Assembly (NCBI GenBank): GCA_016841205.1
Contig: JAENZP010000002.1
Coordinates: forward strand, 124,001 to 188,000
Reading direction: 5' to 3'
Length of the DNA stretch: 64,000 nt
Origin: Desulfoscipio geothermicus
GTDB lineage: Bacteria; Bacillota; Desulfotomaculia; Desulfotomaculales; Desulfallaceae
Part shown: one piece after another, positions 1-64,000 of the stretch
Layout: every line of letters begins with the position of its first letter
How positions within the stretch are numbered: the stretch's first letter is position 1
The notes under the pieces: generated by a model
Database searches by the model: none
What the model was told of the DNA's origin: nothing
What the model saw: only the letters and a program-made list of their open reading frames with translations
Translations under genes and position numbers: made by a program

Positions 1-195
1 AGAAAATCAATTATATCCAAAAGTTGCTGATTGGTTTTGTATAGTTGTTCTTCAGTCAAGCTACAGTCCCTCCATCATATAGAGTATAATGGAGTTATTC
101 TATGTAATTTATTATTTTCCTTTGAAGATATTGTCAAATTAAGATTAATCTGGACCATTATTGCCAAGACAGTCTCAAAATACATGTCAGTAAAA

Positions 196-236
196 AAATT
201 AAAGTCGCCACAACAAGTGGCGGCTTTAATTTTTCT
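196..236 (+). terminator. Rho-independent terminator-like hairpin
   Basis: AAAGTCGCCA-caacaag-TGGCGGCTTT stem followed by AATTTTT. Confidence 0.6.
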
Positions 237-265
237 AAATCATATGAGAATGGGTAAATGAATTA

Positions 266-375
266 GGGGGTCAGACCTTGACAATTGACACTGAACTGCG
301 TGTCAATTGTCAAGGTCTGACCCCTGCCTACTCTGAAATGCGTGTCAATTGTCAAGGTCTGACCCCCTGCCTACT
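266..375. repeat. GGGGTCAGACCTTGACAATTGACA repeat cluster: one forward arm and two inverted, directly repeated copies
   Basis: Arm 267-290 is the exact reverse complement of 301-324 and 343-366; the latter two sit in a ~42-bp direct repeat (GAAnTGCGTGTCAATTGTCAAGGTCTGACCCC(C)TGCCTACT). Confidence 0.9.
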
Positions 376-377
376 GT

Positions 378-3008
378 CTAAGGCAGTATCTCAACGTATC
401 CTTCCGTTCCGTTTATTCGAATTCGCTGTCCATCCCGGATCAATTTCGTGGCGTTATCCACGCCTACGACCGCGGGAAGGCCGTATTCGCGCGCAATGAC
501 GGCTCCATGAGTCATCAGTCCGCCTACTTCCGTCACCAGGCCTTTAACGGATACAAACAGCGGCGTCCAACTGGGGTCAGTGAATGAAGTGACCAAAATA
601 TCGCCTTCTTCTGTTTTAGCATCGGCCATTTTTAAAACGACCCGTGCCCGGCCCTCAATGACGCCGGATGAAACGGGTATACCCGCCAAAGCGCCCCGGG
701 GAATATTACCGGTGTTGTATTCGCCGGAGATAGCCTCGCCCTCGGACGTCAACAACCGCGGTGGCGAAAGCTTCTCATAAACCGCATATTCCTCTTTTCT
801 CCTGGTTATGATGCTGTAATCCAGCCGGTTGGTGCGAACAACCTCCCGGAGTTCCCAAAAGGACAGATAATAGATGTCTTCCTTTTCCCGGATGACGCCC
901 TTTTGCACAAGCCCGGCTGCCTCCCGCAGCAGGGCCTGCTTATAAATCCAGTAGCGTTGAATGAAAGCATACTTGGGATACTCCCTATAACCAATAAAAT
1001 TGCGCAAAACGCTGATCATCTTTTTGGTTTTTTCAGCCTTTTGTTTGCCGCCGGGCAATTGCTCCAAACGGGTTATAAGATCCAGTTCTTTCTGCTCTGC
1101 TTCCAGCCGCCCCTGCTCAAATTTTCTGCTGCGCGCGTCGGGCTCAAAATTTTTGATATTGCTGAGGATCATGGGGATAAGCGCGGTCGGCTGCTCGTTC
1201 CAACGGGGCCTGGTTATATCGATCTCACCGGAACAGCGCATGCCGTACTTTTCCAGATACGCCCGTATTGAGCCGCCGACGGCAGCGCCGCCCGCCAGTT
1301 TGGCAAGGTCCTCAAAGAAAGTCTTATCACTGGCATGGTTAAAATAATCAATCACAGCCGGGTATCGCCGGACCACGTCCGATACATCCAGCAGCGCCAG
1401 CCCCATTTCCGATGTAACGTTATTGGCAACCGATTGGGAAAGCGTGTCGGCCGCGCTCTTCTCGCCCAGCCACTTTTCCATATTTTTATTGATCCAATAC
1501 GCCGCATACAAGCCCGCCATGATCGCTCCCATGCCCTGCGGGTTATACACAACTTCTTTTAATATCTTGTGGTCCTCCGCAATAAAGGCAAACAGTTCGT
1601 CACCGGACACGCCGGCGATCCTTTGCCGCAAATTTTTAATCGACGCCTCGTTGCTGGAAATGAGATCTTTGATTACCGTTACATCGTTATTGCGGTAAAG
1701 CTTGACGGCATGAATAAACATATCCCAGGACAGCTTCTCGCTACGTACGCTGAATAACCTCTTCCCCCGCGGCAATGATTTCATAAAAGCTCTTCGCCGC
1801 ATTAAATTCAAAATAGCGTTCTGCATCAGGGGGTCGTACTTACTCATCGTGCCGAGCATGATCTTACGGCCGACGGTCGAGGCCAGGTCATGCGACATAT
1901 CGACGAACAGTCTTCCGCCGGCTTGCAGTATTGGATATTGGTCAGATAAAAGTTGGAAAAAGGACACCCCCAATGGTTTGATGGCATCCGTCATCATCTG
2001 TTGATGGCCCACCGACATATAGGCCCGGTTCCGCCCATCGTTCACGTCCGGTACGGGGAATAAGGTGGTAATGGGACGGCTCTGAACGATATAAAATACA
2101 TTTTCAGCGATAAGGCACCATTCGATGTCCTGGGGGCAGCCAAAATGCGCCTCGATCTTTCTACCGATGCGTTCAAGCTGTAAAATCTGATCATCCGTCA
2201 ATGTCTGCATGTTCTGCTGATCGGGCCCTATTTCCCGCTCTTCCGTACCGCCTTCTTCCAACGCGTAGACGGCTATTTTTTTGGCGGATATTTTTTTATC
2301 AATTATCCTGCCTTCCCGCACCTTATAGATATCAGCGTTCACCAGGCCGGAGACCAGCGCCTCGCCAAGCCCGAAACCGGCATCGATGGACAGCACCTTC
2401 CTGTTGGAGGTGACGGGATCGGCGGTAAATAAAATCCCCGCGGCCCGCGGGAAAACCATCCGCTGAATAACAACAGACAAATAGACCTTGCGGTGGTTGA
2501 AGCCGTTTTGCATGCGGTAGATCACGGCCCGGTCCGTAAACAGCGACGCCCAGCACTTACTGATATGCTGTAAAATCGTAGCTTTACCCTTGATGTTCAA
2601 ATACGTATCCTGTTGTCCCGCAAACGAGGCCAGCGGCAAATCCTCCGCCGTGGCGCTGGAACGCACGGCATAGGCGTTCTCCTCGCCAAGCTCTGAAAGA
2701 TAGCGCATGATTGCTTCCGTTATATCCCCGGCAATCTCTATCCCCTCGATGACTTTACGAATTTTGCCGCAGATTAAACCGATTTTTTCCCTGTCGTCCA
2801 CTATTAGAGACGATAGTTGATTCAGCAATGTGTCGAACTGCCGGTTGGAACTGATCATTCTTTTATACGCCTCGGTGGTAACGCAAAAACCCTCCGGTAC
2901 CCGTATTCCCTCAATCCCTGATAGTTCCCCCAAGTTTAAGCCTTTGCCCCCGACGACCATAAGCTTTGTTTTGTCGATCTCATGGAAACCAAGTACATAT
3001 GAATTCAT
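378..3008 (-). CDS. rph: Rifampicin phosphotransferase-like / PEP-synthase family protein
   Basis: 876 aa; N-terminal VGGKGLNLGEL and AVRSSATAEDLPLASFAGQQDTYLN ATP-binding motifs; C-terminal EVGGLMTHGAVIAREYGLPAVVGV swivelling His domain. Overall layout recalls RPH/Pps proteins of Listeria and Bacillus. Confidence 0.78.
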   Translation of the reverse strand: MNSYVLGFHEIDKTKLMVVGGKGLNLGELSGIEGIRVPEGFCVTTEAYKRMISSNRQFDTLLNQLSSLIVDDREKIGLICGKIRKVIEGIEIAGDITEAIMRYLSELGEENAYAVRSSATAEDLPLASFAGQQDTYLNIKGKATILQHISKCWASLFTDRAVIYRMQNGFNHRKVYLSVVIQRMVFPRAAGILFTADPVTSNRKVLSIDAGFGLGEALVSGLVNADIYKVREGRIIDKKISAKKIAVYALEEGGTEEREIGPDQQNMQTLTDDQILQLERIGRKIEAHFGCPQDIEWCLIAENVFYIVQSRPITTLFPVPDVNDGRNRAYMSVGHQQMMTDAIKPLGVSFFQLLSDQYPILQAGGRLFVDMSHDLASTVGRKIMLGTMSKYDPLMQNAILNLMRRRAFMKSLPRGKRLFSVRSEKLSWDMFIHAVKLYRNNDVTVIKDLISSNEASIKNLRQRIAGVSGDELFAFIAEDHKILKEVVYNPQGMGAIMAGLYAAYWINKNMEKWLGEKSAADTLSQSVANNVTSEMGLALLDVSDVVRRYPAVIDYFNHASDKTFFEDLAKLAGGAAVGGSIRAYLEKYGMRCSGEIDITRPRWNEQPTALIPMILSNIKNFEPDARSRKFEQGRLEAEQKELDLITRLEQLPGGKQKAEKTKKMISVLRNFIGYREYPKYAFIQRYWIYKQALLREAAGLVQKGVIREKEDIYYLSFWELREVVRTNRLDYSIITRRKEEYAVYEKLSPPRLLTSEGEAISGEYNTGNIPRGALAGIPVSSGVIEGRARVVLKMADAKTEEGDILVTSFTDPSWTPLFVSVKGLVTEVGGLMTHGAVIAREYGLPAVVGVDNATKLIRDGQRIRINGTEGYVEILP

Positions 3009-3323
3009 ACGGGAATCCCCCTTTAGTGTTCAATACCGTAACGGATTATGACTATATTTATATTGTTTCCATTGCAACAGCGCTAAATATAGATATGCGT
3101 AGTTAATTTTTGGGTTATGCACTTTTTCGAATACATAGAAAAAGAGGACACATTTGCCCTCCTAAAAAACAACACCAAGCAGTGGAGAAAAAATATAGGA
3201 CAATAAGGTTAGCAATGATTCCAGATGGCCGGCAATTCCCGTAAATGCCAGCACTGTCCCAATGGCGGCGCAAATAATCGTACTTTTCCAGCATTCCAAT
3301 CAAGGAAATATGTACTTACGCTG

Positions 3324-3785
3324 CTATCCAAGCTTTCGACGTAATATTGGAAAATATTTCTTCTCTTTAGGTATAAAGTTTTGAACTCTTTTAATCACAC
3401 TAACCATACTCTGTACCAGATAAAGGTGCTTATTTTCAAAACTGATATATTTATAACTATCTATTTCGGGTAATTTACGGCCATATTTATCGCTGAAGTA
3501 AGAGCAACATTTCATGCTTAGTAGGGAAGGCAAATCTTGCATCATCATTAAAAATAGGTGTAGATCTTTTTCGCGAGTATATTCGTGAACTCCTAAATCC
3601 TGCAAACTCCCAGATTCCAGCTTAATCCCGGTCTCTTCTTCAGCTTCGCGAATGCAAGCTGAAATGGGTTCCTCGCCAGGCTTCACTAATCCCTTGGGGA
3701 TATCGTAAAATTTTCTACCTGTTACGTGGCAGACTAAAAATTTATTACCATCAGTAAAAATAACCCCTGCTGATAACTTCTTCAC
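3324..3785 (-). CDS. NUDIX hydrolase
   Basis: Nudix box GLVKPGEEPISACIREAEEETGI; GTG start at 3785 preceded by AGGAGGG is more plausible than the 3875 ATG. Confidence 0.8.
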   Translation of the reverse strand: MKKLSAGVIFTDGNKFLVCHVTGRKFYDIPKGLVKPGEEPISACIREAEEETGIKLESGSLQDLGVHEYTREKDLHLFLMMMQDLPSLLSMKCCSYFSDKYGRKLPEIDSYKYISFENKHLYLVQSMVSVIKRVQNFIPKEKKYFPILRRKLG

Positions 3786-4022
3786 CTTATATAACCCTCC
3801 TGAATTTATATATAACTTAATATTTTTGGTTTTCCAATAATCTTTTATTTTAATCATCGTGTTAGAATATGCCAATTTCTGTTCATGTGTTCGCGGTAAA
3901 AGGTGATGTTATTCAACGTTCAAAGCGTTAGTTTTACTCATCTTTGTAACAAAAACTCATTGTTGACCATATTATAAAGAAAAGGTTGGTAACCTTACTT
4001 TACCAAGAAAGGGGGCAATAAC

Positions 4023-4130
4023 ATGGGCTTCGGAGCAGGTTGCGGCACTGGCTGCGGTTCTGGAGGTTTCATCCTATTCCTTATACTGATACTCCTAGTA
4101 TTTGGTATGGGATTCTGCGGATGTGTATAA
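4023..4130 (+). CDS. YjcZ-like small Gly/Cys-rich membrane peptide (35 aa)
   Basis: ATG..TAA encodes MGFGAGCGTGCGSGGFILFLILILLVFGMGFCGCV; upstream AAGAAAGGGGG RBS; absent from the ORF track because it is short. Confidence 0.75.
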   Translation: MGFGAGCGTGCGSGGFILFLILILLVFGMGFCGCV

Positions 4131-4173
4131 AAAATGAGATAGTATTTTTTCCTCCTTCTAATATATATCACTG

Positions 4174-4206
4174 CAAAGCATTCCCTTTTGGGGAATGCTT
4201 TGTCGT
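4174..4206 (+). terminator. Hairpin/terminator downstream of the YjcZ-like peptide
   Basis: CAAAGCATTCCC-ttttg-GGGAATGCTTTG perfect stem. Confidence 0.5.
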
Positions 4207-4397
4207 TATAGCGTTAAATAACTTCGCCGGTGAGGGAAAGGTATACATGCTAGCCAGTACACGGGCCATTGCTATGGTCAAGCTTATCATTATATGTCGA
4301 CTGGTTATTGAGCCCATGGGGATACAATAATATAACAATTTAATCTTCAAACTCATATTATATTTTGCTAAGCTTTTTTTACTGTGGAGGGAAAAAG

Positions 4398-4670
4398 GTG
4401 GACACATGTGAATCAATATCCCCTGATATGCTAGCCATTTTAGCTGCTTTATTTGCAGTAATTACATCTAATAATATAGACCCTGCAAAACTTAATGTTA
4501 TCGGCAATTTTATAGTTGCTGTAGGCAGTGAAATGCTTACTATAGCTGCTCAAGAGTCAAATATACAGTCAAAAAAAGATGATGAAGAAAGAAAAAACCT
4601 AATAGCTGAACAAATCGAATTATTGCAAAAGGAAATTGATCTACTTCAAAAAAAATTAAACACTATATAA
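4398..4670 (+). CDS. Hypothetical small protein with C-terminal coiled coil
   Basis: GTG start at 4398 with GGAGGG RBS; VDTCESISPDMLAILAALFAVITSNN...EQIELLQKEIDLLQKKLNTI. Confidence 0.6.
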   Translation: MDTCESISPDMLAILAALFAVITSNNIDPAKLNVIGNFIVAVGSEMLTIAAQESNIQSKKDDEERKNLIAEQIELLQKEIDLLQKKLNTI

Positions 4671-4762
4671 ACTTCAACGATCTGGCACATTCTCCACAAT
4701 GAAGTAATTCCCTCCCCAAAAAATCATTAGACTGACCCCTCAACCCCTTATCAATCTTATGC

Positions 4763-4981
4763 TCATTCGTCAACAACGATTGCTTTGATAGCCCGGGAAT
4801 TATGATCCTTTTCTTCCTTGCTTTTCTCCAGGTATTCTTCGCTTGCATCATGAAGCGCCTGGAATACTTGTCTTTGCCATTCTTTAAGCGGTTCTTTAAC
4901 GGGAGCAGGGAACAATTCCGTTATAAGGTCAGCAAATTCCATTTTAAATTTAAGGATCTTTTTATAGATTTCATCATTCAT
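4763..4981 (-). CDS. Hypothetical protein, probably translationally coupled to the ArsA-like gene
   Basis: MNDEIYKKILKFKMEFADLITELFPAPVKEPLKEWQRQVFQAL; ATG at 4981 overlaps the upstream stop at 4974. Confidence 0.6.
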   Translation of the reverse strand: MNDEIYKKILKFKMEFADLITELFPAPVKEPLKEWQRQVFQALHDASEEYLEKSKEEKDHNSRAIKAIVVDE

Positions 4982-6158
4982 TGACAGCACCTCCAAATCT
5001 AATTATTAGGGTCTCTTCTTCAAATTTGGCACCGGCAACAGATAAGTTTTGCAGCATTTTGGGTAACGTGACATTTCTTTTTACGCTTCCAACCTTGATA
5101 ATTAATTCATCAGACTTTTGGTTCAGGGATATATCTTTTTTATTTGTAAAGGGTATATAAATTGCCAGCAAGTACTCATCCTTTTCTTTAAGCACGCGCT
5201 GCGTACAAGCGTTATATTTTATTTCCGCCGGGTCTTCTTCCTTAAAAATTTCCTTACCCATTCGTTCCAATATCTCCAATCCAATAACTTCCTTCTCAAA
5301 CAAGGGCACGTCGTAAATTGGCACCGGAGAAAAGCTTTCTTTAATCATTTCCGTATATTTGTTCTGTATTTCTTTCCAAAGAGTAAAGTATTGATCTGAA
5401 ACATTGTCAGGAATCACTTTATTAATAATCACCGCATCAACATTAAAATCGTATATATTAAGATAAGTAAAGCTTCTCTGTGCCTCCTTGACTACCATTT
5501 TTTCAGGATTTACAACAATTCGTACGCTGGTAATTTCCTTGTTGGTGAATAGCTGCCGCATTTCATCCAGCTGGTTATAAATCTTTTCAATTTCACCCAT
5601 GACTGAATCAGAAGGCATTGGTACACCGAGTAAAGGTTCCGCCACCGGTCTCAGTATCTTAATGGCCTTACGCTTAATGGGGAAAAGTTTATCCATCCAC
5701 CAGCGCAGCATATCAGGAAAACTTAACAGGGCCAAAGTCTCCCCGGTGGGAGCACAGTCTATTACAATTACTTCATAGGCGTTTTCATTGTAGTAGCGCA
5801 GAATTCTTAGGAGACTGAGCAAATCCTCCATTCCCGGGAATACGGTTAATTCTTCAGTGGTAATGTCTTTAATTGCTTTGGCAGTAAGCAAGTTCGTCAA
5901 ATATTTCTGAACCTGCCCCCAGCCTTTTTCCACCTCGTGAGTGGAGTCTATCTCCTGGGCCCATAAGTTTGGCTTAATAAGCAGGGGTTCCGGTGCCAGC
6001 TTGATATCTAGGGAATCTCCCAAGCTGTGGGCCCGGTCTGTACTGACTAACAGAGTCTTTTTTCCGCTGGCTGCACTTTGCACTGCCGTTGCCGCAGCAA
6101 TACTCGTTTTACCGACTCCACCCTTACCGGTATATAATATAATCCTCATATTTCTCAC
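4974..6158 (-). CDS. ArsA family ATPase (anion-transporting/GET3-like) with C-terminal HSP20-like domain
   Basis: Deviant Walker A GKGGVGKTSIAAATA, VIDCAPTGETLALLSFP; C-terminal beta-rich ArsA_HSP20-like segment. Confidence 0.88.
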   Translation of the reverse strand: MRNMRIILYTGKGGVGKTSIAAATAVQSAASGKKTLLVSTDRAHSLGDSLDIKLAPEPLLIKPNLWAQEIDSTHEVEKGWGQVQKYLTNLLTAKAIKDITTEELTVFPGMEDLLSLLRILRYYNENAYEVIVIDCAPTGETLALLSFPDMLRWWMDKLFPIKRKAIKILRPVAEPLLGVPMPSDSVMGEIEKIYNQLDEMRQLFTNKEITSVRIVVNPEKMVVKEAQRSFTYLNIYDFNVDAVIINKVIPDNVSDQYFTLWKEIQNKYTEMIKESFSPVPIYDVPLFEKEVIGLEILERMGKEIFKEEDPAEIKYNACTQRVLKEKDEYLLAIYIPFTNKKDISLNQKSDELIIKVGSVKRNVTLPKMLQNLSVAGAKFEEETLIIRFGGAVNE

Positions 6159-6255
6159 CTACCTTACTATTATTATAGAATTATTTGAGTTTAAAATACT
6201 TCCTTGCTCGAACTATTGGGTAAATTTTTGGCCCACCTTGGTGGGCTATGTTACA

Positions 6256-6750
6256 CTATTCGATTTCAATTTTCTTTACGCTTGTTTCAGGTTGTTTAAT
6301 ATCAGGTTCCTTTTCCCTGTTAAGCGCTTCAATTACTTTGATAAAGACCCGCATAAGCATTTCTCGTTCCTCTTCAGTAAGCAGGCGATCAATACGTTCA
6401 ACATATTCATTAATTGTTACTTTAATGCCTGCGACTAAAGCTTGCCCTGCTTCGGTAAGCTGAATTGAAACAATCCTGCGGTCAGATTCATTCCTTTCCC
6501 GGAGCAAATAACCTTTATTGACTAACCTGTTTATAATTCCGGTTGCCGTGCTTAACGGAATATTCAAATAGTCGGCAATCTCACTCATTATTACTTCGCC
6601 ATGTCGGTCAACAATCAGCATAGCAAGTATTTGAGATTTTGATAATTCTAAGTCAAGATCTATCCATTCTTCCGGATAGAGTATTTCTTTTAGATGATCC
6701 AGAAAAAAGTCCAAAAGTTTTATTTCCCCAGCCATTAGACCTCCTCCCAA
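6256..6750 (-). CDS. MarR family transcriptional regulator
   Basis: wHTH with STATGIINRLVNKGYLLRERNESDRRIVSIQLTEAG. Confidence 0.88.
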   Translation of the reverse strand: MGGGLMAGEIKLLDFFLDHLKEILYPEEWIDLDLELSKSQILAMLIVDRHGEVIMSEIADYLNIPLSTATGIINRLVNKGYLLRERNESDRRIVSIQLTEAGQALVAGIKVTINEYVERIDRLLTEEEREMLMRVFIKVIEALNREKEPDIKQPETSVKKIEIE

Positions 6751-6986
6751 TATTCTTCAAAACGAATATTTCGATATAGGAACTTTTCTATATATAAAAT
6801 ATTGCAATTTAATTCATTTGTCAAATCTTTTTTTAGCTAATTGTTTTAGTACTAAGGAAAAATAATTAGCTACCAGTGAAAATCCTTGTTTTAGTTAAAT
6901 GAGTATATTTGTTAAACGGCATATTTGCAATGTATAACTTTGACTAAGTTAAATAATAATACAGATATTATTGTAAATAGGAGGTT

Positions 6987-7217
6987 ATGAATATGGAATG
7001 GTTATCACGTATTGCTTTAGCACTTGTAATTGTCGGCGCTATAAACTGGTTACTGGTAGGCCTCTTTCAATGGGATCTCGTCACAGCTTTATTTGGCGGA
7101 CAGACATTTAGACCCGCATCAGGCCTGAGCAGATTTATCTATGCTTTGGTAGGCTTGTCCGGTCTGTACGCTATCACCTTTTTCTTCAAAGAAAATGCCG
7201 CTGTTAGGGAAAAATAA
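6987..7217 (+). CDS. DUF378 family small membrane protein
   Basis: MEWLSRIALALVIVGAINWLLVGLFQWDLV typical of DUF378; GGAGG RBS. Confidence 0.85.
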   Translation: MNMEWLSRIALALVIVGAINWLLVGLFQWDLVTALFGGQTFRPASGLSRFIYALVGLSGLYAITFFFKENAAVREK

Positions 7218-7841
7218 AAACATACTTAGCCTATAAGTAATAAGGGAGTGTCGTAAAACGACTTTTAAAGTAGTTATCGATGCTCCCTCCTCGTATAGTA
7301 GATCTTTGGAAAACACCTCCCCCCCACCAAACCGGACAATCCAATAAGATAAATTCCGGGTCCTCCTTGAAGGTGATTTATCCCTTTATCTTCAACGCCC
7401 TACAGAGCATCATCAAAAAAGATAAGGAGATTGTTCTAAGCCCTAAACTATCTCTTCGTGAAACTTCACACTTTACCCATTGTCTGCCGATTATATAAAT
7501 GATTATATTTAAAATCCCCACTTTTTATAATCACTACTCAGGCCAACATTATGATAATATTTATAAGATATGTTAAACAACTCTCCATCACTTCAATTTC
7601 TAGTTTGCGCTGCTCCGGCAATACCTGAGCGCCATAAATAGCTTATGAAAAATTAATACCGGTAACTATCAAAATACAGGCTGCTATCCGGACTATACCC
7701 GATGGGAAAGCGGCGTATAAAAGAGGGACAAACGCATTAAACTTGTTTTCACATAAGAATTTCAGTTGAAGCAAACATTTCGATAAGGTATTGATAATAA
7801 TCTAATCAAAAATTGTGTGTTTTTGCAAAGAGGTGTTTCTA

Positions 7842-8537
7842 GTGAATACGGAAAGGATACTGATTATTGACGATGAAGAACGTATCCGGGATATGATCAA
7901 GGAGTATGTCGGTCTTGAGGGATATATGGTTGACGAGGCCTCAGATGGAGTTGAGGCTTTGGCCCTGTTCAAACAAAACAAGTATTCCCTTGTGGTGCTT
8001 GATGTGATGATGCCCAAAATGGACGGCTGGAGCGTGTGCAGGGAAATTAGGAAAACCTCTAATGTGCCTGTTATTATGCTGACGGCTAGGGGTGAGGAAT
8101 ACGATAAGCTTTTTGGCTTCGAGCTGGGAGTGGACGATTACATTGTAAAACCCTTCAGCCCAAAGGAGCTGCTAGCCCGCATGAAAGCCATTATCAAAAG
8201 AAACATTTTACCTTTTTCAGAGGCGGGAAGAGAGAATAAAGCGATATTTGAAGGTCTTGTTATTGAGTTTGATGCACGTAATGTTTATATAGACGGAAAT
8301 ATCATCGACCTTACCCCTAAAGAATATGAGTTGCTGAATTTTTTCGTCAGGAATCCCGATAGGGTATTTTCCAGGGAACAGCTTCTTGAAAAGGTATGGG
8401 ACTACGATTTTACCGGCAATAACAGGACCGTAGATACCCATGTTAAAATGCTGAGGGAAAGTCTCAAGGATTACAGAAAGTTCATTGTTACCGTCTGGGG
8501 GATAGGCTACAAATTTGAAGTAGGGGTCAAAAAATGA
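7842..8537 (+). CDS. OmpR/PhoB family response regulator
   Basis: REC domain (RILIIDDEERIRDM, VVLDVMMPKMDG) plus Trans_reg_C (LTPKEYELLNFFVRNPDRVFSREQLLEKVW); GTG start with AGAGGTG RBS, internal to the 7815 ORF. Confidence 0.93.
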   Translation: MNTERILIIDDEERIRDMIKEYVGLEGYMVDEASDGVEALALFKQNKYSLVVLDVMMPKMDGWSVCREIRKTSNVPVIMLTARGEEYDKLFGFELGVDDYIVKPFSPKELLARMKAIIKRNILPFSEAGRENKAIFEGLVIEFDARNVYIDGNIIDLTPKEYELLNFFVRNPDRVFSREQLLEKVWDYDFTGNNRTVDTHVKMLRESLKDYRKFIVTVWGIGYKFEVGVKK

Positions 8538-9931
8538 AAAGCATCGGCTTTAAGCTTTGGGCCGGAATGATGGTGCTTGTATTGATGGTATTAATACTTC
8601 TATGGTTTTTTCAGATTGTATTTCTGGAAAGCTTTTATACAAGCATGCGCATATCGGATATGAAAAAAGAAGGTGCTTCCATAGTCAAATTGCTTTATGA
8701 CGGCAGTAAAGCCGAATTCGAAAATAAGCTGGATGCTTTTGCCTTTAATAACAACCTGAGTGTTGAGCTGCTGGATTTGGACAGAAATTCTATCTATACC
8801 ACAGGTTCAACAGGCTCCGGCGGGCAAATGCCCATGCAAAGAAACATTGTCAGGAAGGAAGCCTTTCAGGAAGTCATCAGCGGCAAGGAAGTAATGATTC
8901 CGCTGACTCATCCACGTTTCGGCAATAAATTCATGCTGATTGGACTGCCTGTAAAACAATCCGGGCAATTGTCCGGTGTGCTTTTGATCAATATGCCCCT
9001 GGCTCCGGTTGAAGACACTGCCTTGATCTTAAAATGGCAGTTGTTTTATATCACCCTGATTCTTTTGGCTGCTGCCCTGCTGCTCTCCTTCTTCCTCTCC
9101 CGAAGTTTTACCAGGCCGATACTGGAGATCAAAAAAGTATCGGAAACCATGGCTTCAGGCGATTTCTCAGCCAAGGTGAAACTGAAAAAAAAGGATGAAA
9201 TCGGCAAACTGGCAGAAACAATCAATTATTTGGGACAGCAGCTGGCCCAAATAGAACAACTTAGAAAAGACTTGATTGCGAACATATCGCACGAGCTGCG
9301 CACGCCTTTAAGCATTATTAGAGGGTATGCTGAAACCATCCGTGACGTTACCGGGGACATTCCGGAAAAACGGGAAAAACAGCTTGAGATTATGATAGAA
9401 GAGACAGAACGTCTCAGTAAAATTGTAGACGATATTTTAAACCTTTCACAGCTTCAGGCAGCCCATTTCCAGCTTAATAAAAGCCGTTTTCCCATAAGGG
9501 ATGTGCTTGAAGCAGTTGTGAAACGATATGATGTCTTAAGTGAGACAACAGGTGTGCGGGTCGTGCTGCAGAATTCAAATCTTGCGCTTTTGGAAGCAGA
9601 TAAAAAAAGAATTGAGCAGGTACTTTACAATTTAATAAATAATGGAATTAATCATACGCCCCCAGGTGGGACAGTTACAGTCAAGGCTATTGACAGCATG
9701 AAAGTGGTCCGGATTGAGGTTTCGGATACAGGCAGCGGCATACTGGAGGAAGATCTCCCTCATATTTGGGACAGATTTTATAAAGCGGAGAAAACTACCG
9801 GTAAAAGCTTTATGGGCACAGGCCTGGGGCTCGCTATTGTTAAGAGCGTATTGGAAGCGCATCAGGCAACTTATGGAGTGGAAAGCAAAAAGGATGTTGG
9901 AACAACCTTTTGGTTTGAGCTTCAAAAATAA
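8534..9931 (+). CDS. Sensor histidine kinase (HAMP, HisKA, HATPase)
   Basis: NISHELRTPLSIIRGYAETI H-box, HAMP-like region, DTGSGI and GTGLGLAIV; overlaps the response regulator stop. Confidence 0.93.
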   Translation: MKSIGFKLWAGMMVLVLMVLILLWFFQIVFLESFYTSMRISDMKKEGASIVKLLYDGSKAEFENKLDAFAFNNNLSVELLDLDRNSIYTTGSTGSGGQMPMQRNIVRKEAFQEVISGKEVMIPLTHPRFGNKFMLIGLPVKQSGQLSGVLLINMPLAPVEDTALILKWQLFYITLILLAAALLLSFFLSRSFTRPILEIKKVSETMASGDFSAKVKLKKKDEIGKLAETINYLGQQLAQIEQLRKDLIANISHELRTPLSIIRGYAETIRDVTGDIPEKREKQLEIMIEETERLSKIVDDILNLSQLQAAHFQLNKSRFPIRDVLEAVVKRYDVLSETTGVRVVLQNSNLALLEADKKRIEQVLYNLINNGINHTPPGGTVTVKAIDSMKVVRIEVSDTGSGILEEDLPHIWDRFYKAEKTTGKSFMGTGLGLAIVKSVLEAHQATYGVESKKDVGTTFWFELQK

Positions 9932-9948
9932 TATTAAAATTACAAAAC

Positions 9949-10003
9949 TATCACCATTCTTTCAGTTTTCTATCATACTTCTATCACAATTGCTCCTTAT
10001 AAT
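9949..10003 (+). promoter_or_regulatory. Candidate activator-dependent promoter with in-phase CTATCA direct repeats
   Basis: CTATCA at 9949, 9970 and 9981 (spacing 21 and 11 bp), then TATAAT at 9998-10003 with no good -35. Confidence 0.5.
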
Positions 10004-10046
10004 AAAAATATAAGCTACAAAACAAATTATAAGGAGCGTGAATTTT

Positions 10047-10532
10047 ATGATGAACTTCAAGAAATTATTTATTGTGGCAACAGTTGTAGGGATGCTTGGC
10101 GCGGCAGGCGCCGCTTACGCGGCAACAGTAAAAACACCGGCAGAAATCACCGCCGAATTGACAGGAAAAACAGTTGCTGAGCTTTACAATGAGCGTTCCA
10201 CAGGAAAAACCTATGGCACAATAGCAAGTGAAGCCGGCAAGCTGGCCGAGTTTAAAGCACAAATGCTGGAGCAAAAGAAAATCATTCTGGACCAGCGGGT
10301 AGCGGACGGCAGGCTTACCCAAGAGCAAGCAGACAATATCTATAGCACCATGCAAAGTCACCAGGCTATCTGTGACGGAACCGGCAATGCTGGAATAGGC
10401 AAGAATTACGGCGCAGGCTTTGGACAGGGCAATGGGAATGGAAGTTGCGATGGAACCGGCATGGGTAATGGAAATGGTTCAGGTATGAGAAATGGCGCTG
10501 GTATGGGTTCCGGACGCAGTTTAAACAGGTAG
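10047..10532 (+). CDS. DUF2680-like secreted protein with Gly/Asn-rich tail
   Basis: Signal peptide, then KTPAEITAELTGKTVAELYNERSTGKTYGTIASEAGKLAEFKAQMLEQKKIILDQRVADGRLTQEQADNIYSTMQ; G/N-rich C terminus; ATG 10047 or 10050 after AAGGAG. Confidence 0.75.
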   Translation: MMNFKKLFIVATVVGMLGAAGAAYAATVKTPAEITAELTGKTVAELYNERSTGKTYGTIASEAGKLAEFKAQMLEQKKIILDQRVADGRLTQEQADNIYSTMQSHQAICDGTGNAGIGKNYGAGFGQGNGNGSCDGTGMGNGNGSGMRNGAGMGSGRSLNR

Positions 10533-10595
10533 TTGTTTGAACAGATAACGCAGTCGGCTCTAATATAATGGCTAAACTGATAAGATGGGAAAATA

Positions 10596-10637
10596 AATGG
10601 GGTCTGGCTTGTTTTTTTAAGCAAGCCAGACCCCATT
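10596..10637. repeat. Perfect 16-bp inverted repeat with GGGGTC core
   Basis: AATGGGGTCTGGCTTG - tttttttaag - CAAGCCAGACCCCATT. Confidence 0.85.
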
Positions 10638-10681
10638 ATTATTTTCTATAATCACTGTATCACATTAACAAAGGTAGGGGT

Positions 10682-10975
10682 TTACCATTCCCGGGGAAAT
10701 TGCTGTTGTTGTGGCTGCATTTGTTGTTGTGGCTGCCAATATTGGGGCTGCTGCGGGAACATTCCCGGCTGCATCACTTTATACTGGGGCTCTTGCTGTT
10801 CAATATAGTTAACACGATCCTTTAGTATTTGACAGATACCTTCTATTTGCTTGTTTAAGCTTACAAACATTTGTTTAGCTGCCTGATCCTGTGTATCTAA
10901 GGCAAAAGTCATTAAATTTGCAGCTGCTCCTTCAAGACCGGCCAGTGTTTGGTGCATTTTTGTACCGATTGTCAT
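10682..10975 (-). CDS. DUF1657 family protein with Gln-rich tail
   Basis: MTIGTKMHQTLAGLEGAAANLMTFALDTQDQAAKQMF...LKDRVNYIEQQEPQYK, then QPQYWQPQQQMQPQQQQ. Confidence 0.85.
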   Translation of the reverse strand: MTIGTKMHQTLAGLEGAAANLMTFALDTQDQAAKQMFVSLNKQIEGICQILKDRVNYIEQQEPQYKVMQPGMFPQQPQYWQPQQQMQPQQQQFPREW

Positions 10976-11201
10976 CTTCCGGTGATACCCCCTTATTTAA
11001 ATAATTTAAAATCTTTATTTATCTTTACCGAATATCCTATTTTTAAGCTGGAAAGATTTATTAATAGCTTTACTTTATTGACCAACGACCACTGACGACA
11101 TAATTAGTATCCAAAAGGGGCATATTTTAACTGTTTCGGGTTTCGCAGCATCATCGTATGGTAAGGAATTCTCAACTTTTTAGCTGTCTATAGGAGAACC
11201 T

Positions 11202-14200
11202 ATGATTTTAAATACTGAACAACTTCGTCAAAAAGCTCATGAACTTTCCTTAACACACGACCCTTACGTGAGAAGAAGACCATCAAAGCACCTGTGGCGG
11301 GAGTTTTATGCGGACGTTGAGAATTTACGCTCGTTTATACGCTCCCTACAGGACGTCAGCGCAAGCTGTTCGCAGCCCGCGGAGGAATGGCTGTTAGATC
11401 ATGCCGAGTTCATCGAAGAACAGGTATTGGTAGTCCGGCACGAGCTTTCCAAAGACTTCTCACGGGCTTTGCCGCACCTGCGCAAAACCGGTGAGGCAAG
11501 GGTAATGTCTATCTGTGCTGATTATCTCGAACATGTGGATGGGAACCTGAACGAGGAATCGTTCGTTTCATACATCAATTCTTACCAGGAAGTATCCGTT
11601 CTTACCATTTCCGAAGCGTGGGTAATTCCGCTTATCTTGCGCATTGCCTTGATCCGGCGCCTAACCGAAGTCATGGAACTGGTCCGCGAACGACGAGAGG
11701 TGTGTGCGTTAGTCGAACGTCTGCTGGCGCGCATAGAACCGTCTAAATTAAATCCGGATGCTCTTCAGGCTGTTCTTGAAGAAGCGGGCCAGGATATGCC
11801 GCTCTCAGGCCCGCTGATCGTCCATTTGGTCAGGCACTTGCGTGAGTGGACAGACGATTCGACAGCCGTACGGGATTGGTTGATATGCAAACTGGAAAAC
11901 GGCCCGGAAAGCCTTGACCAAATCGTCTCCTACGAATACCAGCTTCAGGCCTCCTATCAAGTGACCACAGGCAACCTCATCGGTAGTTTGCGCAAAATTT
12001 CGCGCCTGCACTGGCGCGATTCGTTCGAACGGATTTGTCTTGTTGAGCACACTCTGTGCGAAGAAAGCGCGGGTGTATATCCAAAACTTGATTTTTCAAG
12101 CCGCGACGTGCTGCGCAAGCGCATTGAGCAATTGGCCCGCCGTTTGCGAGTGCCGGAAAATCTGGTTGCGCAGCACGCCGTCCGGATTGCGGCACAGGAA
12201 TACGAACAGGCATGTGCGGAACGGGTACGAGCGGATGAGGAACTGCCGCGCCGGGCATTTGCCGCTTACTACCTGCTGGAACCGGACGGCATCAAGGAAC
12301 TGCATCGTGCTCTAAAAATATGCAGCACCCCCCGGTATTTGCCGGAAACAGGAATTTTACGTCGTGCCACCGGCGCGTATTTCACCATCCTCACGGGATT
12401 GTTCGCGGTCTCACTTTTCGGATTTGCCATATGGGTTGCCGGCGGCGCGAGCTTCACCACTGCCCAGTGGGCGATGATTGTACTTGCGCTGTTCTTGCCC
12501 GCCAGTGAGTGGGCCGTTACGGCGGCACACTGGCTTATAGAGTGTGCCAGGCGACCGCGGCTGCTGTTGAGATACGATTTCTCCCACGGGATTCCACCTG
12601 AAGCAACCACTATGATCGTTATTCCCGCAATCTGGTCCACGGTTAAAGAGGTGCAGGAATTGGCGGACCGGCTGGAACTGCATTACCTGGCCAACCGCGA
12701 TACGAATATCCACTTCGCTCTCCTGGGTGATCTTGTTAACGCAAATACGGAGAGACTGCCGGAGGATACCGATATCCTTGCAGCCGCGCGCGCAAGCATT
12801 GAAAAATTAAACTGCACGTACTCCCGCCCGGGCGGGAGTACCTTTCACCTCTTTCAACGCCGCAGGTTGTGGAACCCGTCCGAGGGGGTATGGATGGGTT
12901 GGGAGCGCAAGCGGGGCGCATTGGTGGAATTTGTCGATCTGCTTAAAGGACGGGCTGACACGACTTTTAACTGTGCAATCGGGGACACGTCTATCCTGTC
13001 GCGCATCCGTTATGTCATTACCCTAGATGCGGATACCAGGCTGCCCCTGGGAAGCGCGCAGCGGATGATCGGTACCCTGCATCTACCCTACAACCGGCCA
13101 CGGTTAAACCGTACCCAGACACGGGTTATCGAAGGATATGGCATACTGCAGCCGCGTATAGGCATTAGCCACGCGGCGGCCTTACGCTCGCGATTTACTT
13201 ATTTATGGTCGGCAGAGCCGGGCATCGATCCGTATGCTTTTGCCGCCTCTGATCCATACCAGGACGGGTTGGGACAGGGCATTTTTACAGGAAAGGGTAT
13301 CTTTGATGTTGATGCATTTGCCCAGGTGCTGTGTGAACGGATTCCGGAAAACCGGGTGCTTAGTCACGACTTGTTGGAAGGCGGGTTTTTACGCGCCGGC
13401 CTGCTGTCGGACATCGAATTAATCGATGAGCACCCATCTACGTTCAACACTTACCAGAAAAGAATGCATCGCTGGGTGCGCGGCGATTGGCAACTGCTCC
13501 CCTGGCTGTTTCATCGTGTCCGCGACCGGCGAGGAATACTTTTACCGGTGGATTTATCACCCCTCACCCGCTGGCAGATGATCGACAACCTGCGGCACAG
13601 TTTGCTGCCGCCTTCTCTGTTTGCAGTATTGCTGCTTGGCCTGACCGTCTTACCAGGCTCTCCCGGACGTTGGCTTGCTTTGGTGTTCGCTACAGTGTTC
13701 TTGCCGTTGCTCCGCCAATTGGTGGCCATCAGACGGACGGTTTGGCGTCCCCGGAGCTTGCTGGCCACAGCCGGGCAAGTTTTGGTAACCATTATGACCC
13801 TGCCGTTTCAAAGCGTGGTGTTACTGGACGCAATTGCCAGAACATTATACCGCTTATTGGTGTCCAAACGTCATCTGCTGGAATGGGTCAGCGCAGCAGA
13901 AGTTGAACGCCGCAATCGGGGCGGGCGCTACCCTGCACTGCTGGGTATGTACGGGGGCTACGCGCTGGTGTTCCTCTTTGCGCCGGCAGCGGCGGCCGGT
14001 ACTGTTGCGGCGCTGCAGTGGACAGGCCTGGCGCTTTCCGCTGTATGGGCTGTCGCTCCCCTGGCAGTCCGCTGGCTGGACCAGCCCGTGCAGCGGCCTG
14101 AGCGCCCTCTTACAGCAGCAGAGGAGGAAGAACTACGAAAGTTGTCGGAACAGATATGGGCGTTTTTCGAGGACTACGTTACTGAAACAGATCACTGGCT

Positions 14201-17200
14201 GCCGCCTGATAACGTGCAAATCGAACAGCCCAACAGGATCGCCCACCGCACTTCGCCTACTAACATAGGGCTTTATCTCGCCTGCACGCTGGCAGCGCGA
14301 GATTTCGGGTTCATCGATACGCCCGGCTTGATTAAGCGTTTGGAACCCACCATTAGTACGGTTGAGCGCCTAGACAAATGGAAAGGCCATCTTTACAACT
14401 GGTACGACACGATTACCCTTGAACCACTACCTCCGCTGTACGTGTCAACGGTTGATTCCGGTAACTTCGTCGGTTGTTTGCTGACAGTCAAAGAGGGGCT
14501 GGTGGAGTGGCTCAAGTCGTATAGCGAAGGGGACGGACAGCCGGGTTCAGAGCGGGATAGCGGTAAGGTGACAGAAGCATCACATGTTGCCTTCGCCGAG
14601 GAGCTAACGCCTGCACTGAAAGATGGAAACGCAGGCAAAGGCAGAACATTACATGAGAGCGCCCGGGAGGAGTGGCCGACCCGCGGGCAGAAACTGATCG
14701 CCCGTCTGGAAGTGCTGATTAACGGGACAGACTTTCGCCCGCTTTACGATAACAAAGCCAAATTGTTCCACTTGGGCTACCAAACCGGGCTGCGTGAACC
14801 TGATCAAATCCTGTATGACCTGCTGGCGTCAGAGGCAAGGCAGTTAAGTTTTATTGCCATCGCCCTGGGTCATGTGCCTGTATCGCACTGGAATACGCTG
14901 GGGCGGGTAATGACCAGGGTAGGGCGGCGTGTCACACTGCTCTCGTGGTCCGGGACGATGTTTGAATATTTAATGCCCTGGCTCTTTATGCGCACCTATC
15001 GGAACACCATATGGGAGAGCACCTACCGTGCAGTGGTCGAGCGGCAAATTCAGTACGCCCATCAACGGGGAGTCCCGTTCGGCATCTCCGAATCCGGCTA
15101 TTATGCCTTTGATTTTCAAATGAACTATCAATACCGGGCCTTTGGTGTTCCCGGTCTCGGATTCAAGCGCGGCCTCGAACAAGATCTGGTTGTAGCTCCG
15201 TACGCGACAATCCTAGCCTTACCCTTTGCCAGGCGCCAAGGGCTGGCAGATTTGGGTAAATTGGAGGAACTGGGAGCGCGGGGAAAATACGGTTTTTATG
15301 AAGCCATCGACTTCACCTCCCAGCGGTTGCCGAAGGAAAAGACCTGCATGGTCATCCGGAGTTTTATGGCCCATCACCAGGGAATGAGCCTGCTCACCCT
15401 GGCGAACTTGCTGGCACCGAAAAAAATATACGAACATTTTCACAGTGACAAACGCGTGCGGGCGGCGGAACTACTGCTGCAGGAACGCATTCCCGCGCGG
15501 CCTAAAATCATTAAACATCCCGCTATGAGCCGGGTGCATGTGCCTGATACCAGGCCGGCAGTGACCGGTGCCCTGCGCGAATACCTCAACGTGGATACGC
15601 CTGCACCCGAGGTGTGCGTCCTTTCCAACGGGACCTTTATGACCGTAGTGACCAACAGCGGCAGCGGGTTCAGCCGGTATGAAGGGCTGGCCGTCTCGCG
15701 CTGGCGAGAGGATCCGGTGTTGGACCATTGGGGAAACTACATGTATATTCGTGATGTTACCAGCGACGCAGTATGGTCGCCGGCATTTCAGCCGTGTCGT
15801 GTCCCGTCTGATGAACAACGGGTGCAATTCTCTCTTGACCGGGCTACTTTCATGCGTGTAGATGGAAACGTGCATACGAGCCTGGAAATATGCGTGTCTC
15901 CGGAATGGAATGCGGAAGTCCGCCGGCTGACGCTCACCAACGCAGGGAATGAAGCGCGGATCATCGAAGTCACAACGTTTCTTGAACTGGCCCTGGCGCC
16001 TCCCATGGCCGATGATGCGCACCCGGTCTTCAACAAATTGTTCATCAAAACGGCATATGTGGAGGATGCCCGGTGCCTGCTGGCCCAGCGCAGGCCCCGC
16101 CAAAAAGACGAGCCACCGTTATGGGCGGCGCATTCGCTGATGGTCACAGGCCGGACGCTGGGACCGGTGGAATACGAGACCGACCGGGCCGTCTTTATTG
16201 GCAGGGGCCATACGCTCGCCGAGCCACAGGGGATCCGTTCTCGCCTGCGTGGCACGGTGGGCTCTGTGGCCGACCCCGCCTTTATCATGCGTAGACGATT
16301 AAGCATCGAGCCCGGTGAACAGGTGCAGCTTAACGCTGTCACCACTGTGGCAGGCACGAAGGAAGAAGCGATGGACATTGTAAGCCGTTTCTCAGGGGAC
16401 CTGGTGGTGGAACGAACATTTCAACTGGCCTGGAATCGCAGTCAAATCGAACTGCGGCATTTGCACCTGACTGCCGCCCAGGCCATGACTTTCCAAACTT
16501 TTACGGGCCGGGTATTATATACTCCGCTGCTGCGGCAGGAACGCAAGCAAAGTATCACTGCCAATACAAAGGGGCAGTCCGGTCTCTGGGCATACGGAAT
16601 TTCCGGAGACTTGCCGGTGATCCTGGTACGGGTCGAGAACCGGGCCAATTTGCAGTTTGTCGTCGAGCTGCTGACCGGATACGAATACTTACGCCGCCTG
16701 GGGCTTTATTTCGACCTGGTCATTTTGAACGAATCGGCGGGCGGATACCAGCAGGATTTGCAGGAAACCCTTAGGCGGGCGATGGAACAAGTCATTAACC
16801 GGTGTAGTACAGGAACCGGCGGCGTTTTTATTATCAATGCCAGCCAGCTGCCGGACGAGGACAGAACACTACTGCTGGCCGCAGCCCGTGTTGTGCTGCG
16901 GGCAAGCGGCCCCAGCCTTAAGGCGCAAATTAAACTACCCCGGCGGGATACCGTCTTCCCGGCACCCCTTACGCCAACAGCTCCTTTAAACAGATTCGCC
17001 GCTCATCCACCGGAAGACCCGGGCGAATTAATGTTCTTCAACGATTGGGGAGGATTTTCACCTGATGGCCGGGAGTATCGAATTATGCTTAAAAACGGCA
17101 ATTACCTGCCGGCGCCATGGGTCAATGTAATCGCCAACTCGCGCTTCGGCTGCCTGATCTCCGAACTCGGTACGGGCTACACCTGGTGGCGCAACAGCCG

Positions 17201-19517
17201 GGAGTTTAAACTGACCCCGTGGTCCAACGATCCTGTGCTTGACCCGCCGGGTGAAGTGTGTTACCTGCGTGACGAAGAAAGTGGTGAACTATGGTCTGCC
17301 ACACCGTCTACCGCACAAATAAACCAGCCTTACACCGTTACCCACAGCCGGGGGTTCACCTGTTTTCGTCATGAGAGACACGGTATCGGGCAGGAGATGA
17401 TTGTTTTTGTGCCACCGGATGATCCGGTCAAGGTGGTTAAATTGCGGCTGCAGAACAGTAGTGGCGTGCGGAGGCGCCTTTCCGTCACCTATTACGCGGA
17501 ATGGGTGCTGGGTGTACATCGCCAGGCGAACGCCTCTTTCATCGTCACGGAGTGGGATGAATCGGCTCGAGTTATGCTGGCCCGTAACACGTATCAGGAT
17601 ATATTCAGCAATGCCACAGCCTTTTTGGGCGTGTATCCGCAACCGCAAGCGCTTGTCGATTCACCAACTGCGTCGGTACGCGAGGCGTGGAAAGCCGCCG
17701 GCGCGGACGAGCTGTCCTGGACGGCTGACCGCAACGAATTTATCGGCCGCAATGGTACACTGGAAAAACCCGCCGCCATGGGCCGGGAGTGTCTGTCAGG
17801 CCAAATAGGAGCTCTTTATAACTCTTGCGGCGCGGTACAGACCAAGCTCACCCTGGAGCCTGGAGCCGAACGGACAGTCTACATTCTACTCGGCTGCGAA
17901 CATTCCAGAAATGCCGCTGTGAGTATTGCGCAACAATACTGCCAAACCAGGGTCTGCGACCAGGCCTTTGAACAGGTGCAAGAATTCTGGGCCGGCGTTT
18001 TAGACCAGATCTCGGTTGCCACGCCCTGCCCGGAAATGGATATCCTGCTGAACGGCTGGTTGGTTTATCAGGCCCTGGGCTGCAGAATGTGGGCGCGCTC
18101 CGCTTTTTACCAGGCGGGAGGCGCTTACGGCTTTCGCGATCAACTACAGGATTCTCTGGCGCTCCTGCACTCCCGTTTTGACCTTACGCGGGCGCAAATT
18201 TTGCTGCACGCCGCGCATCAATATGAGGAGGGCGACGTACAGCACTGGTGGCATGAGGAGACGCAGCGCGGCATCCGCACGCGTTTTTCCGACGATTTGC
18301 TATGGCTGCCCTATGCCGTCGGACGGTATGTCGAGCATACAGGAGATGAAAGTATCCTTGATGAGACGGCGCCGTATCTGCATAGTGAACCTTTGGCGGA
18401 GGGTGAACATGAACGATACGAGCCGACCAAAATCTCTACCCAAAGCAGCACCGTTTTCGAGCACTGCCTGCGCGCCATCGACAGGGCCCTGCAGCGCTTT
18501 GGTGAACACGGGCTACCGCTGATCGGCATTGGCGACTGGAATGACGGCATGAGCCGTGTCGGTGCCCAAGGCCGCGGTGAGAGCGTGTGGCTCGGCTGGT
18601 TCCTCTGTATAGTGCTGGATCGGTTCACGGAACTTTGCCGGCAGCACGGCAATATTAATCGGGCGGAACGCTACCGGGGTGTACACGATAAGCTGGTCTC
18701 CTCCCTTGAAGAGCACGCCTGGGATGGGCAGTGGTATAGGCGAGCTTTCACCGACGCCGGACAATGGCTGGGGTCTATTTACAATGATGAATGCAGGATT
18801 GATGCCATCGCCCAGTCGTGGTCGGTCATCTCCGGAGCGGCGCCGCAAGAGAAGGCGCTGCAGGCTATGCAGTCATTCGACCGCGAACTTGTGGACCGGG
18901 TTCTATCCGTGGCGTGCCTTTTGACGCCACCTTTTGACCGCACGGAACCGAGTCCCGGCTATATTCAGGGATATCCGCCCGGAATTCGGGAGAACGGGGC
19001 CCAGTATACCCATGGTGTTATATGGAGCATTATCGCCTGGTGCCGGCTTGGTAACGGAGATAAGGCTTTGGAATTGTTTCAAATGCTCAATCCTCTGAAC
19101 CACACCCGTACGCCTAATGAAGTGCGGCAATATGCTGGTGAACCCTACGTCATGGCGGCGGACGTTTATACCACGGATCCACACCAGGGACGCGCCGGCT
19201 GGACGTGGTACACCGGCGCTGCGGGATGGATGTATCAGGCCGGAGTTGAGTGGATCCTTGGCCTGCGCCGCCGTGGCCAACGGCTGTACATTCGCCCGTG
19301 CATCCCTTGCGCATGGCCGGAGTTTTCCGTCAGTTACCGTTTTGGCGGCGCACGCTACCTTATTACGGTCAAAAATCCGTCACGCAAGCCCGGTGGAGTA
19401 ACCGCTTTTCAAATTGATGGGCGAGAAATTGCGCTTATGGAGCAAGGTATAAAGGAGAGCCCTTACGTTGAATTGTACGACGACGGGCAGGTCCATCATG
19501 TCGTTCTGATGTTTTAA
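11202..19517 (+). CDS. Cyclic beta-1,2-glucan synthase-like protein (GT84-type, GH94-type phosphorylase region)
   Basis: 2771 aa; RYVITLDADTRLPLGSAQRMIG, HRWVRGDWQLLPW, C-terminal GIGDWNDGMSRVG and YPPGIRENGAQYTHGVIW as in NdvB/ChvB-type and cellobiose-phosphorylase-like enzymes. Confidence 0.9.
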   Translation: MILNTEQLRQKAHELSLTHDPYVRRRPSKHLWREFYADVENLRSFIRSLQDVSASCSQPAEEWLLDHAEFIEEQVLVVRHELSKDFSRALPHLRKTGEARVMSICADYLEHVDGNLNEESFVSYINSYQEVSVLTISEAWVIPLILRIALIRRLTEVMELVRERREVCALVERLLARIEPSKLNPDALQAVLEEAGQDMPLSGPLIVHLVRHLREWTDDSTAVRDWLICKLENGPESLDQIVSYEYQLQASYQVTTGNLIGSLRKISRLHWRDSFERICLVEHTLCEESAGVYPKLDFSSRDVLRKRIEQLARRLRVPENLVAQHAVRIAAQEYEQACAERVRADEELPRRAFAAYYLLEPDGIKELHRALKICSTPRYLPETGILRRATGAYFTILTGLFAVSLFGFAIWVAGGASFTTAQWAMIVLALFLPASEWAVTAAHWLIECARRPRLLLRYDFSHGIPPEATTMIVIPAIWSTVKEVQELADRLELHYLANRDTNIHFALLGDLVNANTERLPEDTDILAAARASIEKLNCTYSRPGGSTFHLFQRRRLWNPSEGVWMGWERKRGALVEFVDLLKGRADTTFNCAIGDTSILSRIRYVITLDADTRLPLGSAQRMIGTLHLPYNRPRLNRTQTRVIEGYGILQPRIGISHAAALRSRFTYLWSAEPGIDPYAFAASDPYQDGLGQGIFTGKGIFDVDAFAQVLCERIPENRVLSHDLLEGGFLRAGLLSDIELIDEHPSTFNTYQKRMHRWVRGDWQLLPWLFHRVRDRRGILLPVDLSPLTRWQMIDNLRHSLLPPSLFAVLLLGLTVLPGSPGRWLALVFATVFLPLLRQLVAIRRTVWRPRSLLATAGQVLVTIMTLPFQSVVLLDAIARTLYRLLVSKRHLLEWVSAAEVERRNRGGRYPALLGMYGGYALVFLFAPAAAAGTVAALQWTGLALSAVWAVAPLAVRWLDQPVQRPERPLTAAEEEELRKLSEQIWAFFEDYVTETDHWLPPDNVQIEQPNRIAHRTSPTNIGLYLACTLAARDFGFIDTPGLIKRLEPTISTVERLDKWKGHLYNWYDTITLEPLPPLYVSTVDSGNFVGCLLTVKEGLVEWLKSYSEGDGQPGSERDSGKVTEASHVAFAEELTPALKDGNAGKGRTLHESAREEWPTRGQKLIARLEVLINGTDFRPLYDNKAKLFHLGYQTGLREPDQILYDLLASEARQLSFIAIALGHVPVSHWNTLGRVMTRVGRRVTLLSWSGTMFEYLMPWLFMRTYRNTIWESTYRAVVERQIQYAHQRGVPFGISESGYYAFDFQMNYQYRAFGVPGLGFKRGLEQDLVVAPYATILALPFARRQGLADLGKLEELGARGKYGFYEAIDFTSQRLPKEKTCMVIRSFMAHHQGMSLLTLANLLAPKKIYEHFHSDKRVRAAELLLQERIPARPKIIKHPAMSRVHVPDTRPAVTGALREYLNVDTPAPEVCVLSNGTFMTVVTNSGSGFSRYEGLAVSRWREDPVLDHWGNYMYIRDVTSDAVWSPAFQPCRVPSDEQRVQFSLDRATFMRVDGNVHTSLEICVSPEWNAEVRRLTLTNAGNEARIIEVTTFLELALAPPMADDAHPVFNKLFIKTAYVEDARCLLAQRRPRQKDEPPLWAAHSLMVTGRTLGPVEYETDRAVFIGRGHTLAEPQGIRSRLRGTVGSVADPAFIMRRRLSIEPGEQVQLNAVTTVAGTKEEAMDIVSRFSGDLVVERTFQLAWNRSQIELRHLHLTAAQAMTFQTFTGRVLYTPLLRQERKQSITANTKGQSGLWAYGISGDLPVILVRVENRANLQFVVELLTGYEYLRRLGLYFDLVILNESAGGYQQDLQETLRRAMEQVINRCSTGTGGVFIINASQLPDEDRTLLLAAARVVLRASGPSLKAQIKLPRRDTVFPAPLTPTAPLNRFAAHPPEDPGELMFFNDWGGFSPDGREYRIMLKNGNYLPAPWVNVIANSRFGCLISELGTGYTWWRNSREFKLTPWSNDPVLDPPGEVCYLRDEESGELWSATPSTAQINQPYTVTHSRGFTCFRHERHGIGQEMIVFVPPDDPVKVVKLRLQNSSGVRRRLSVTYYAEWVLGVHRQANASFIVTEWDESARVMLARNTYQDIFSNATAFLGVYPQPQALVDSPTASVREAWKAAGADELSWTADRNEFIGRNGTLEKPAAMGRECLSGQIGALYNSCGAVQTKLTLEPGAERTVYILLGCEHSRNAAVSIAQQYCQTRVCDQAFEQVQEFWAGVLDQISVATPCPEMDILLNGWLVYQALGCRMWARSAFYQAGGAYGFRDQLQDSLALLHSRFDLTRAQILLHAAHQYEEGDVQHWWHEETQRGIRTRFSDDLLWLPYAVGRYVEHTGDESILDETAPYLHSEPLAEGEHERYEPTKISTQSSTVFEHCLRAIDRALQRFGEHGLPLIGIGDWNDGMSRVGAQGRGESVWLGWFLCIVLDRFTELCRQHGNINRAERYRGVHDKLVSSLEEHAWDGQWYRRAFTDAGQWLGSIYNDECRIDAIAQSWSVISGAAPQEKALQAMQSFDRELVDRVLSVACLLTPPFDRTEPSPGYIQGYPPGIRENGAQYTHGVIWSIIAWCRLGNGDKALELFQMLNPLNHTRTPNEVRQYAGEPYVMAADVYTTDPHQGRAGWTWYTGAAGWMYQAGVEWILGLRRRGQRLYIRPCIPCAWPEFSVSYRFGGARYLITVKNPSRKPGGVTAFQIDGREIALMEQGIKESPYVELYDDGQVHHVVLMF

Positions 19518-19555
19518 GCTTAGTTATACTTATCCTTAACGTATCAGGGGATGAT

Positions 19556-20644
19556 TTGATGAAAGTTGCCATAATGGGGGCGGGTTTAGCAGGTCTTTCT
19601 TGTTCTGTACTTTTAGAACAATATGGGGTTTTACCAGATATATACGAAGCTCAATATAAAATCGGTGCCAGATTTACTAATGGCGAAGCCATTATGAACA
19701 TTTTGGATTTTCCGGTTGAAGATTGTTTTAACTACCTGGATCGTAAATATGAGGTAAAACTAAATCCTATAAATACCTTGGAAAGTCTTGTTATTCACGG
19801 CCCTAAAGACTCCGCGCTAATTGAAGGAAACCTGGGATATATTACGGCTAGAGGTAATCATCCCCATGCCCTTGAGGTGCAATTGGGTGATATATCTAAG
19901 GCACCGGTATTTACAAATAACTATTATACAATAGATGATTTAAAAGCAAAATATGATGTCATTGTAGTCGCTACAGGCAATAGCAACGAACCCAAAAGAC
20001 AGCGGATCTGGGAAACCGATATTGTTGCTAATATAATAGGAGCTAGCATTAGGGGTACATTTAATCCACATCAAGCAGAAGTTTGGCTAAACGATTCTTA
20101 TGCTCCACAGGGGTATTGTTTTTTATTACCTTATCATAATAATATAGCCAGCCTATGTATCGCAGTGCCTGGTACTGCGGGAGTTAACCTGGAGCTTTTG
20201 TGGCAGAAATTTTTAGAAAGCCTTCATTTTGAATTTAATGTAAAAGATACATTTACTCTGCATTCATTTGAAATTGGCAGAAACAAAACTTTAGTTACCG
20301 AAAACCTTATGTTCGTTGGTAATGCAGGGGGCTTCGTGATGCCTTTCCTAGGCTTCGGGCAGTTTACATCAATGCTTAGCGGCTTTGAGGCGGCCATAGC
20401 AATTGCTAACGGCAATATGCAAAGTTATATTGATGCTATGCAACCTTTGATAGACAGTTACTATCCTTCTTTAAAGATGAGAAGAGTGTTAGCCGGCATG
20501 AATAATAACAAATATAACCTGCTAATTAAAATTTTACAAAATAAGTATGCTAATACCACTTTCTCTAAATTTCCAATACCAATTTTAAAATTAGTAGCTA
20601 ATGTTATAGACCCTTTTATAGCTAGAAACTCTGAACTAAATTGA
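19556..20644 (+). CDS. FAD/NAD(P)-dependent oxidoreductase (geranylgeranyl-reductase-like)
   Basis: N-terminal MKVAIMGAGLAGLSCSVLLEQYG dinucleotide fold; FVGNAGGFVMPFLGFGQF FAD motif. Confidence 0.75.
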   Translation: MMKVAIMGAGLAGLSCSVLLEQYGVLPDIYEAQYKIGARFTNGEAIMNILDFPVEDCFNYLDRKYEVKLNPINTLESLVIHGPKDSALIEGNLGYITARGNHPHALEVQLGDISKAPVFTNNYYTIDDLKAKYDVIVVATGNSNEPKRQRIWETDIVANIIGASIRGTFNPHQAEVWLNDSYAPQGYCFLLPYHNNIASLCIAVPGTAGVNLELLWQKFLESLHFEFNVKDTFTLHSFEIGRNKTLVTENLMFVGNAGGFVMPFLGFGQFTSMLSGFEAAIAIANGNMQSYIDAMQPLIDSYYPSLKMRRVLAGMNNNKYNLLIKILQNKYANTTFSKFPIPILKLVANVIDPFIARNSELN

Positions 20645-20710
20645 CATAAGAAATAGAGAGAACGCGATCTTCCACCATTGGGAGAAACAAAAATAAACCG
20701 GGCAATTATA

Positions 20711-20760
20711 GAAATAGCGTCCCTTAGTCCGCAAGCGCGATCTAGAACGCTATTTTTTCA
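20711..20760. terminator. Terminator-like hairpin
   Basis: AAATAGCGT ... ACGCTATTTTTT inverted arms followed by T-run. Confidence 0.4.
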
Positions 20761-20780
20761 ATTTATTTTAAGGTTCAGGT

Positions 20781-22382
20781 TTATTTGGTATTAATATAGA
20801 CCTTGTTATTTGTGTAGTTTACGTTGCAATTAAGTGCTTCAGCTACGAACCGGACCGGTACGAAAACGCGGCCGTCCTTTAGCACCAGGACTGTATCCAT
20901 CTTTGCTGACCGGCCATCTATAGTATAGCTGGTTTTACCCACAAACATGGAGATCACTTTATCACCCCGAGTGATGTGAATTACGTTGGGTTCGATCCAA
21001 CTTACTTCACCGTTCAATGCCTCGCCCACGAACCGGATGGGAACCATCAGACGGCCATTCTGTATAAATGGTTTCACATCGGTATCCACTGGAGTATTGT
21101 TAACAATAATGGCAGTTTGGCCCTCCGGTACAACCGCTGTTTTATTAGTACCCCCGTTTATTAGAGACATGTCCATGCTGTTTTGAGCTGTTAGAGTTGG
21201 TACGGCAAAGCTCAGAGTGTTATCCGCCTGTGCATTGAAGTTCCCTGTTAGTTCAAAGTCGAAATCGACTGACCCGTCCTTTTCCTTAGCTGCTCCGGAG
21301 ATTATTCGATTACCGCTAATGGTATCATCCTTACTAGTAAAATCATCACTGTACTTTCCATTAAAGCTAATACCATCCGGCACATTGAAATTCAACGCTA
21401 CACTGTCAATGCCGGTACAGTTATCCACCTGACCGGTTGAAACCGATTTAATATCTAATTGACCGGTAAAACCAGTAACCGGTTGCAACCCCAACCCAAG
21501 CGAAACATCGAACTTTCTTTGCCCGCCGGGGATAATGGAATATTGGTACTTAAACTGCTTAACTTGTATAAAAGCGCCCATAGCCCGAATCTGCTCTTTG
21601 GTCGGCCAGGTGCCGTTGTTTACGGCATCGTTTATCCCTTCAATTATCTCAGATTTTATCTGCTGGGGGTTATCATTATAGTTGGCCGCCAAATTTACAA
21701 GAATGTCGGCAAAGCGTACCTTTTCGTTTTTGACTTTCTCAAGTATTAAGTAAATTATCTCCTCAAAGCTTGTTTGATCCAATTCCAATATGACAGTGGC
21801 GCCCTCTAGTTTGAAATAATCCGCGGGTATAGCCTCTACGAAGAACCTAAGCAAAGCCTTGGTTTCCTCAGTTGTATTTTTTTGGGCACTAGAATAATTT
21901 AGTAAGCCCATCCAAAGGTCAGTTATCTCTGCGTCGTTAACGTACAAATACTCGGGATACTGGCTCAGGTCGCCAAGTTCATTGTCGGGAATAAGTTCAT
22001 CTAATGTTTCTAGAAAACTCTTGGTAAGAATGAGCTTATCCTGGGTCAAGTATACTTGTCCTTGGTAAATTTTATTGTTATAACCAAGCTTAACATCAAA
22101 GGCTGATTTTTTACCGGGTATGTCCAGTTGATAAGCGCAATTCAAGGAGGTTCCCGGAAGGATTTTTATTCCATCCAAGCTGGAGCCTTTAAACCGGTCA
22201 ACTTGGAAAGAAACGGTACCGGATGATTTGTTGTAGAAATTCTTGTTATAACCCAGATTCAAGTTATCAATGCTTTTTAATGTTAAATCCTTAGGTGACA
22301 TGGTGGCAGCCAGTGTGATAAAGCTAAAACAAAAACACATCATGATGGCCAAGACAAAAATTACTAATGTTTTTCTTCTCAT
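20781..22382 (-). CDS. Copper amine oxidase N-terminal domain-containing secreted protein
   Basis: Signal peptide; two C-terminal repeats NGRLMVPIRFVGEALNGEVSW and DGRVFVPVRFVAEALNCNVNY (PF07833-like). Confidence 0.85.
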   Translation of the reverse strand: MRRKTLVIFVLAIMMCFCFSFITLAATMSPKDLTLKSIDNLNLGYNKNFYNKSSGTVSFQVDRFKGSSLDGIKILPGTSLNCAYQLDIPGKKSAFDVKLGYNNKIYQGQVYLTQDKLILTKSFLETLDELIPDNELGDLSQYPEYLYVNDAEITDLWMGLLNYSSAQKNTTEETKALLRFFVEAIPADYFKLEGATVILELDQTSFEEIIYLILEKVKNEKVRFADILVNLAANYNDNPQQIKSEIIEGINDAVNNGTWPTKEQIRAMGAFIQVKQFKYQYSIIPGGQRKFDVSLGLGLQPVTGFTGQLDIKSVSTGQVDNCTGIDSVALNFNVPDGISFNGKYSDDFTSKDDTISGNRIISGAAKEKDGSVDFDFELTGNFNAQADNTLSFAVPTLTAQNSMDMSLINGGTNKTAVVPEGQTAIIVNNTPVDTDVKPFIQNGRLMVPIRFVGEALNGEVSWIEPNVIHITRGDKVISMFVGKTSYTIDGRSAKMDTVLVLKDGRVFVPVRFVAEALNCNVNYTNNKVYINTK

Positions 22383-22851
22383 TTTACCCTCCTTAATTAT
22401 GATTTCTTACCAATTAATTAACAATAACATTTTTTGCTGTGTTATTGCATACAAATTTTCCCTTTAAATCTATTTTTCTTCGTATTATTATGGGATATTT
22501 TTACAATCTCTCTACCTCAATACAGTGGTACGACCCCACTAATTTTTTACCACGGAACATACTCATTCAATTAGCATCAATAATTATGTACAAACGAATC
22601 AGTTACGGAGTAAAACTTAGCTAGACAAAGGAGATGCTTACGAGTAAAAAAGTTATTCTTCTTCTTTATAGTGAAAATTTTTATTTTCATTTCATTCACA
22701 TTGTCCCAGTATAAACCTTACACAGATTATACTATTTAATGCGTTCTAAATTTTAGGACCCTTGGCCGAATAAGTTAGTACCATCGTCCCCCCTTAAAAA
22801 ATATACCTACCCACGAATTAATTAGTAAAAGATAAAAAGGAGGTCAAATGT

Positions 22852-24261
22852 TTGAAGAGGATCCTGATTTTAATGATGACCGGGCTGTTGGTAATGGCTC
22901 TGTCGGCTGGTGCAGCTTGGGCTAAGCCAGACAATGCTAAAAAGGTAGAAGCTCAAACCAAAGTAAAAGAAATGCAGATGAACAAGACCCAGCACAAGGC
23001 CTTGGTGAACCAAGAAATTTCGGTTAAGGGCAATCCTTTTAAGGATACTTCAAATCACTGGGGCAACGCTTCAATACAACGGATGGCCAATATGGGGTTG
23101 TTCGCCGGTTATGAGGATGGCACTTTTAGGCCTAATAACAACATGAGCCAGGCGGAAATGATTGTTCTGCTGATGAGATTGGTAGACACCAACAGCAATG
23201 ATGGCGAAGTAGAAAATAGTGTAATCGATGCAACTTATGGTGAAAAACTTAAGAAAGTCCCTAGCTGGGCCAGAGATTCAGTTGAAAAAGCTGAAAGTTT
23301 AAAAATAATGAGCCTAAACCGGTTTCATTCTACACAGCAGGCTTCTCGGGCTCAAACATGTGTGGCGTTTGCGAAAGCGTTGGGTTTAGATTCGATTGAT
23401 AACGTTGAAGTAAATTTTGCTGATGAATTATTGACTGATAAAGAGGATCTTGGTTACATTCTGGCTATGTACCAGGCAGGTTATATCAAAGGTGCACCGG
23501 GTAATTACTTCTTGCCCCAAAATGGCATAACTAGGGCTGAAATGGCTGCCATCATGGAAAGAGTCCTGGCCGACCTTGAAGAAGATAATAACGAGGAAGA
23601 CAATGCTGATCTTACCAACCTGGAAATTGATCTGCTAGACGATTACAACGAAATTGAAGCTGTACCTGTAGATAACATTAATCTGGACGGCGACGAGGAT
23701 GAAGTTAACGTTGAGATAAAAATTAACCTGGCTGACTGCGAGGACGAGTGGACCGATTTAGGTAACAGTGCTATCAAAAACTGGTTGGAAGACCTGGTGG
23801 GAGATATCCAAGGTAAACTCTCCGAGGATACTATAGTTAGTGGCGAAATTATCAACACTGATAACGACGATGTGCTGGTAAGCTTTAGTAAGGACGGGAC
23901 AGATGACCTTTCAGTAAGTTATAGCGACATCGATGTTAACGACATAAACGATGTAGAAGATGATTTAAAAGGCGATGCATTTGATATAGTCGATACCCAA
24001 TTCGAAATTACTTCGGTTAATTACAATGAAGATGATGAGATCGCGGTCGATTTAGAGGCACAGGATAATATTTCCTCTCAATGGGATGACCTGAACAGTA
24101 GCGATGTTGAGGATGACGTGGAAATCATCTGTGAAGAAATTGCAGAGGCATTTCAAAATATTGACGCTGAGCCAGTAATGATTAACATTAATTTGTACGA
24201 TGAAAATTTAAATTTGCTTGATAGCTATGAATACGACGTAGAAAATGAATCACTAAATTAG
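22852..24261 (+). CDS. S-layer homology domain protein with acidic C-terminal region
   Basis: SLH motifs FKDTSNHWGNASIQRMANMGLFAGYEDGTFRPNNNMSQAEMIVLLMRL; TTG start after AAGGAGG. Confidence 0.88.
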   Translation: MKRILILMMTGLLVMALSAGAAWAKPDNAKKVEAQTKVKEMQMNKTQHKALVNQEISVKGNPFKDTSNHWGNASIQRMANMGLFAGYEDGTFRPNNNMSQAEMIVLLMRLVDTNSNDGEVENSVIDATYGEKLKKVPSWARDSVEKAESLKIMSLNRFHSTQQASRAQTCVAFAKALGLDSIDNVEVNFADELLTDKEDLGYILAMYQAGYIKGAPGNYFLPQNGITRAEMAAIMERVLADLEEDNNEEDNADLTNLEIDLLDDYNEIEAVPVDNINLDGDEDEVNVEIKINLADCEDEWTDLGNSAIKNWLEDLVGDIQGKLSEDTIVSGEIINTDNDDVLVSFSKDGTDDLSVSYSDIDVNDINDVEDDLKGDAFDIVDTQFEITSVNYNEDDEIAVDLEAQDNISSQWDDLNSSDVEDDVEIICEEIAEAFQNIDAEPVMININLYDENLNLLDSYEYDVENESLN

Positions 24262-24300
24262 ATTACAAAGAATTGAATTAGCTTTTCACCTAACCATGTA

Positions 24301-24340
24301 AGAAGAGAGTTGGGCGACTAATTGCCTGGCTCTCTTCTAT
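24301..24340 (+). terminator. Hairpin downstream of the SLH protein gene
   Basis: AGAAGAGAG ... CTCTCTTCT inverted arms. Confidence 0.45.
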
Positions 24341-24514
24341 AAGGTTGTGAACGTATAATAACTATACGAGTATAATACCATGCCCTGGGTATTTATACCA
24401 TTTACAGGCTAATTAGGGCCTCAATAATTGCAGATTTGTGAATCAATGGTCCACACCTGATTAGGACGATTGAAGGCCAAATTGAGAAAGCAAAGCAGTT
24501 TCAAAAATAAACAA

Positions 24515-25678
24515 TTAACTTTTTATAATAACTTTAGTCCCAATAGGCATCTGCTCATAAAGCCATTGGACATCTTTATTATTCATGCGAATACATCCTA
24601 GAGTTACATGTTTACCAATAGAAGAAGGATCATTAGTTCCATGGATACCATATATAATTCCATTTGTATTTGGAACATCTAGTCCTAACCATCTTGTACC
24701 AAGCGGATTTTGAGGAGTTCCCCCTGGAATACCCTTTGGTGAATACCATGGGTCCTTTACTTTATTAACTATTTTAAAAGTTCCGGCCGGAGTTAAGTTT
24801 ATATCTTTACCAGTTGCTACTTCGAAGGTACGAACTAATTTTTTATCATCGAAAATAGAAAGGATATTTTTAGACTTATTAATTTCAAGATAATAAGAAC
24901 CTTTTTTTTCAATTATATTTTCCTTAATTACATTCTGTTCGGTATAGAAAGGGTTGGGAATTTTAATTTCTATACCTATCCCTAAATTTGTTGGATTATC
25001 TATTTCGTTATATTTAATAATTAAATCTTGAAAGATAGAAGTTTGAAAGTATTTTAAAACTATTCCATATAGCGTTTCCCCATGCTGCACTGTATGCTTG
25101 ACAGTTGACCCGATTAATGGTAATGAGATTATCATCCCGGCTTTAATATCCGTGCTTGGATTATAAATTTCATTAACAGATTTGACGTAGTTAGTATACC
25201 ATTCACGGTTGAAATATTGCTGTGTAATGATGAATATCGTATCTCCTGGTTTGATTTTATAAATATCCAGTACTTTGGGATTTGAAATGATTATTAAACT
25301 CCCAGCTTTTAAGTCTACACTTGGGTTTTTAACGTTATTTTCCAATTGCAATTTTTGAATGAATTCAGTAGATTTATAGTACTTCTTTGCAACGCTAAAT
25401 AACGTATCTCCAGGCATTAACTGATGCATAATCTGTATATCCGGTTTATTTAAATCTTCATTGAAAGAAAAATTGATAAAATCATTATTTTTTAGCTTAT
25501 AACTGATTGGCTCTACTTTTATCGGCGCTGCATAAGCCTCTTGAGTAAATAAAATTAGCAAGCTAGCAATAAATAAAGTAAAAATAAGTATAAAAAAGCT
25601 TATCACTTTTTTATACCTTCGTTTTCTAAATTTTTCATATCGTGTTATATATAGATAATCATCTTGATGAATGTGCAT
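24515..25678 (-). CDS. LysM / L,D-transpeptidase (YkuD) protein
   Basis: LysM-like repeats (GDTLFSVAKKYY, GDTIFIITQQYF, GETLYGIVLKYF) plus YkuD HGTNDPSSIGKHVTLGCIRMNNKDVQWLY. Confidence 0.93.
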   Translation of the reverse strand: MHIHQDDYLYITRYEKFRKRRYKKVISFFILIFTLFIASLLILFTQEAYAAPIKVEPISYKLKNNDFINFSFNEDLNKPDIQIMHQLMPGDTLFSVAKKYYKSTEFIQKLQLENNVKNPSVDLKAGSLIIISNPKVLDIYKIKPGDTIFIITQQYFNREWYTNYVKSVNEIYNPSTDIKAGMIISLPLIGSTVKHTVQHGETLYGIVLKYFQTSIFQDLIIKYNEIDNPTNLGIGIEIKIPNPFYTEQNVIKENIIEKKGSYYLEINKSKNILSIFDDKKLVRTFEVATGKDINLTPAGTFKIVNKVKDPWYSPKGIPGGTPQNPLGTRWLGLDVPNTNGIIYGIHGTNDPSSIGKHVTLGCIRMNNKDVQWLYEQMPIGTKVIIKS

Positions 25679-25857
25679 TACTACTATCTCCCCGGTCTTA
25701 TAATTTTATTTAGATATAATTCGATAAAATTCCCCCCAAAACTTTTTTATAACAGAACACACCCCAAATTGGCCAAGAATGTTACTTTTTTATTATACGA
25801 ACCAACCTACCAAAATAACGGTATAAGAAAAGTAATAAAGAAGCCAGCAATAATAAT

Positions 25858-26200
25858 ATGCTCCCCTCAAAGTAGACAGTGAAAAAAATAAACTGTCATT
25901 TGAGAGGAGCATTTTTATGGGTCGACAGCCAAAGTTAACTAAAGAAATCAAGGTGGAAATCGTCCAACGATATTTACAAGGAGAGCGTCCAGGCCATTGA
26001 GTCGAATATATGGCTTCGAGTTTAGTTCCTTGAAAAATTAGGCTAAGAAATATCAGGAAAACTGAATTGCAGGGCTAACAAACCCGAGTAAAAATAAAAG
26101 TTGCACTCGAGAGTTAAAAAAGCAGGTTGTTGAGGCATATCTATCCGGAACAGGCTCCGAGTTAGATTTAGCTTTAAGATATGGCGTACCTTCTCGTCGA
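25858..26200 (+). pseudogene. IS3-family-like element remnant (orfA fragments and left terminal inverted repeat)
   Basis: GCTCCCCTCAAAGTAGACAGT / ACTGTCATTTGAGAGGAGC; MGRQPKLTKEIKVEIVQRYLQGERPGH* then RELKKQVVEAYLSGTGSELDLALRYGVPSRR in separate fragments. Confidence 0.7.
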
Positions 26201-26220
26201 AAGAACTACCCCCATAGTGT

Positions 26221-28809
26221 TTACGATGAGCCTTGTGAATCAACGCCTTTGCTTATTACTATTCCTTTAGTCCCGTTTACAATTAGCCTCTCCCCATCTT
26301 TAAAGGTATGAATGCCAATCTTAGTTCCAAGGACAGCAGGTATTCCGTACTCCCTTGCTACAATAGCAGCATGTGATAAAGGTCCGCCTGTGTCTGCCAC
26401 TACTGCTGCAGCCAGAGCAAATAATGGTGTCCAGCTCGGATCAGTATACGGACAAACAAGAATCTCACCTTTTCTCAACTCACCAAACTCCTTAGCACTT
26501 CTAATAATACGAGCTGGGCCCTCAGCCAATCCTGGACTCCCTGCCTGTCCCTTAAGGCCCTCTCCTGTATTTTTTGAAGCCGTTTGGATCAAGGTGTTTT
26601 TCCATAAGGTTTGATTTATGGAAAAATTCCGCCGTCGCTCCCTAACAAGCTCCCTAATCTTGATTTTATTGTCTAACTTAGCTAATGAAAATTCAGGTAT
26701 CTCTTCCTTGGTGAGAAAGACAATTTCATTAGGCTGGGTAAGTAACTCCGCTCGGGTTAAACGTTCTCCTAATTCTCGGGTAACCAATCTGCCTGCCACA
26801 AATAACCGTTCTAATTCAAATAAAGTATCTTCGCGCAAGATATGATTTTCCCGGCATTGGAGATAGCTCCATTGAAAGAGCTTTTGCCAATTACCTTTTA
26901 GCCTGGCTTGGAAACCTTCAACCCATTTTTGGTGTTCATTTTTTCGTTCTTTCTCTTTCGCTTCCCGCTCCCGTAAGTTTGTATCTTGCATAGCAGCCCT
27001 AATGGTAACTAGTAAACGTCCGGGATTTTCCTTCCATGATTCACTATTAAACGGTTGATATGTTTTTTCTGTTCGGTAACCGTGTTCCGCAAGAAATAGA
27101 TTCAACTGTTCAAAAAATTTTCTTCCTGCCGTAGATTTGTTTAGGAACTCGAAAATACCCTTCCAATCCTCCGGAGCGCTCTCAAGAATTAATGCTTTGA
27201 TCGGGGGGGATTGCTCTGCTAATAACGCTAAACGAGTTAAGGCTCTGTCAATGACAGCCGTGCGGTAATCCAATCCTGTAGTTATCAAATCAACCGCTAA
27301 TGGACTCTGATGCTTTTTGCCAAATAATTTAAGCACTATGGATAAACAAAACATCGGTAAGATATTCAAATCCATCACGTAGAAAAAACGTCGTTTAATC
27401 ACCCGCTCAGCCAGAGCGAAAATCTGCTCAAAATATTTGAGCAATTCTTTATCCGAAACTGTTCCCCAGTTAAGTGTTTCAAAATAAGCCACTTTAGATT
27501 GAACTTCTTGCCTAATTTTGTCCCATTCTAGAGAATAAGCTGAATAATTTCTATTTTGCTTGAGCATGTTCCGGAAACTATATACAAGCTTAAAAGTTAG
27601 CCTGATTTTAGGAGGAATAAGCCTTATCCTCCCGTCATGCTCCAGGCAAATGATCTCTTTTGCCGTGGGGCCTTTCAGACCCAAACTAATACCCCTGTTA
27701 AGCAAAGCTTGATAACTTATAGTCACAACGTTATAATCCAAAGCCGTAGGAGCTTCAGGATAATGTTCGATCAGATCATCAATAATGAACCTTTGCAACC
27801 GGGAGGCTTTACCCTGGATTAAGGATTCCTGGTTTTTTCCCATAGTTGTAATTGGACGGGCCTGAAGTAAATAAAATTTTCCTTTTGCCCAGGCCCATTC
27901 AATGTCCTGGGGAACGCCATAGTATTTTTCTGCCTGGGATACCAATTCTCCAAGCTTTTTTAGCTGAGTGTTAGATAATGAAAATGAGTTTCTTCTTGAT
28001 TTATTTACATTAACAAGTTTGGTATGTCCCTTATCCCCAGCTATTAGCTCCCGCTCTTTTGTGCCTTTTTCCTTGCTTAAAATTGAGAAATCATTTTTGC
28101 GAAGTACAAAAGAATCCGGTATAACGCTCCCGGCCACCACCACCTCCCCCAGACCATACGCGGAAGTGATTAATACCTGGCTGACATTTTCGTTTAAGGG
28201 ATTAACACTGAAAGCCACTCCCGCCACTTCGGCTGCGACCATCTTTTGCACAACCACGGAAAGATAAACTTCTTCGTGGGAATATCCCTGTTGATTCCGG
28301 TAACTCATGGCCCGAGCCGTCCATAAAGAAGCCCAGCATTTACGGACGTGGAAAAGAACATCATCTACTCCCCTAATATGCAAATAGGTTTCTTGTTGCC
28401 CAGCAAAGCTGGCATTCGGCAGATCTTCGGCCGTAGCGGATGAGCGTACCGCAACTGCAGGCTGGGTAGAATGCTCTGAATCACCCAGTTGCAAATAAGC
28501 AGATCGGATTTCCTCAGCGATCTGAAGCGGTATCGTCTGTGTTTCAATGCGTGCCCTAATTTCAGCTGATTTCATCTCAATATCCAGTGTCTGCTCCCAT
28601 TTAATCGTCGAGATAATTCGATTAATCTCGCTCTGTAAGTCACCCTCCGTTAATAAACGCTGATAAGCTTTAATACTGATACAAAATCCAGACGGCACCT
28701 GAAAGCCCGCTTTGATAAGTTCTCCTAAATTTGCACCCTTACCACCCACTTGATTCAAATTTTCCTTGCCAATTTTATCAAAAGGTAAAATATAAATTGA
28801 ATCAAACAC
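26221..28809 (-). CDS. PEP/pyruvate-binding, PEP-utilizing enzyme (PEP synthase / Rph-like)
   Basis: VGGKGANLGELIKAG, AVRSSATAEDLPNASFAGQQETYLHIRG; TGGPLSHAAIVAREYGIPAVLGT catalytic His domain. Confidence 0.85.
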   Translation of the reverse strand: MFDSIYILPFDKIGKENLNQVGGKGANLGELIKAGFQVPSGFCISIKAYQRLLTEGDLQSEINRIISTIKWEQTLDIEMKSAEIRARIETQTIPLQIAEEIRSAYLQLGDSEHSTQPAVAVRSSATAEDLPNASFAGQQETYLHIRGVDDVLFHVRKCWASLWTARAMSYRNQQGYSHEEVYLSVVVQKMVAAEVAGVAFSVNPLNENVSQVLITSAYGLGEVVVAGSVIPDSFVLRKNDFSILSKEKGTKERELIAGDKGHTKLVNVNKSRRNSFSLSNTQLKKLGELVSQAEKYYGVPQDIEWAWAKGKFYLLQARPITTMGKNQESLIQGKASRLQRFIIDDLIEHYPEAPTALDYNVVTISYQALLNRGISLGLKGPTAKEIICLEHDGRIRLIPPKIRLTFKLVYSFRNMLKQNRNYSAYSLEWDKIRQEVQSKVAYFETLNWGTVSDKELLKYFEQIFALAERVIKRRFFYVMDLNILPMFCLSIVLKLFGKKHQSPLAVDLITTGLDYRTAVIDRALTRLALLAEQSPPIKALILESAPEDWKGIFEFLNKSTAGRKFFEQLNLFLAEHGYRTEKTYQPFNSESWKENPGRLLVTIRAAMQDTNLREREAKEKERKNEHQKWVEGFQARLKGNWQKLFQWSYLQCRENHILREDTLFELERLFVAGRLVTRELGERLTRAELLTQPNEIVFLTKEEIPEFSLAKLDNKIKIRELVRERRRNFSINQTLWKNTLIQTASKNTGEGLKGQAGSPGLAEGPARIIRSAKEFGELRKGEILVCPYTDPSWTPLFALAAAVVADTGGPLSHAAIVAREYGIPAVLGTKIGIHTFKDGERLIVNGTKGIVISKGVDSQGSS

Positions 28810-28848
28810 AAAAATCCTCCTCCCTCATTCCACAGCCATAAACCTGAT

Positions 28849-30237
28849 TCAATGAACGTGTTCTTGTTTCATTCCCCCTTTGAACATGAATCCGATAATT
28901 AAAGCCACCCCGGCTCCGACCATTAGCAATAAATAAACGGCTGTAAAAACAGGCTGTCCAAGGAAGGTTCCATACCCATACACAGCTTTTGGCGTAACAA
29001 CATTCGTAAATACAGGCACCCCAATTGCACCGCCAATGTTTCTTCCCAGTTGCACAAGCCCTCCAGCCACTGCTCGTTGATTTTTTGAAACGGCATTTTG
29101 AGAAATTAATAATAATATCGGGAAAATCCCCCCTAAACCTAATCCGGTAATGAAGATTATGACGATAAGTAGGCTATAAGAAAGAAGGATTTGACTGGCT
29201 GCCCATAATAGAGCAAAACCGCAGAGTGTTACTGTCCACCCGTATATCATCAAGTGAGCATAGTCGAATTTTTTACTTAACGAGCTTACAAGAATCCCGC
29301 CGCTCCCCAGGCCCAAAGTCAGCGAGATTAGCAATTTTCCACCTTGCCAGGCGCTTTGACCAAAAATAAACTGCCCATAGAGCGGTAAGATCATAATGAT
29401 TCCGTACATCAAAGCCCCAAACAGCAAAGTGATAAGCAACACCGGTTTAATGTTGACTGCCCGAAGCAAACGGGCCGAAATAACCGGATCAGGATGCCTC
29501 TTTTCCTGCCAAAGCAAAATTACAAAGACAACGACACTGTTCAAAATGAATAAGGCTGATTGCCAGGACAATAAGGCATACTTTCCAATCTCTTGACTAC
29601 CCAGAATGATTAATACCGTTAAAGCACCTAATAAGAGTGCCCCCGATACATCCATACTTCGCCAATTCAATCCAGAGCTATTTTCAGTGTTATCTAAACC
29701 TAGAGCAATCATTATTAGGGCCAATAGGCCAATAGGCAAATTCGCATAAAATGCCCACTGCCACCCCCAATAATCGGCAATTACACCACCCACTAACGGT
29801 CCGGTAACATTGGCTAATACTTGCGCAGCAGCTAAAATTCCCAGCCACTTACCCCTCTCTTCATTGGAGAATAAGTCACTTATTAAAGCCAGTGCTGCAG
29901 GAGCTACTGCTCCTGCCCCTAATCCCTGTAGAATACGACTGGCTATCAAGTAGCCCATTGAATGGACACTCCCACTAAGAGCTGAACCTATTAAAAACAA
30001 AGTTAAACCGTACAAATAAAGAGGCCTACGTCCGTATAAATCCGCCAATTTTGAAAATAGAGGGATTGATATTGATGAGGCGATCATATAACTACTGAAA
30101 ACCCATCCATATAAATCCACATCTCCAAGATCCCTAGTTGCGATAGGTAGTACTGTAGCTACGATCGTTTGCATAAGCACTGAAGACATCATCCCGAGCA
30201 TAATGCCGCTGAAGGCGAATACTTTTTGATGTTTCAT
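28849..30237 (-). CDS. MFS drug-efflux transporter (EmrB/QacA-like)
   Basis: Polytopic, 462 aa; FSKLADLYGRRPLYLYGLTLFLIGSALSG and LQGLGAGAVAPAALALISDLF motifs. Confidence 0.9.
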   Translation of the reverse strand: MKHQKVFAFSGIMLGMMSSVLMQTIVATVLPIATRDLGDVDLYGWVFSSYMIASSISIPLFSKLADLYGRRPLYLYGLTLFLIGSALSGSVHSMGYLIASRILQGLGAGAVAPAALALISDLFSNEERGKWLGILAAAQVLANVTGPLVGGVIADYWGWQWAFYANLPIGLLALIMIALGLDNTENSSGLNWRSMDVSGALLLGALTVLIILGSQEIGKYALLSWQSALFILNSVVVFVILLWQEKRHPDPVISARLLRAVNIKPVLLITLLFGALMYGIIMILPLYGQFIFGQSAWQGGKLLISLTLGLGSGGILVSSLSKKFDYAHLMIYGWTVTLCGFALLWAASQILLSYSLLIVIIFITGLGLGGIFPILLLISQNAVSKNQRAVAGGLVQLGRNIGGAIGVPVFTNVVTPKAVYGYGTFLGQPVFTAVYLLLMVGAGVALIIGFMFKGGMKQEHVH

Positions 30238-30307
30238 CCCTATACCAACTTCTTTCTATTTTCTCTTATTTCTTTGTGTACTTGGCAGAGAGAATTATAT
30301 CTAAAAT

Positions 30308-30345
30308 ATAATGACCATGGTACATTATTATACCATGGTCATTAT
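30308..30345. promoter_or_regulatory. Perfect 15-bp inverted repeat, candidate TetR operator pair
   Basis: ATAATGACCATGGTA - cattatta - TACCATGGTCATTAT; each arm contains its own ACCATGGT palindrome; lies upstream of the MFS start. Confidence 0.8.
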
Positions 30346-30396
30346 ATCAGATCGTATTTTTTTACTCAATATTTTTTTAACGTTTGGCAAAGCATT

Positions 30397-31008
30397 TTAC
30401 TGGATGGAAACTCCGGCAAAAATAAGCTCTAAACGGTCTGCCAGTTCCTTACCTAGTGGTTGTCTCGTTTCATTTTCCAGCCATTGAAACAAAGTATAAA
30501 AGTAAGAGCTCACAAATAAGTCAGCTGCTTGCTCCGGTAGAAAATCTGGTCGAAACTCACCTTGCTGCTGCCCTTCTGCTAAAATCGATATAAATGAATC
30601 CCTTAAAATACACTGGCTTTCCTTTTCCTTGTTCATGCTTATCGATTGTTTATTAAACATTTCTCTGGTAATTAAAGCGGTAATTTCTTTATTGCGCTCA
30701 TTTTCTTCGCTTAAAATATGAAAGATACGCAATATTTTTTCTTTATTACTTTGAAGATTTGACACTTCCCTAGAAAGCATCTCCTGAAGCATTTCGACCC
30801 GCTGTTCACCCAAAAAACAAAGAACAGCTTCTTTAGTGGGAAAATGATTAAAAAAAGTCCCTTTAGCAACATCCGCCCTAGCAGTGATTTGTTCTATCGT
30901 AGTTTTTTCATAACCTTGTGCTAAAAATAGATCAACTGCCACTTTAAAAATTTTTGCTTTTGTTTCAGCCCTTCTACGGTCAAACCGAGTTTCTTTTTCT
31001 TTAGTCAT
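30397..31008 (-). CDS. TetR/AcrR family regulator
   Basis: FKVAVDLFLAQGYEKTTIEQITARADVAKGTFFNHFPTKEAVL. Confidence 0.93.
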   Translation of the reverse strand: MTKEKETRFDRRRAETKAKIFKVAVDLFLAQGYEKTTIEQITARADVAKGTFFNHFPTKEAVLCFLGEQRVEMLQEMLSREVSNLQSNKEKILRIFHILSEENERNKEITALITREMFNKQSISMNKEKESQCILRDSFISILAEGQQQGEFRPDFLPEQAADLFVSSYFYTLFQWLENETRQPLGKELADRLELIFAGVSIQ

Positions 31009-31511
31009 ACTGTCCCTTCCTCGTAAAAAATGGCCAAATACATTTCTAAACTCCGGTCATTATAACAAATATATACTTAGAAGACAATTTGCGTCCGTTT
31101 ATACGCCTTGTCACTAAGCTTCTTCCCTCATCAACACGACTGTCTGTCGACGTGTATCTTCAGCTAAAGTAATATAAAATTTATCACATAAATACAGGCC
31201 CAATTAATATATATAACTGTTGCCTCCGTAAAGCTAGCTCCAAAATGCAATTATATGTTTTGAATATAATTCTTCTAGAAATAAATAGATAACTTTGTGT
31301 CGGTTCATTGTCAATATTTCATCAATAATAATTCTATACAATTGTACTTAATATGTGTGCACTATGAAGAGTGATTGGTAAATTTAAAGAAACCGCCTTC
31401 GGCGAGTTATTAAAATAGTATAAAATAAAAGGGGGAGGGAGGTATATATAAAATCAGAACAAAGTTCTCTAATTTTTTCTAAACTTTAACTAATAGAGGG
31501 GGGTTATTTTA

Positions 31512-32747
31512 TTGGAAAAGGATTTACATTACTACGGAACCTATACAGCTGCAATTTTAGCAGGATATAATGAACAAGACGCTCAAACAATTTCTTATGC
31601 AGCACAATATGTGGACGACTCAACACTATACCAAATTAATTCAACATTAAATATAAGTCAAATTCATACTATTGAGGAATATATATCAATGACGCCCGAA
31701 AGGTGGCAAGAACTAGCTGGGATTGACTTTGTTCCAATTATTACTAGCCAAACAAATACTGAAATATTTTTTAGTAATGTTAAAAGCAATTTTACTAGCG
31801 ATGCTGAAAATGAGTTAAGAAAGATTTGGTGTCCGTTTCATTTTTTACCTGGAAATTTTGATACTAATACTGCAAAAAGGATTCATTACAATGGATGCCA
31901 AGATTACGAATCTATTATTTATAAATGGAAATATGGGTTGCGCTCACAATGGGAATTAAACCTATTGTGTCAGAAATCGTCATCAATGGTTCAATTTATG
32001 ATTGATGACATTATTAATAATCAATTACTTGATGCAAATGTAAAAAAAGTTCTGATTGGAATAAGGATGCATGTACTGGCTGATACATGGTCACATATGT
32101 GGTATGCAGGGACACCGTCATGGTGTATGAATGAAGCAGCACAGAACGTATATAACAATACAAACGGGAAGCATGATAAAGTAAGTTGGGGACTACTTCC
32201 AGGGCAGGAAGTTTCTACCCCACCATCTGTATCGTTCTATTCCGCTGCGTATTTAGGCCATGGGCGAATGGGACATTTACCTGACCTACCTTGGCTTGAA
32301 TATCAATACAAACCTCAATGGTCATCAGATGATCTTTTTAAAAGCAATCCGTCTGATTTCCTCACTGGCGTTAAACAAATGGTAACTGCCTTGAAATGCA
32401 TACGTGAAAACAAACCATTTAACGTGGAGAACTTAGACAATACTCTGGATATAAATACTATCTCAAACATATATGCTATTCTTAGTAAAGAACAAAATTT
32501 AGGGATTTCAGATGAAGGTAGGCTAAAAGAGCGTTGTAGCCTATGGAAAGAAAATATTTCACAGGGCATTATTACACAAGGGAATAGGAATGTACCGGAA
32601 GATTATAATCCTGACACATGGAACAAAGACAATCCTAACTTCAAGAACTTTCATATTGCTGCGAAATATCATCAGGACAGTATTATTGGAGAGCTTGCAA
32701 ATAATGGCATTGACCTTTGCGATCCTCCACCATATGATGGATATTAA
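31512..32747 (+). CDS. DUF6765-like protein
   Basis: MEKDLHYYGTYTAAILAGYNEQDAQTISYAAQYVDDST, CPFHFLPGN, LIGIRMHVLADTWSHMWYAG; GAGGGGGG RBS. Confidence 0.65.
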   Translation: MEKDLHYYGTYTAAILAGYNEQDAQTISYAAQYVDDSTLYQINSTLNISQIHTIEEYISMTPERWQELAGIDFVPIITSQTNTEIFFSNVKSNFTSDAENELRKIWCPFHFLPGNFDTNTAKRIHYNGCQDYESIIYKWKYGLRSQWELNLLCQKSSSMVQFMIDDIINNQLLDANVKKVLIGIRMHVLADTWSHMWYAGTPSWCMNEAAQNVYNNTNGKHDKVSWGLLPGQEVSTPPSVSFYSAAYLGHGRMGHLPDLPWLEYQYKPQWSSDDLFKSNPSDFLTGVKQMVTALKCIRENKPFNVENLDNTLDINTISNIYAILSKEQNLGISDEGRLKERCSLWKENISQGIITQGNRNVPEDYNPDTWNKDNPNFKNFHIAAKYHQDSIIGELANNGIDLCDPPPYDGY

Positions 32748-32809
32748 AAAATATTCAATTTAAAACCACTCGAGCTTATATAAATCAAATATTATAGGAG
32801 GAATCAAGT

Positions 32810-33409
32810 ATGGATGGTACAAAAGATTCTTCATTGAATATATATATAAAGGCCCAATCACAAGCAACAAAATGGCCTATCGAGGTAAGTGCAATTCCCC
32901 CGGTGATTACAATCGGAAGTCAGAATATAACACCGTCAGTGCCCCCAACTTCACCTGTGGGTTATCAGGCAGTTATTCTAGCCGACCCTAGATATTCGTC
33001 CCAGACAATTCTTTTTAATGGCTATTTTAATTTGGATGTTTCTCAGTCTTGGTATAATAACTACAGGAAAATGTATGATACAATGTTAAACGAAATTAGT
33101 TGTAGTCAATATTCTGTACAGAATAATGTTCTCATTTTATGCTCTTTTGGTATTGGCAATAATATTCCACCTACAGCATCAATGTACGAATATTTGCTTA
33201 CCAATGGTTCGGGAAGCAATCTGACTTATTGGGAGAATCACTGTGATCCTGGTAGTCAAATGAGCAATCCAGATTGGTGGATGGTACTTCCAGTTAACTA
33301 CATTTTAGTAGGCCGTTTTGGGTCAGGTCCAGTTGGTAGTTATGAAAAATATGAGCGTTCACCAGATTGGTACGGTCAAATAGTAACAGAACTTGTGTGC
33401 AGTATATAA
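32810..33409 (+). CDS. Hypothetical protein, probably co-transcribed with the DUF6765-like gene
   Basis: 199 aa; AGGAGG RBS; ~60-bp gap to the upstream gene; terminator immediately downstream. Confidence 0.75.
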   Translation: MDGTKDSSLNIYIKAQSQATKWPIEVSAIPPVITIGSQNITPSVPPTSPVGYQAVILADPRYSSQTILFNGYFNLDVSQSWYNNYRKMYDTMLNEISCSQYSVQNNVLILCSFGIGNNIPPTASMYEYLLTNGSGSNLTYWENHCDPGSQMSNPDWWMVLPVNYILVGRFGSGPVGSYEKYERSPDWYGQIVTELVCSI

Positions 33410-33424
33410 TCTTAAAAAGCGATA

Positions 33425-33453
33425 ACCTGCCAACCGAAGGCAGGTATTTTTTT
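33425..33453 (+). terminator. Rho-independent terminator
   Basis: ACCTGCC-aaccgaa-GGCAGGT followed by ATTTTTTTT. Confidence 0.85.
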
Positions 33454-33582
33454 GAAGAATATTTTATTTTTTAAAACTTGGATTGTGAATTCTTGTATTA
33501 TTAAGTTCACTTTTAATTACTGCAAAAAACCCTAATCCATGAAAATAAATAAAAGATTATTGATAATGAAGGGTAGACCCAA

Positions 33583-34776
33583 ATGACGTGTGATATTTTA
33601 ATTGTCGGTCAGGCAGGCAAACCTACAGGATTTGCCCGTGTTCTTGAAACTATCGCTTTCCACCTACAAAACCATTTCAATATCGTTTATTTTGGACACA
33701 ACTATTATGACGTTAAAAAAAACAGAAATTATATTAACAGAAATTATATTTTTGAACCTAATAGAATCATTGGGGATATTATGGGAGTCATTCAGCTTCC
33801 AGTCATTATCCAAAGATATAAACCTAAAATTATTTTCATGTGTCATGATTATTGGTTTTATGCTGTACATCGCGAAAATCTGAAGAGACTAGGGTTTGAC
33901 CGAAAGGTAATATATTACTGTCCTGTAGACGAATGTACACCAGATAAGAAACGCGCCGAGGTTTTAAGTGATGTCCCGCTGCTTGTTTTGTATACTAATT
34001 ATGCAAGGCAAACCTTTCTTAAGGAATGGAATTTGGCGTTACAAGAGACTGGAAATTCAATGCCCAGGATTGAAATCATTCCTCATGGCGTGGATACAGC
34101 AAAATTCTATCCGTTGAAGGGTGGAAAATTGGAAGCAAGACATGCTTTATTTCCAGGTAGGAATGATATGGAAGATGCTTTTATCGTATTAAATGCCAAT
34201 AGGAACAGCCCTAGGAAAAGGATAGACCTTACTATGGAAGGGTTTTCTGAATTCGCAAGGGGGAAAAACCGTAATATCTACCTCTACCTTCATATGGGAG
34301 CTGTTGATTGTGGAATTGACATATTTGAATATGCAAAAAAACTTGGAATTCATGATCGGATTATTCTTAGTAACCCTGAAGGAGACATTCCGGATATCAG
34401 TGATGAGCAGTTAAATTTAATATACAATGCATGTGATGTTGGAGTGAATACCTCTACAGGAGAAGGCTGGGGCCTAATTTCTCTTGAACATGCAGCCACA
34501 GGAGCGTGTCAGATTATACCAAACCATACTTCCTGTTCAGAAATTTGGAATGGCTATGGATTTCTCATAGACATTGAAGATCAGAACATGGAAGGTATAA
34601 TTAGCATAAAACATCTCTCATTGCTCTTATCAAAGCTTTATGAAAATCCGGCTCTTCTTGAAGAGTGGTCAGAAAAAGCATTATTTCGAGCAAACATGCC
34701 TGCCTTTTCATGGGAAAATATCTGCAAGCAGTGGGAAAAGGTCTTTGATGAATTTTGTAGGGAATCTGTAAGGTAA
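33583..34776 (+). CDS. Glycosyltransferase (GT4-like)
   Basis: EIIPHGVDTAKFYPL; NSPRKRIDLTMEGF; NTSTGEGWGLISLEHAATGA. Confidence 0.85.
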   Translation: MTCDILIVGQAGKPTGFARVLETIAFHLQNHFNIVYFGHNYYDVKKNRNYINRNYIFEPNRIIGDIMGVIQLPVIIQRYKPKIIFMCHDYWFYAVHRENLKRLGFDRKVIYYCPVDECTPDKKRAEVLSDVPLLVLYTNYARQTFLKEWNLALQETGNSMPRIEIIPHGVDTAKFYPLKGGKLEARHALFPGRNDMEDAFIVLNANRNSPRKRIDLTMEGFSEFARGKNRNIYLYLHMGAVDCGIDIFEYAKKLGIHDRIILSNPEGDIPDISDEQLNLIYNACDVGVNTSTGEGWGLISLEHAATGACQIIPNHTSCSEIWNGYGFLIDIEDQNMEGIISIKHLSLLLSKLYENPALLEEWSEKALFRANMPAFSWENICKQWEKVFDEFCRESVR

Positions 34777-34844
34777 ATAACTCCTAATATGTAATGCGGG
34801 TGGCTTATCTTTAATAATTTTTGAGGTATGCTCCATCATAGCTC

Positions 34845-35312
34845 TTATAATAGATTTATAGTTTTATATTGCATGATAATATTCCTTGCATCCCGCATCT
34901 GTACCGGGTCGCAAAATATAATGAGCATTTTGTAACCTAAAAGACCCTTTGGCAGCGGTTTGGAAATTGCATACGTTCCAGCCCATAAGGCACCAAATGC
35001 AAACCCCATCCCTATTCCGATAAATAATGATGAATAAATTGTATTTGCCAGTAGAGGGCTAATTATTAAGCCATATGGATTATTTTGCAAAAACCAAGCA
35101 ACAAGCAACGCTCCCGCTATTGCACCTATTAATGCTCCGATAATAGTTACATGTTTTTCATGCTTGGTTAAAAAGACCTCTTGTCTGATCTGCTGTTCAT
35201 AGTCATCAGAAACATCAACAAACCTATAGTTAGAAATGTTTTGGGACTGTAATTGTTTATCAACAGTATTAATAATGTCATCCCCTGGTAATAAAGCTAC
35301 TATTTTTGCCAT
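34845..35312 (-). CDS. Small membrane protein with glycine-zipper-like hairpin (stress-protein-17M-like)
   Basis: ATG at 35312: MAKIVALLPGDDIINTVDKQLQSQNISNYRFVDV...GALIGAIAGALLVAWF...GIGMGFAFGALWAG. Confidence 0.55.
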   Translation of the reverse strand: MAKIVALLPGDDIINTVDKQLQSQNISNYRFVDVSDDYEQQIRQEVFLTKHEKHVTIIGALIGAIAGALLVAWFLQNNPYGLIISPLLANTIYSSLFIGIGMGFAFGALWAGTYAISKPLPKGLLGYKMLIIFCDPVQMRDARNIIMQYKTINLL

Positions 35313-35319
35313 CGTTGAT

Positions 35320-36540
35320 TTACTCCTTAGTTTTGCTAACCGGCATTTTAACCTGTAACAGATTATTGGCTTGAATCTGAACCTGTTCACTTATTACAGA
35401 CGGGCTGCCAATAACCCAGCCAAAATTAAACAACTGCTCTTGGCTGCCGAGGTAAGTAGGTTGTACTATTTTAAGGTAACGTACAACGGGTTCAGGAATA
35501 GTGTTGTCTTGCACCAAAAGCATCGGCCCGTGTTTTCCCCGGTGACTGAGAATTCCTGCAGGCACAGCCATCTCCGGTTGGGCAGGATTAACAAAAATAA
35601 AATTATGGCCTGCTTCAGCAATGCCCCAACCGAACATGCGAATGGTTTTAGCTACCCAGTAACCGAAATTTGGGCCAACGTCCGCATAGCCGGCAAAACC
35701 GGTTGACATACCAAAAGCATCTTTACCCGGAATACGCTGCACGTGGCCATACCGGCCTAGTTCTTCAGCAATTTCAGGTGAAATCACTTTTTCATTGCCC
35801 AGCAGGTAAATAAAAGCATCTTGAGCACGGCGCTTTAAAGCTCTTTTAGTGGCTTCAGGCACCTCATTAGCAGAAACAAAAAACGTTGGGTTGCCCATAT
35901 GGGCAGTCCAGGAGGCACTAAATATGGAAAATTCGGGAGCGTTGTCAGCTGCTATCATAACCATGTCTGTATGATCGGAATTGATAGTTGCACGGTACTG
36001 ATCAATCAAAGCAGCTAATTCATACACATTAGCAGCTTCAAACTGCCTGAAATTTATTTTCATAGCACGCAGTTCGTCTTTAACCCTTTGCCCAACGGAA
36101 CCAACTATATAAGCTTTGGTATTTCTGTCAACAAAAAGCCCTCCCGGATCAAGCCGTTTGATCTCCTGTTTTATTACATCAGGTATCTCATTTTCTTTAA
36201 TGTATAAGATTGGGGCGTCAACGGGGAAATGGATTACATTAGCCGCAACCAGGGCACGCCGCCAGTCGCCTTGTGGCACCAGAATAACCGCATTGGGCTT
36301 ATTATCCGCAAAGGTAGCCGGGTAAATGATTTGTGAAATGGCTGCGGATACTTGAAAAACATCTTCACCAGGCACTCGGGTTGTATTTTGCGTTATTTGA
36401 ACCGGTGCCGGATTGGTTACATCTTTGGCTTTGTAGTAATCTGGACGGTAAAACAAGATAGCCAGCAGTAGCAAAACCGATAAAGCGGTTACAACACCAA
36501 ATGCCCAGCGAATATAGTTCATGCGCCTTCTAAAATCCAA
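35320..36540 (-). CDS. Cell wall-binding repeat 2-like (CWB2) protein with N-terminal TM anchor
   Basis: NAVILVPQGDWRRALVAANVIHFPVDAPILYIKENEIPDVIKQEIKRLDPGG...KAYIVGSVGQRVKDELRA pattern. Confidence 0.65.
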   Translation of the reverse strand: MDFRRRMNYIRWAFGVVTALSVLLLLAILFYRPDYYKAKDVTNPAPVQITQNTTRVPGEDVFQVSAAISQIIYPATFADNKPNAVILVPQGDWRRALVAANVIHFPVDAPILYIKENEIPDVIKQEIKRLDPGGLFVDRNTKAYIVGSVGQRVKDELRAMKINFRQFEAANVYELAALIDQYRATINSDHTDMVMIAADNAPEFSIFSASWTAHMGNPTFFVSANEVPEATKRALKRRAQDAFIYLLGNEKVISPEIAEELGRYGHVQRIPGKDAFGMSTGFAGYADVGPNFGYWVAKTIRMFGWGIAEAGHNFIFVNPAQPEMAVPAGILSHRGKHGPMLLVQDNTIPEPVVRYLKIVQPTYLGSQEQLFNFGWVIGSPSVISEQVQIQANNLLQVKMPVSKTKE

Positions 36541-36556
36541 AATGCCACCTCCCCCT

Positions 36557-38431
36557 TTACATGGTACCGATCTTTCGACCCCTGACCACTAGCGGCCAAT
36601 TGCCGATATATCCAGTTATAAGCCCGATAATATTGGCACCCCATACAGTCGCCCACCAAATGATATTTTCTTCTTCCGGCATAACGGTTAAACCACGCAT
36701 TTGCATCAACCACATGGCACTCATCATACCTATGCTAATGGCAGTCATACTAAAAAAAACTGTAAGGGCGTTATCGCGCACAGTGTCCCAGTAAGCAGAT
36801 GGCTCCTTGGACCTAAGCATCAAAGGTACAAAAATAAAAATATTAACCGCCAGGGCTGCTAAGTAAGACCATAGAATGGACTGGGTCATAGGGCTGCCCA
36901 GCCAAAATAATGGGCCCTGCAAAATAAACAATGGGAGACCGAAATATGCAAGCAAAAATGCAACAGTAACCATTGTGGACATACCAAATCCAACGGTTCC
37001 CAGCGTAGCTGACAATACCTGTACCCAAAGTGGGCGGGGGAATTCGCCCAGGGCTACTTGGTGGTTATATCCGCGGTAACATATATAATATGACCACAGG
37101 CCAACAGGGCCTAATACCAGCATGACCAATAACCAGGATAGTTTCATAAAGGGGGCTACCTGGGTTAACCTGGTGGACAAATGAAACCAAGTCCAGATAG
37201 CACAAGCCAGTGAAAGTGCAAACCACACCAAAGCCAGCGCTTCAATGCCACTGATGCCCTGATCACCCTGGTCTAAATAATCCCGCATTTCTTGAATAAA
37301 ATCAACCCTGCCTTGGACGGCATAGGAAACCTGCGTTGGCCCGCCCAAAACCCAAGTATGGTTGAACGGTCCCTCAGCCGGTGTAACCCACCAATCCGGT
37401 GTTGTAGACCATAAAAATTTTTCAGTTTGTGCCGTCAGCTTGTCCGCAGACGTAAATAACAAAGGGCCAAAATTGGGGCCGGAGAATAGCTGGTTACCGG
37501 CTAAAAAAATACGCCAATCTTCTTTTATTGAACCCAGCAGAAAGTGACGGGCTGCCTCAGCTGTAACTTGGGTGGCCTGCCAGCCAAAGCGATTTGTTGC
37601 ATCGTAAAATCTGGCGAAAGATACTGCATGGGCAGCCGGGTCTTCCTCACCTATCCTGGTTACTTGCCCCCATTCTTGCAGCTCATTTTCAATACTGTTG
37701 CTCACCTGGCTTAGTGGAGCTAAAACATATATATTCTCGGCGTCAATTTCATTAAGGGCTCTGCGTGTCGCATCCGGCACTCTATCTCGTTCAACCAACA
37801 GCACCGGGGTGCCGCGATGGGCCATCCATGCAGCCGCAGGCAGCGCATATTTTACATTGTCAGACCCAACTATAAGCACAGCCTGGTTTTTTTTATTACT
37901 TGCTTTTAACAGCGTATCCCTAACAGCCGCAACATTTTCAAAAATGTCCGGGTTAGAAAAAACTGAGGTGTTGTGTCCCCTCTGCTGCAGTTCATTTTGT
38001 AATGATAAAGTATTTTGACCAACCAGCAGCACATCAGCGCCGTTAAACTCGTTCAAACCGCGTGGTGACCATGTATTTATCTTGGTAATGACTTCATTAA
38101 TTGAGGTCTCAGTATGATTAAATAAAATAACAGGTAGTTTTAATGGCTTAGCACTGAAACTTTGACAGGCCAAAGCCAACGGCCAGGAATCCCCATCTAC
38201 CACTACCACCGCATCCGGCTGAATACTGTCATATCTTTGTTTTAAAACAAGCTGCTGCATCGAACTCCAGTCCTGCTCAGCCAACCTGGTTGTGTTGCCG
38301 GTATTAAGGTGAAGCCTATCGATTACCCGGGGTATTTTACCCGTGCTAATAGCTTCCTTTACCGCAATAAGCGGGGCAAGGATTAAAAAAAAGATTAATA
38401 ATAGAGATAAGTAAAGGCCAAAACGTTTCAT
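36557..38431 (-). CDS. CWB2-like domain fused to polytopic C-terminal membrane domain (DUF4396-like)
   Basis: QAVLIVGSDNVKYALPAAAWMAHRGTPVLLVERDRVPDATRRALNEIDAENIYVLAPLSQVSNSIENEL; several C-terminal TM helices. Confidence 0.6.
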   Translation of the reverse strand: MKRFGLYLSLLLIFFLILAPLIAVKEAISTGKIPRVIDRLHLNTGNTTRLAEQDWSSMQQLVLKQRYDSIQPDAVVVVDGDSWPLALACQSFSAKPLKLPVILFNHTETSINEVITKINTWSPRGLNEFNGADVLLVGQNTLSLQNELQQRGHNTSVFSNPDIFENVAAVRDTLLKASNKKNQAVLIVGSDNVKYALPAAAWMAHRGTPVLLVERDRVPDATRRALNEIDAENIYVLAPLSQVSNSIENELQEWGQVTRIGEEDPAAHAVSFARFYDATNRFGWQATQVTAEAARHFLLGSIKEDWRIFLAGNQLFSGPNFGPLLFTSADKLTAQTEKFLWSTTPDWWVTPAEGPFNHTWVLGGPTQVSYAVQGRVDFIQEMRDYLDQGDQGISGIEALALVWFALSLACAIWTWFHLSTRLTQVAPFMKLSWLLVMLVLGPVGLWSYYICYRGYNHQVALGEFPRPLWVQVLSATLGTVGFGMSTMVTVAFLLAYFGLPLFILQGPLFWLGSPMTQSILWSYLAALAVNIFIFVPLMLRSKEPSAYWDTVRDNALTVFFSMTAISIGMMSAMWLMQMRGLTVMPEEENIIWWATVWGANIIGLITGYIGNWPLVVRGRKIGTM

Positions 38432-38544
38432 AACATCACCATTTTTATAATACCCTGCTAAATAAACACTATTCTTAATTACCCAACCTAATTATAAAAG
38501 CAGCAATATTTTGTAACACTATAAGAAACAAAAGGAGGGTTAAC

Positions 38545-38811
38545 ATGACTGTCGGGAATGAACTACATCAGGTTTTGGGAATGTTAAAGATGTCCAGCGG
38601 CCAATTTCAAACTTTTGCTAATCGTACCCAGGATCCAATGGCAAAGCAGATGTACATGGATTTTACTCGCAAGTTGGACCAGATGGTGCAGGACCTGTCC
38701 AACAGAGTTAATTATGTGGAAAGCCAGGAACCACAATTCAAAATGGAAAACATGACCCAAGCGGCCTTTGACCAGCAGCAGGCTTCACAGCAATCAATGC
38801 GTAAAGAATAA
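38545..38811 (+). CDS. DUF1657 family protein
   Basis: MTVGNELHQVLGMLKMSSGQFQTFANRTQDPMAKQMYMDFTRKLDQMVQDLSNRVNYVESQEPQFK; AGGAGGG RBS. Confidence 0.88.
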   Translation: MTVGNELHQVLGMLKMSSGQFQTFANRTQDPMAKQMYMDFTRKLDQMVQDLSNRVNYVESQEPQFKMENMTQAAFDQQQASQQSMRKE

Positions 38812-38842
38812 AATATAGCCCGGGAAATCCGGGCTATATTTT
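38810..38842 (+). terminator. Hairpin terminator
   Basis: AAAATATAGCCCGG-gaaat-CCGGGCTATATTTT perfect stem. Confidence 0.8.
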
Positions 38843-38977
38843 ATGGATGTATTAACCGTGCACGTGCAAACAAGTGAATATTTACATATTTGCTAAGCAG
38901 ATAAAACCTGTTCTAAAAAAGGAAATTGCTTATTTTAGTCATAATGATTTTATCTGAAAATCAAATAATAGCAGTAG

Positions 38978-39142
38978 CCTGCCAGCAGTTATAGTGGAAA
39001 CATATCAAAAGTCTTTGCACTGCCTGTACCAGTCAAGCATGACCAGGCACTGGCACAGTTTCAAGACGGTATATTAAAGATAATTGTTCCAATAGATAAG
39101 TATGGAACATCAAAAGATATAAAAGTGCAATTAATTGATTGA
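38978..39142 (+). pseudogene. HSP20/alpha-crystallin C-terminal remnant
   Basis: Frame encodes YSGNISKVFALPVPVKHDQALAQFQDGILKIIVPIDKYGTSKDIKVQLID*, closed upstream by an in-frame TAG. Confidence 0.6.
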
Positions 39143-39186
39143 GTCTAAGAATAAAATACTTAGGACGCGTATAAATATAAAATATT

Positions 39187-41841
39187 TCATGTTTTTATTG
39201 TGATAAGTTTTGCGATCTCAACAACAGGTATAATTGCCAGTGACGCCGCGCATACTATCATCCATTGCTCCGCATTTAGAGGTGTGACATTGAATGGATC
39301 ATTCAGAAATGGAAGAACAATAACAGACAACTGAAGAATTGCGGATATCGCGATTGCGCCGTTCAGATATGGATTTGAAAACACTCCGATTTTAAATAGC
39401 GATTTATTATTTGATCTTACATTCATTGAGTGTGCAAGCTGAATTAAGCCAAGTGTGGCAAACGCCATGGTTACGGCCGTCTCAAGCGAGTATAACCTGG
39501 AGCCGATATAAAAAGCCGTGATTGTCAGAAGGCCTTTGATAATTCCCTGATATATAATGCTTAACCCTACTCCGTCCGAAAAGAAAGTGCTGCCGGACTT
39601 TCTCGGTTTTTGCTTCATTACATCAGTTTCGGCCTTTTCCATACCCAGCGCCAGCGCCGGCAGCGTGTCAGTGACAAGATTGACCCAAAGTATATGAATC
39701 GGCAACAGGACGATCCAATTAAGCATTGTGCCGATAAATAAGGTCGTAATCTCTCCTAGATTGGAGGAAAGCAAAAACTGCACTGTTTTTCGGATATTGC
39801 TATAAATCTTTCTGCCCTCTTCAACGGCAACGACAATTGTAGCAAAGTTATCATCCGCCAGGACTATATTGGAAACGCCTTTTGCCACCTCTGTTCCGGT
39901 TATTCCCATGCCGATACCGATATCGGAAGACTTCAGAGCAGGCGCGTCGTTGACCCCGTCCCCTGTCATGGCTACAATCTTTCCTTTTTTCTTCCACGCA
40001 TTGACGATCCTGACTTTATGCTCCGGCGATACTCTGGCATAAACTGAATATTTTGTAACCAGAGTATCAAAAGCCTCTTCACTTAAGGAATTAAGTTCAC
40101 TCCCGGTAATTACCTCGTTATCATTCTTTATAATGTCAAGTTCCTTTGCGATAGCGGCTGCCGTATCCCTGTGGTCACCTGTAATCATTATCGGCCGTAT
40201 TCCCGCTTCTCCACATACCCGCACCGCTTCTTTTACCTCCGGCTTTGGCGGATCGATCATCCCCACTAGGCCTACAAATGTCAAATCATTTTCAATCAGC
40301 TCCGGAGAGAGCTTTTCAGGAACGGAATCAAGCTCTTTTACAGCAACGGCAAGAACTCTCAAGGCTTTTCCTGCCATATTGTTGTTTGCGTTTAAGATAC
40401 TATCCAGCAATAGGGAGGTCATCGGCCTTTTTACACCATCAATCAGAACCGCGCTGCATCTTTCAACAAGTATATCCGGTGCGCCCTTGGTTATGGCTGT
40501 CCCGCCACTTATTCCGTGAATCGTCGTCATAAGCTTTCTTTCGGAATCAAAAGGAATCTCATTAAGCCTCGGATAAAGATTATCTATTAATGTTTTATTA
40601 CAGCCTTTTTTAACTGCAAAGCTGACCAGAGCCGTTTCAGTGGGATCTCCGACAAAGTCGGGGTCTTCTGTATCCGTGTTAATAACTTTTGTGTCATTGC
40701 AGAGAACAAGAGAATCAACAAAAACATCAAAGCTTTTGGTGCATTCAACAGGACCGTCCGAGTTCTTGATCTCACCATCAATAAAGATTTCTTGCACCGT
40801 CATTTTATTCTGTGTCAGGGTACCGGTTTTGTCGGAGCAGATAACTTCTGTGCTTCCTAAAGTCTCAACAGCGGAAAGCTTTCTTATGATAGCATTTCTT
40901 TTGGACATTTTTTGAATGCCAACGGCCAGCACTATCGTGATAACTGCGGGCAGGCCCTCCGGGATTGCCGCGACAGCAAGACTCACCGCAGTCAGAAACA
41001 TTACTAAATAATCTCTACCCTGTAATACCCCGGCCAGAAAAATAATAATTGATACGCCTATAATCCCTATAGTCAGATATTTGCTCATTTGATTCAGCTT
41101 TTTTTGAAGAGGCGTTTCTTGAATTTCGGTTTGGGCAAGATGCCCAGCAATCTTACCTACCTCGGTATTCATACCCGTGTCGGTAACAACGCCTCTCCCC
41201 CTGCCATATACAACACTGCTGCCGTAATAAGCCATGTTCTTTCTGTCTCCAATGACTAGTTCCGCCTTATCCAGCCTGTAAGTTATTTTTTCAACAGGCA
41301 CCGACTCGCCCGTTAAAGCCGCTTCCTCGATTTTCAGGCTCGCGCTTTCCAAAAGCCTCATGTCGGCGGGAATGATGTCGCCGGCTTCAAGAAAAACAAT
41401 GTCACCCGGCACAAGCAGCTCTGTCTTTATTTGTTTTACTTCACCTTTCCGTTTAACCCTTACAACAGGAGAAGACATTTTTTTGAGTGCTGCCAAAGCC
41501 TTTTCAGCCTTACTTTCCTGAGCTACTCCAAGCACCGCATTGATCAGTATGACAACTAAAATAATGATCATATCGGTCAACTCGTTCATAAAACCCGATA
41601 TCACGGCAGCTATGAGAAGAACGATTATCATAACATTTTTAAACTGCTCCAGTAGCATTCCCCAAAGGGTTTTTTTCTTTCCTTCTTTAAGCTCATTAAA
41701 TCCATAGATTCGTATCCGGCTTTGGGCTTCCTCATCCGATAACCCGTTGCCGTCGGATTCTAACAGCTTTAAAACGCTCTGCTCTTCTTCCGTATGGAAA
41801 TTGATATGTTTTATTTCCAAATCATTAGGCATTAATTCCAC
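39187..41841 (-). CDS. P2A-type cation-translocating P-type ATPase (Ca2+/Mn2+)
   Basis: 884 aa; ICSDKTGTLTQNKMTV, AAIPEGLPAVITIVLA, MTGDGVNDAPALKSSDIGIGMG. Confidence 0.92.
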   Translation of the reverse strand: MELMPNDLEIKHINFHTEEEQSVLKLLESDGNGLSDEEAQSRIRIYGFNELKEGKKKTLWGMLLEQFKNVMIIVLLIAAVISGFMNELTDMIIILVVILINAVLGVAQESKAEKALAALKKMSSPVVRVKRKGEVKQIKTELLVPGDIVFLEAGDIIPADMRLLESASLKIEEAALTGESVPVEKITYRLDKAELVIGDRKNMAYYGSSVVYGRGRGVVTDTGMNTEVGKIAGHLAQTEIQETPLQKKLNQMSKYLTIGIIGVSIIIFLAGVLQGRDYLVMFLTAVSLAVAAIPEGLPAVITIVLAVGIQKMSKRNAIIRKLSAVETLGSTEVICSDKTGTLTQNKMTVQEIFIDGEIKNSDGPVECTKSFDVFVDSLVLCNDTKVINTDTEDPDFVGDPTETALVSFAVKKGCNKTLIDNLYPRLNEIPFDSERKLMTTIHGISGGTAITKGAPDILVERCSAVLIDGVKRPMTSLLLDSILNANNNMAGKALRVLAVAVKELDSVPEKLSPELIENDLTFVGLVGMIDPPKPEVKEAVRVCGEAGIRPIMITGDHRDTAAAIAKELDIIKNDNEVITGSELNSLSEEAFDTLVTKYSVYARVSPEHKVRIVNAWKKKGKIVAMTGDGVNDAPALKSSDIGIGMGITGTEVAKGVSNIVLADDNFATIVVAVEEGRKIYSNIRKTVQFLLSSNLGEITTLFIGTMLNWIVLLPIHILWVNLVTDTLPALALGMEKAETDVMKQKPRKSGSTFFSDGVGLSIIYQGIIKGLLTITAFYIGSRLYSLETAVTMAFATLGLIQLAHSMNVRSNNKSLFKIGVFSNPYLNGAIAISAILQLSVIVLPFLNDPFNVTPLNAEQWMIVCAASLAIIPVVEIAKLITIKT

Positions 41842-41867
41842 CCCTTATTCACTGTTATTTAAATAAT

Positions 41868-41998
41868 ATAAAAAGACCTTTAACATGACGTATCTTGCAT
41901 CATGTTAAAGGTCTCGCTTTCCGTTCGGAGTATAAAACCAGGCATTTCAAATGCCGATTGTTGATTTTATAACTTATAGCTACTCCCCTTTAAGTGCA
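41868..41998 (-). promoter_or_regulatory. yybP-ykoY (Mn2+) riboswitch candidate with overlapping terminator
   Basis: Minus strand: ACTTAAAGGGGAGTAGC ... CGGAAAGCGAGACCTTTAAC, then AGACCTTTAACATGA-tgcaagatacg-TCATGTTAAAGGTCT-TTTT terminator. Confidence 0.8.
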
Positions 41999-42116
41999 AT
42001 TAATATACCATGGCGGGTAGCATTTGTCAATATCATTGTTCCAGTGGTTACGATGTTTTATAAGTTTACTTACTTATAGCATTTGATACTTTTTACTATA
42101 GTAAACACTAAAATTT

Positions 42117-42218
42117 ACCACCCAGGGCATTAACACTGCTTCGCTGGGAAAACCGGCAAAGGCATTTTGTACCCTGGTGGGCACAATAGCTTTAATATTG
42201 TGCTCTTTGCATTTTTTA
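42117..42218 (+). promoter_or_regulatory. Structured leader (long imperfect stem) plus terminator upstream of the kinase/ATPase gene
   Basis: CCA(C)CCAGGG ... CCCTGGTGG stem enclosing ~40 nt; then GCACAATA-gctttaa-TATTGTGC plus T-rich tail. Confidence 0.45.
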
Positions 42219-42345
42219 TTATAAACTTTTAAGAATACACAGTTACAACTGCATAAATAATAAGGCTAAATAACATTTAAAGTATAGTTATTGAGATAGC
42301 TATTACAATCTTATATTATATAGTGATTCATTTGGAGGAAATTTC

Positions 42346-42900
42346 GTGAGAATAGGACTTTGCGGTGCCCAAGGTACAGGGAAAACAACTTTGTCAAAAG
42401 CTTTGGCAAAAGAACTGGGGCTACCGCTTATTGAAGAGCAGGCTCGGGTGGCGGCAAAGCATTTAGGTATAACTAGGCCTTCACGTGATATTAAAAACAG
42501 GCCGGAATTAGGTTTAGCGTTTGAGGTTCTAATTCTTATTCTTCAATTGCAGTATGAGGATCGGTATAGACAGGGGTTTGTGAGTGACCGGACTGTTATA
42601 GATATCGCGGTTTACTGGAGTAAGTGGCTTGCCCACACAACGCCTGCAGCCATAAATCGGTTTATCTATGAGTTATGTAAGTGCCGGGCTAAAAAATACG
42701 ACATGTTGCTATATGTGTCTCCGGGAATTCCCTTGGAGGATGACGAGTTTCGAAGTACAAATCCAGAATACCAGACAGAATTGGACTTTTGGGTACGTGC
42801 TATGCTGAAAGTATGTAAGCCGCCGGTAATATTCAAAGTAACAGGAACATTGGAAGAACGGATGAATCAGATCCTTACGCTGTTAAAAAGATCCCACTAA
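42346..42900 (+). CDS. AAA-type ATPase / nucleotide kinase-like protein
   Basis: MRIGLCGAQGTGKTTLSKALAKELGLPLIEEQAR P-loop; GGAGG RBS; GTG start. Confidence 0.75.
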   Translation: MRIGLCGAQGTGKTTLSKALAKELGLPLIEEQARVAAKHLGITRPSRDIKNRPELGLAFEVLILILQLQYEDRYRQGFVSDRTVIDIAVYWSKWLAHTTPAAINRFIYELCKCRAKKYDMLLYVSPGIPLEDDEFRSTNPEYQTELDFWVRAMLKVCKPPVIFKVTGTLEERMNQILTLLKRSH

Positions 42901-43049
42901 AGCAAAGGCTAGAAATTTAGAATTGCTAATGAATATAACTTTTGGAGAATAACGGCTCAGTTTGGGGAAGTACTGCGGTACGAGAGTTAATTTTACAAAA
43001 TCAATTTTAGTGGAATTAGAAAGCATGAGAAGGCAAGTTGCTCAAAGGC

Positions 43050-43165
43050 TTCAGAATATCCTACAGACAATGCACTGAAAAAATTATTTACCTGGCCACC
43101 GTTGAAGCAGCAAAAAAGTGGATTATGCCGGTTAAGGATTGGAAAATTTGCAGCGAACAACGCCG
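43050..43165 (+). pseudogene. IS256-family-like transposase C-terminal remnant (frameshifted)
   Basis: EYPTDNALKKLFT, then in another frame LATVEAAKKWIMPVKDWKICSEQ. Confidence 0.6.
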
Positions 43166-43345
43166 TGGAGCAGCTGCAGTCGCTAAATGTCCAGGTTCGC
43201 GAATATGAGTCCTTGCTGGAGACCAACTTATCTGAGGTTCGATTTACCCTTGATATTCTACGCAAGCAGGTGCGGGCGATGTTGAATAGGGTCCATGTGG
43301 ATGGCCAGTGGAATTTTAATGTAGCAGCTACGGCGTAAATGTAAT

Positions 43346-43382
43346 AAAACCGGCCTTGGCGTGATAGTCGAGGCCGGGTTAT
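43346..43382 (+). terminator. Terminator-like hairpin
   Basis: AACCGGCCT ... AGGCCGGGTT. Confidence 0.5.
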
Positions 43383-43707
43383 TATCTTGACTTTTTTTAC
43401 TTAGTGAATTATTAACAGTTGCTGTGGTGCTAGTTAAAGTATTTTTAATTTTATTTTTTGCATAACGCACTTATCTAAAGTATTAATCAGGTATTCAAAC
43501 AAATCAATTTTACGTGCATTTGATCATTTATTATAAAGCATTATTTTTATCTGTTCTTTAAAATAAGTAGCCCAAGCCCTACTAATACCGTTAGCTGTTT
43601 TAGGTATTTCTTTCATTTTAATTGTTTAAGCTAATTTATCTAGATTTTGCTGTTTTTTAAAAAATTTAAGAAACTAATTGATTTTATCTGCCATAATTAA
43701 TACCACC

Positions 43708-44154
43708 TTAATGCTTTAAGGACTTCAGTTTTTTCCATAAATTTGATCCGACCATCTGATCTGCCACACTTAATATAGACTGGATAGCTTCCAATACATC
43801 TCTCTCACCGGCCCAATTTTTTTTCACCACTTCTGGGTCTGTATTCTTAATAATCGAGTTTAAAACATAAGCTGCTAAAGCTAAATCATCCACATATCCG
43901 ACAGGCCCAACCAATGCTTCTGGAATAATTTCTATAGGTGATATAAAGTAAGCAATAGCCCCCATTAATTTAGCTTTATCGGATACAAGCACATCCTTAT
44001 CAATAACTAATTTGCAAAGCAAATGAAAAAAATCAGGAGCAAGTAATATATACTCTGCCCATTTGTTTTGTGAACCATTTTTACTCTTTAACCAATTCTT
44101 AATCTTTTTTCTCATATTTTGATAAAAATCCTGTTGATGTGGTTCCATAATCAT
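43708..44154 (-). CDS. DUF1232 / YkvA family protein
   Basis: LMGAIAYFISPIEIIPEALVGPVGYVDDLALAAYVLNSII. Confidence 0.85.
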   Translation of the reverse strand: MIMEPHQQDFYQNMRKKIKNWLKSKNGSQNKWAEYILLAPDFFHLLCKLVIDKDVLVSDKAKLMGAIAYFISPIEIIPEALVGPVGYVDDLALAAYVLNSIIKNTDPEVVKKNWAGERDVLEAIQSILSVADQMVGSNLWKKLKSLKH

Positions 44155-44341
44155 CACCTTACGTGTAAAATGTATATATAATAATATTCTGTATCTAGTA
44201 GCAACTCCCTTCATACAAATTATTACATTACTTGACTAATATCTTAGACTAATACCTATCCCAATTGTACTCGGCAAATTATAAATATTTTATGGTAAAC
44301 ATACTTTACATGAATCCATAATTACTCTGAGCCATCCAAAG

Positions 44342-44587
44342 TCATTTATTAATGCAAGAAACGTAACAGCTAAGAACCCCACCAATCACGGCGGGGTTCT
44401 TTTTAGAAAGATCTTTAAAACCACCCAGAACCAGTTTTTGATCTTTATCACTTAAACCTTCCAATGTCTCCAGCTTAACGGCCACAAAACCATTTCCACC
44501 ATTTTCCTCTCGGTAAGCCGCCTTCATCACGGTTACATACAGGTCTACTTTCTTATTTGGAGGCGGGGAAAATCGTATTGAAACCAT
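44342..44587 (-). CDS. Hypothetical small protein
   Basis: 81-aa ORF MVSIRFSPPPNKKVDLYVTVMKAAYREENGGNGFVAVKLETLEGLSDKDQK; no clear family. Confidence 0.45.
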   Translation of the reverse strand: MVSIRFSPPPNKKVDLYVTVMKAAYREENGGNGFVAVKLETLEGLSDKDQKLVLGGFKDLSKKNPAVIGGVLSCYVSCINK

Positions 44588-44697
44588 AATCGATAAAAAA
44601 TCATTGTATAAATATTGTCAAGTTAGGTGCGATGGCGGTTTCCTGAGGTGAAACATTAATCTTGATAAATATTTTTCTTATTATAGTACTAACCCTC

Positions 44698-47600
44698 CTA
44701 TATGAACTCAAGCTTTATCATCATCCTTATAATCATAACAACAGCTTCAGCTCTGGTGATTTTTCCACTGGGTCTGAGTGTTCCATCCACATATCCTTCG
44801 ATTATTGAATGTTTAACCATTAATGCTATTGATGGCCTTGCCCATAAGCCAATGTCATTATAATCCCCAAACCGGGAAAGATATTGCTGAATATCTGCAC
44901 TGTCAATACTCATATCAACACCTGCAAATTCCAATGCATTTTTTATAATTACTGCCGTTTCCTGCCTGCTTACGTATGCATTAGGCTTGAAAGACCCATC
45001 ATTGTAGCCTCTGATAATGCCGACATTAATAGCAGCACCTATATTTCCTGCATACCAGTCATCAGTTGATACATCATTGAACAAAGCTTTTTCAGGCATC
45101 TCTGCAAGACCAAGGGCTCTTACTGTAACAGAAACTAACTCGGCTCTTGTAATATAATCATCGGGGGCAAAGGTATTGCGGGGAGTGCCGTTTACAATCA
45201 ACTTGGATGCCAATATATTAATGTTTTCCTCAGCCCAATGGTCTGCTGTATCAATAAAAGTCTTCCTGTTTTCAATAACAGTATAGGTACTGTTTGTATT
45301 TCTCATTATCACTGCAGAAGTTTGTCCGTTTGATTGTTTAAACCTGGTGGGAACAGGAGTAAATGATCCGTTTCCGGTCACCTCAACTCCAACGGCAAAA
45401 TTTGGATTTACAGGCCCCGGCAACTTTATAGTCCTTTCCACATAGCTTCCGAAACGTGTTACTTCGTAGGTTTTGTCTCCTGCCATAATTTCGATCTTGA
45501 ATTTTACAGGTGTTCCTACTATTTTAAGTCCGGCTGAATTTGCATATTTAAGCGCCTCTTTTATTTCCTCCTCGTCAGCTTGGGCTATAGTAACATTCAG
45601 TTTGGCATCCTTTGCTTCTATGCCTGTTTTCTCCATAATAGCTTCAATATTCAATTCAGATGCCGGTAGTGTATAGGACGCATATGGACTTTGTATTCCC
45701 AATGAAATTCCCCTGTCAGCCATCTTATTCATAAGCTTTCCACTCATTTCAACATTGAGTTTTTCCGATTGCATTACCTGTACTGCAATAATGCTGCCCG
45801 CTTCACTATTATTAACAGCATCCAGTGCCCGGTCTTCATCAATTACCACATTCGTAATCAGCCCTTTATCTTTATCAAGAACAGTACTTACGGAGGCTGG
45901 TATGGACACGATTTTTCCATTGGAAGACTCGACGGTAACAGAATTTGTATCCTGTGTATCTTCGTCTTTGTCTTCATCTTCGTAACTGGAACCAGAAGTG
46001 TTTGATGCAGTGGTTACTGTAGTATTTGGCCCGTCGGGAGTCCAGTTACCTGCCCCATCCCCTGCTCTTACCATAAAAGTATACTGCGTACCTGGAGAAA
46101 GCCCCACAATATTTGTGGTCAATACATCTCCCAGTGTCACATACAGCTTGCCATTCATATATATCCTGTAACCTGTTATATTTACATCATCTTCTGCCGG
46201 TGCCCATGTCAGGGCAAGACTGCTACTTGTAATATTAGCTGCTGTAAGCACATCGTCCTGGGACCATGTCGGAGCTTCGAAGTCATCGGTAGGCGGCGGC
46301 AATTCACCAGGCAGTACAGTAGCAAAAACACCTGCACGAGTGGCAGCATAAAATGTACCGGAACTTGGCGCACCGGCTGGTGCAATATCTATAGTTTCAA
46401 AAGACAGTACTGTTGTTCCCTCTTTCAAACCTGCTTTTATCCTGTGCCAGTGGACATCTTCAGGTTCCGTTGAAAGAAAACCACTTGTCGTAATTACAGT
46501 TCCGGCAGTTGCCGGACTGAAGACCGGGGTACCCGATATACCAAAATCACTTCCGGTCTCCGTCCATGTAACTCCTCCGTCCCTACTGTCAAAAACGTAC
46601 GTATCGGACGGAGTAATACCATATATTTTAACGTTTCCGACTACTATCACATGCTCATCATCATGAGGGTCCACAACCACACAGCCCGGTATGAAGGTAT
46701 AATCCGGCAAGTTCGCAGCAATATTTGTTTGGATACTGCTCCAATCCAGTCCCCCATTGCTGCTTTTGAAAAGCTCAATAGCCTCATCCCCCCGGCGGAT
46801 TGCATACACCACAGGCGAGTTGGAGGCTGCAGCTATATAATTAATCAGATCATTCCCATCGGAAATAGCAGCCTTTCTCCAATTGGCTCCTCCGTCATCA
46901 CTTCGATACAGTCCATCCGTATTGATACCGCCCATCCTGACACTTGCGTAAAGTGTCCTTGCTTCTCCGACTCTCTCCCCGAAAACAAGCGTATCATCCC
47001 ATATCGAAAAATAAGGCTGGTTCGGTGTAGCTCCCACATTAGTTGTTGGAAGCCCGTTATTTGCAGGATTCCAGGTTATTCCTCCATCAACGGTTTTATA
47101 AACCCCTCCATATCCGTACTCACCTTCAATAAAACGCATCACACCCACATATACCGTCAATGGATCATCCTGATCCACCGCAAGGCTTTTGATTGTACTT
47201 TGGGGCAGTGCATTCTCACCGCTTCCCGATGCAGCAACCCATGTAACTCCGCCATTACCGCTCCAGAGCACGCCTGTTTCAGTAGCGGCATACAACCGGC
47301 TCCCGTCTGAAGCCCATTTAAGTTTCTTTATTCTCAGGTTATCCAAGGTATGATCGGATACCTTGTGCCATTCATAACGGGTAAAAGCAACCTCACTTGT
47401 CAAAGCTTGCGTACCATCTGTATTAGCAACCTTGATTGTCACATCTGAGAGTAAATCGTTTTCTTCAGGAGGCAGGTATTTTGCCTTGTAATCATCAGCC
47501 TGTACGATCGTGCCAATATCCTCGTTACCACCGGGGATATCATTTACATACCACTGTATGTCGGTTTCAATGAGACCTGTCTGCTCAGCAAAATACATAA

Positions 47601-50600
47601 TCTCATACCTGTCACCCATATTGACTATCCTTTTCGGATCAGGATAAAGCTTAAGAGCAGGAGCAACTGCATTGTCGGCTCCTCCTAAAAGTGTGCCTGT
47701 TACATAACCATCGGCGCCGGCTTTTGGTGATATTTTAACAGCCAGGTCATACCGGCTGTCCCCGTTCAGTTCGGTAACCTTAACCTCATGAATATATCTG
47801 CCGCTCTGCCATATGTCTCCTGAGTAATTGAAACCACCGTTTCCGTCACCATTCCACAGCTCAATACTGTAATTGTTCCCTTCCGGCTGCGCTGCAACGG
47901 TAGTAATAAGTAAATCAAGACAGCCGTCATCATCAGCATGTATAAACGTCTTTGGATCACCTGTAATCCCCAGGGCTTCTGGTTCCCCGAACGTACCGTC
48001 GTCAAGCCCTTTAAGCAGATACAATTCCGGACCGGCATATCTGGAAACAATCATATCGCCGACTCCGTCCGATGTTACATCTCCAAACAGGAGCATTCCA
48101 GTTGAATAATATGTATCACCCCACGGCTTAAACAGTGGCTGTCCTTCGAATCCTCCATACCCATCATTTAAAAATACTTTTATGCCTGATCCGGTAACAG
48201 CCGGCCAGCCTGATTCCCTGTTAAAAACAACCAGGTCAATATATCCGTCACTGTTCTGGTCACCTGCATACAAGCAGGCTGATCTTCCTTCCTTTGAATA
48301 ACTTCCCCCTCCGGTAAATCTGCCTGCGCCATCGTTCAGCCTGACTACTATGGGTGAATCCAGGCCTGTCTGGATTATATCCATATCTTCGTCATTATCC
48401 ACATCTTCAAATAGAAGGACAGGTGAAGGAACACCTCCTGTGGCCGGAGTGGCAATTCCATCCCTGTTGCTCCACAGGCGAGTGAACCTGCCGGTTCCGT
48501 CTCCCTCATAAACACGAATTTCGTCAAATCCGTCGTCATTATCATTATCCCTCATGACTACCATATCGGGATATTCATCCCCGGTTAGTTCTTCAATCCA
48601 TGATTTTTCCGGATATGACACATCCGAAGAAAGCATGTATTTTTCCAGCTGCATTGACAGTTCAAATGTCCCGTCTCCCTGGCCTGTATAATATGACAGT
48701 CCGTCCACACTTCTGTGATCACCACTGATCCACAGATCAGTAATACCATCGCCTCCAATATCCTCAAGCTTATATGTACCATGACTCGTATTTACCCCAC
48801 TGGGTACAGGAAGGCTCATTCCCTCAACAAAAACACTGTCAGATGCTTCCGGGCAAACCTCGACAAGGGCCATAACCCTCTCATGATCGCTAAGTGATTC
48901 GGCATATATGCAGACCTTGCCGGAAGGCGGCACCCGGTCGGGTGCTGTATATAACCCATTGGCGTCTATACTGCCAACATCCACTCCCGGAACCTGCCGA
49001 ACAGACCACTCCACTGCTTTTGAAGCTGTAAACTGCAGCGTATCCCCGGAGTGTACAACGTTCTCAGACTGTGAGATTGTTAATGAAGATGCAGCTCCAT
49101 CCAAAGGCTCACTCGCAAAAACACCTACACAAGTGGCAGCATAAAATGTACCGGAACTTGGCGCACCGGCTGGTGCAATATCTATAGTTTCAAAAGACAG
49201 TACTGTTGTTCCCTCTTTCAAACCTGCTTTTATCCTGTGCCAGTGGACATCTTCAGGTTCCGTTGAAAGAAAACCACTTGTCGTAATTACAGTTCCGGCA
49301 GTTGCCGGACTGAAGACCGGGGTACCCGATATACCAAAATCACTTCCGGTCTCCGTCCATGTAACTCCTCCGTCCCTACTGTCAAAAACGTACGTATCGG
49401 ACGGAGTAATACCATATATTTTAACGTTTCCGACTACTATCACATGCTCATCATCATGAGGGTCCACAACCACACAGCCCGGTATGAAGGTATAATCCGG
49501 CAAGTTCGCAGCAATATTTGTTTGGATACTGCTCCAATCCAGTCCCCCATTGCTGCTTTTGAAAAGCTCAATAGCCTCATCCCCCCGGCGGATTGCATAC
49601 ACCACAGGCGAGTTGGAGGCTGCAGCTATATAATTAATCAGATCATTCCCATCGGAAATAGCAGCCTTTCTCCAATTGGCTCCTCCGTCATCACTTCGAT
49701 ACAGTCCATCCGTATTGATACCGCCCATCCTGACACTTGCGTAAAGTGTCCTTGCTTCTCCGACTCTCTCCCCGAAAACAAGCGTATCATCCCATATCGA
49801 AAAATAAGGCTGGTTCGGTGTAGCTCCCACATTAGTTGTTGGAAGCCCGTTATTTGCAGGATTCCAGGTTATTCCTCCATCAACGGTTTTATAAACCCCT
49901 CCATATCCGTACTCACCTTCAATAAAACGCATCACACCCACATATACCGTCAATGGATCATCCTGATCCACCGCAAGGCTTTTGATTGTACTTTGGGGCA
50001 GTGCATTCTCACCGCTTCCCGATGCAGCAACCCATGTAACTCCGCCATTACCGCTCCAGAGCACGCCTGTTTCAGTAGCGGCATACAACCGGCTCCCGTC
50101 TGAAGCCCATTTAAGTTTCTTTATTCTCAGGTTATCCAAGGTATGATCGGATACCTTGTGCCATTCATAACGGGTAAAAGCAACCTCACTTGTCAAAGCT
50201 TGCGTACCATCTGTATTAGCAACCTTGATTGTCACATCTGAGAGTAAATCGTTTTCTTCAGGAGGCAGGTATTTTGCCTTGTAATCATCAGCCTGTACGA
50301 TCGTGCCAATATCCTCGTTACCACCGGGGATATCATTTACATACCACTGTATGTCGGTTTCAATGAGACCTGTCTGCTCAGCAAAATACATAATCTCATA
50401 CCTGTCACCCATATTGACTATCCTTTTCGGATCAGGATAAAGCTTAAGAGCAGGAGCAACTGCATTGTCGGCTCCTCCTAAAAGTGTGCCTGTTACATAA
50501 CCATCGGCGCCGGCTTTTGGTGATATTTTAACAGCCAGGTCATACCGGCTGTCCCCGTTCAGTTCGGTAACCTTAACCTCATGAATATATCTGCCGCTCT

Positions 50601-53600
50601 GCCATATGTCTCCTGAGTAATTGAAACCACCGTTTCCGTCACCATTCCACAGCTCAATACTGTAATTGTTCCCTTCCGGCTGCGCTGCAACGGTAGTAAT
50701 AAGTAAATCAAGACAGCCGTCATCATCAGCATGTATAAACGTCTTTGGATCACCTGTAATCCCCAGGGCTTCTGGTTCCCCGAACGTACCGTCGTCAAGC
50801 CCTTTAAGCAGATACAATTCCGGACCGGCATATCTGGAAACAATCATATCGCCGACTCCGTCCGATGTTACATCTCCAAACAGGAGCATTCCAGTTGAAT
50901 AATATGTATCACCCCACGGCTTAAACAGTGGCTGTCCTTCGAATCCTCCATACCCATCATTTAAAAATACTTTTATGCCTGATCCGGTAACAGCCGGCCA
51001 GCCTGATTCCCTGTTAAAAACAACCAGGTCAATATATCCGTCACTGTTCTGGTCACCTGCATACAAGCAGGCTGATCTTCCTTCCTTTGAATAACTTCCC
51101 CCTCCGGTAAATCTGCCTGCGCCATCGTTCAGCCTGACTACTATGGGTGAATCCAGGCCTGTCTGGATTATATCCATATCTTCGTCATTATCCACATCTT
51201 CAAATAGAAGGACAGGTGAAGGAACACCTCCTGTGGCCGGAGTGGCAATTCCATCCCTGTTGCTCCACAGGCGAGTGAACCTGCCGGTTCCGTCTCCCTC
51301 ATAAACACGAATTTCGTCAAATCCGTCGTCATTATCATTATCCCTCATGACTACCATATCGGGATATTCATCCCCGGTTAGTTCTTCAATCCATGATTTT
51401 TCCGGATATGACACATCCGAAGAAAGCATGTATTTTTCCAGCTGCATTGACAGTTCAAATGTCCCGTCTCCCTGGCCTGTATAATATGACAGTCCGTCCA
51501 CACTTCTGTGATCACCACTGATCCACAGATCAGTAATACCATCGCCTCCAATATCCTCAAGCTTATATGTACCATGACTCGTATTTACCCCACTGGGTAC
51601 AGGAAGGCTCATTCCCTCAACAAAAACACTGTCAGATGCTTCCGGGCAAACCTCGACAAGGGCCATAACCCTCTCATGATCGCTAAGTGATTCGGCATAT
51701 ATGCAGACCTTGCCGGAAGGCGGCACCCGGTCGGGTGCTGTATATAACCCATTGGCGTCTATACTGCCAACATCCACTCCCGGAACCTGCCGAACAGACC
51801 ACTCCACTGCTTCCGAAGCTGTAAACTGCAGCGTATCCCCGGAGTGTATAACGTTCTCAGACTGTGAGATTGTTAATGGCAAAACAGTTGGATCGTAAAT
51901 ATGCAATGATGTTACAGCAGTAGAACTTCTGTTTGTTGCATCGGTTACCATAAGATTTACCTGGTAAAAGGGTACATTAGTACCGGGATCGGCAGATTGC
52001 AGAGTAATTCCGGCAGCACCGTATATTGATTGAAGCTGCTCCCAGGTTAAGCTGACTGTTGCTCCCGAAGCATCATTATACATCCCGTTATTGTTTATAT
52101 CCCATTTATAGCTTACTATGCTGTCGCCCTCCGCAGCATTAGGGTCGTAAGAAGCTGATCCGTCCAGCAGCAGTGAATCTCCCCAGTTTATTGCATAAGG
52201 TCCTCCTGCATCTGCGACAGGTGCAGACTGGCTGATCCCGGGTGTCGTAAAAATAACAGCAGGCCCGTCATCACTCTCGTTATCAAATTCATCAACCGCT
52301 TGTATCTGACAGCTGTATTCGGTACTTGAGCTCAATTCCGTCAATTCATATGTATTTGTTTCTCCGTCAACTGCGGTTATAAAAACTCCATTGACATATA
52401 TCCTGTATTTTTTTATCAGGCTTTCATCCATCGCGTCAGACCATGTAATAACCGCACCGGATGATGTGACAGGAAACGCATATACAATGCTGTCATCATT
52501 CCACTGGGGAGGTGAATTATCCTCTTCTCCTGATATGTTAAAATTACTGTATAAAAATATGTCGAATGCTCCATTGGTATCATTATCAATCAGGTCGCCT
52601 GCAACTGAATTAAATACAATATATCTGCCGTCATCGCTTATACAGGAACCACTGCTGTCTCCGTTTCCCGCAGCGCCGTCTTTATTTAAGCTAAGGCAAG
52701 TAGTTTCTCCTGTAAGGATATCGTGGAGGAAAACATCATCGCTGCTGTTGCTATCATTTTCACAGAAGTTATCTGCATTCGAAACAAAAGTAATATACCT
52801 TCCGTCATCGCTGATGTCGGGCAGGGTACAATTGCCGCTGCACTCTTCTCCATTGCTTGTCAAGCTAACTCTTTCAGTTATGCCGTTTTCGACATCATGT
52901 GCAAATATATCTGACTTTTCGTTATTATCATTTTCCACAAGATTGACTGCTAAAGATCTGAAAACAACATATTCCCCATCTGCAGTTATTCTGCCATAGC
53001 TGCTATCCCCTCCAACCGCTTGATCTCCATCTGAATCTACGCTTATCCTTGTTGTCTGTTCCGTTTGCCTGTCGTACAAAAAAATATCATCCAGATTGTT
53101 TGTATCACCGTCAACAATCGAACCGTCCCTGGAATTGTATACAACATATCTTCCGTCGCCGCTTACATCGGGAAGAAAGCATGCCTGGCCTGAATTTTTA
53201 CTCACAAGTTCAAGAGTTCCTGTTCCCATGTCTTTAATGTATATATCCGATATATTGTCGGTATCTTCCGATACAAAATTGGTAGAAGTAGAGCAAAATA
53301 CAACATATCTTCCGTCTGTACTTATTACTCCATTATTACTGCTCCCGTTACCCTGTATTCCGTCTGAAGTCATACTTGCCAGTTTGGTTTCACCTGTCTG
53401 TGCATCATATACAAATATATCATAATTACCGTTAACATCCCCGGATACAAGATTAAAGGCAGAAGATCCAAACGCTATATATCTTCCGTCCCCACTTATG
53501 CTTGGGGAGTCTGATATTCCAAAACTTGCCTCGGTACCGTCTGAAGATACACTTACCCTCATTATTTCCTTCTCATCTCTGTCATATAGAAAAACATCCC

Positions 53601-56094
53601 CCATACCATTGGTATCATTTTCAACAAGATTACCTGACGAAGACGAAAAGGCAACATATCTCCCATCAGAGCTGACTGCAGCCCCATAACTGTCCAGATC
53701 TCCTTCCTCACCCAGCTCCGGTATTTGGGGAACACTTATTCTTTCCAGCTTTGCGGCTCCGTCAGGTGTTGATTCATTCAATGTGCTTACTATAATGCCG
53801 GGACCATTATCTGTCCGGTTACCGGCAGCATCCACGGCCTCAATCTTGAAGCTGTATTCCGTCTCTGCCAGAAGCCCCGTAACCTCGTATACTGAATCAG
53901 TTACCGTATATTCACAATTGCTGTCTACGTGTATTTCATAACCTATCACTCCAACATTATCCGCTGCTTCGGTCCAGCTTAGCGTAATTGCGTTTACTCC
54001 GATTTCATCTGCGTTTACAACGCTCTCTGCAGGCCACTGTGGGGGTGTTGTATCCTGTTCTCCGTTGATCAGTATTGAAATGCTTCCATCCCCATTGTTC
54101 ACAACAGCAAGGTCATCCTTGCCATCATTGTTGAAATCCCCTGACACAAGATTAACCGGGGATTCTCCCACAGAAAAATCCTGCCTGAAGTGGAACATAC
54201 CATATGATCCCTTAAGTATGGAAACCTTATTGCTGTACCTGTTTGCAACTGCGATATCGGGCTTATCGTCACAATTGTAATCTCCGCCGGCGATACCACA
54301 TGCCCCGTAAAGAACCTCATAAGAAAATTCGCTGAAGGAGGATATGTCGTTTTCCCTGTTAAGCCCATATACAATATTCAATTCGTCAAATGATGAGCTG
54401 AAATTGGTTACTGCTAAATCAGACTTGCCATCATCGTTAAAGTCATCAGAAACAATACCAAGGGGATAACTTCCTGCAGGGTGAGTCTCTGCCACATTAA
54501 AGGTTCCGTCTGCCAAGCCCATAAGAATTGAAACTCCTTTAAAACCATAATCCTTGCTGACTACGGCAATATCACTGTTATTGTCTCCATTGAAATCTCC
54601 CAGTGCCATTCTTCCCGGCGAGCTTTCCACGGCATAATCACCGGAAAAGGTAAAGCTGCCGTCACCATTTCCCAAAAGGATGCTTACATTATTAGAACTG
54701 CGATTTGAGACTGCAAGATCTGCATTTCCATCCTTATTAAAATCTCCGCTCAAAACAGTATTCGGAGAAGTCCCCGTATTGTAGCTGTTACCTTTTGTAA
54801 AGCTGCCGTCACCATTATTAATCATTATCACACATGCATTGCTTATTGTAACCGCAAGGTCAGGGTAGCTATCCGGATTGAACATACCGGAAGTTACCCA
54901 TATGCTACTATAGCCTACATCATAATACAGGCAGTCCTGAAAGGTTCCGTTTCCTTTTCCAAGTATTACCCCTATGGCGTTCTGTACGGATCTGGTTGAT
55001 ACAATATCAAGGTTGCCATCCCTGTCAAAATCATCAACTACCGCAGCATAAGGCTGACCTCCTATATAACAGCTGTCCATGGAAGTAAAGGATGCCTGGT
55101 CCAGTGGGGCCATGGTTCCGTATGCTCCAAAGGCAATATCTATATTACCCGATGCATCCGGCTCATCAATTCCTATCTGTGCAAAAGGTATTTTAAATTC
55201 ATATACCTTGTGCTGGTAATTAACCCTTCCTGTATATATAAATCCCGGAGTACCCCATTGTGTTTCCTCCATTGAAGACTTGAATTCCCTTACACCCTCT
55301 GGAGTGTTTATGTAAACCTTGGCATAATCCTCGTCCCCATCCATTGTATTATCAGGGGTAGCATCAAATAATACATACAGGTTCTTGTTATCGTTAAGCA
55401 CCCATATGTAAATGTAACCCTCTGGATGACCTGAGCCGGTAGCCGCATATTCCTTGACAAAAGGCTTCATCAAATCAGCTTCGTCAATATTTCCGTCTAT
55501 TGAGACTGCTCCTACTGATGTATTTAATTCATAATGATAAAACTCGGAATGGGAGTTTATATCCTTGTACATGTTGGAAAGAGGGAATTGAAAAGGCTCC
55601 TTGCTTATTTCCACCGGCTCTATACGTGCCGATATTTTCATTATCCCATTGCCGGGTAACCGGTCAAGCAATAACTCAAGACCACCCCCAGGTATTGAAA
55701 TCAAATCATTATCCTTAACGGAAAGCTTTTCTGTTTCTGTTTTATCTCCAAAATCATTTAAAGGTGTAATTCCGCCAATTGAAACATAATCCAGGTAAGC
55801 GGCACCTCCACCGGATTTATTTATATAAATCCGTATATTATCCTTATAATCTATGCAATCCTTAAGATTAACGGATAAATCACCGATACATCTGCCAAAA
55901 CCCAGTAACCCGATTTCCTCCGGTCCTTTACCTACATCGGCATAAACTTTTAAATATCCGTTTGTTTCCCCCTCTGCCCTTAAGACAACTATATTATTTG
56001 ATGCGTAAACATTTTTACTATCCGGAAACAATACGAATTGAAACATAACGATAATAATCAGCAAAACTGCCATACCTTTTTTACATGTAGACAA
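44698..56094 (-). CDS. Giant SLH-anchored surface protein (DOMON/CBM9-like, FG-GAP/VCBS, Fn3, PD40-like propeller, duplicated Ig/FG-GAP/Asp-box module, 3 SLH)
   Basis: 3798 aa; signal peptide; many D-x-D-x-D-G-x-x-D FG-GAP repeats; DGRYVAFSS...DVFLYDR PD40-like repeats; GGVTW Asp-boxes; three C-terminal SLH domains. Confidence 0.92.
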   Translation of the reverse strand: MSTCKKGMAVLLIIIVMFQFVLFPDSKNVYASNNIVVLRAEGETNGYLKVYADVGKGPEEIGLLGFGRCIGDLSVNLKDCIDYKDNIRIYINKSGGGAAYLDYVSIGGITPLNDFGDKTETEKLSVKDNDLISIPGGGLELLLDRLPGNGIMKISARIEPVEISKEPFQFPLSNMYKDINSHSEFYHYELNTSVGAVSIDGNIDEADLMKPFVKEYAATGSGHPEGYIYIWVLNDNKNLYVLFDATPDNTMDGDEDYAKVYINTPEGVREFKSSMEETQWGTPGFIYTGRVNYQHKVYEFKIPFAQIGIDEPDASGNIDIAFGAYGTMAPLDQASFTSMDSCYIGGQPYAAVVDDFDRDGNLDIVSTRSVQNAIGVILGKGNGTFQDCLYYDVGYSSIWVTSGMFNPDSYPDLAVTISNACVIMINNGDGSFTKGNSYNTGTSPNTVLSGDFNKDGNADLAVSNRSSNNVSILLGNGDGSFTFSGDYAVESSPGRMALGDFNGDNNSDIAVVSKDYGFKGVSILMGLADGTFNVAETHPAGSYPLGIVSDDFNDDGKSDLAVTNFSSSFDELNIVYGLNRENDISSFSEFSYEVLYGACGIAGGDYNCDDKPDIAVANRYSNKVSILKGSYGMFHFRQDFSVGESPVNLVSGDFNNDGKDDLAVVNNGDGSISILINGEQDTTPPQWPAESVVNADEIGVNAITLSWTEAADNVGVIGYEIHVDSNCEYTVTDSVYEVTGLLAETEYSFKIEAVDAAGNRTDNGPGIIVSTLNESTPDGAAKLERISVPQIPELGEEGDLDSYGAAVSSDGRYVAFSSSSGNLVENDTNGMGDVFLYDRDEKEIMRVSVSSDGTEASFGISDSPSISGDGRYIAFGSSAFNLVSGDVNGNYDIFVYDAQTGETKLASMTSDGIQGNGSSNNGVISTDGRYVVFCSTSTNFVSEDTDNISDIYIKDMGTGTLELVSKNSGQACFLPDVSGDGRYVVYNSRDGSIVDGDTNNLDDIFLYDRQTEQTTRISVDSDGDQAVGGDSSYGRITADGEYVVFRSLAVNLVENDNNEKSDIFAHDVENGITERVSLTSNGEECSGNCTLPDISDDGRYITFVSNADNFCENDSNSSDDVFLHDILTGETTCLSLNKDGAAGNGDSSGSCISDDGRYIVFNSVAGDLIDNDTNGAFDIFLYSNFNISGEEDNSPPQWNDDSIVYAFPVTSSGAVITWSDAMDESLIKKYRIYVNGVFITAVDGETNTYELTELSSSTEYSCQIQAVDEFDNESDDGPAVIFTTPGISQSAPVADAGGPYAINWGDSLLLDGSASYDPNAAEGDSIVSYKWDINNNGMYNDASGATVSLTWEQLQSIYGAAGITLQSADPGTNVPFYQVNLMVTDATNRSSTAVTSLHIYDPTVLPLTISQSENVIHSGDTLQFTASEAVEWSVRQVPGVDVGSIDANGLYTAPDRVPPSGKVCIYAESLSDHERVMALVEVCPEASDSVFVEGMSLPVPSGVNTSHGTYKLEDIGGDGITDLWISGDHRSVDGLSYYTGQGDGTFELSMQLEKYMLSSDVSYPEKSWIEELTGDEYPDMVVMRDNDNDDGFDEIRVYEGDGTGRFTRLWSNRDGIATPATGGVPSPVLLFEDVDNDEDMDIIQTGLDSPIVVRLNDGAGRFTGGGSYSKEGRSACLYAGDQNSDGYIDLVVFNRESGWPAVTGSGIKVFLNDGYGGFEGQPLFKPWGDTYYSTGMLLFGDVTSDGVGDMIVSRYAGPELYLLKGLDDGTFGEPEALGITGDPKTFIHADDDGCLDLLITTVAAQPEGNNYSIELWNGDGNGGFNYSGDIWQSGRYIHEVKVTELNGDSRYDLAVKISPKAGADGYVTGTLLGGADNAVAPALKLYPDPKRIVNMGDRYEIMYFAEQTGLIETDIQWYVNDIPGGNEDIGTIVQADDYKAKYLPPEENDLLSDVTIKVANTDGTQALTSEVAFTRYEWHKVSDHTLDNLRIKKLKWASDGSRLYAATETGVLWSGNGGVTWVAASGSGENALPQSTIKSLAVDQDDPLTVYVGVMRFIEGEYGYGGVYKTVDGGITWNPANNGLPTTNVGATPNQPYFSIWDDTLVFGERVGEARTLYASVRMGGINTDGLYRSDDGGANWRKAAISDGNDLINYIAAASNSPVVYAIRRGDEAIELFKSSNGGLDWSSIQTNIAANLPDYTFIPGCVVVDPHDDEHVIVVGNVKIYGITPSDTYVFDSRDGGVTWTETGSDFGISGTPVFSPATAGTVITTSGFLSTEPEDVHWHRIKAGLKEGTTVLSFETIDIAPAGAPSSGTFYAATCVGVFASEPLDGAASSLTISQSENVVHSGDTLQFTASKAVEWSVRQVPGVDVGSIDANGLYTAPDRVPPSGKVCIYAESLSDHERVMALVEVCPEASDSVFVEGMSLPVPSGVNTSHGTYKLEDIGGDGITDLWISGDHRSVDGLSYYTGQGDGTFELSMQLEKYMLSSDVSYPEKSWIEELTGDEYPDMVVMRDNDNDDGFDEIRVYEGDGTGRFTRLWSNRDGIATPATGGVPSPVLLFEDVDNDEDMDIIQTGLDSPIVVRLNDGAGRFTGGGSYSKEGRSACLYAGDQNSDGYIDLVVFNRESGWPAVTGSGIKVFLNDGYGGFEGQPLFKPWGDTYYSTGMLLFGDVTSDGVGDMIVSRYAGPELYLLKGLDDGTFGEPEALGITGDPKTFIHADDDGCLDLLITTVAAQPEGNNYSIELWNGDGNGGFNYSGDIWQSGRYIHEVKVTELNGDSRYDLAVKISPKAGADGYVTGTLLGGADNAVAPALKLYPDPKRIVNMGDRYEIMYFAEQTGLIETDIQWYVNDIPGGNEDIGTIVQADDYKAKYLPPEENDLLSDVTIKVANTDGTQALTSEVAFTRYEWHKVSDHTLDNLRIKKLKWASDGSRLYAATETGVLWSGNGGVTWVAASGSGENALPQSTIKSLAVDQDDPLTVYVGVMRFIEGEYGYGGVYKTVDGGITWNPANNGLPTTNVGATPNQPYFSIWDDTLVFGERVGEARTLYASVRMGGINTDGLYRSDDGGANWRKAAISDGNDLINYIAAASNSPVVYAIRRGDEAIELFKSSNGGLDWSSIQTNIAANLPDYTFIPGCVVVDPHDDEHVIVVGNVKIYGITPSDTYVFDSRDGGVTWTETGSDFGISGTPVFSPATAGTVITTSGFLSTEPEDVHWHRIKAGLKEGTTVLSFETIDIAPAGAPSSGTFYAATRAGVFATVLPGELPPPTDDFEAPTWSQDDVLTAANITSSSLALTWAPAEDDVNITGYRIYMNGKLYVTLGDVLTTNIVGLSPGTQYTFMVRAGDGAGNWTPDGPNTTVTTASNTSGSSYEDEDKDEDTQDTNSVTVESSNGKIVSIPASVSTVLDKDKGLITNVVIDEDRALDAVNNSEAGSIIAVQVMQSEKLNVEMSGKLMNKMADRGISLGIQSPYASYTLPASELNIEAIMEKTGIEAKDAKLNVTIAQADEEEIKEALKYANSAGLKIVGTPVKFKIEIMAGDKTYEVTRFGSYVERTIKLPGPVNPNFAVGVEVTGNGSFTPVPTRFKQSNGQTSAVIMRNTNSTYTVIENRKTFIDTADHWAEENINILASKLIVNGTPRNTFAPDDYITRAELVSVTVRALGLAEMPEKALFNDVSTDDWYAGNIGAAINVGIIRGYNDGSFKPNAYVSRQETAVIIKNALEFAGVDMSIDSADIQQYLSRFGDYNDIGLWARPSIALMVKHSIIEGYVDGTLRPSGKITRAEAVVMIIRMMIKLEFI
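46322..49084. repeat. Internal tandem duplication, copy A (period 2793 bp)
   Basis: Same sequence as 49115-51877; antisense ORFs at 46651/49444, 47766/50559 and 48585/51378 translate identically. Confidence 0.95.
49115..51877. repeat. Internal tandem duplication, copy B (period 2793 bp)
   Basis: As above; the differences noticed sit near the edges (e.g. GCACGAG/ACACAAG, TGTACAACG/TGTATAACG). Confidence 0.95.
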
Positions 56095-56377
56095 AATGAT
56101 TCCTCCCTAATAAAGCCCTATCCGATTTACATCATATGGACTTTAATACTCAGCCAGAGTCTACCATTATTGTCTAACAAAAACTGTCCAAAACTGTCCA
56201 ATTTTTTTGTAAAAAACTGCTTTGTTTTATGTACATAAAGCTTGTATTAGCGTTAAAAAATTGTTCCCCAAGGTAAGGCGGAGGAGATATGAATACACGG
56301 ATGTTTAATCCGATGACAACGCAGTAATGCGAAAACTTAATCAGTGGTATTATATAGAATCAAGTGTTGAATAGTAC

Positions 56378-57265
56378 TTAAAAAATGAAGTATATTCTTT
56401 TGTATCTTGACGGCGTTATTCCTTTTGCGCGCTTAAAGGCTTTGGAAAAATGTGCTGCATCTACAAATCCACAACTTGTACCGACCTCTTCAATGGAATA
56501 ATTCCCGTTTTTTAACATTTCCTCGGCTTTTTCAAGTCTCAGGGCTAAAAGAAATTCATGTGGTGTTCTGCCTGTCTGTTCCTTGAACATGTGCATGAAA
56601 TAATAAGGGCTTATATGTATATGCTTGCATATGTCCTCAATTTTAATATTTGCATTAAAGTGTGCACGCATATACTCCTTTGCTATTTTTAAGTAATTAT
56701 AAGCATCTGCAGGCTTATTATTCTTCATCAGACTGTCGTTACCTGTTTCTCTTAATATTTGAATGGCTATCTGCATACTTATGCTTTGAAGCATCAGCTT
56801 GCAGCTTTCATTATAGTTCTCCAATTCCTCTCCGAAATAGTTGATAAGGCTGATGAGCTTTGAACTGTAAGGGGTATTTACCAATGAAGAGCTGTTTATT
56901 ATAATTTTCCCAAAAGCACTTAATGCAACCTCGTGAAGAAAATCTTCTTTAATGTTCATTGCAATATACGGATGTGTAGGTGCATATTTGTTACATGTGA
57001 TAATTGTATCCGGTGCAATCATCGCAATCCTACCCTTTCCACACTGGTATTCATGCTTTCCTACCTTAATGGGAGGTGGTGTGCAGACAGGAAAAACAAA
57101 GTGATAATCCCTAATATATGTTTTCATTCCTATAAGGTATGATGAAGGCCTGAAAACAATTATATCAGCATCGGTATATGTCTCTACCTTTACTTTTCTG
57201 TATTCCTCCGGCGGAACCTGATTGATAAAATGCATAAATCCCTTTTCCATAAATCTACCTCCCAT
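56378..57265 (-). CDS. AraC family transcriptional regulator
   Basis: IKIEDICKHIHISPYYFMHMFKEQTGRTPHEFLLALRLEKAEEMLKNGNYSIEEVGTSCGFVDAAHFSKAFKRAKGITPSRYK. Confidence 0.93.
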   Translation of the reverse strand: MGGRFMEKGFMHFINQVPPEEYRKVKVETYTDADIIVFRPSSYLIGMKTYIRDYHFVFPVCTPPPIKVGKHEYQCGKGRIAMIAPDTIITCNKYAPTHPYIAMNIKEDFLHEVALSAFGKIIINSSSLVNTPYSSKLISLINYFGEELENYNESCKLMLQSISMQIAIQILRETGNDSLMKNNKPADAYNYLKIAKEYMRAHFNANIKIEDICKHIHISPYYFMHMFKEQTGRTPHEFLLALRLEKAEEMLKNGNYSIEEVGTSCGFVDAAHFSKAFKRAKGITPSRYKRIYFIF

Positions 57266-57739
57266 AATTGCTCCGGTTTTAAATAAATCATCTTTTATTT
57301 CTTTTTAAACTTATTATAATCCATGGCAGAATTCTCAATAATAAATGAAATCCATAAAATCAATTTCCTTGTCATGCTTTTTGGTATTTATACATTATCA
57401 AAAGGAATATGTGCTTGTCTTTATTTTTATAAAAAAATATCTTGACCTACAATGCCCGTCCAAAATCGAAACAAAATCTATCCCATGAAGCTTTTTTAAA
57501 ACCATGATGTTATTTCAGCTTATTATAAGGATAATGATTTTAAAAAGTACAAAAATGGAGACATTAATAGCATCTGCAATGGGTTATGCAACATCATACT
57601 CAGCTTTAAGCGGTATAGATGACCCACATCAGGGTATTCTTACAATGCTAAAAGAGGGTATGACCATGTTAAACCTTAAGGGTAAAAATTAACGGCAAAC
57701 GAAATAACCATAAAAATAAAGATGATACTGAAATTATCC

Positions 57740-57989
57740 GTATACCCAAGGAAAACCAAGAATTATTGATGAAAAGTTATTCCGCAATGTTGAAGCAATA
57801 ATGAATTCAAGAAAACGCTACGGTGAAAGAGCAAGGCAAAAGGCTATATTGAACTATCTACTTAGTGGGAAAGTTAGATGCGGTAAATGCGGCTCCGCAA
57901 TGGTTGGAAATTTAACAAGAAATCAGGTAGTCGTCTATGAAAACCAAGTTGAAATTTCTTTAAATCTCTTTTTGGATACTATTGGCTAA
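57740..57989 (+). pseudogene. Large serine recombinase remnant (zinc-ribbon and C-terminal strand, internally deleted)
   Basis: PRIIDEKLFRNVEAIMNSRKRYGERARQKAILNYLLSGKVRCGKCGSAMVGNLTRN, joined directly to QVVVYENQVEISLNLFLDTIG*. Confidence 0.7.
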
Positions 57990-58006
57990 AGTACAACAAA
58001 TTGATA

Positions 58007-58062
58007 AACTGCACACCCCCTATCTAATGTCAAACGATTTGCAGGATAGGGGGTGTGCAGTT
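58007..58062. repeat. Perfect 18-bp inverted repeat
   Basis: AACTGCACACCCCCTATC ... GATAGGGGGTGTGCAGTT with 20-nt loop. Confidence 0.9.
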
Positions 58063-58169
58063 TTCAGGGTGTGCATTACATTAATAAACCATCATGAGAC
58101 ATCTTATTTTCGATTCTCATTGTTATGGCCTCAATTCGGGCTGGATGGCTTCTTGCGTATAATCGGAAT

Positions 58170-59114
58170 TTATTTTAGGTTTTCTTTAAAGAAGGTTTCC
58201 AGTTTATCGAATGGAATTCGATCCACGCGATCATACAAATCAATGTGCTCTGCATCTTCAACTATATAAAGTTCTTTTGGTGCCTTCGCAGCAGCGTGGG
58301 CATTTTCGCTGAAGAACTTTGAGTGTGCCCGGTCGCCCATAACAAACAGAATCGGTCTCGGTGATATCTCATCAATGTAATCGAGTAATCTGTAATTCAT
58401 GAATGCCAGATTGCTTGTGGTTGTAAATCCGCCTCTTGCGTGGGGATGGTGTCCTCTCTTGACGGCATAGAATCGGAACCACTCAGCAGTAGGCTCCTCC
58501 AAATCGGCTGGCACTTCATCCAGCGGTGTTTCGGGGAAGAAAGGGATATACTCTGGATAGCCATTCTCCGCATCTATCCATCTTTGCCTAGACAATTTTT
58601 CCTTTGCCTCCTGAAGAGCAGACTGATCCATCCCCAGGCGGCTGGCCGTAGTCATGTCATACATGGACGCTGTTGCAACGGCCTTGATCCTGGTATCCAT
58701 CTGCGTCGCAGACAATGCAAAACCACCAGAACCACAGATGCCGATCGCACCAATCTTTTCTCGGTCAACAAAGCTCTGAAGCCCGAGATAATCCACTCCG
58801 GCACTGAAGCTCTCCGTAAAAATGTCCGGAGATGAAACGCGTCTCGGCTCACCCTCCGACTCACCCATAAAGGACGGATCAAAGGTCAGAACAATAAATC
58901 CACGTTGGGCAAGCTCGTTAGCATAAACACTGGGGCCCTGTTCCTTCACACCGCCGTAGGGAGCCCCTACGATGAGAGCGGGGTATTTCTTGCTCGCATC
59001 CAGATCTTTGGCCGTATACAGATCTCCGGCCATTACTATTCCGTAGCGATTCTTGTAAGATACATGGGTGCGCTTCACATTTTCGTTCAATTTGCAAATA
59101 TAGTATTCAGACAT
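58170..59114 (-). CDS. Alpha/beta hydrolase (dienelactone-hydrolase/peptidase-like)
   Basis: YPALIVGAPYGGVKEQGPSVYANELAQRGFIVLTFDPSFMGESEGEPR; nucleophile elbow GICGSGGFAL. Confidence 0.85.
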   Translation of the reverse strand: MSEYYICKLNENVKRTHVSYKNRYGIVMAGDLYTAKDLDASKKYPALIVGAPYGGVKEQGPSVYANELAQRGFIVLTFDPSFMGESEGEPRRVSSPDIFTESFSAGVDYLGLQSFVDREKIGAIGICGSGGFALSATQMDTRIKAVATASMYDMTTASRLGMDQSALQEAKEKLSRQRWIDAENGYPEYIPFFPETPLDEVPADLEEPTAEWFRFYAVKRGHHPHARGGFTTTSNLAFMNYRLLDYIDEISPRPILFVMGDRAHSKFFSENAHAAAKAPKELYIVEDAEHIDLYDRVDRIPFDKLETFFKENLK

Positions 59115-59312
59115 TTCTTTGCCTCCTGATTTTCAATAATTCTTTTATACTGTATAGCGAAGCCAAACCGTTCCACCGACCAGAACTTCAGTGATTTTCA
59201 GTCCAAAGCCAATGGCCCGATCAGTTGCAGGCCGCCTCTTGTTCAAGCGTACAGTTTTCTTGTGAAAATATAATTATTCTCCAATTAATGGGATAGGGGG
59301 TATGCAAACTAA

Positions 59313-59693
59313 TTATTTTCTAAAGTTTTCTTCTTCGAATTTAAGCATTCTCTCCTCATATCCGTCCAACTTCCAGTCCAATTTTGCCAGTACCTCGTTC
59401 ATCTCGTTAATTCTTGCCACAATCTGCTCCCGCTGCTCAAGGAGAAGTTTCTTACGTGCAGAAATCGTCTCCGAACCCTGATGAAACAGTTTGACATATT
59501 CAATCAACGTTTCTACAGAAACTCCGGCAGAACGCATACACTTGATATATTCAACCCAACGGCAATCTTCTTCAGAATAGTCCCTTATTCCTCCGGATGT
59601 ACGTTGTACGTTTGGCAGCAAGCCAACCCGTTCATAATATCGCAAGGTATCAGCCGTCAATTCGTATTTTTTCGCTACTTCAGAGATCGTCAT
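59313..59693 (-). CDS. MerR family transcriptional regulator
   Basis: MTISEVAKKYELTADTLRYYERVGLLPNVQRTSGGIRDYSEEDCRWVEYIKCMRSAGVSVE. Confidence 0.93.
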   Translation of the reverse strand: MTISEVAKKYELTADTLRYYERVGLLPNVQRTSGGIRDYSEEDCRWVEYIKCMRSAGVSVETLIEYVKLFHQGSETISARKKLLLEQREQIVARINEMNEVLAKLDWKLDGYEERMLKFEEENFRK

Positions 59694-59715
59694 ATCGCCG
59701 TTTCACCTCCTTACG

Positions 59716-60108
59716 TTATGCAAGTTTTTTATATTCCTCGTCAGATATTGGTTCAAGCCACTCGTTAGACCCGCCTTCCGCAGGTATCTCAACGGCAAGG
59801 TGAGAAAACCAGCTGTCCTTAGCAGCGCCATGCCAGTGCTTAACTTCGGCAGGAATTTCCACAACATCTCCAGGATGTAATTCCCGGGCCGGTTCTCCCC
59901 AGGCCTGATACCAACCACGTCCGCCGGTAACCAGTAGAATTTGGCCACCCTTATGATGAATATGCCAGTTATTGCGGCAGCCCGGCTCAAAGGTTACATT
60001 GCCAATTGGTACACCAGCTGTTGTGAGCATTTTAAGGTAAGCTGTACCTATGAAATATTTTGAAAATTGCTCAGGAAGAGGAGCTCCCTTCGGAAAAATA
60101 TTATCCAT
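59716..60108 (-). CDS. Cupin domain protein
   Basis: NVTFEPGCRNNWHIHHKGGQILLVTGGRGWYQAWGEPARELHPGDVVEIPAEVKHWHGA. Confidence 0.9.
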   Translation of the reverse strand: MDNIFPKGAPLPEQFSKYFIGTAYLKMLTTAGVPIGNVTFEPGCRNNWHIHHKGGQILLVTGGRGWYQAWGEPARELHPGDVVEIPAEVKHWHGAAKDSWFSHLAVEIPAEGGSNEWLEPISDEEYKKLA

Positions 60109-60157
60109 TATAGTCCCTCCATTTATGTTTAACCTTACATTTTTAGCGATGTTGCCA

Positions 60158-60998
60158 TTATGTCTGAGGTTTTAAAGGACCGTAATAATAAGATGCTGTC
60201 GCGCCACCGTCGATCAGAAAGTCAGCGCCGGTGATAAATGCGCCCCTGTCACTCATCAGCGGTTCTGCCACATTGGCAACCTCATCCGCAGTACCAGGCC
60301 TGCCTGCTGGACATTTTGCAAACATGTTTTTGTAGAAGTCACCACGGGGACCATTGAACTCATCGATAGCCAGCGGCGTAACGATAATCCCGGTGAAATA
60401 GAATTGATACGCACACTCTTTTCGCCCCACTTGACTGACTCGGCCATCACGCGCTTTACATTGCAGCGTTTGGCCATCTGATAAGCGTGAAGGGTATCGC
60501 GGATGTTCTCAGACTTCAGAACTTCCAAAGAGAGCAAATCCTCTGTGGGCGTTGTTACCAATAGTTCATCAATTTCAACGTTCAATGCAGGCATCCGATG
60601 ACCGGACTGGCTGGAAATCGTCACATCAACTCCACCTGGCTTTTTGACCTTGCCGACTTCTTCCAGAAGAACGGCGGTGCCATATAGGTCAACTTTCAAT
60701 ATAGCTTCGATAGGAGCTTGACTGGGAGAAACACCAGCAGCATTGATCAGCATGGAGATATCGCCGGATTTCTGCGCTTCTGCAATCATATTTTTATTGA
60801 GTCACGGGAGGAGATATCCATTTCCACTGCAATAACATCAAAGCCCGCATCATTCATAATTTTAGCAATTACCTGAGCATTTTTCGGCTTTTTATCACCG
60901 ATGACGATTTTTTTCCCATAGCCCATTCTTCTGGTGATCGCCATGCCGATCTGTCCAGCGCCAGTCAAAATCACGACTTCTTTTTTCATCGCATTCAT
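60158..60998 (-). pseudogene. Short-chain dehydrogenase/reductase split by two apparent 1-nt frameshifts
   Basis: KEVVILTGAGQIGMAITRRMG.. / MLINAAGVSPSQAP..VRINSISPG / IIVTPLAIDEFNGPRGDF..FITGADFLIDGGATASYYYG in three frames. Confidence 0.85.
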
Positions 60999-61008
60999 AG
61001 AATCCTCC

Positions 61009-62178
61009 TTACAAACACATCCTGTAAATGTTCTCCACATCTTCAGGTGTCAGAGACTTATAACCATGCATGACATCACCACCACAGGCATTCTTAGCCA
61101 TAGCCTTGAAGTGTCTTTCATCAATGCCGATTTCGGTCAGTGTCCTCTGCAGGCCAAGGGTATCGAACAGAAATTCACTCAAGCTGCTGATCGCCTTTTT
61201 CGCACCTTCCATATCGGAAAGGGAGGCATCGACACCGAATACATTGATACCGAACTTTTTGAATTGAGGTGCAGTGGTTTCATCCAGAATATACTCCATC
61301 CAACGTGGCGTGAGAATGGCAAGACCAAGGCCATGGGTAATATCATAATAAGCTGAAAGCTCATGCTCCATGTTATGGCAGCTGGCCGCCTGAAATCCGC
61401 CAGTTTGCAGAAAACCGTTCAAGGCCCAAGAGGCTGCCCACATGAGATTGGCTCTTGCCTCGTAATTGGTGGGTTCCTTGACAGCGACTGGTGCATATTT
61501 GATAACAGTCTTAATGACATCTTCCATGACACGGTCGATCATATCCATTTTGGGATACTTGGTGAAATAAAATATATCAAAAACATGTGACATGATATCC
61601 GCTCCGCCACAGGCAGTCTGGAAAGCACTGACGGAATAGGTGTTGGTCGGATCGAGGAAGGATACTTTTGGCTGAAGCAGAGGATGCAAAAAGCCATATT
61701 TTTCATTAGTATCCATGTTGCTGATGACTCCTCCTGAGTCCATTTCCGATCCGGTGGCAGACAGTGTCAATACCGAAAAGACGGGTAGCGCTTTGGTAAT
61801 AGGTGCTTTCTGAGTCACCAGGTCCCAACTATCTCCTTCGTAAAAAGCAGTGGCAGCAATAAACTTTGTGCAGTCGATGGTTGAGCCTCCGCCCACGGCT
61901 AAAAGTACATCAATCTTTTCTTTTTTACAGATGTCTGCGCCTTTATTGACAGTTGTATGACGGGGGTTGGGTTCAATGCCGGACAATTCAAAAACAGTTA
62001 ACCCGGCACTTTTCAACTCATCCATAACCTTGTCATAAAGACCGATTTTCTTGATGGAACCGCCGCCATAAGTCAGCAGTACACGAGTGCCATATTGTTT
62101 TAGTTCATCTCCTAAATGCTCAAGCTGATTTTCACCAAAGTAGATTTTTGTTGTGTTTTGAAAAGTAAAATTATACAT
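61009..62178 (-). CDS. Iron-containing alcohol dehydrogenase
   Basis: GGGSTIDCTKFIAA, SATGSEMDSGGVISN, HNMEHELSAYYDITHGLGLAIL; start MYNFTFQNTTKIYFG. Confidence 0.93.
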   Translation of the reverse strand: MYNFTFQNTTKIYFGENQLEHLGDELKQYGTRVLLTYGGGSIKKIGLYDKVMDELKSAGLTVFELSGIEPNPRHTTVNKGADICKKEKIDVLLAVGGGSTIDCTKFIAATAFYEGDSWDLVTQKAPITKALPVFSVLTLSATGSEMDSGGVISNMDTNEKYGFLHPLLQPKVSFLDPTNTYSVSAFQTACGGADIMSHVFDIFYFTKYPKMDMIDRVMEDVIKTVIKYAPVAVKEPTNYEARANLMWAASWALNGFLQTGGFQAASCHNMEHELSAYYDITHGLGLAILTPRWMEYILDETTAPQFKKFGINVFGVDASLSDMEGAKKAISSLSEFLFDTLGLQRTLTEIGIDERHFKAMAKNACGGDVMHGYKSLTPEDVENIYRMCL

Positions 62179-62180
62179 GT

Positions 62181-62906
62181 TTATTCCTCCTGATTCTTTC
62201 GATAGGTCAGCCATATGCTGCCGCTGTCTAATTTTTCTGCAGCTTTCAACTGAAAAGCAGCTGATTTTGCATCTGCAGATGTATACTTGCTTGTTTGAAA
62301 TAACGGGATTGCTTGTTCTGATGTCTCTACTGCTGGAATTACTACAAGGCTGATTTCGTCAATCAAGCCATCCTCTTGAAATGAGCCATTGACGATACCG
62401 CCGCCCTCCAGAAGCAGCTTATCAATACCAAATAAGCTCTTGAGTTTTTGGACAGCCTGCTCCAGATTGAGCGTATCTTTGCCTGAAAAAACATACGAAA
62501 CACCTTTGGAACGCAAGTGGGCCAGGAAAGCATCGGATACCTGTTCTGTCAGTACTTCGATGATATGCGCGCCATCATATCCTTCATCCGAATCGGAAAT
62601 GACGCGATCATTCCACAATAATTTCCCGTGTGGATCAACGGCCACTGCATAAAATGCAGCTTTTTCTGCTATAAAATCATTCCTGTCGATAGCTGGTCCT
62701 TCATACTCAGTTAGCTGGAGAGACGGTTGCGGAAAACTACCTTCCATTGTGATGCGTCCACATATGAAGCCATCCGCATCGTAATTTTTGTGAATCTGGT
62801 AATAGGTCTCGATGGAACCGCTGTATTCGCTTTTTTCTAGAAAACCACCGGTGACCTTCCCGTTCAACGATGTTACCATGTGACATATAATAAAAGGTCT
62901 CGTCAT
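62181..62906 (-). CDS. RibD C-terminal / dihydrofolate reductase family protein
   Basis: MTRPFIICHMVTSLNGKVTGGF...LFGIDKLLLEGGGIVNGSFQEDGLIDEISLVVIP. Confidence 0.85.
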   Translation of the reverse strand: MTRPFIICHMVTSLNGKVTGGFLEKSEYSGSIETYYQIHKNYDADGFICGRITMEGSFPQPSLQLTEYEGPAIDRNDFIAEKAAFYAVAVDPHGKLLWNDRVISDSDEGYDGAHIIEVLTEQVSDAFLAHLRSKGVSYVFSGKDTLNLEQAVQKLKSLFGIDKLLLEGGGIVNGSFQEDGLIDEISLVVIPAVETSEQAIPLFQTSKYTSADAKSAAFQLKAAEKLDSGSIWLTYRKNQEE

Positions 62907-62937
62907 GTCTTACCTCGTTTTCCTTGTTAAGTTCCCC

Positions 62938-63687
62938 TTATTTGCATGCTTCATTGACACACCGAAGTGCATTCAGACTACGGGGATAGCCGATATATGG
63001 AAGACATTGTGAAATGACCTTGATAAGAAAGGTTTTATCATTACCAATCCTGATATTCACTGCCGCATGACTGACGAGCTGCGGCTCACAGCCGCCTTGT
63101 GCGGCCAGAAAACAAAATGTGACCATTTCACGCTGCTTGTAGTCAAGCCCCGAGCGGGTGTAGTAATCACCAAAGCAATTGTCAGCCAACCAATGATTGA
63201 TATGACGGCTTTCTTCCGGGCCGGATTTCCAAAAATCATTCATGCCTTCTCCGAAAATGTCTACCTGAGCTTGAATTCCGGCTGCTAAACGAGTTTCTGA
63301 ATTTGTGGTGGACTGCGGTGGCAGAGGTAGTTCAACACCTCGCGCGGTCAGCATATCGTTCGTTGCCTTCAAAAAGGGGAAAACCCTTCCGATTCCTAAG
63401 TATGCAACTGCCTGATATACAATTTCCTTTATCTCCACTTGTGTAACACCAAGGTTCAATGCCGCAGTCAGCAACGCTTTGAATTCATCAACACCCTGAC
63501 AGCCTACTAGGGTTGCCAAAATCGCCATCATCCGGGTGCGGTCGTCAAGATCATCGCTGTTCACAACTTCATCAAAGGCGAAGTTGTCAAAGAGCTCTAT
63601 GAATTCCGGATCGGTCTCAAAGAATTTCGAGACATAACCGGGGAACATTCTTTCATGAAGTTTTTTTGTGTTTTCTGTAATTGGCAT
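62938..63687 (-). CDS. Carboxymuconolactone decarboxylase family protein (two CMD repeats)
   Basis: LDDRTRMMAILATLVGCQGVDEFKALLTAALNLGVTQVEIKEIVYQAVAYLG; LDYKQREMVTFCFLAAQGGCEPQLVSHAAVNIRIG. Confidence 0.85.
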   Translation of the reverse strand: MPITENTKKLHERMFPGYVSKFFETDPEFIELFDNFAFDEVVNSDDLDDRTRMMAILATLVGCQGVDEFKALLTAALNLGVTQVEIKEIVYQAVAYLGIGRVFPFLKATNDMLTARGVELPLPPQSTTNSETRLAAGIQAQVDIFGEGMNDFWKSGPEESRHINHWLADNCFGDYYTRSGLDYKQREMVTFCFLAAQGGCEPQLVSHAAVNIRIGNDKTFLIKVISQCLPYIGYPRSLNALRCVNEACK

Positions 63688-63690
63688 AGC

Positions 63691-63999
63691 TTATTCCTCC
63701 ACTTCGCAACGAATACGGACCATAGCACCCGAATGCTTTAGCTGCGGAACAACATCTTCCACCATGTCACCCAGATGCACCACGTCAAATGGCGCGGTGT
63801 TGAAGTCGCTGAACAGGATGGTGAAAGCATTCCAACCCTGGAAGTAAAACACCTGATTCTTATAAGCCGTATGCGTCAGTTCGCAACCGTCCTGACTCGC
63901 CCTATTTGGCAGGCGTGTAAAATATTCGTGCTCTGCATACCGTTCGTAGTGCGCTTCGAACGGACACATGGCGGTAATTTTTTCGACCAGCGGATTATT
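63691..63999 (-). CDS. Cyclophilin-like fold protein (partial, continues beyond window)
   Basis: Frame open to window edge; TAYKNQVFYFQGWNAFTILFSDFNTAPFDVVHLGDM...SGAMVRIRCEVEE. Confidence 0.45.
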   Translation of the reverse strand, partial: NNPLVEKITAMCPFEAHYERYAEHEYFTRLPNRASQDGCELTHTAYKNQVFYFQGWNAFTILFSDFNTAPFDVVHLGDMVEDVVPQLKHSGAMVRIRCEVEE

Positions 64000-64000
64000 G

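Follow-up and report, generated by a model that had tools for sequence, protein, structure and literature searches.

Tandem duplication of a 931-codon module in a giant SLH-anchored surface protein of Desulfoscipio geothermicus, with copy identity probably shaped by k=55 assembly

The draft genome of Desulfoscipio geothermicus encodes a giant S-layer homology (SLH) surface protein in which a module of 931 codons occurs twice, in frame and in tandem. The tandem duplication is very likely real, and we consider it probable that the near-perfect identity of the copy interiors is mainly a product of de Bruijn graph assembly with k=55. Most likely the software that built the genome from short reads is the source of this identity, which then says little about recent gene conversion.

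The gene lies in contig C36 of a 36-contig draft genome of 3.38 Mb. The window analysed here is the 64,000-nucleotide stretch at positions 124001-188000 of that contig, is free of N and provides the coordinates used below unless a contig or locus is named. ORF calls and translation give the 11.4-kb reading frame of the preliminary description; it lies on the minus strand and encodes 3,798 amino acids, with a TTG start and a good ribosome-binding site, AGGGAGGA, about 6 nt upstream of it. From the N-terminus to the C-terminus of the protein, the features are as follows.

44698-56094, minus strand: the giant ORF, a predicted SLH-anchored multi-propeller surface protein (Pfam and translation)
56002-56094, minus strand: predicted signal peptide, residues 1-31 (KK, hydrophobic stretch, YAS), by eye from the translation
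54070-54744, minus strand: N-terminal FG-GAP repeat propeller, among the protein's 13 FG-GAP_3 stretches (PF13517/PF01839)
53791-54027, minus strand: fibronectin type III domain 1, approximate (PF00041; limits by eye from the sequence)
52555-53682, minus strand: PD40/TolB-like WD40-type propeller, approximate (PF07676; NCBIfam TolB below cut-off)
52270-52512, minus strand: fibronectin type III domain 2, approximate (PF00041; limits by eye from the sequence)
52039-52227, minus strand: PKD-like domain (PF18911, 20.2 bits, below the Pfam cut-off of 27)
49115-51878, minus strand: module copy 1, N-terminal in the protein, with Ig-like domain, FG-GAP propeller, Ig-like domain and BNR/sortilin-type propeller (self-comparison, Pfam)
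49086-49114, minus strand: linker between the copies, 29 bp (base-level self-comparison)
46322-49085, minus strand: module copy 2, architecture as copy 1 (self-comparison, Pfam)
46339-49019, minus strand: core of copy 2, 2,681 bp identical to 49132-51812 of copy 1, likely a merged consensus
46042-46248, minus strand: fibronectin type III domain 3 (Pfam best stretch, residues 3283-3351)
44701-45258, minus strand: three S-layer homology domains, predicted wall anchor (PF00395, three stretches, E 2.5e-32)

The three C-terminal SLH repeats bear out the earlier assignment to the SLH surface proteins, and residues 1-31 form a typical signal sequence as judged by eye. The 13 FG-GAP_3 stretches score 183 bits against a curated cut-off of 26.9, and two BNR/sortilin-type families, PF15902 (47.9 bits vs. 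33) and PF13088 (42.7 bits vs. 31.4), are each found in two stretches, one per module copy, while fibronectin type III (PF00041) is found in three. No enzyme family was found above the NCBIfam cut-offs; the F510_1955 family glycosylhydrolase was considered and rejected, NF045728 scoring 85.8 bits where 175 are required. A phmmer search against the PDB returned no match, and a structure prediction of a single module made without an alignment reached a pLDDT of 32. Judged from its sequence, the protein is predicted to be exported and SLH-anchored, with propellers linked by Ig-like and fibronectin domains, and its domains suggest that it most likely serves as a wall-anchored multi-propeller binding or scaffold protein.

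Base-by-base self-comparison of the window at an offset of 2,793 agrees with the preliminary description in finding two near-identical in-frame tandem copies that repeat every 2,793 bp, a multiple of three (931 codons). Each copy measures 2,764 bp, and the high ends, 49085 and 51878, lie one base beyond those given before. Five positions differ between the copies (46334, 46338, 49020, 49021 and 49056), all of them within 17-66 bp of the copy ends, and random placement would leave the identical core free of all five with a probability of about 2e-8. Their spacings are 12 and 3 bp near one end, with 29 and 34 bp near the other; all are below 55. Four of the five change residues (I/V, E/K, C/R and V/A), the fifth being synonymous; their clustering at the edges and the residues concerned (I/V, E/K, CV/RA) had been read correctly before. 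Beyond the copies the mismatch rate rises to about 65-80%, and the copy edges are therefore abrupt. The module, whose Ig-like domains were read from the sequence, begins at an Ig-like domain (LTISQSENV...) and stops at the last propeller strand (YAAT..GVFA), and the duplication thus respects domain borders. The G+C content of the duplicated module (46322-51878) is about 45-49%, compared to 37-43% at the two ends of the gene, which may perhaps point to a separate origin.

The genome assembly has no module copies beyond these two, and a contig scan with the module gave only a weak FG-GAP relative (27%). Searches of the six other genomes of the genus and of 99 relatives in all did not find the module, apart from one weak partial match; among the 113 genomes of the class sample and the 399 of the phylum sample no whole module turned up, and the matches were limited to parts of the propellers. 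The genus yielded no ortholog of the N-terminal part over its full length, and the best match there to the neighbouring AraC-type gene is partial and 44% identical. Each of the 41 genomes searched has relatives of the C-terminal SLH part, and 50 SLH matches occur in the D. geothermicus genome itself.

In order to see how the genome had been assembled, both tips of the 34 unmasked contigs were compared. The other two contigs, C26 (2,945 bp) and C30 (2,628 bp), consist of N throughout and perhaps represent rRNA; a 16S search gave no match, which in view of these contigs carries no information on repeat resolution. About half of the contig tips share sequence with another tip, over exactly 55 bp or slightly less and never more, and one tip motif searched across the whole assembly was found at contig ends only. 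Overlaps of exactly 55 bp that are never exceeded indicate a de Bruijn graph with k=55. This is the last k in default SPAdes and metaSPAdes runs. The assembler and the type of reads are deduced from the contig tips rather than taken from documentation. (Meta)SPAdes merges the bubbles that arise from isolated differences between repeats (PMC8021871), and errors of this kind are known to arise from tandem repeats (PMC6868369).

Merging at k=55 predicts that no isolated difference, defined as one with at least 55 identical bases on each side, is left anywhere in the assembly. We examined this in about 708 kb of the 3.38-Mb genome, in which 27 repeat pairs, not fully independent of one another, were found. 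Twenty-four of the pairs carry differences, none of them isolated, where random placement would leave 10.3 (Poisson p ~3e-5); without the module pair the count is 0 against 7.6 expected (Poisson p ~5e-4). Every retained difference in the 27 pairs has another difference, or unique flanking sequence, at a distance of less than 55 bp, and in the extents measured for this count each pair has one identical run of at least 55 bp. A more diverged pair (L079/L108, 89% identity overall) shows three such runs over a longer extent. Differences confined to the edges are also found in unrelated genes, those for an RCC1-type protein and a diguanylate cyclase, and the interior identity of the module copies follows the same pattern as all sampled repeat pairs of the assembly. 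A finished sister genome (G005; 4,855,529 bp in one contig) served as control: its 18 pairs in 400 kb retain six isolated differences vs. 4.1 expected, and some of them have two or three long runs.

These observations suggest the following model. An in-frame tandem duplication of a whole four-domain module, 931 codons long, produced two copies or more. Where the copies differed at isolated positions, these would then have formed small closed bubbles in the assembly graph, which would be merged into one consensus and written out twice. The edge differences would survive because they lie within one k-mer of the unique flank or of another difference and are never enclosed in a bubble. We infer that merging hid real differences within the module pair, and in the present assembly differences spread evenly through the copies would have been erased. 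The presence of two or more tandem copies is very likely, judging from a junction shorter than one k-mer and from copies that differ at both edges; with a linker of 29 bp, less than one 55-mer, the passage from module to module is supported at the level of a single k-mer, without long-range linking. The assembly contains two copies, and two is also the number that we infer for the genome, but further identical copies would leave the graph unchanged, so that the array could exceed two. The earlier suggestion of an assembly artefact thus applies to the identity pattern and to the exact copy number, and probably not to the existence of two tandem copies.

Simulations were used to ask how far apart the copies could truly be. 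Uniform divergence was imposed on the copies, clusters of differences were merged up to a set span, and the outcome scored was zero interior and at least five edge differences. At 2% divergence this outcome appeared in 0.05% of the runs with a span of 60 bp, 3% with 110, 14% with 165 and 32% with 300, and at 3% divergence in up to 37% (span 300). Under this model the copies may truly diverge by any amount between 0 and about 2-3%; if merging stops strictly at a span of 60 bp, more than 1.5% would be unlikely. A divergence of about 1-3% could account for the clean interior together with the five edge differences, and no special exchange process would be needed. Points against merging include the low likelihood of a 2% divergence under the 60-bp limit and the location of two further exact repeats, 1.4-1.5 kb long, in the interior of contigs, which may mean that the assembler used longer-range information or resolved some repeats. 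The position of these 1.4-1.5-kb repeats also led us to drop the notion that the assembler was unable to pass any repeat longer than 1 kb.

The interiors might instead be truly identical, homogenised by gene conversion or repeated unequal crossover, with exchange tracts that seldom reach the edges and so leave older differences in place there. The contrast between five differences in 83 edge bp and none in 2,681 interior bp fits such a process, and long tandem direct repeats, here of 2.7 kb, are an excellent substrate for RecA-dependent exchange. We nevertheless regard it as unlikely, since the identical pattern occurs in every other sampled repeat pair, including unlinked ones and unrelated genes, the retained differences all obey the 55-base rule, and the edge-only pattern is missing from the finished sister genome. 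At the module locus, gene conversion would be expected to leave an identical pattern and can coexist with merging, but it is unsupported here, the assembler pattern removing its evidence. Of the recent unequal crossover or gene conversion proposed in the preliminary description, the tandem in-frame duplication stands, while the identity pattern no longer serves as evidence, as the assembler gives the same pattern everywhere sampled. True homogenisation of the copies in living cells, with the number of 931-codon modules varying within the population from cell to cell, is quite improbable. If it did occur, recombination in a free-living sulfate reducer would alter the length of a surface protein and its number of propellers; the host genome encodes DsrA, with a score above the curated cut-off.

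A very recent simple tandem duplication, with edge differences stemming from the duplication event or from selection at the junctions, would be in keeping with the abrupt edges, the in-frame period and the intact second copy. It should, however, have reproduced edges and interior with equal fidelity, the 29-bp linker and the four edge amino-acid changes demand extra events, and at 0.1% divergence the edge pattern arose in none of 4,000 simulated runs; we hold this explanation to be highly unlikely. It is extremely improbable that assembly alone created the second copy in a genome with a single module: this is a draft de Bruijn assembly and short reads alone cannot phase exact repeats of such length, but the module end, the unique 29-bp linker and the module start all fall within one 55-mer, and both edges differ between the copies, which is impossible from a single-copy molecule.

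In terms of biology, this is one more giant modular SLH protein, in which the duplicated unit is unusually long. Like other large SLH-anchored surface proteins of Gram-positive bacteria, it has a predicted signal peptide, a long modular ectodomain and three C-terminal SLH repeats; its set of modules, in contrast, is found in none of the relatives searched. FG-GAP/VCBS (integrin-alpha-like) and BNR/sortilin-Vps10-type beta-propellers are recognized in it by Pfam above the cut-offs, but here they are paired, each preceded by an Ig-like domain, and form one duplicated unit. Duplication of the module would lengthen the protein and may give it more surfaces for binding at the cell wall, in a role in adhesion or as a scaffold. 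Repeat-number-variable surface proteins are known from tandem repeats of adhesins and of wall proteins (reviewed in PMC3899988 and PMC6868369), and the in-frame tandem repeat described here could likewise expand or shrink by recombination, although its unit is very long (931 codons) and it is known in two copies from one assembly of a single genome. As in collapsed repeats of de Bruijn assemblies (PMC6868369, PMC8021871), copies would be reduced to one consensus and contigs meet in joints of one k-mer; unlike them, the module consensus is written twice within one contig, and the result therefore resembles perfect homogenisation and not a gap. More generally, merged graph bubbles in drafts assembled with a fixed k yield an identical repeat interior with differences at the edges only. 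Before such drafts are taken as evidence for gene conversion or recent duplication, the length of the contig joints and the isolated differences in other repeats of that assembly need to be checked, and this check works without reads.

Several other repeats were noticed in the genome. A secreted RCC1-type propeller protein of 921 amino acids with a dockerin-like C-terminus (L097:10748-13513; C13:140748-143513) contains an in-frame tandem duplication of 415 codons, of which 695 bp are identical and the differences lie at the edges; it is one example of the in-frame internal repeats that other secreted proteins of the genome contain, and domain duplication is thus not unusual in the surface proteins of this bacterium. 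Further direct repeats, whose periods (324, 432, 702 and 990 bp) are without exception divisible by three, are found on C36 at 115.7 kb (L095), C23 at 135.5 kb (L099) and C13 at 419 kb (L089), those of L095 and L089 at or near ORFs for SLH proteins. Identical stretches of 1,407 bp with a citrate synthase-like gene occur on two contigs (L085:5495-6901 on C18 and L104:1513-2919 on C27), and an identical repeat of 1,501 bp with a diguanylate-cyclase (GGDEF) gene at L075:1014-2514 (C7) and at the end of C6 (L121); the latter lies inside two contigs and has four differences, at the edges only. Within the window, a plus-strand ORF of 2,771 amino acids (11202-19517) has GH94 and glucoamylase domains and resembles cyclic beta-glucan synthases.
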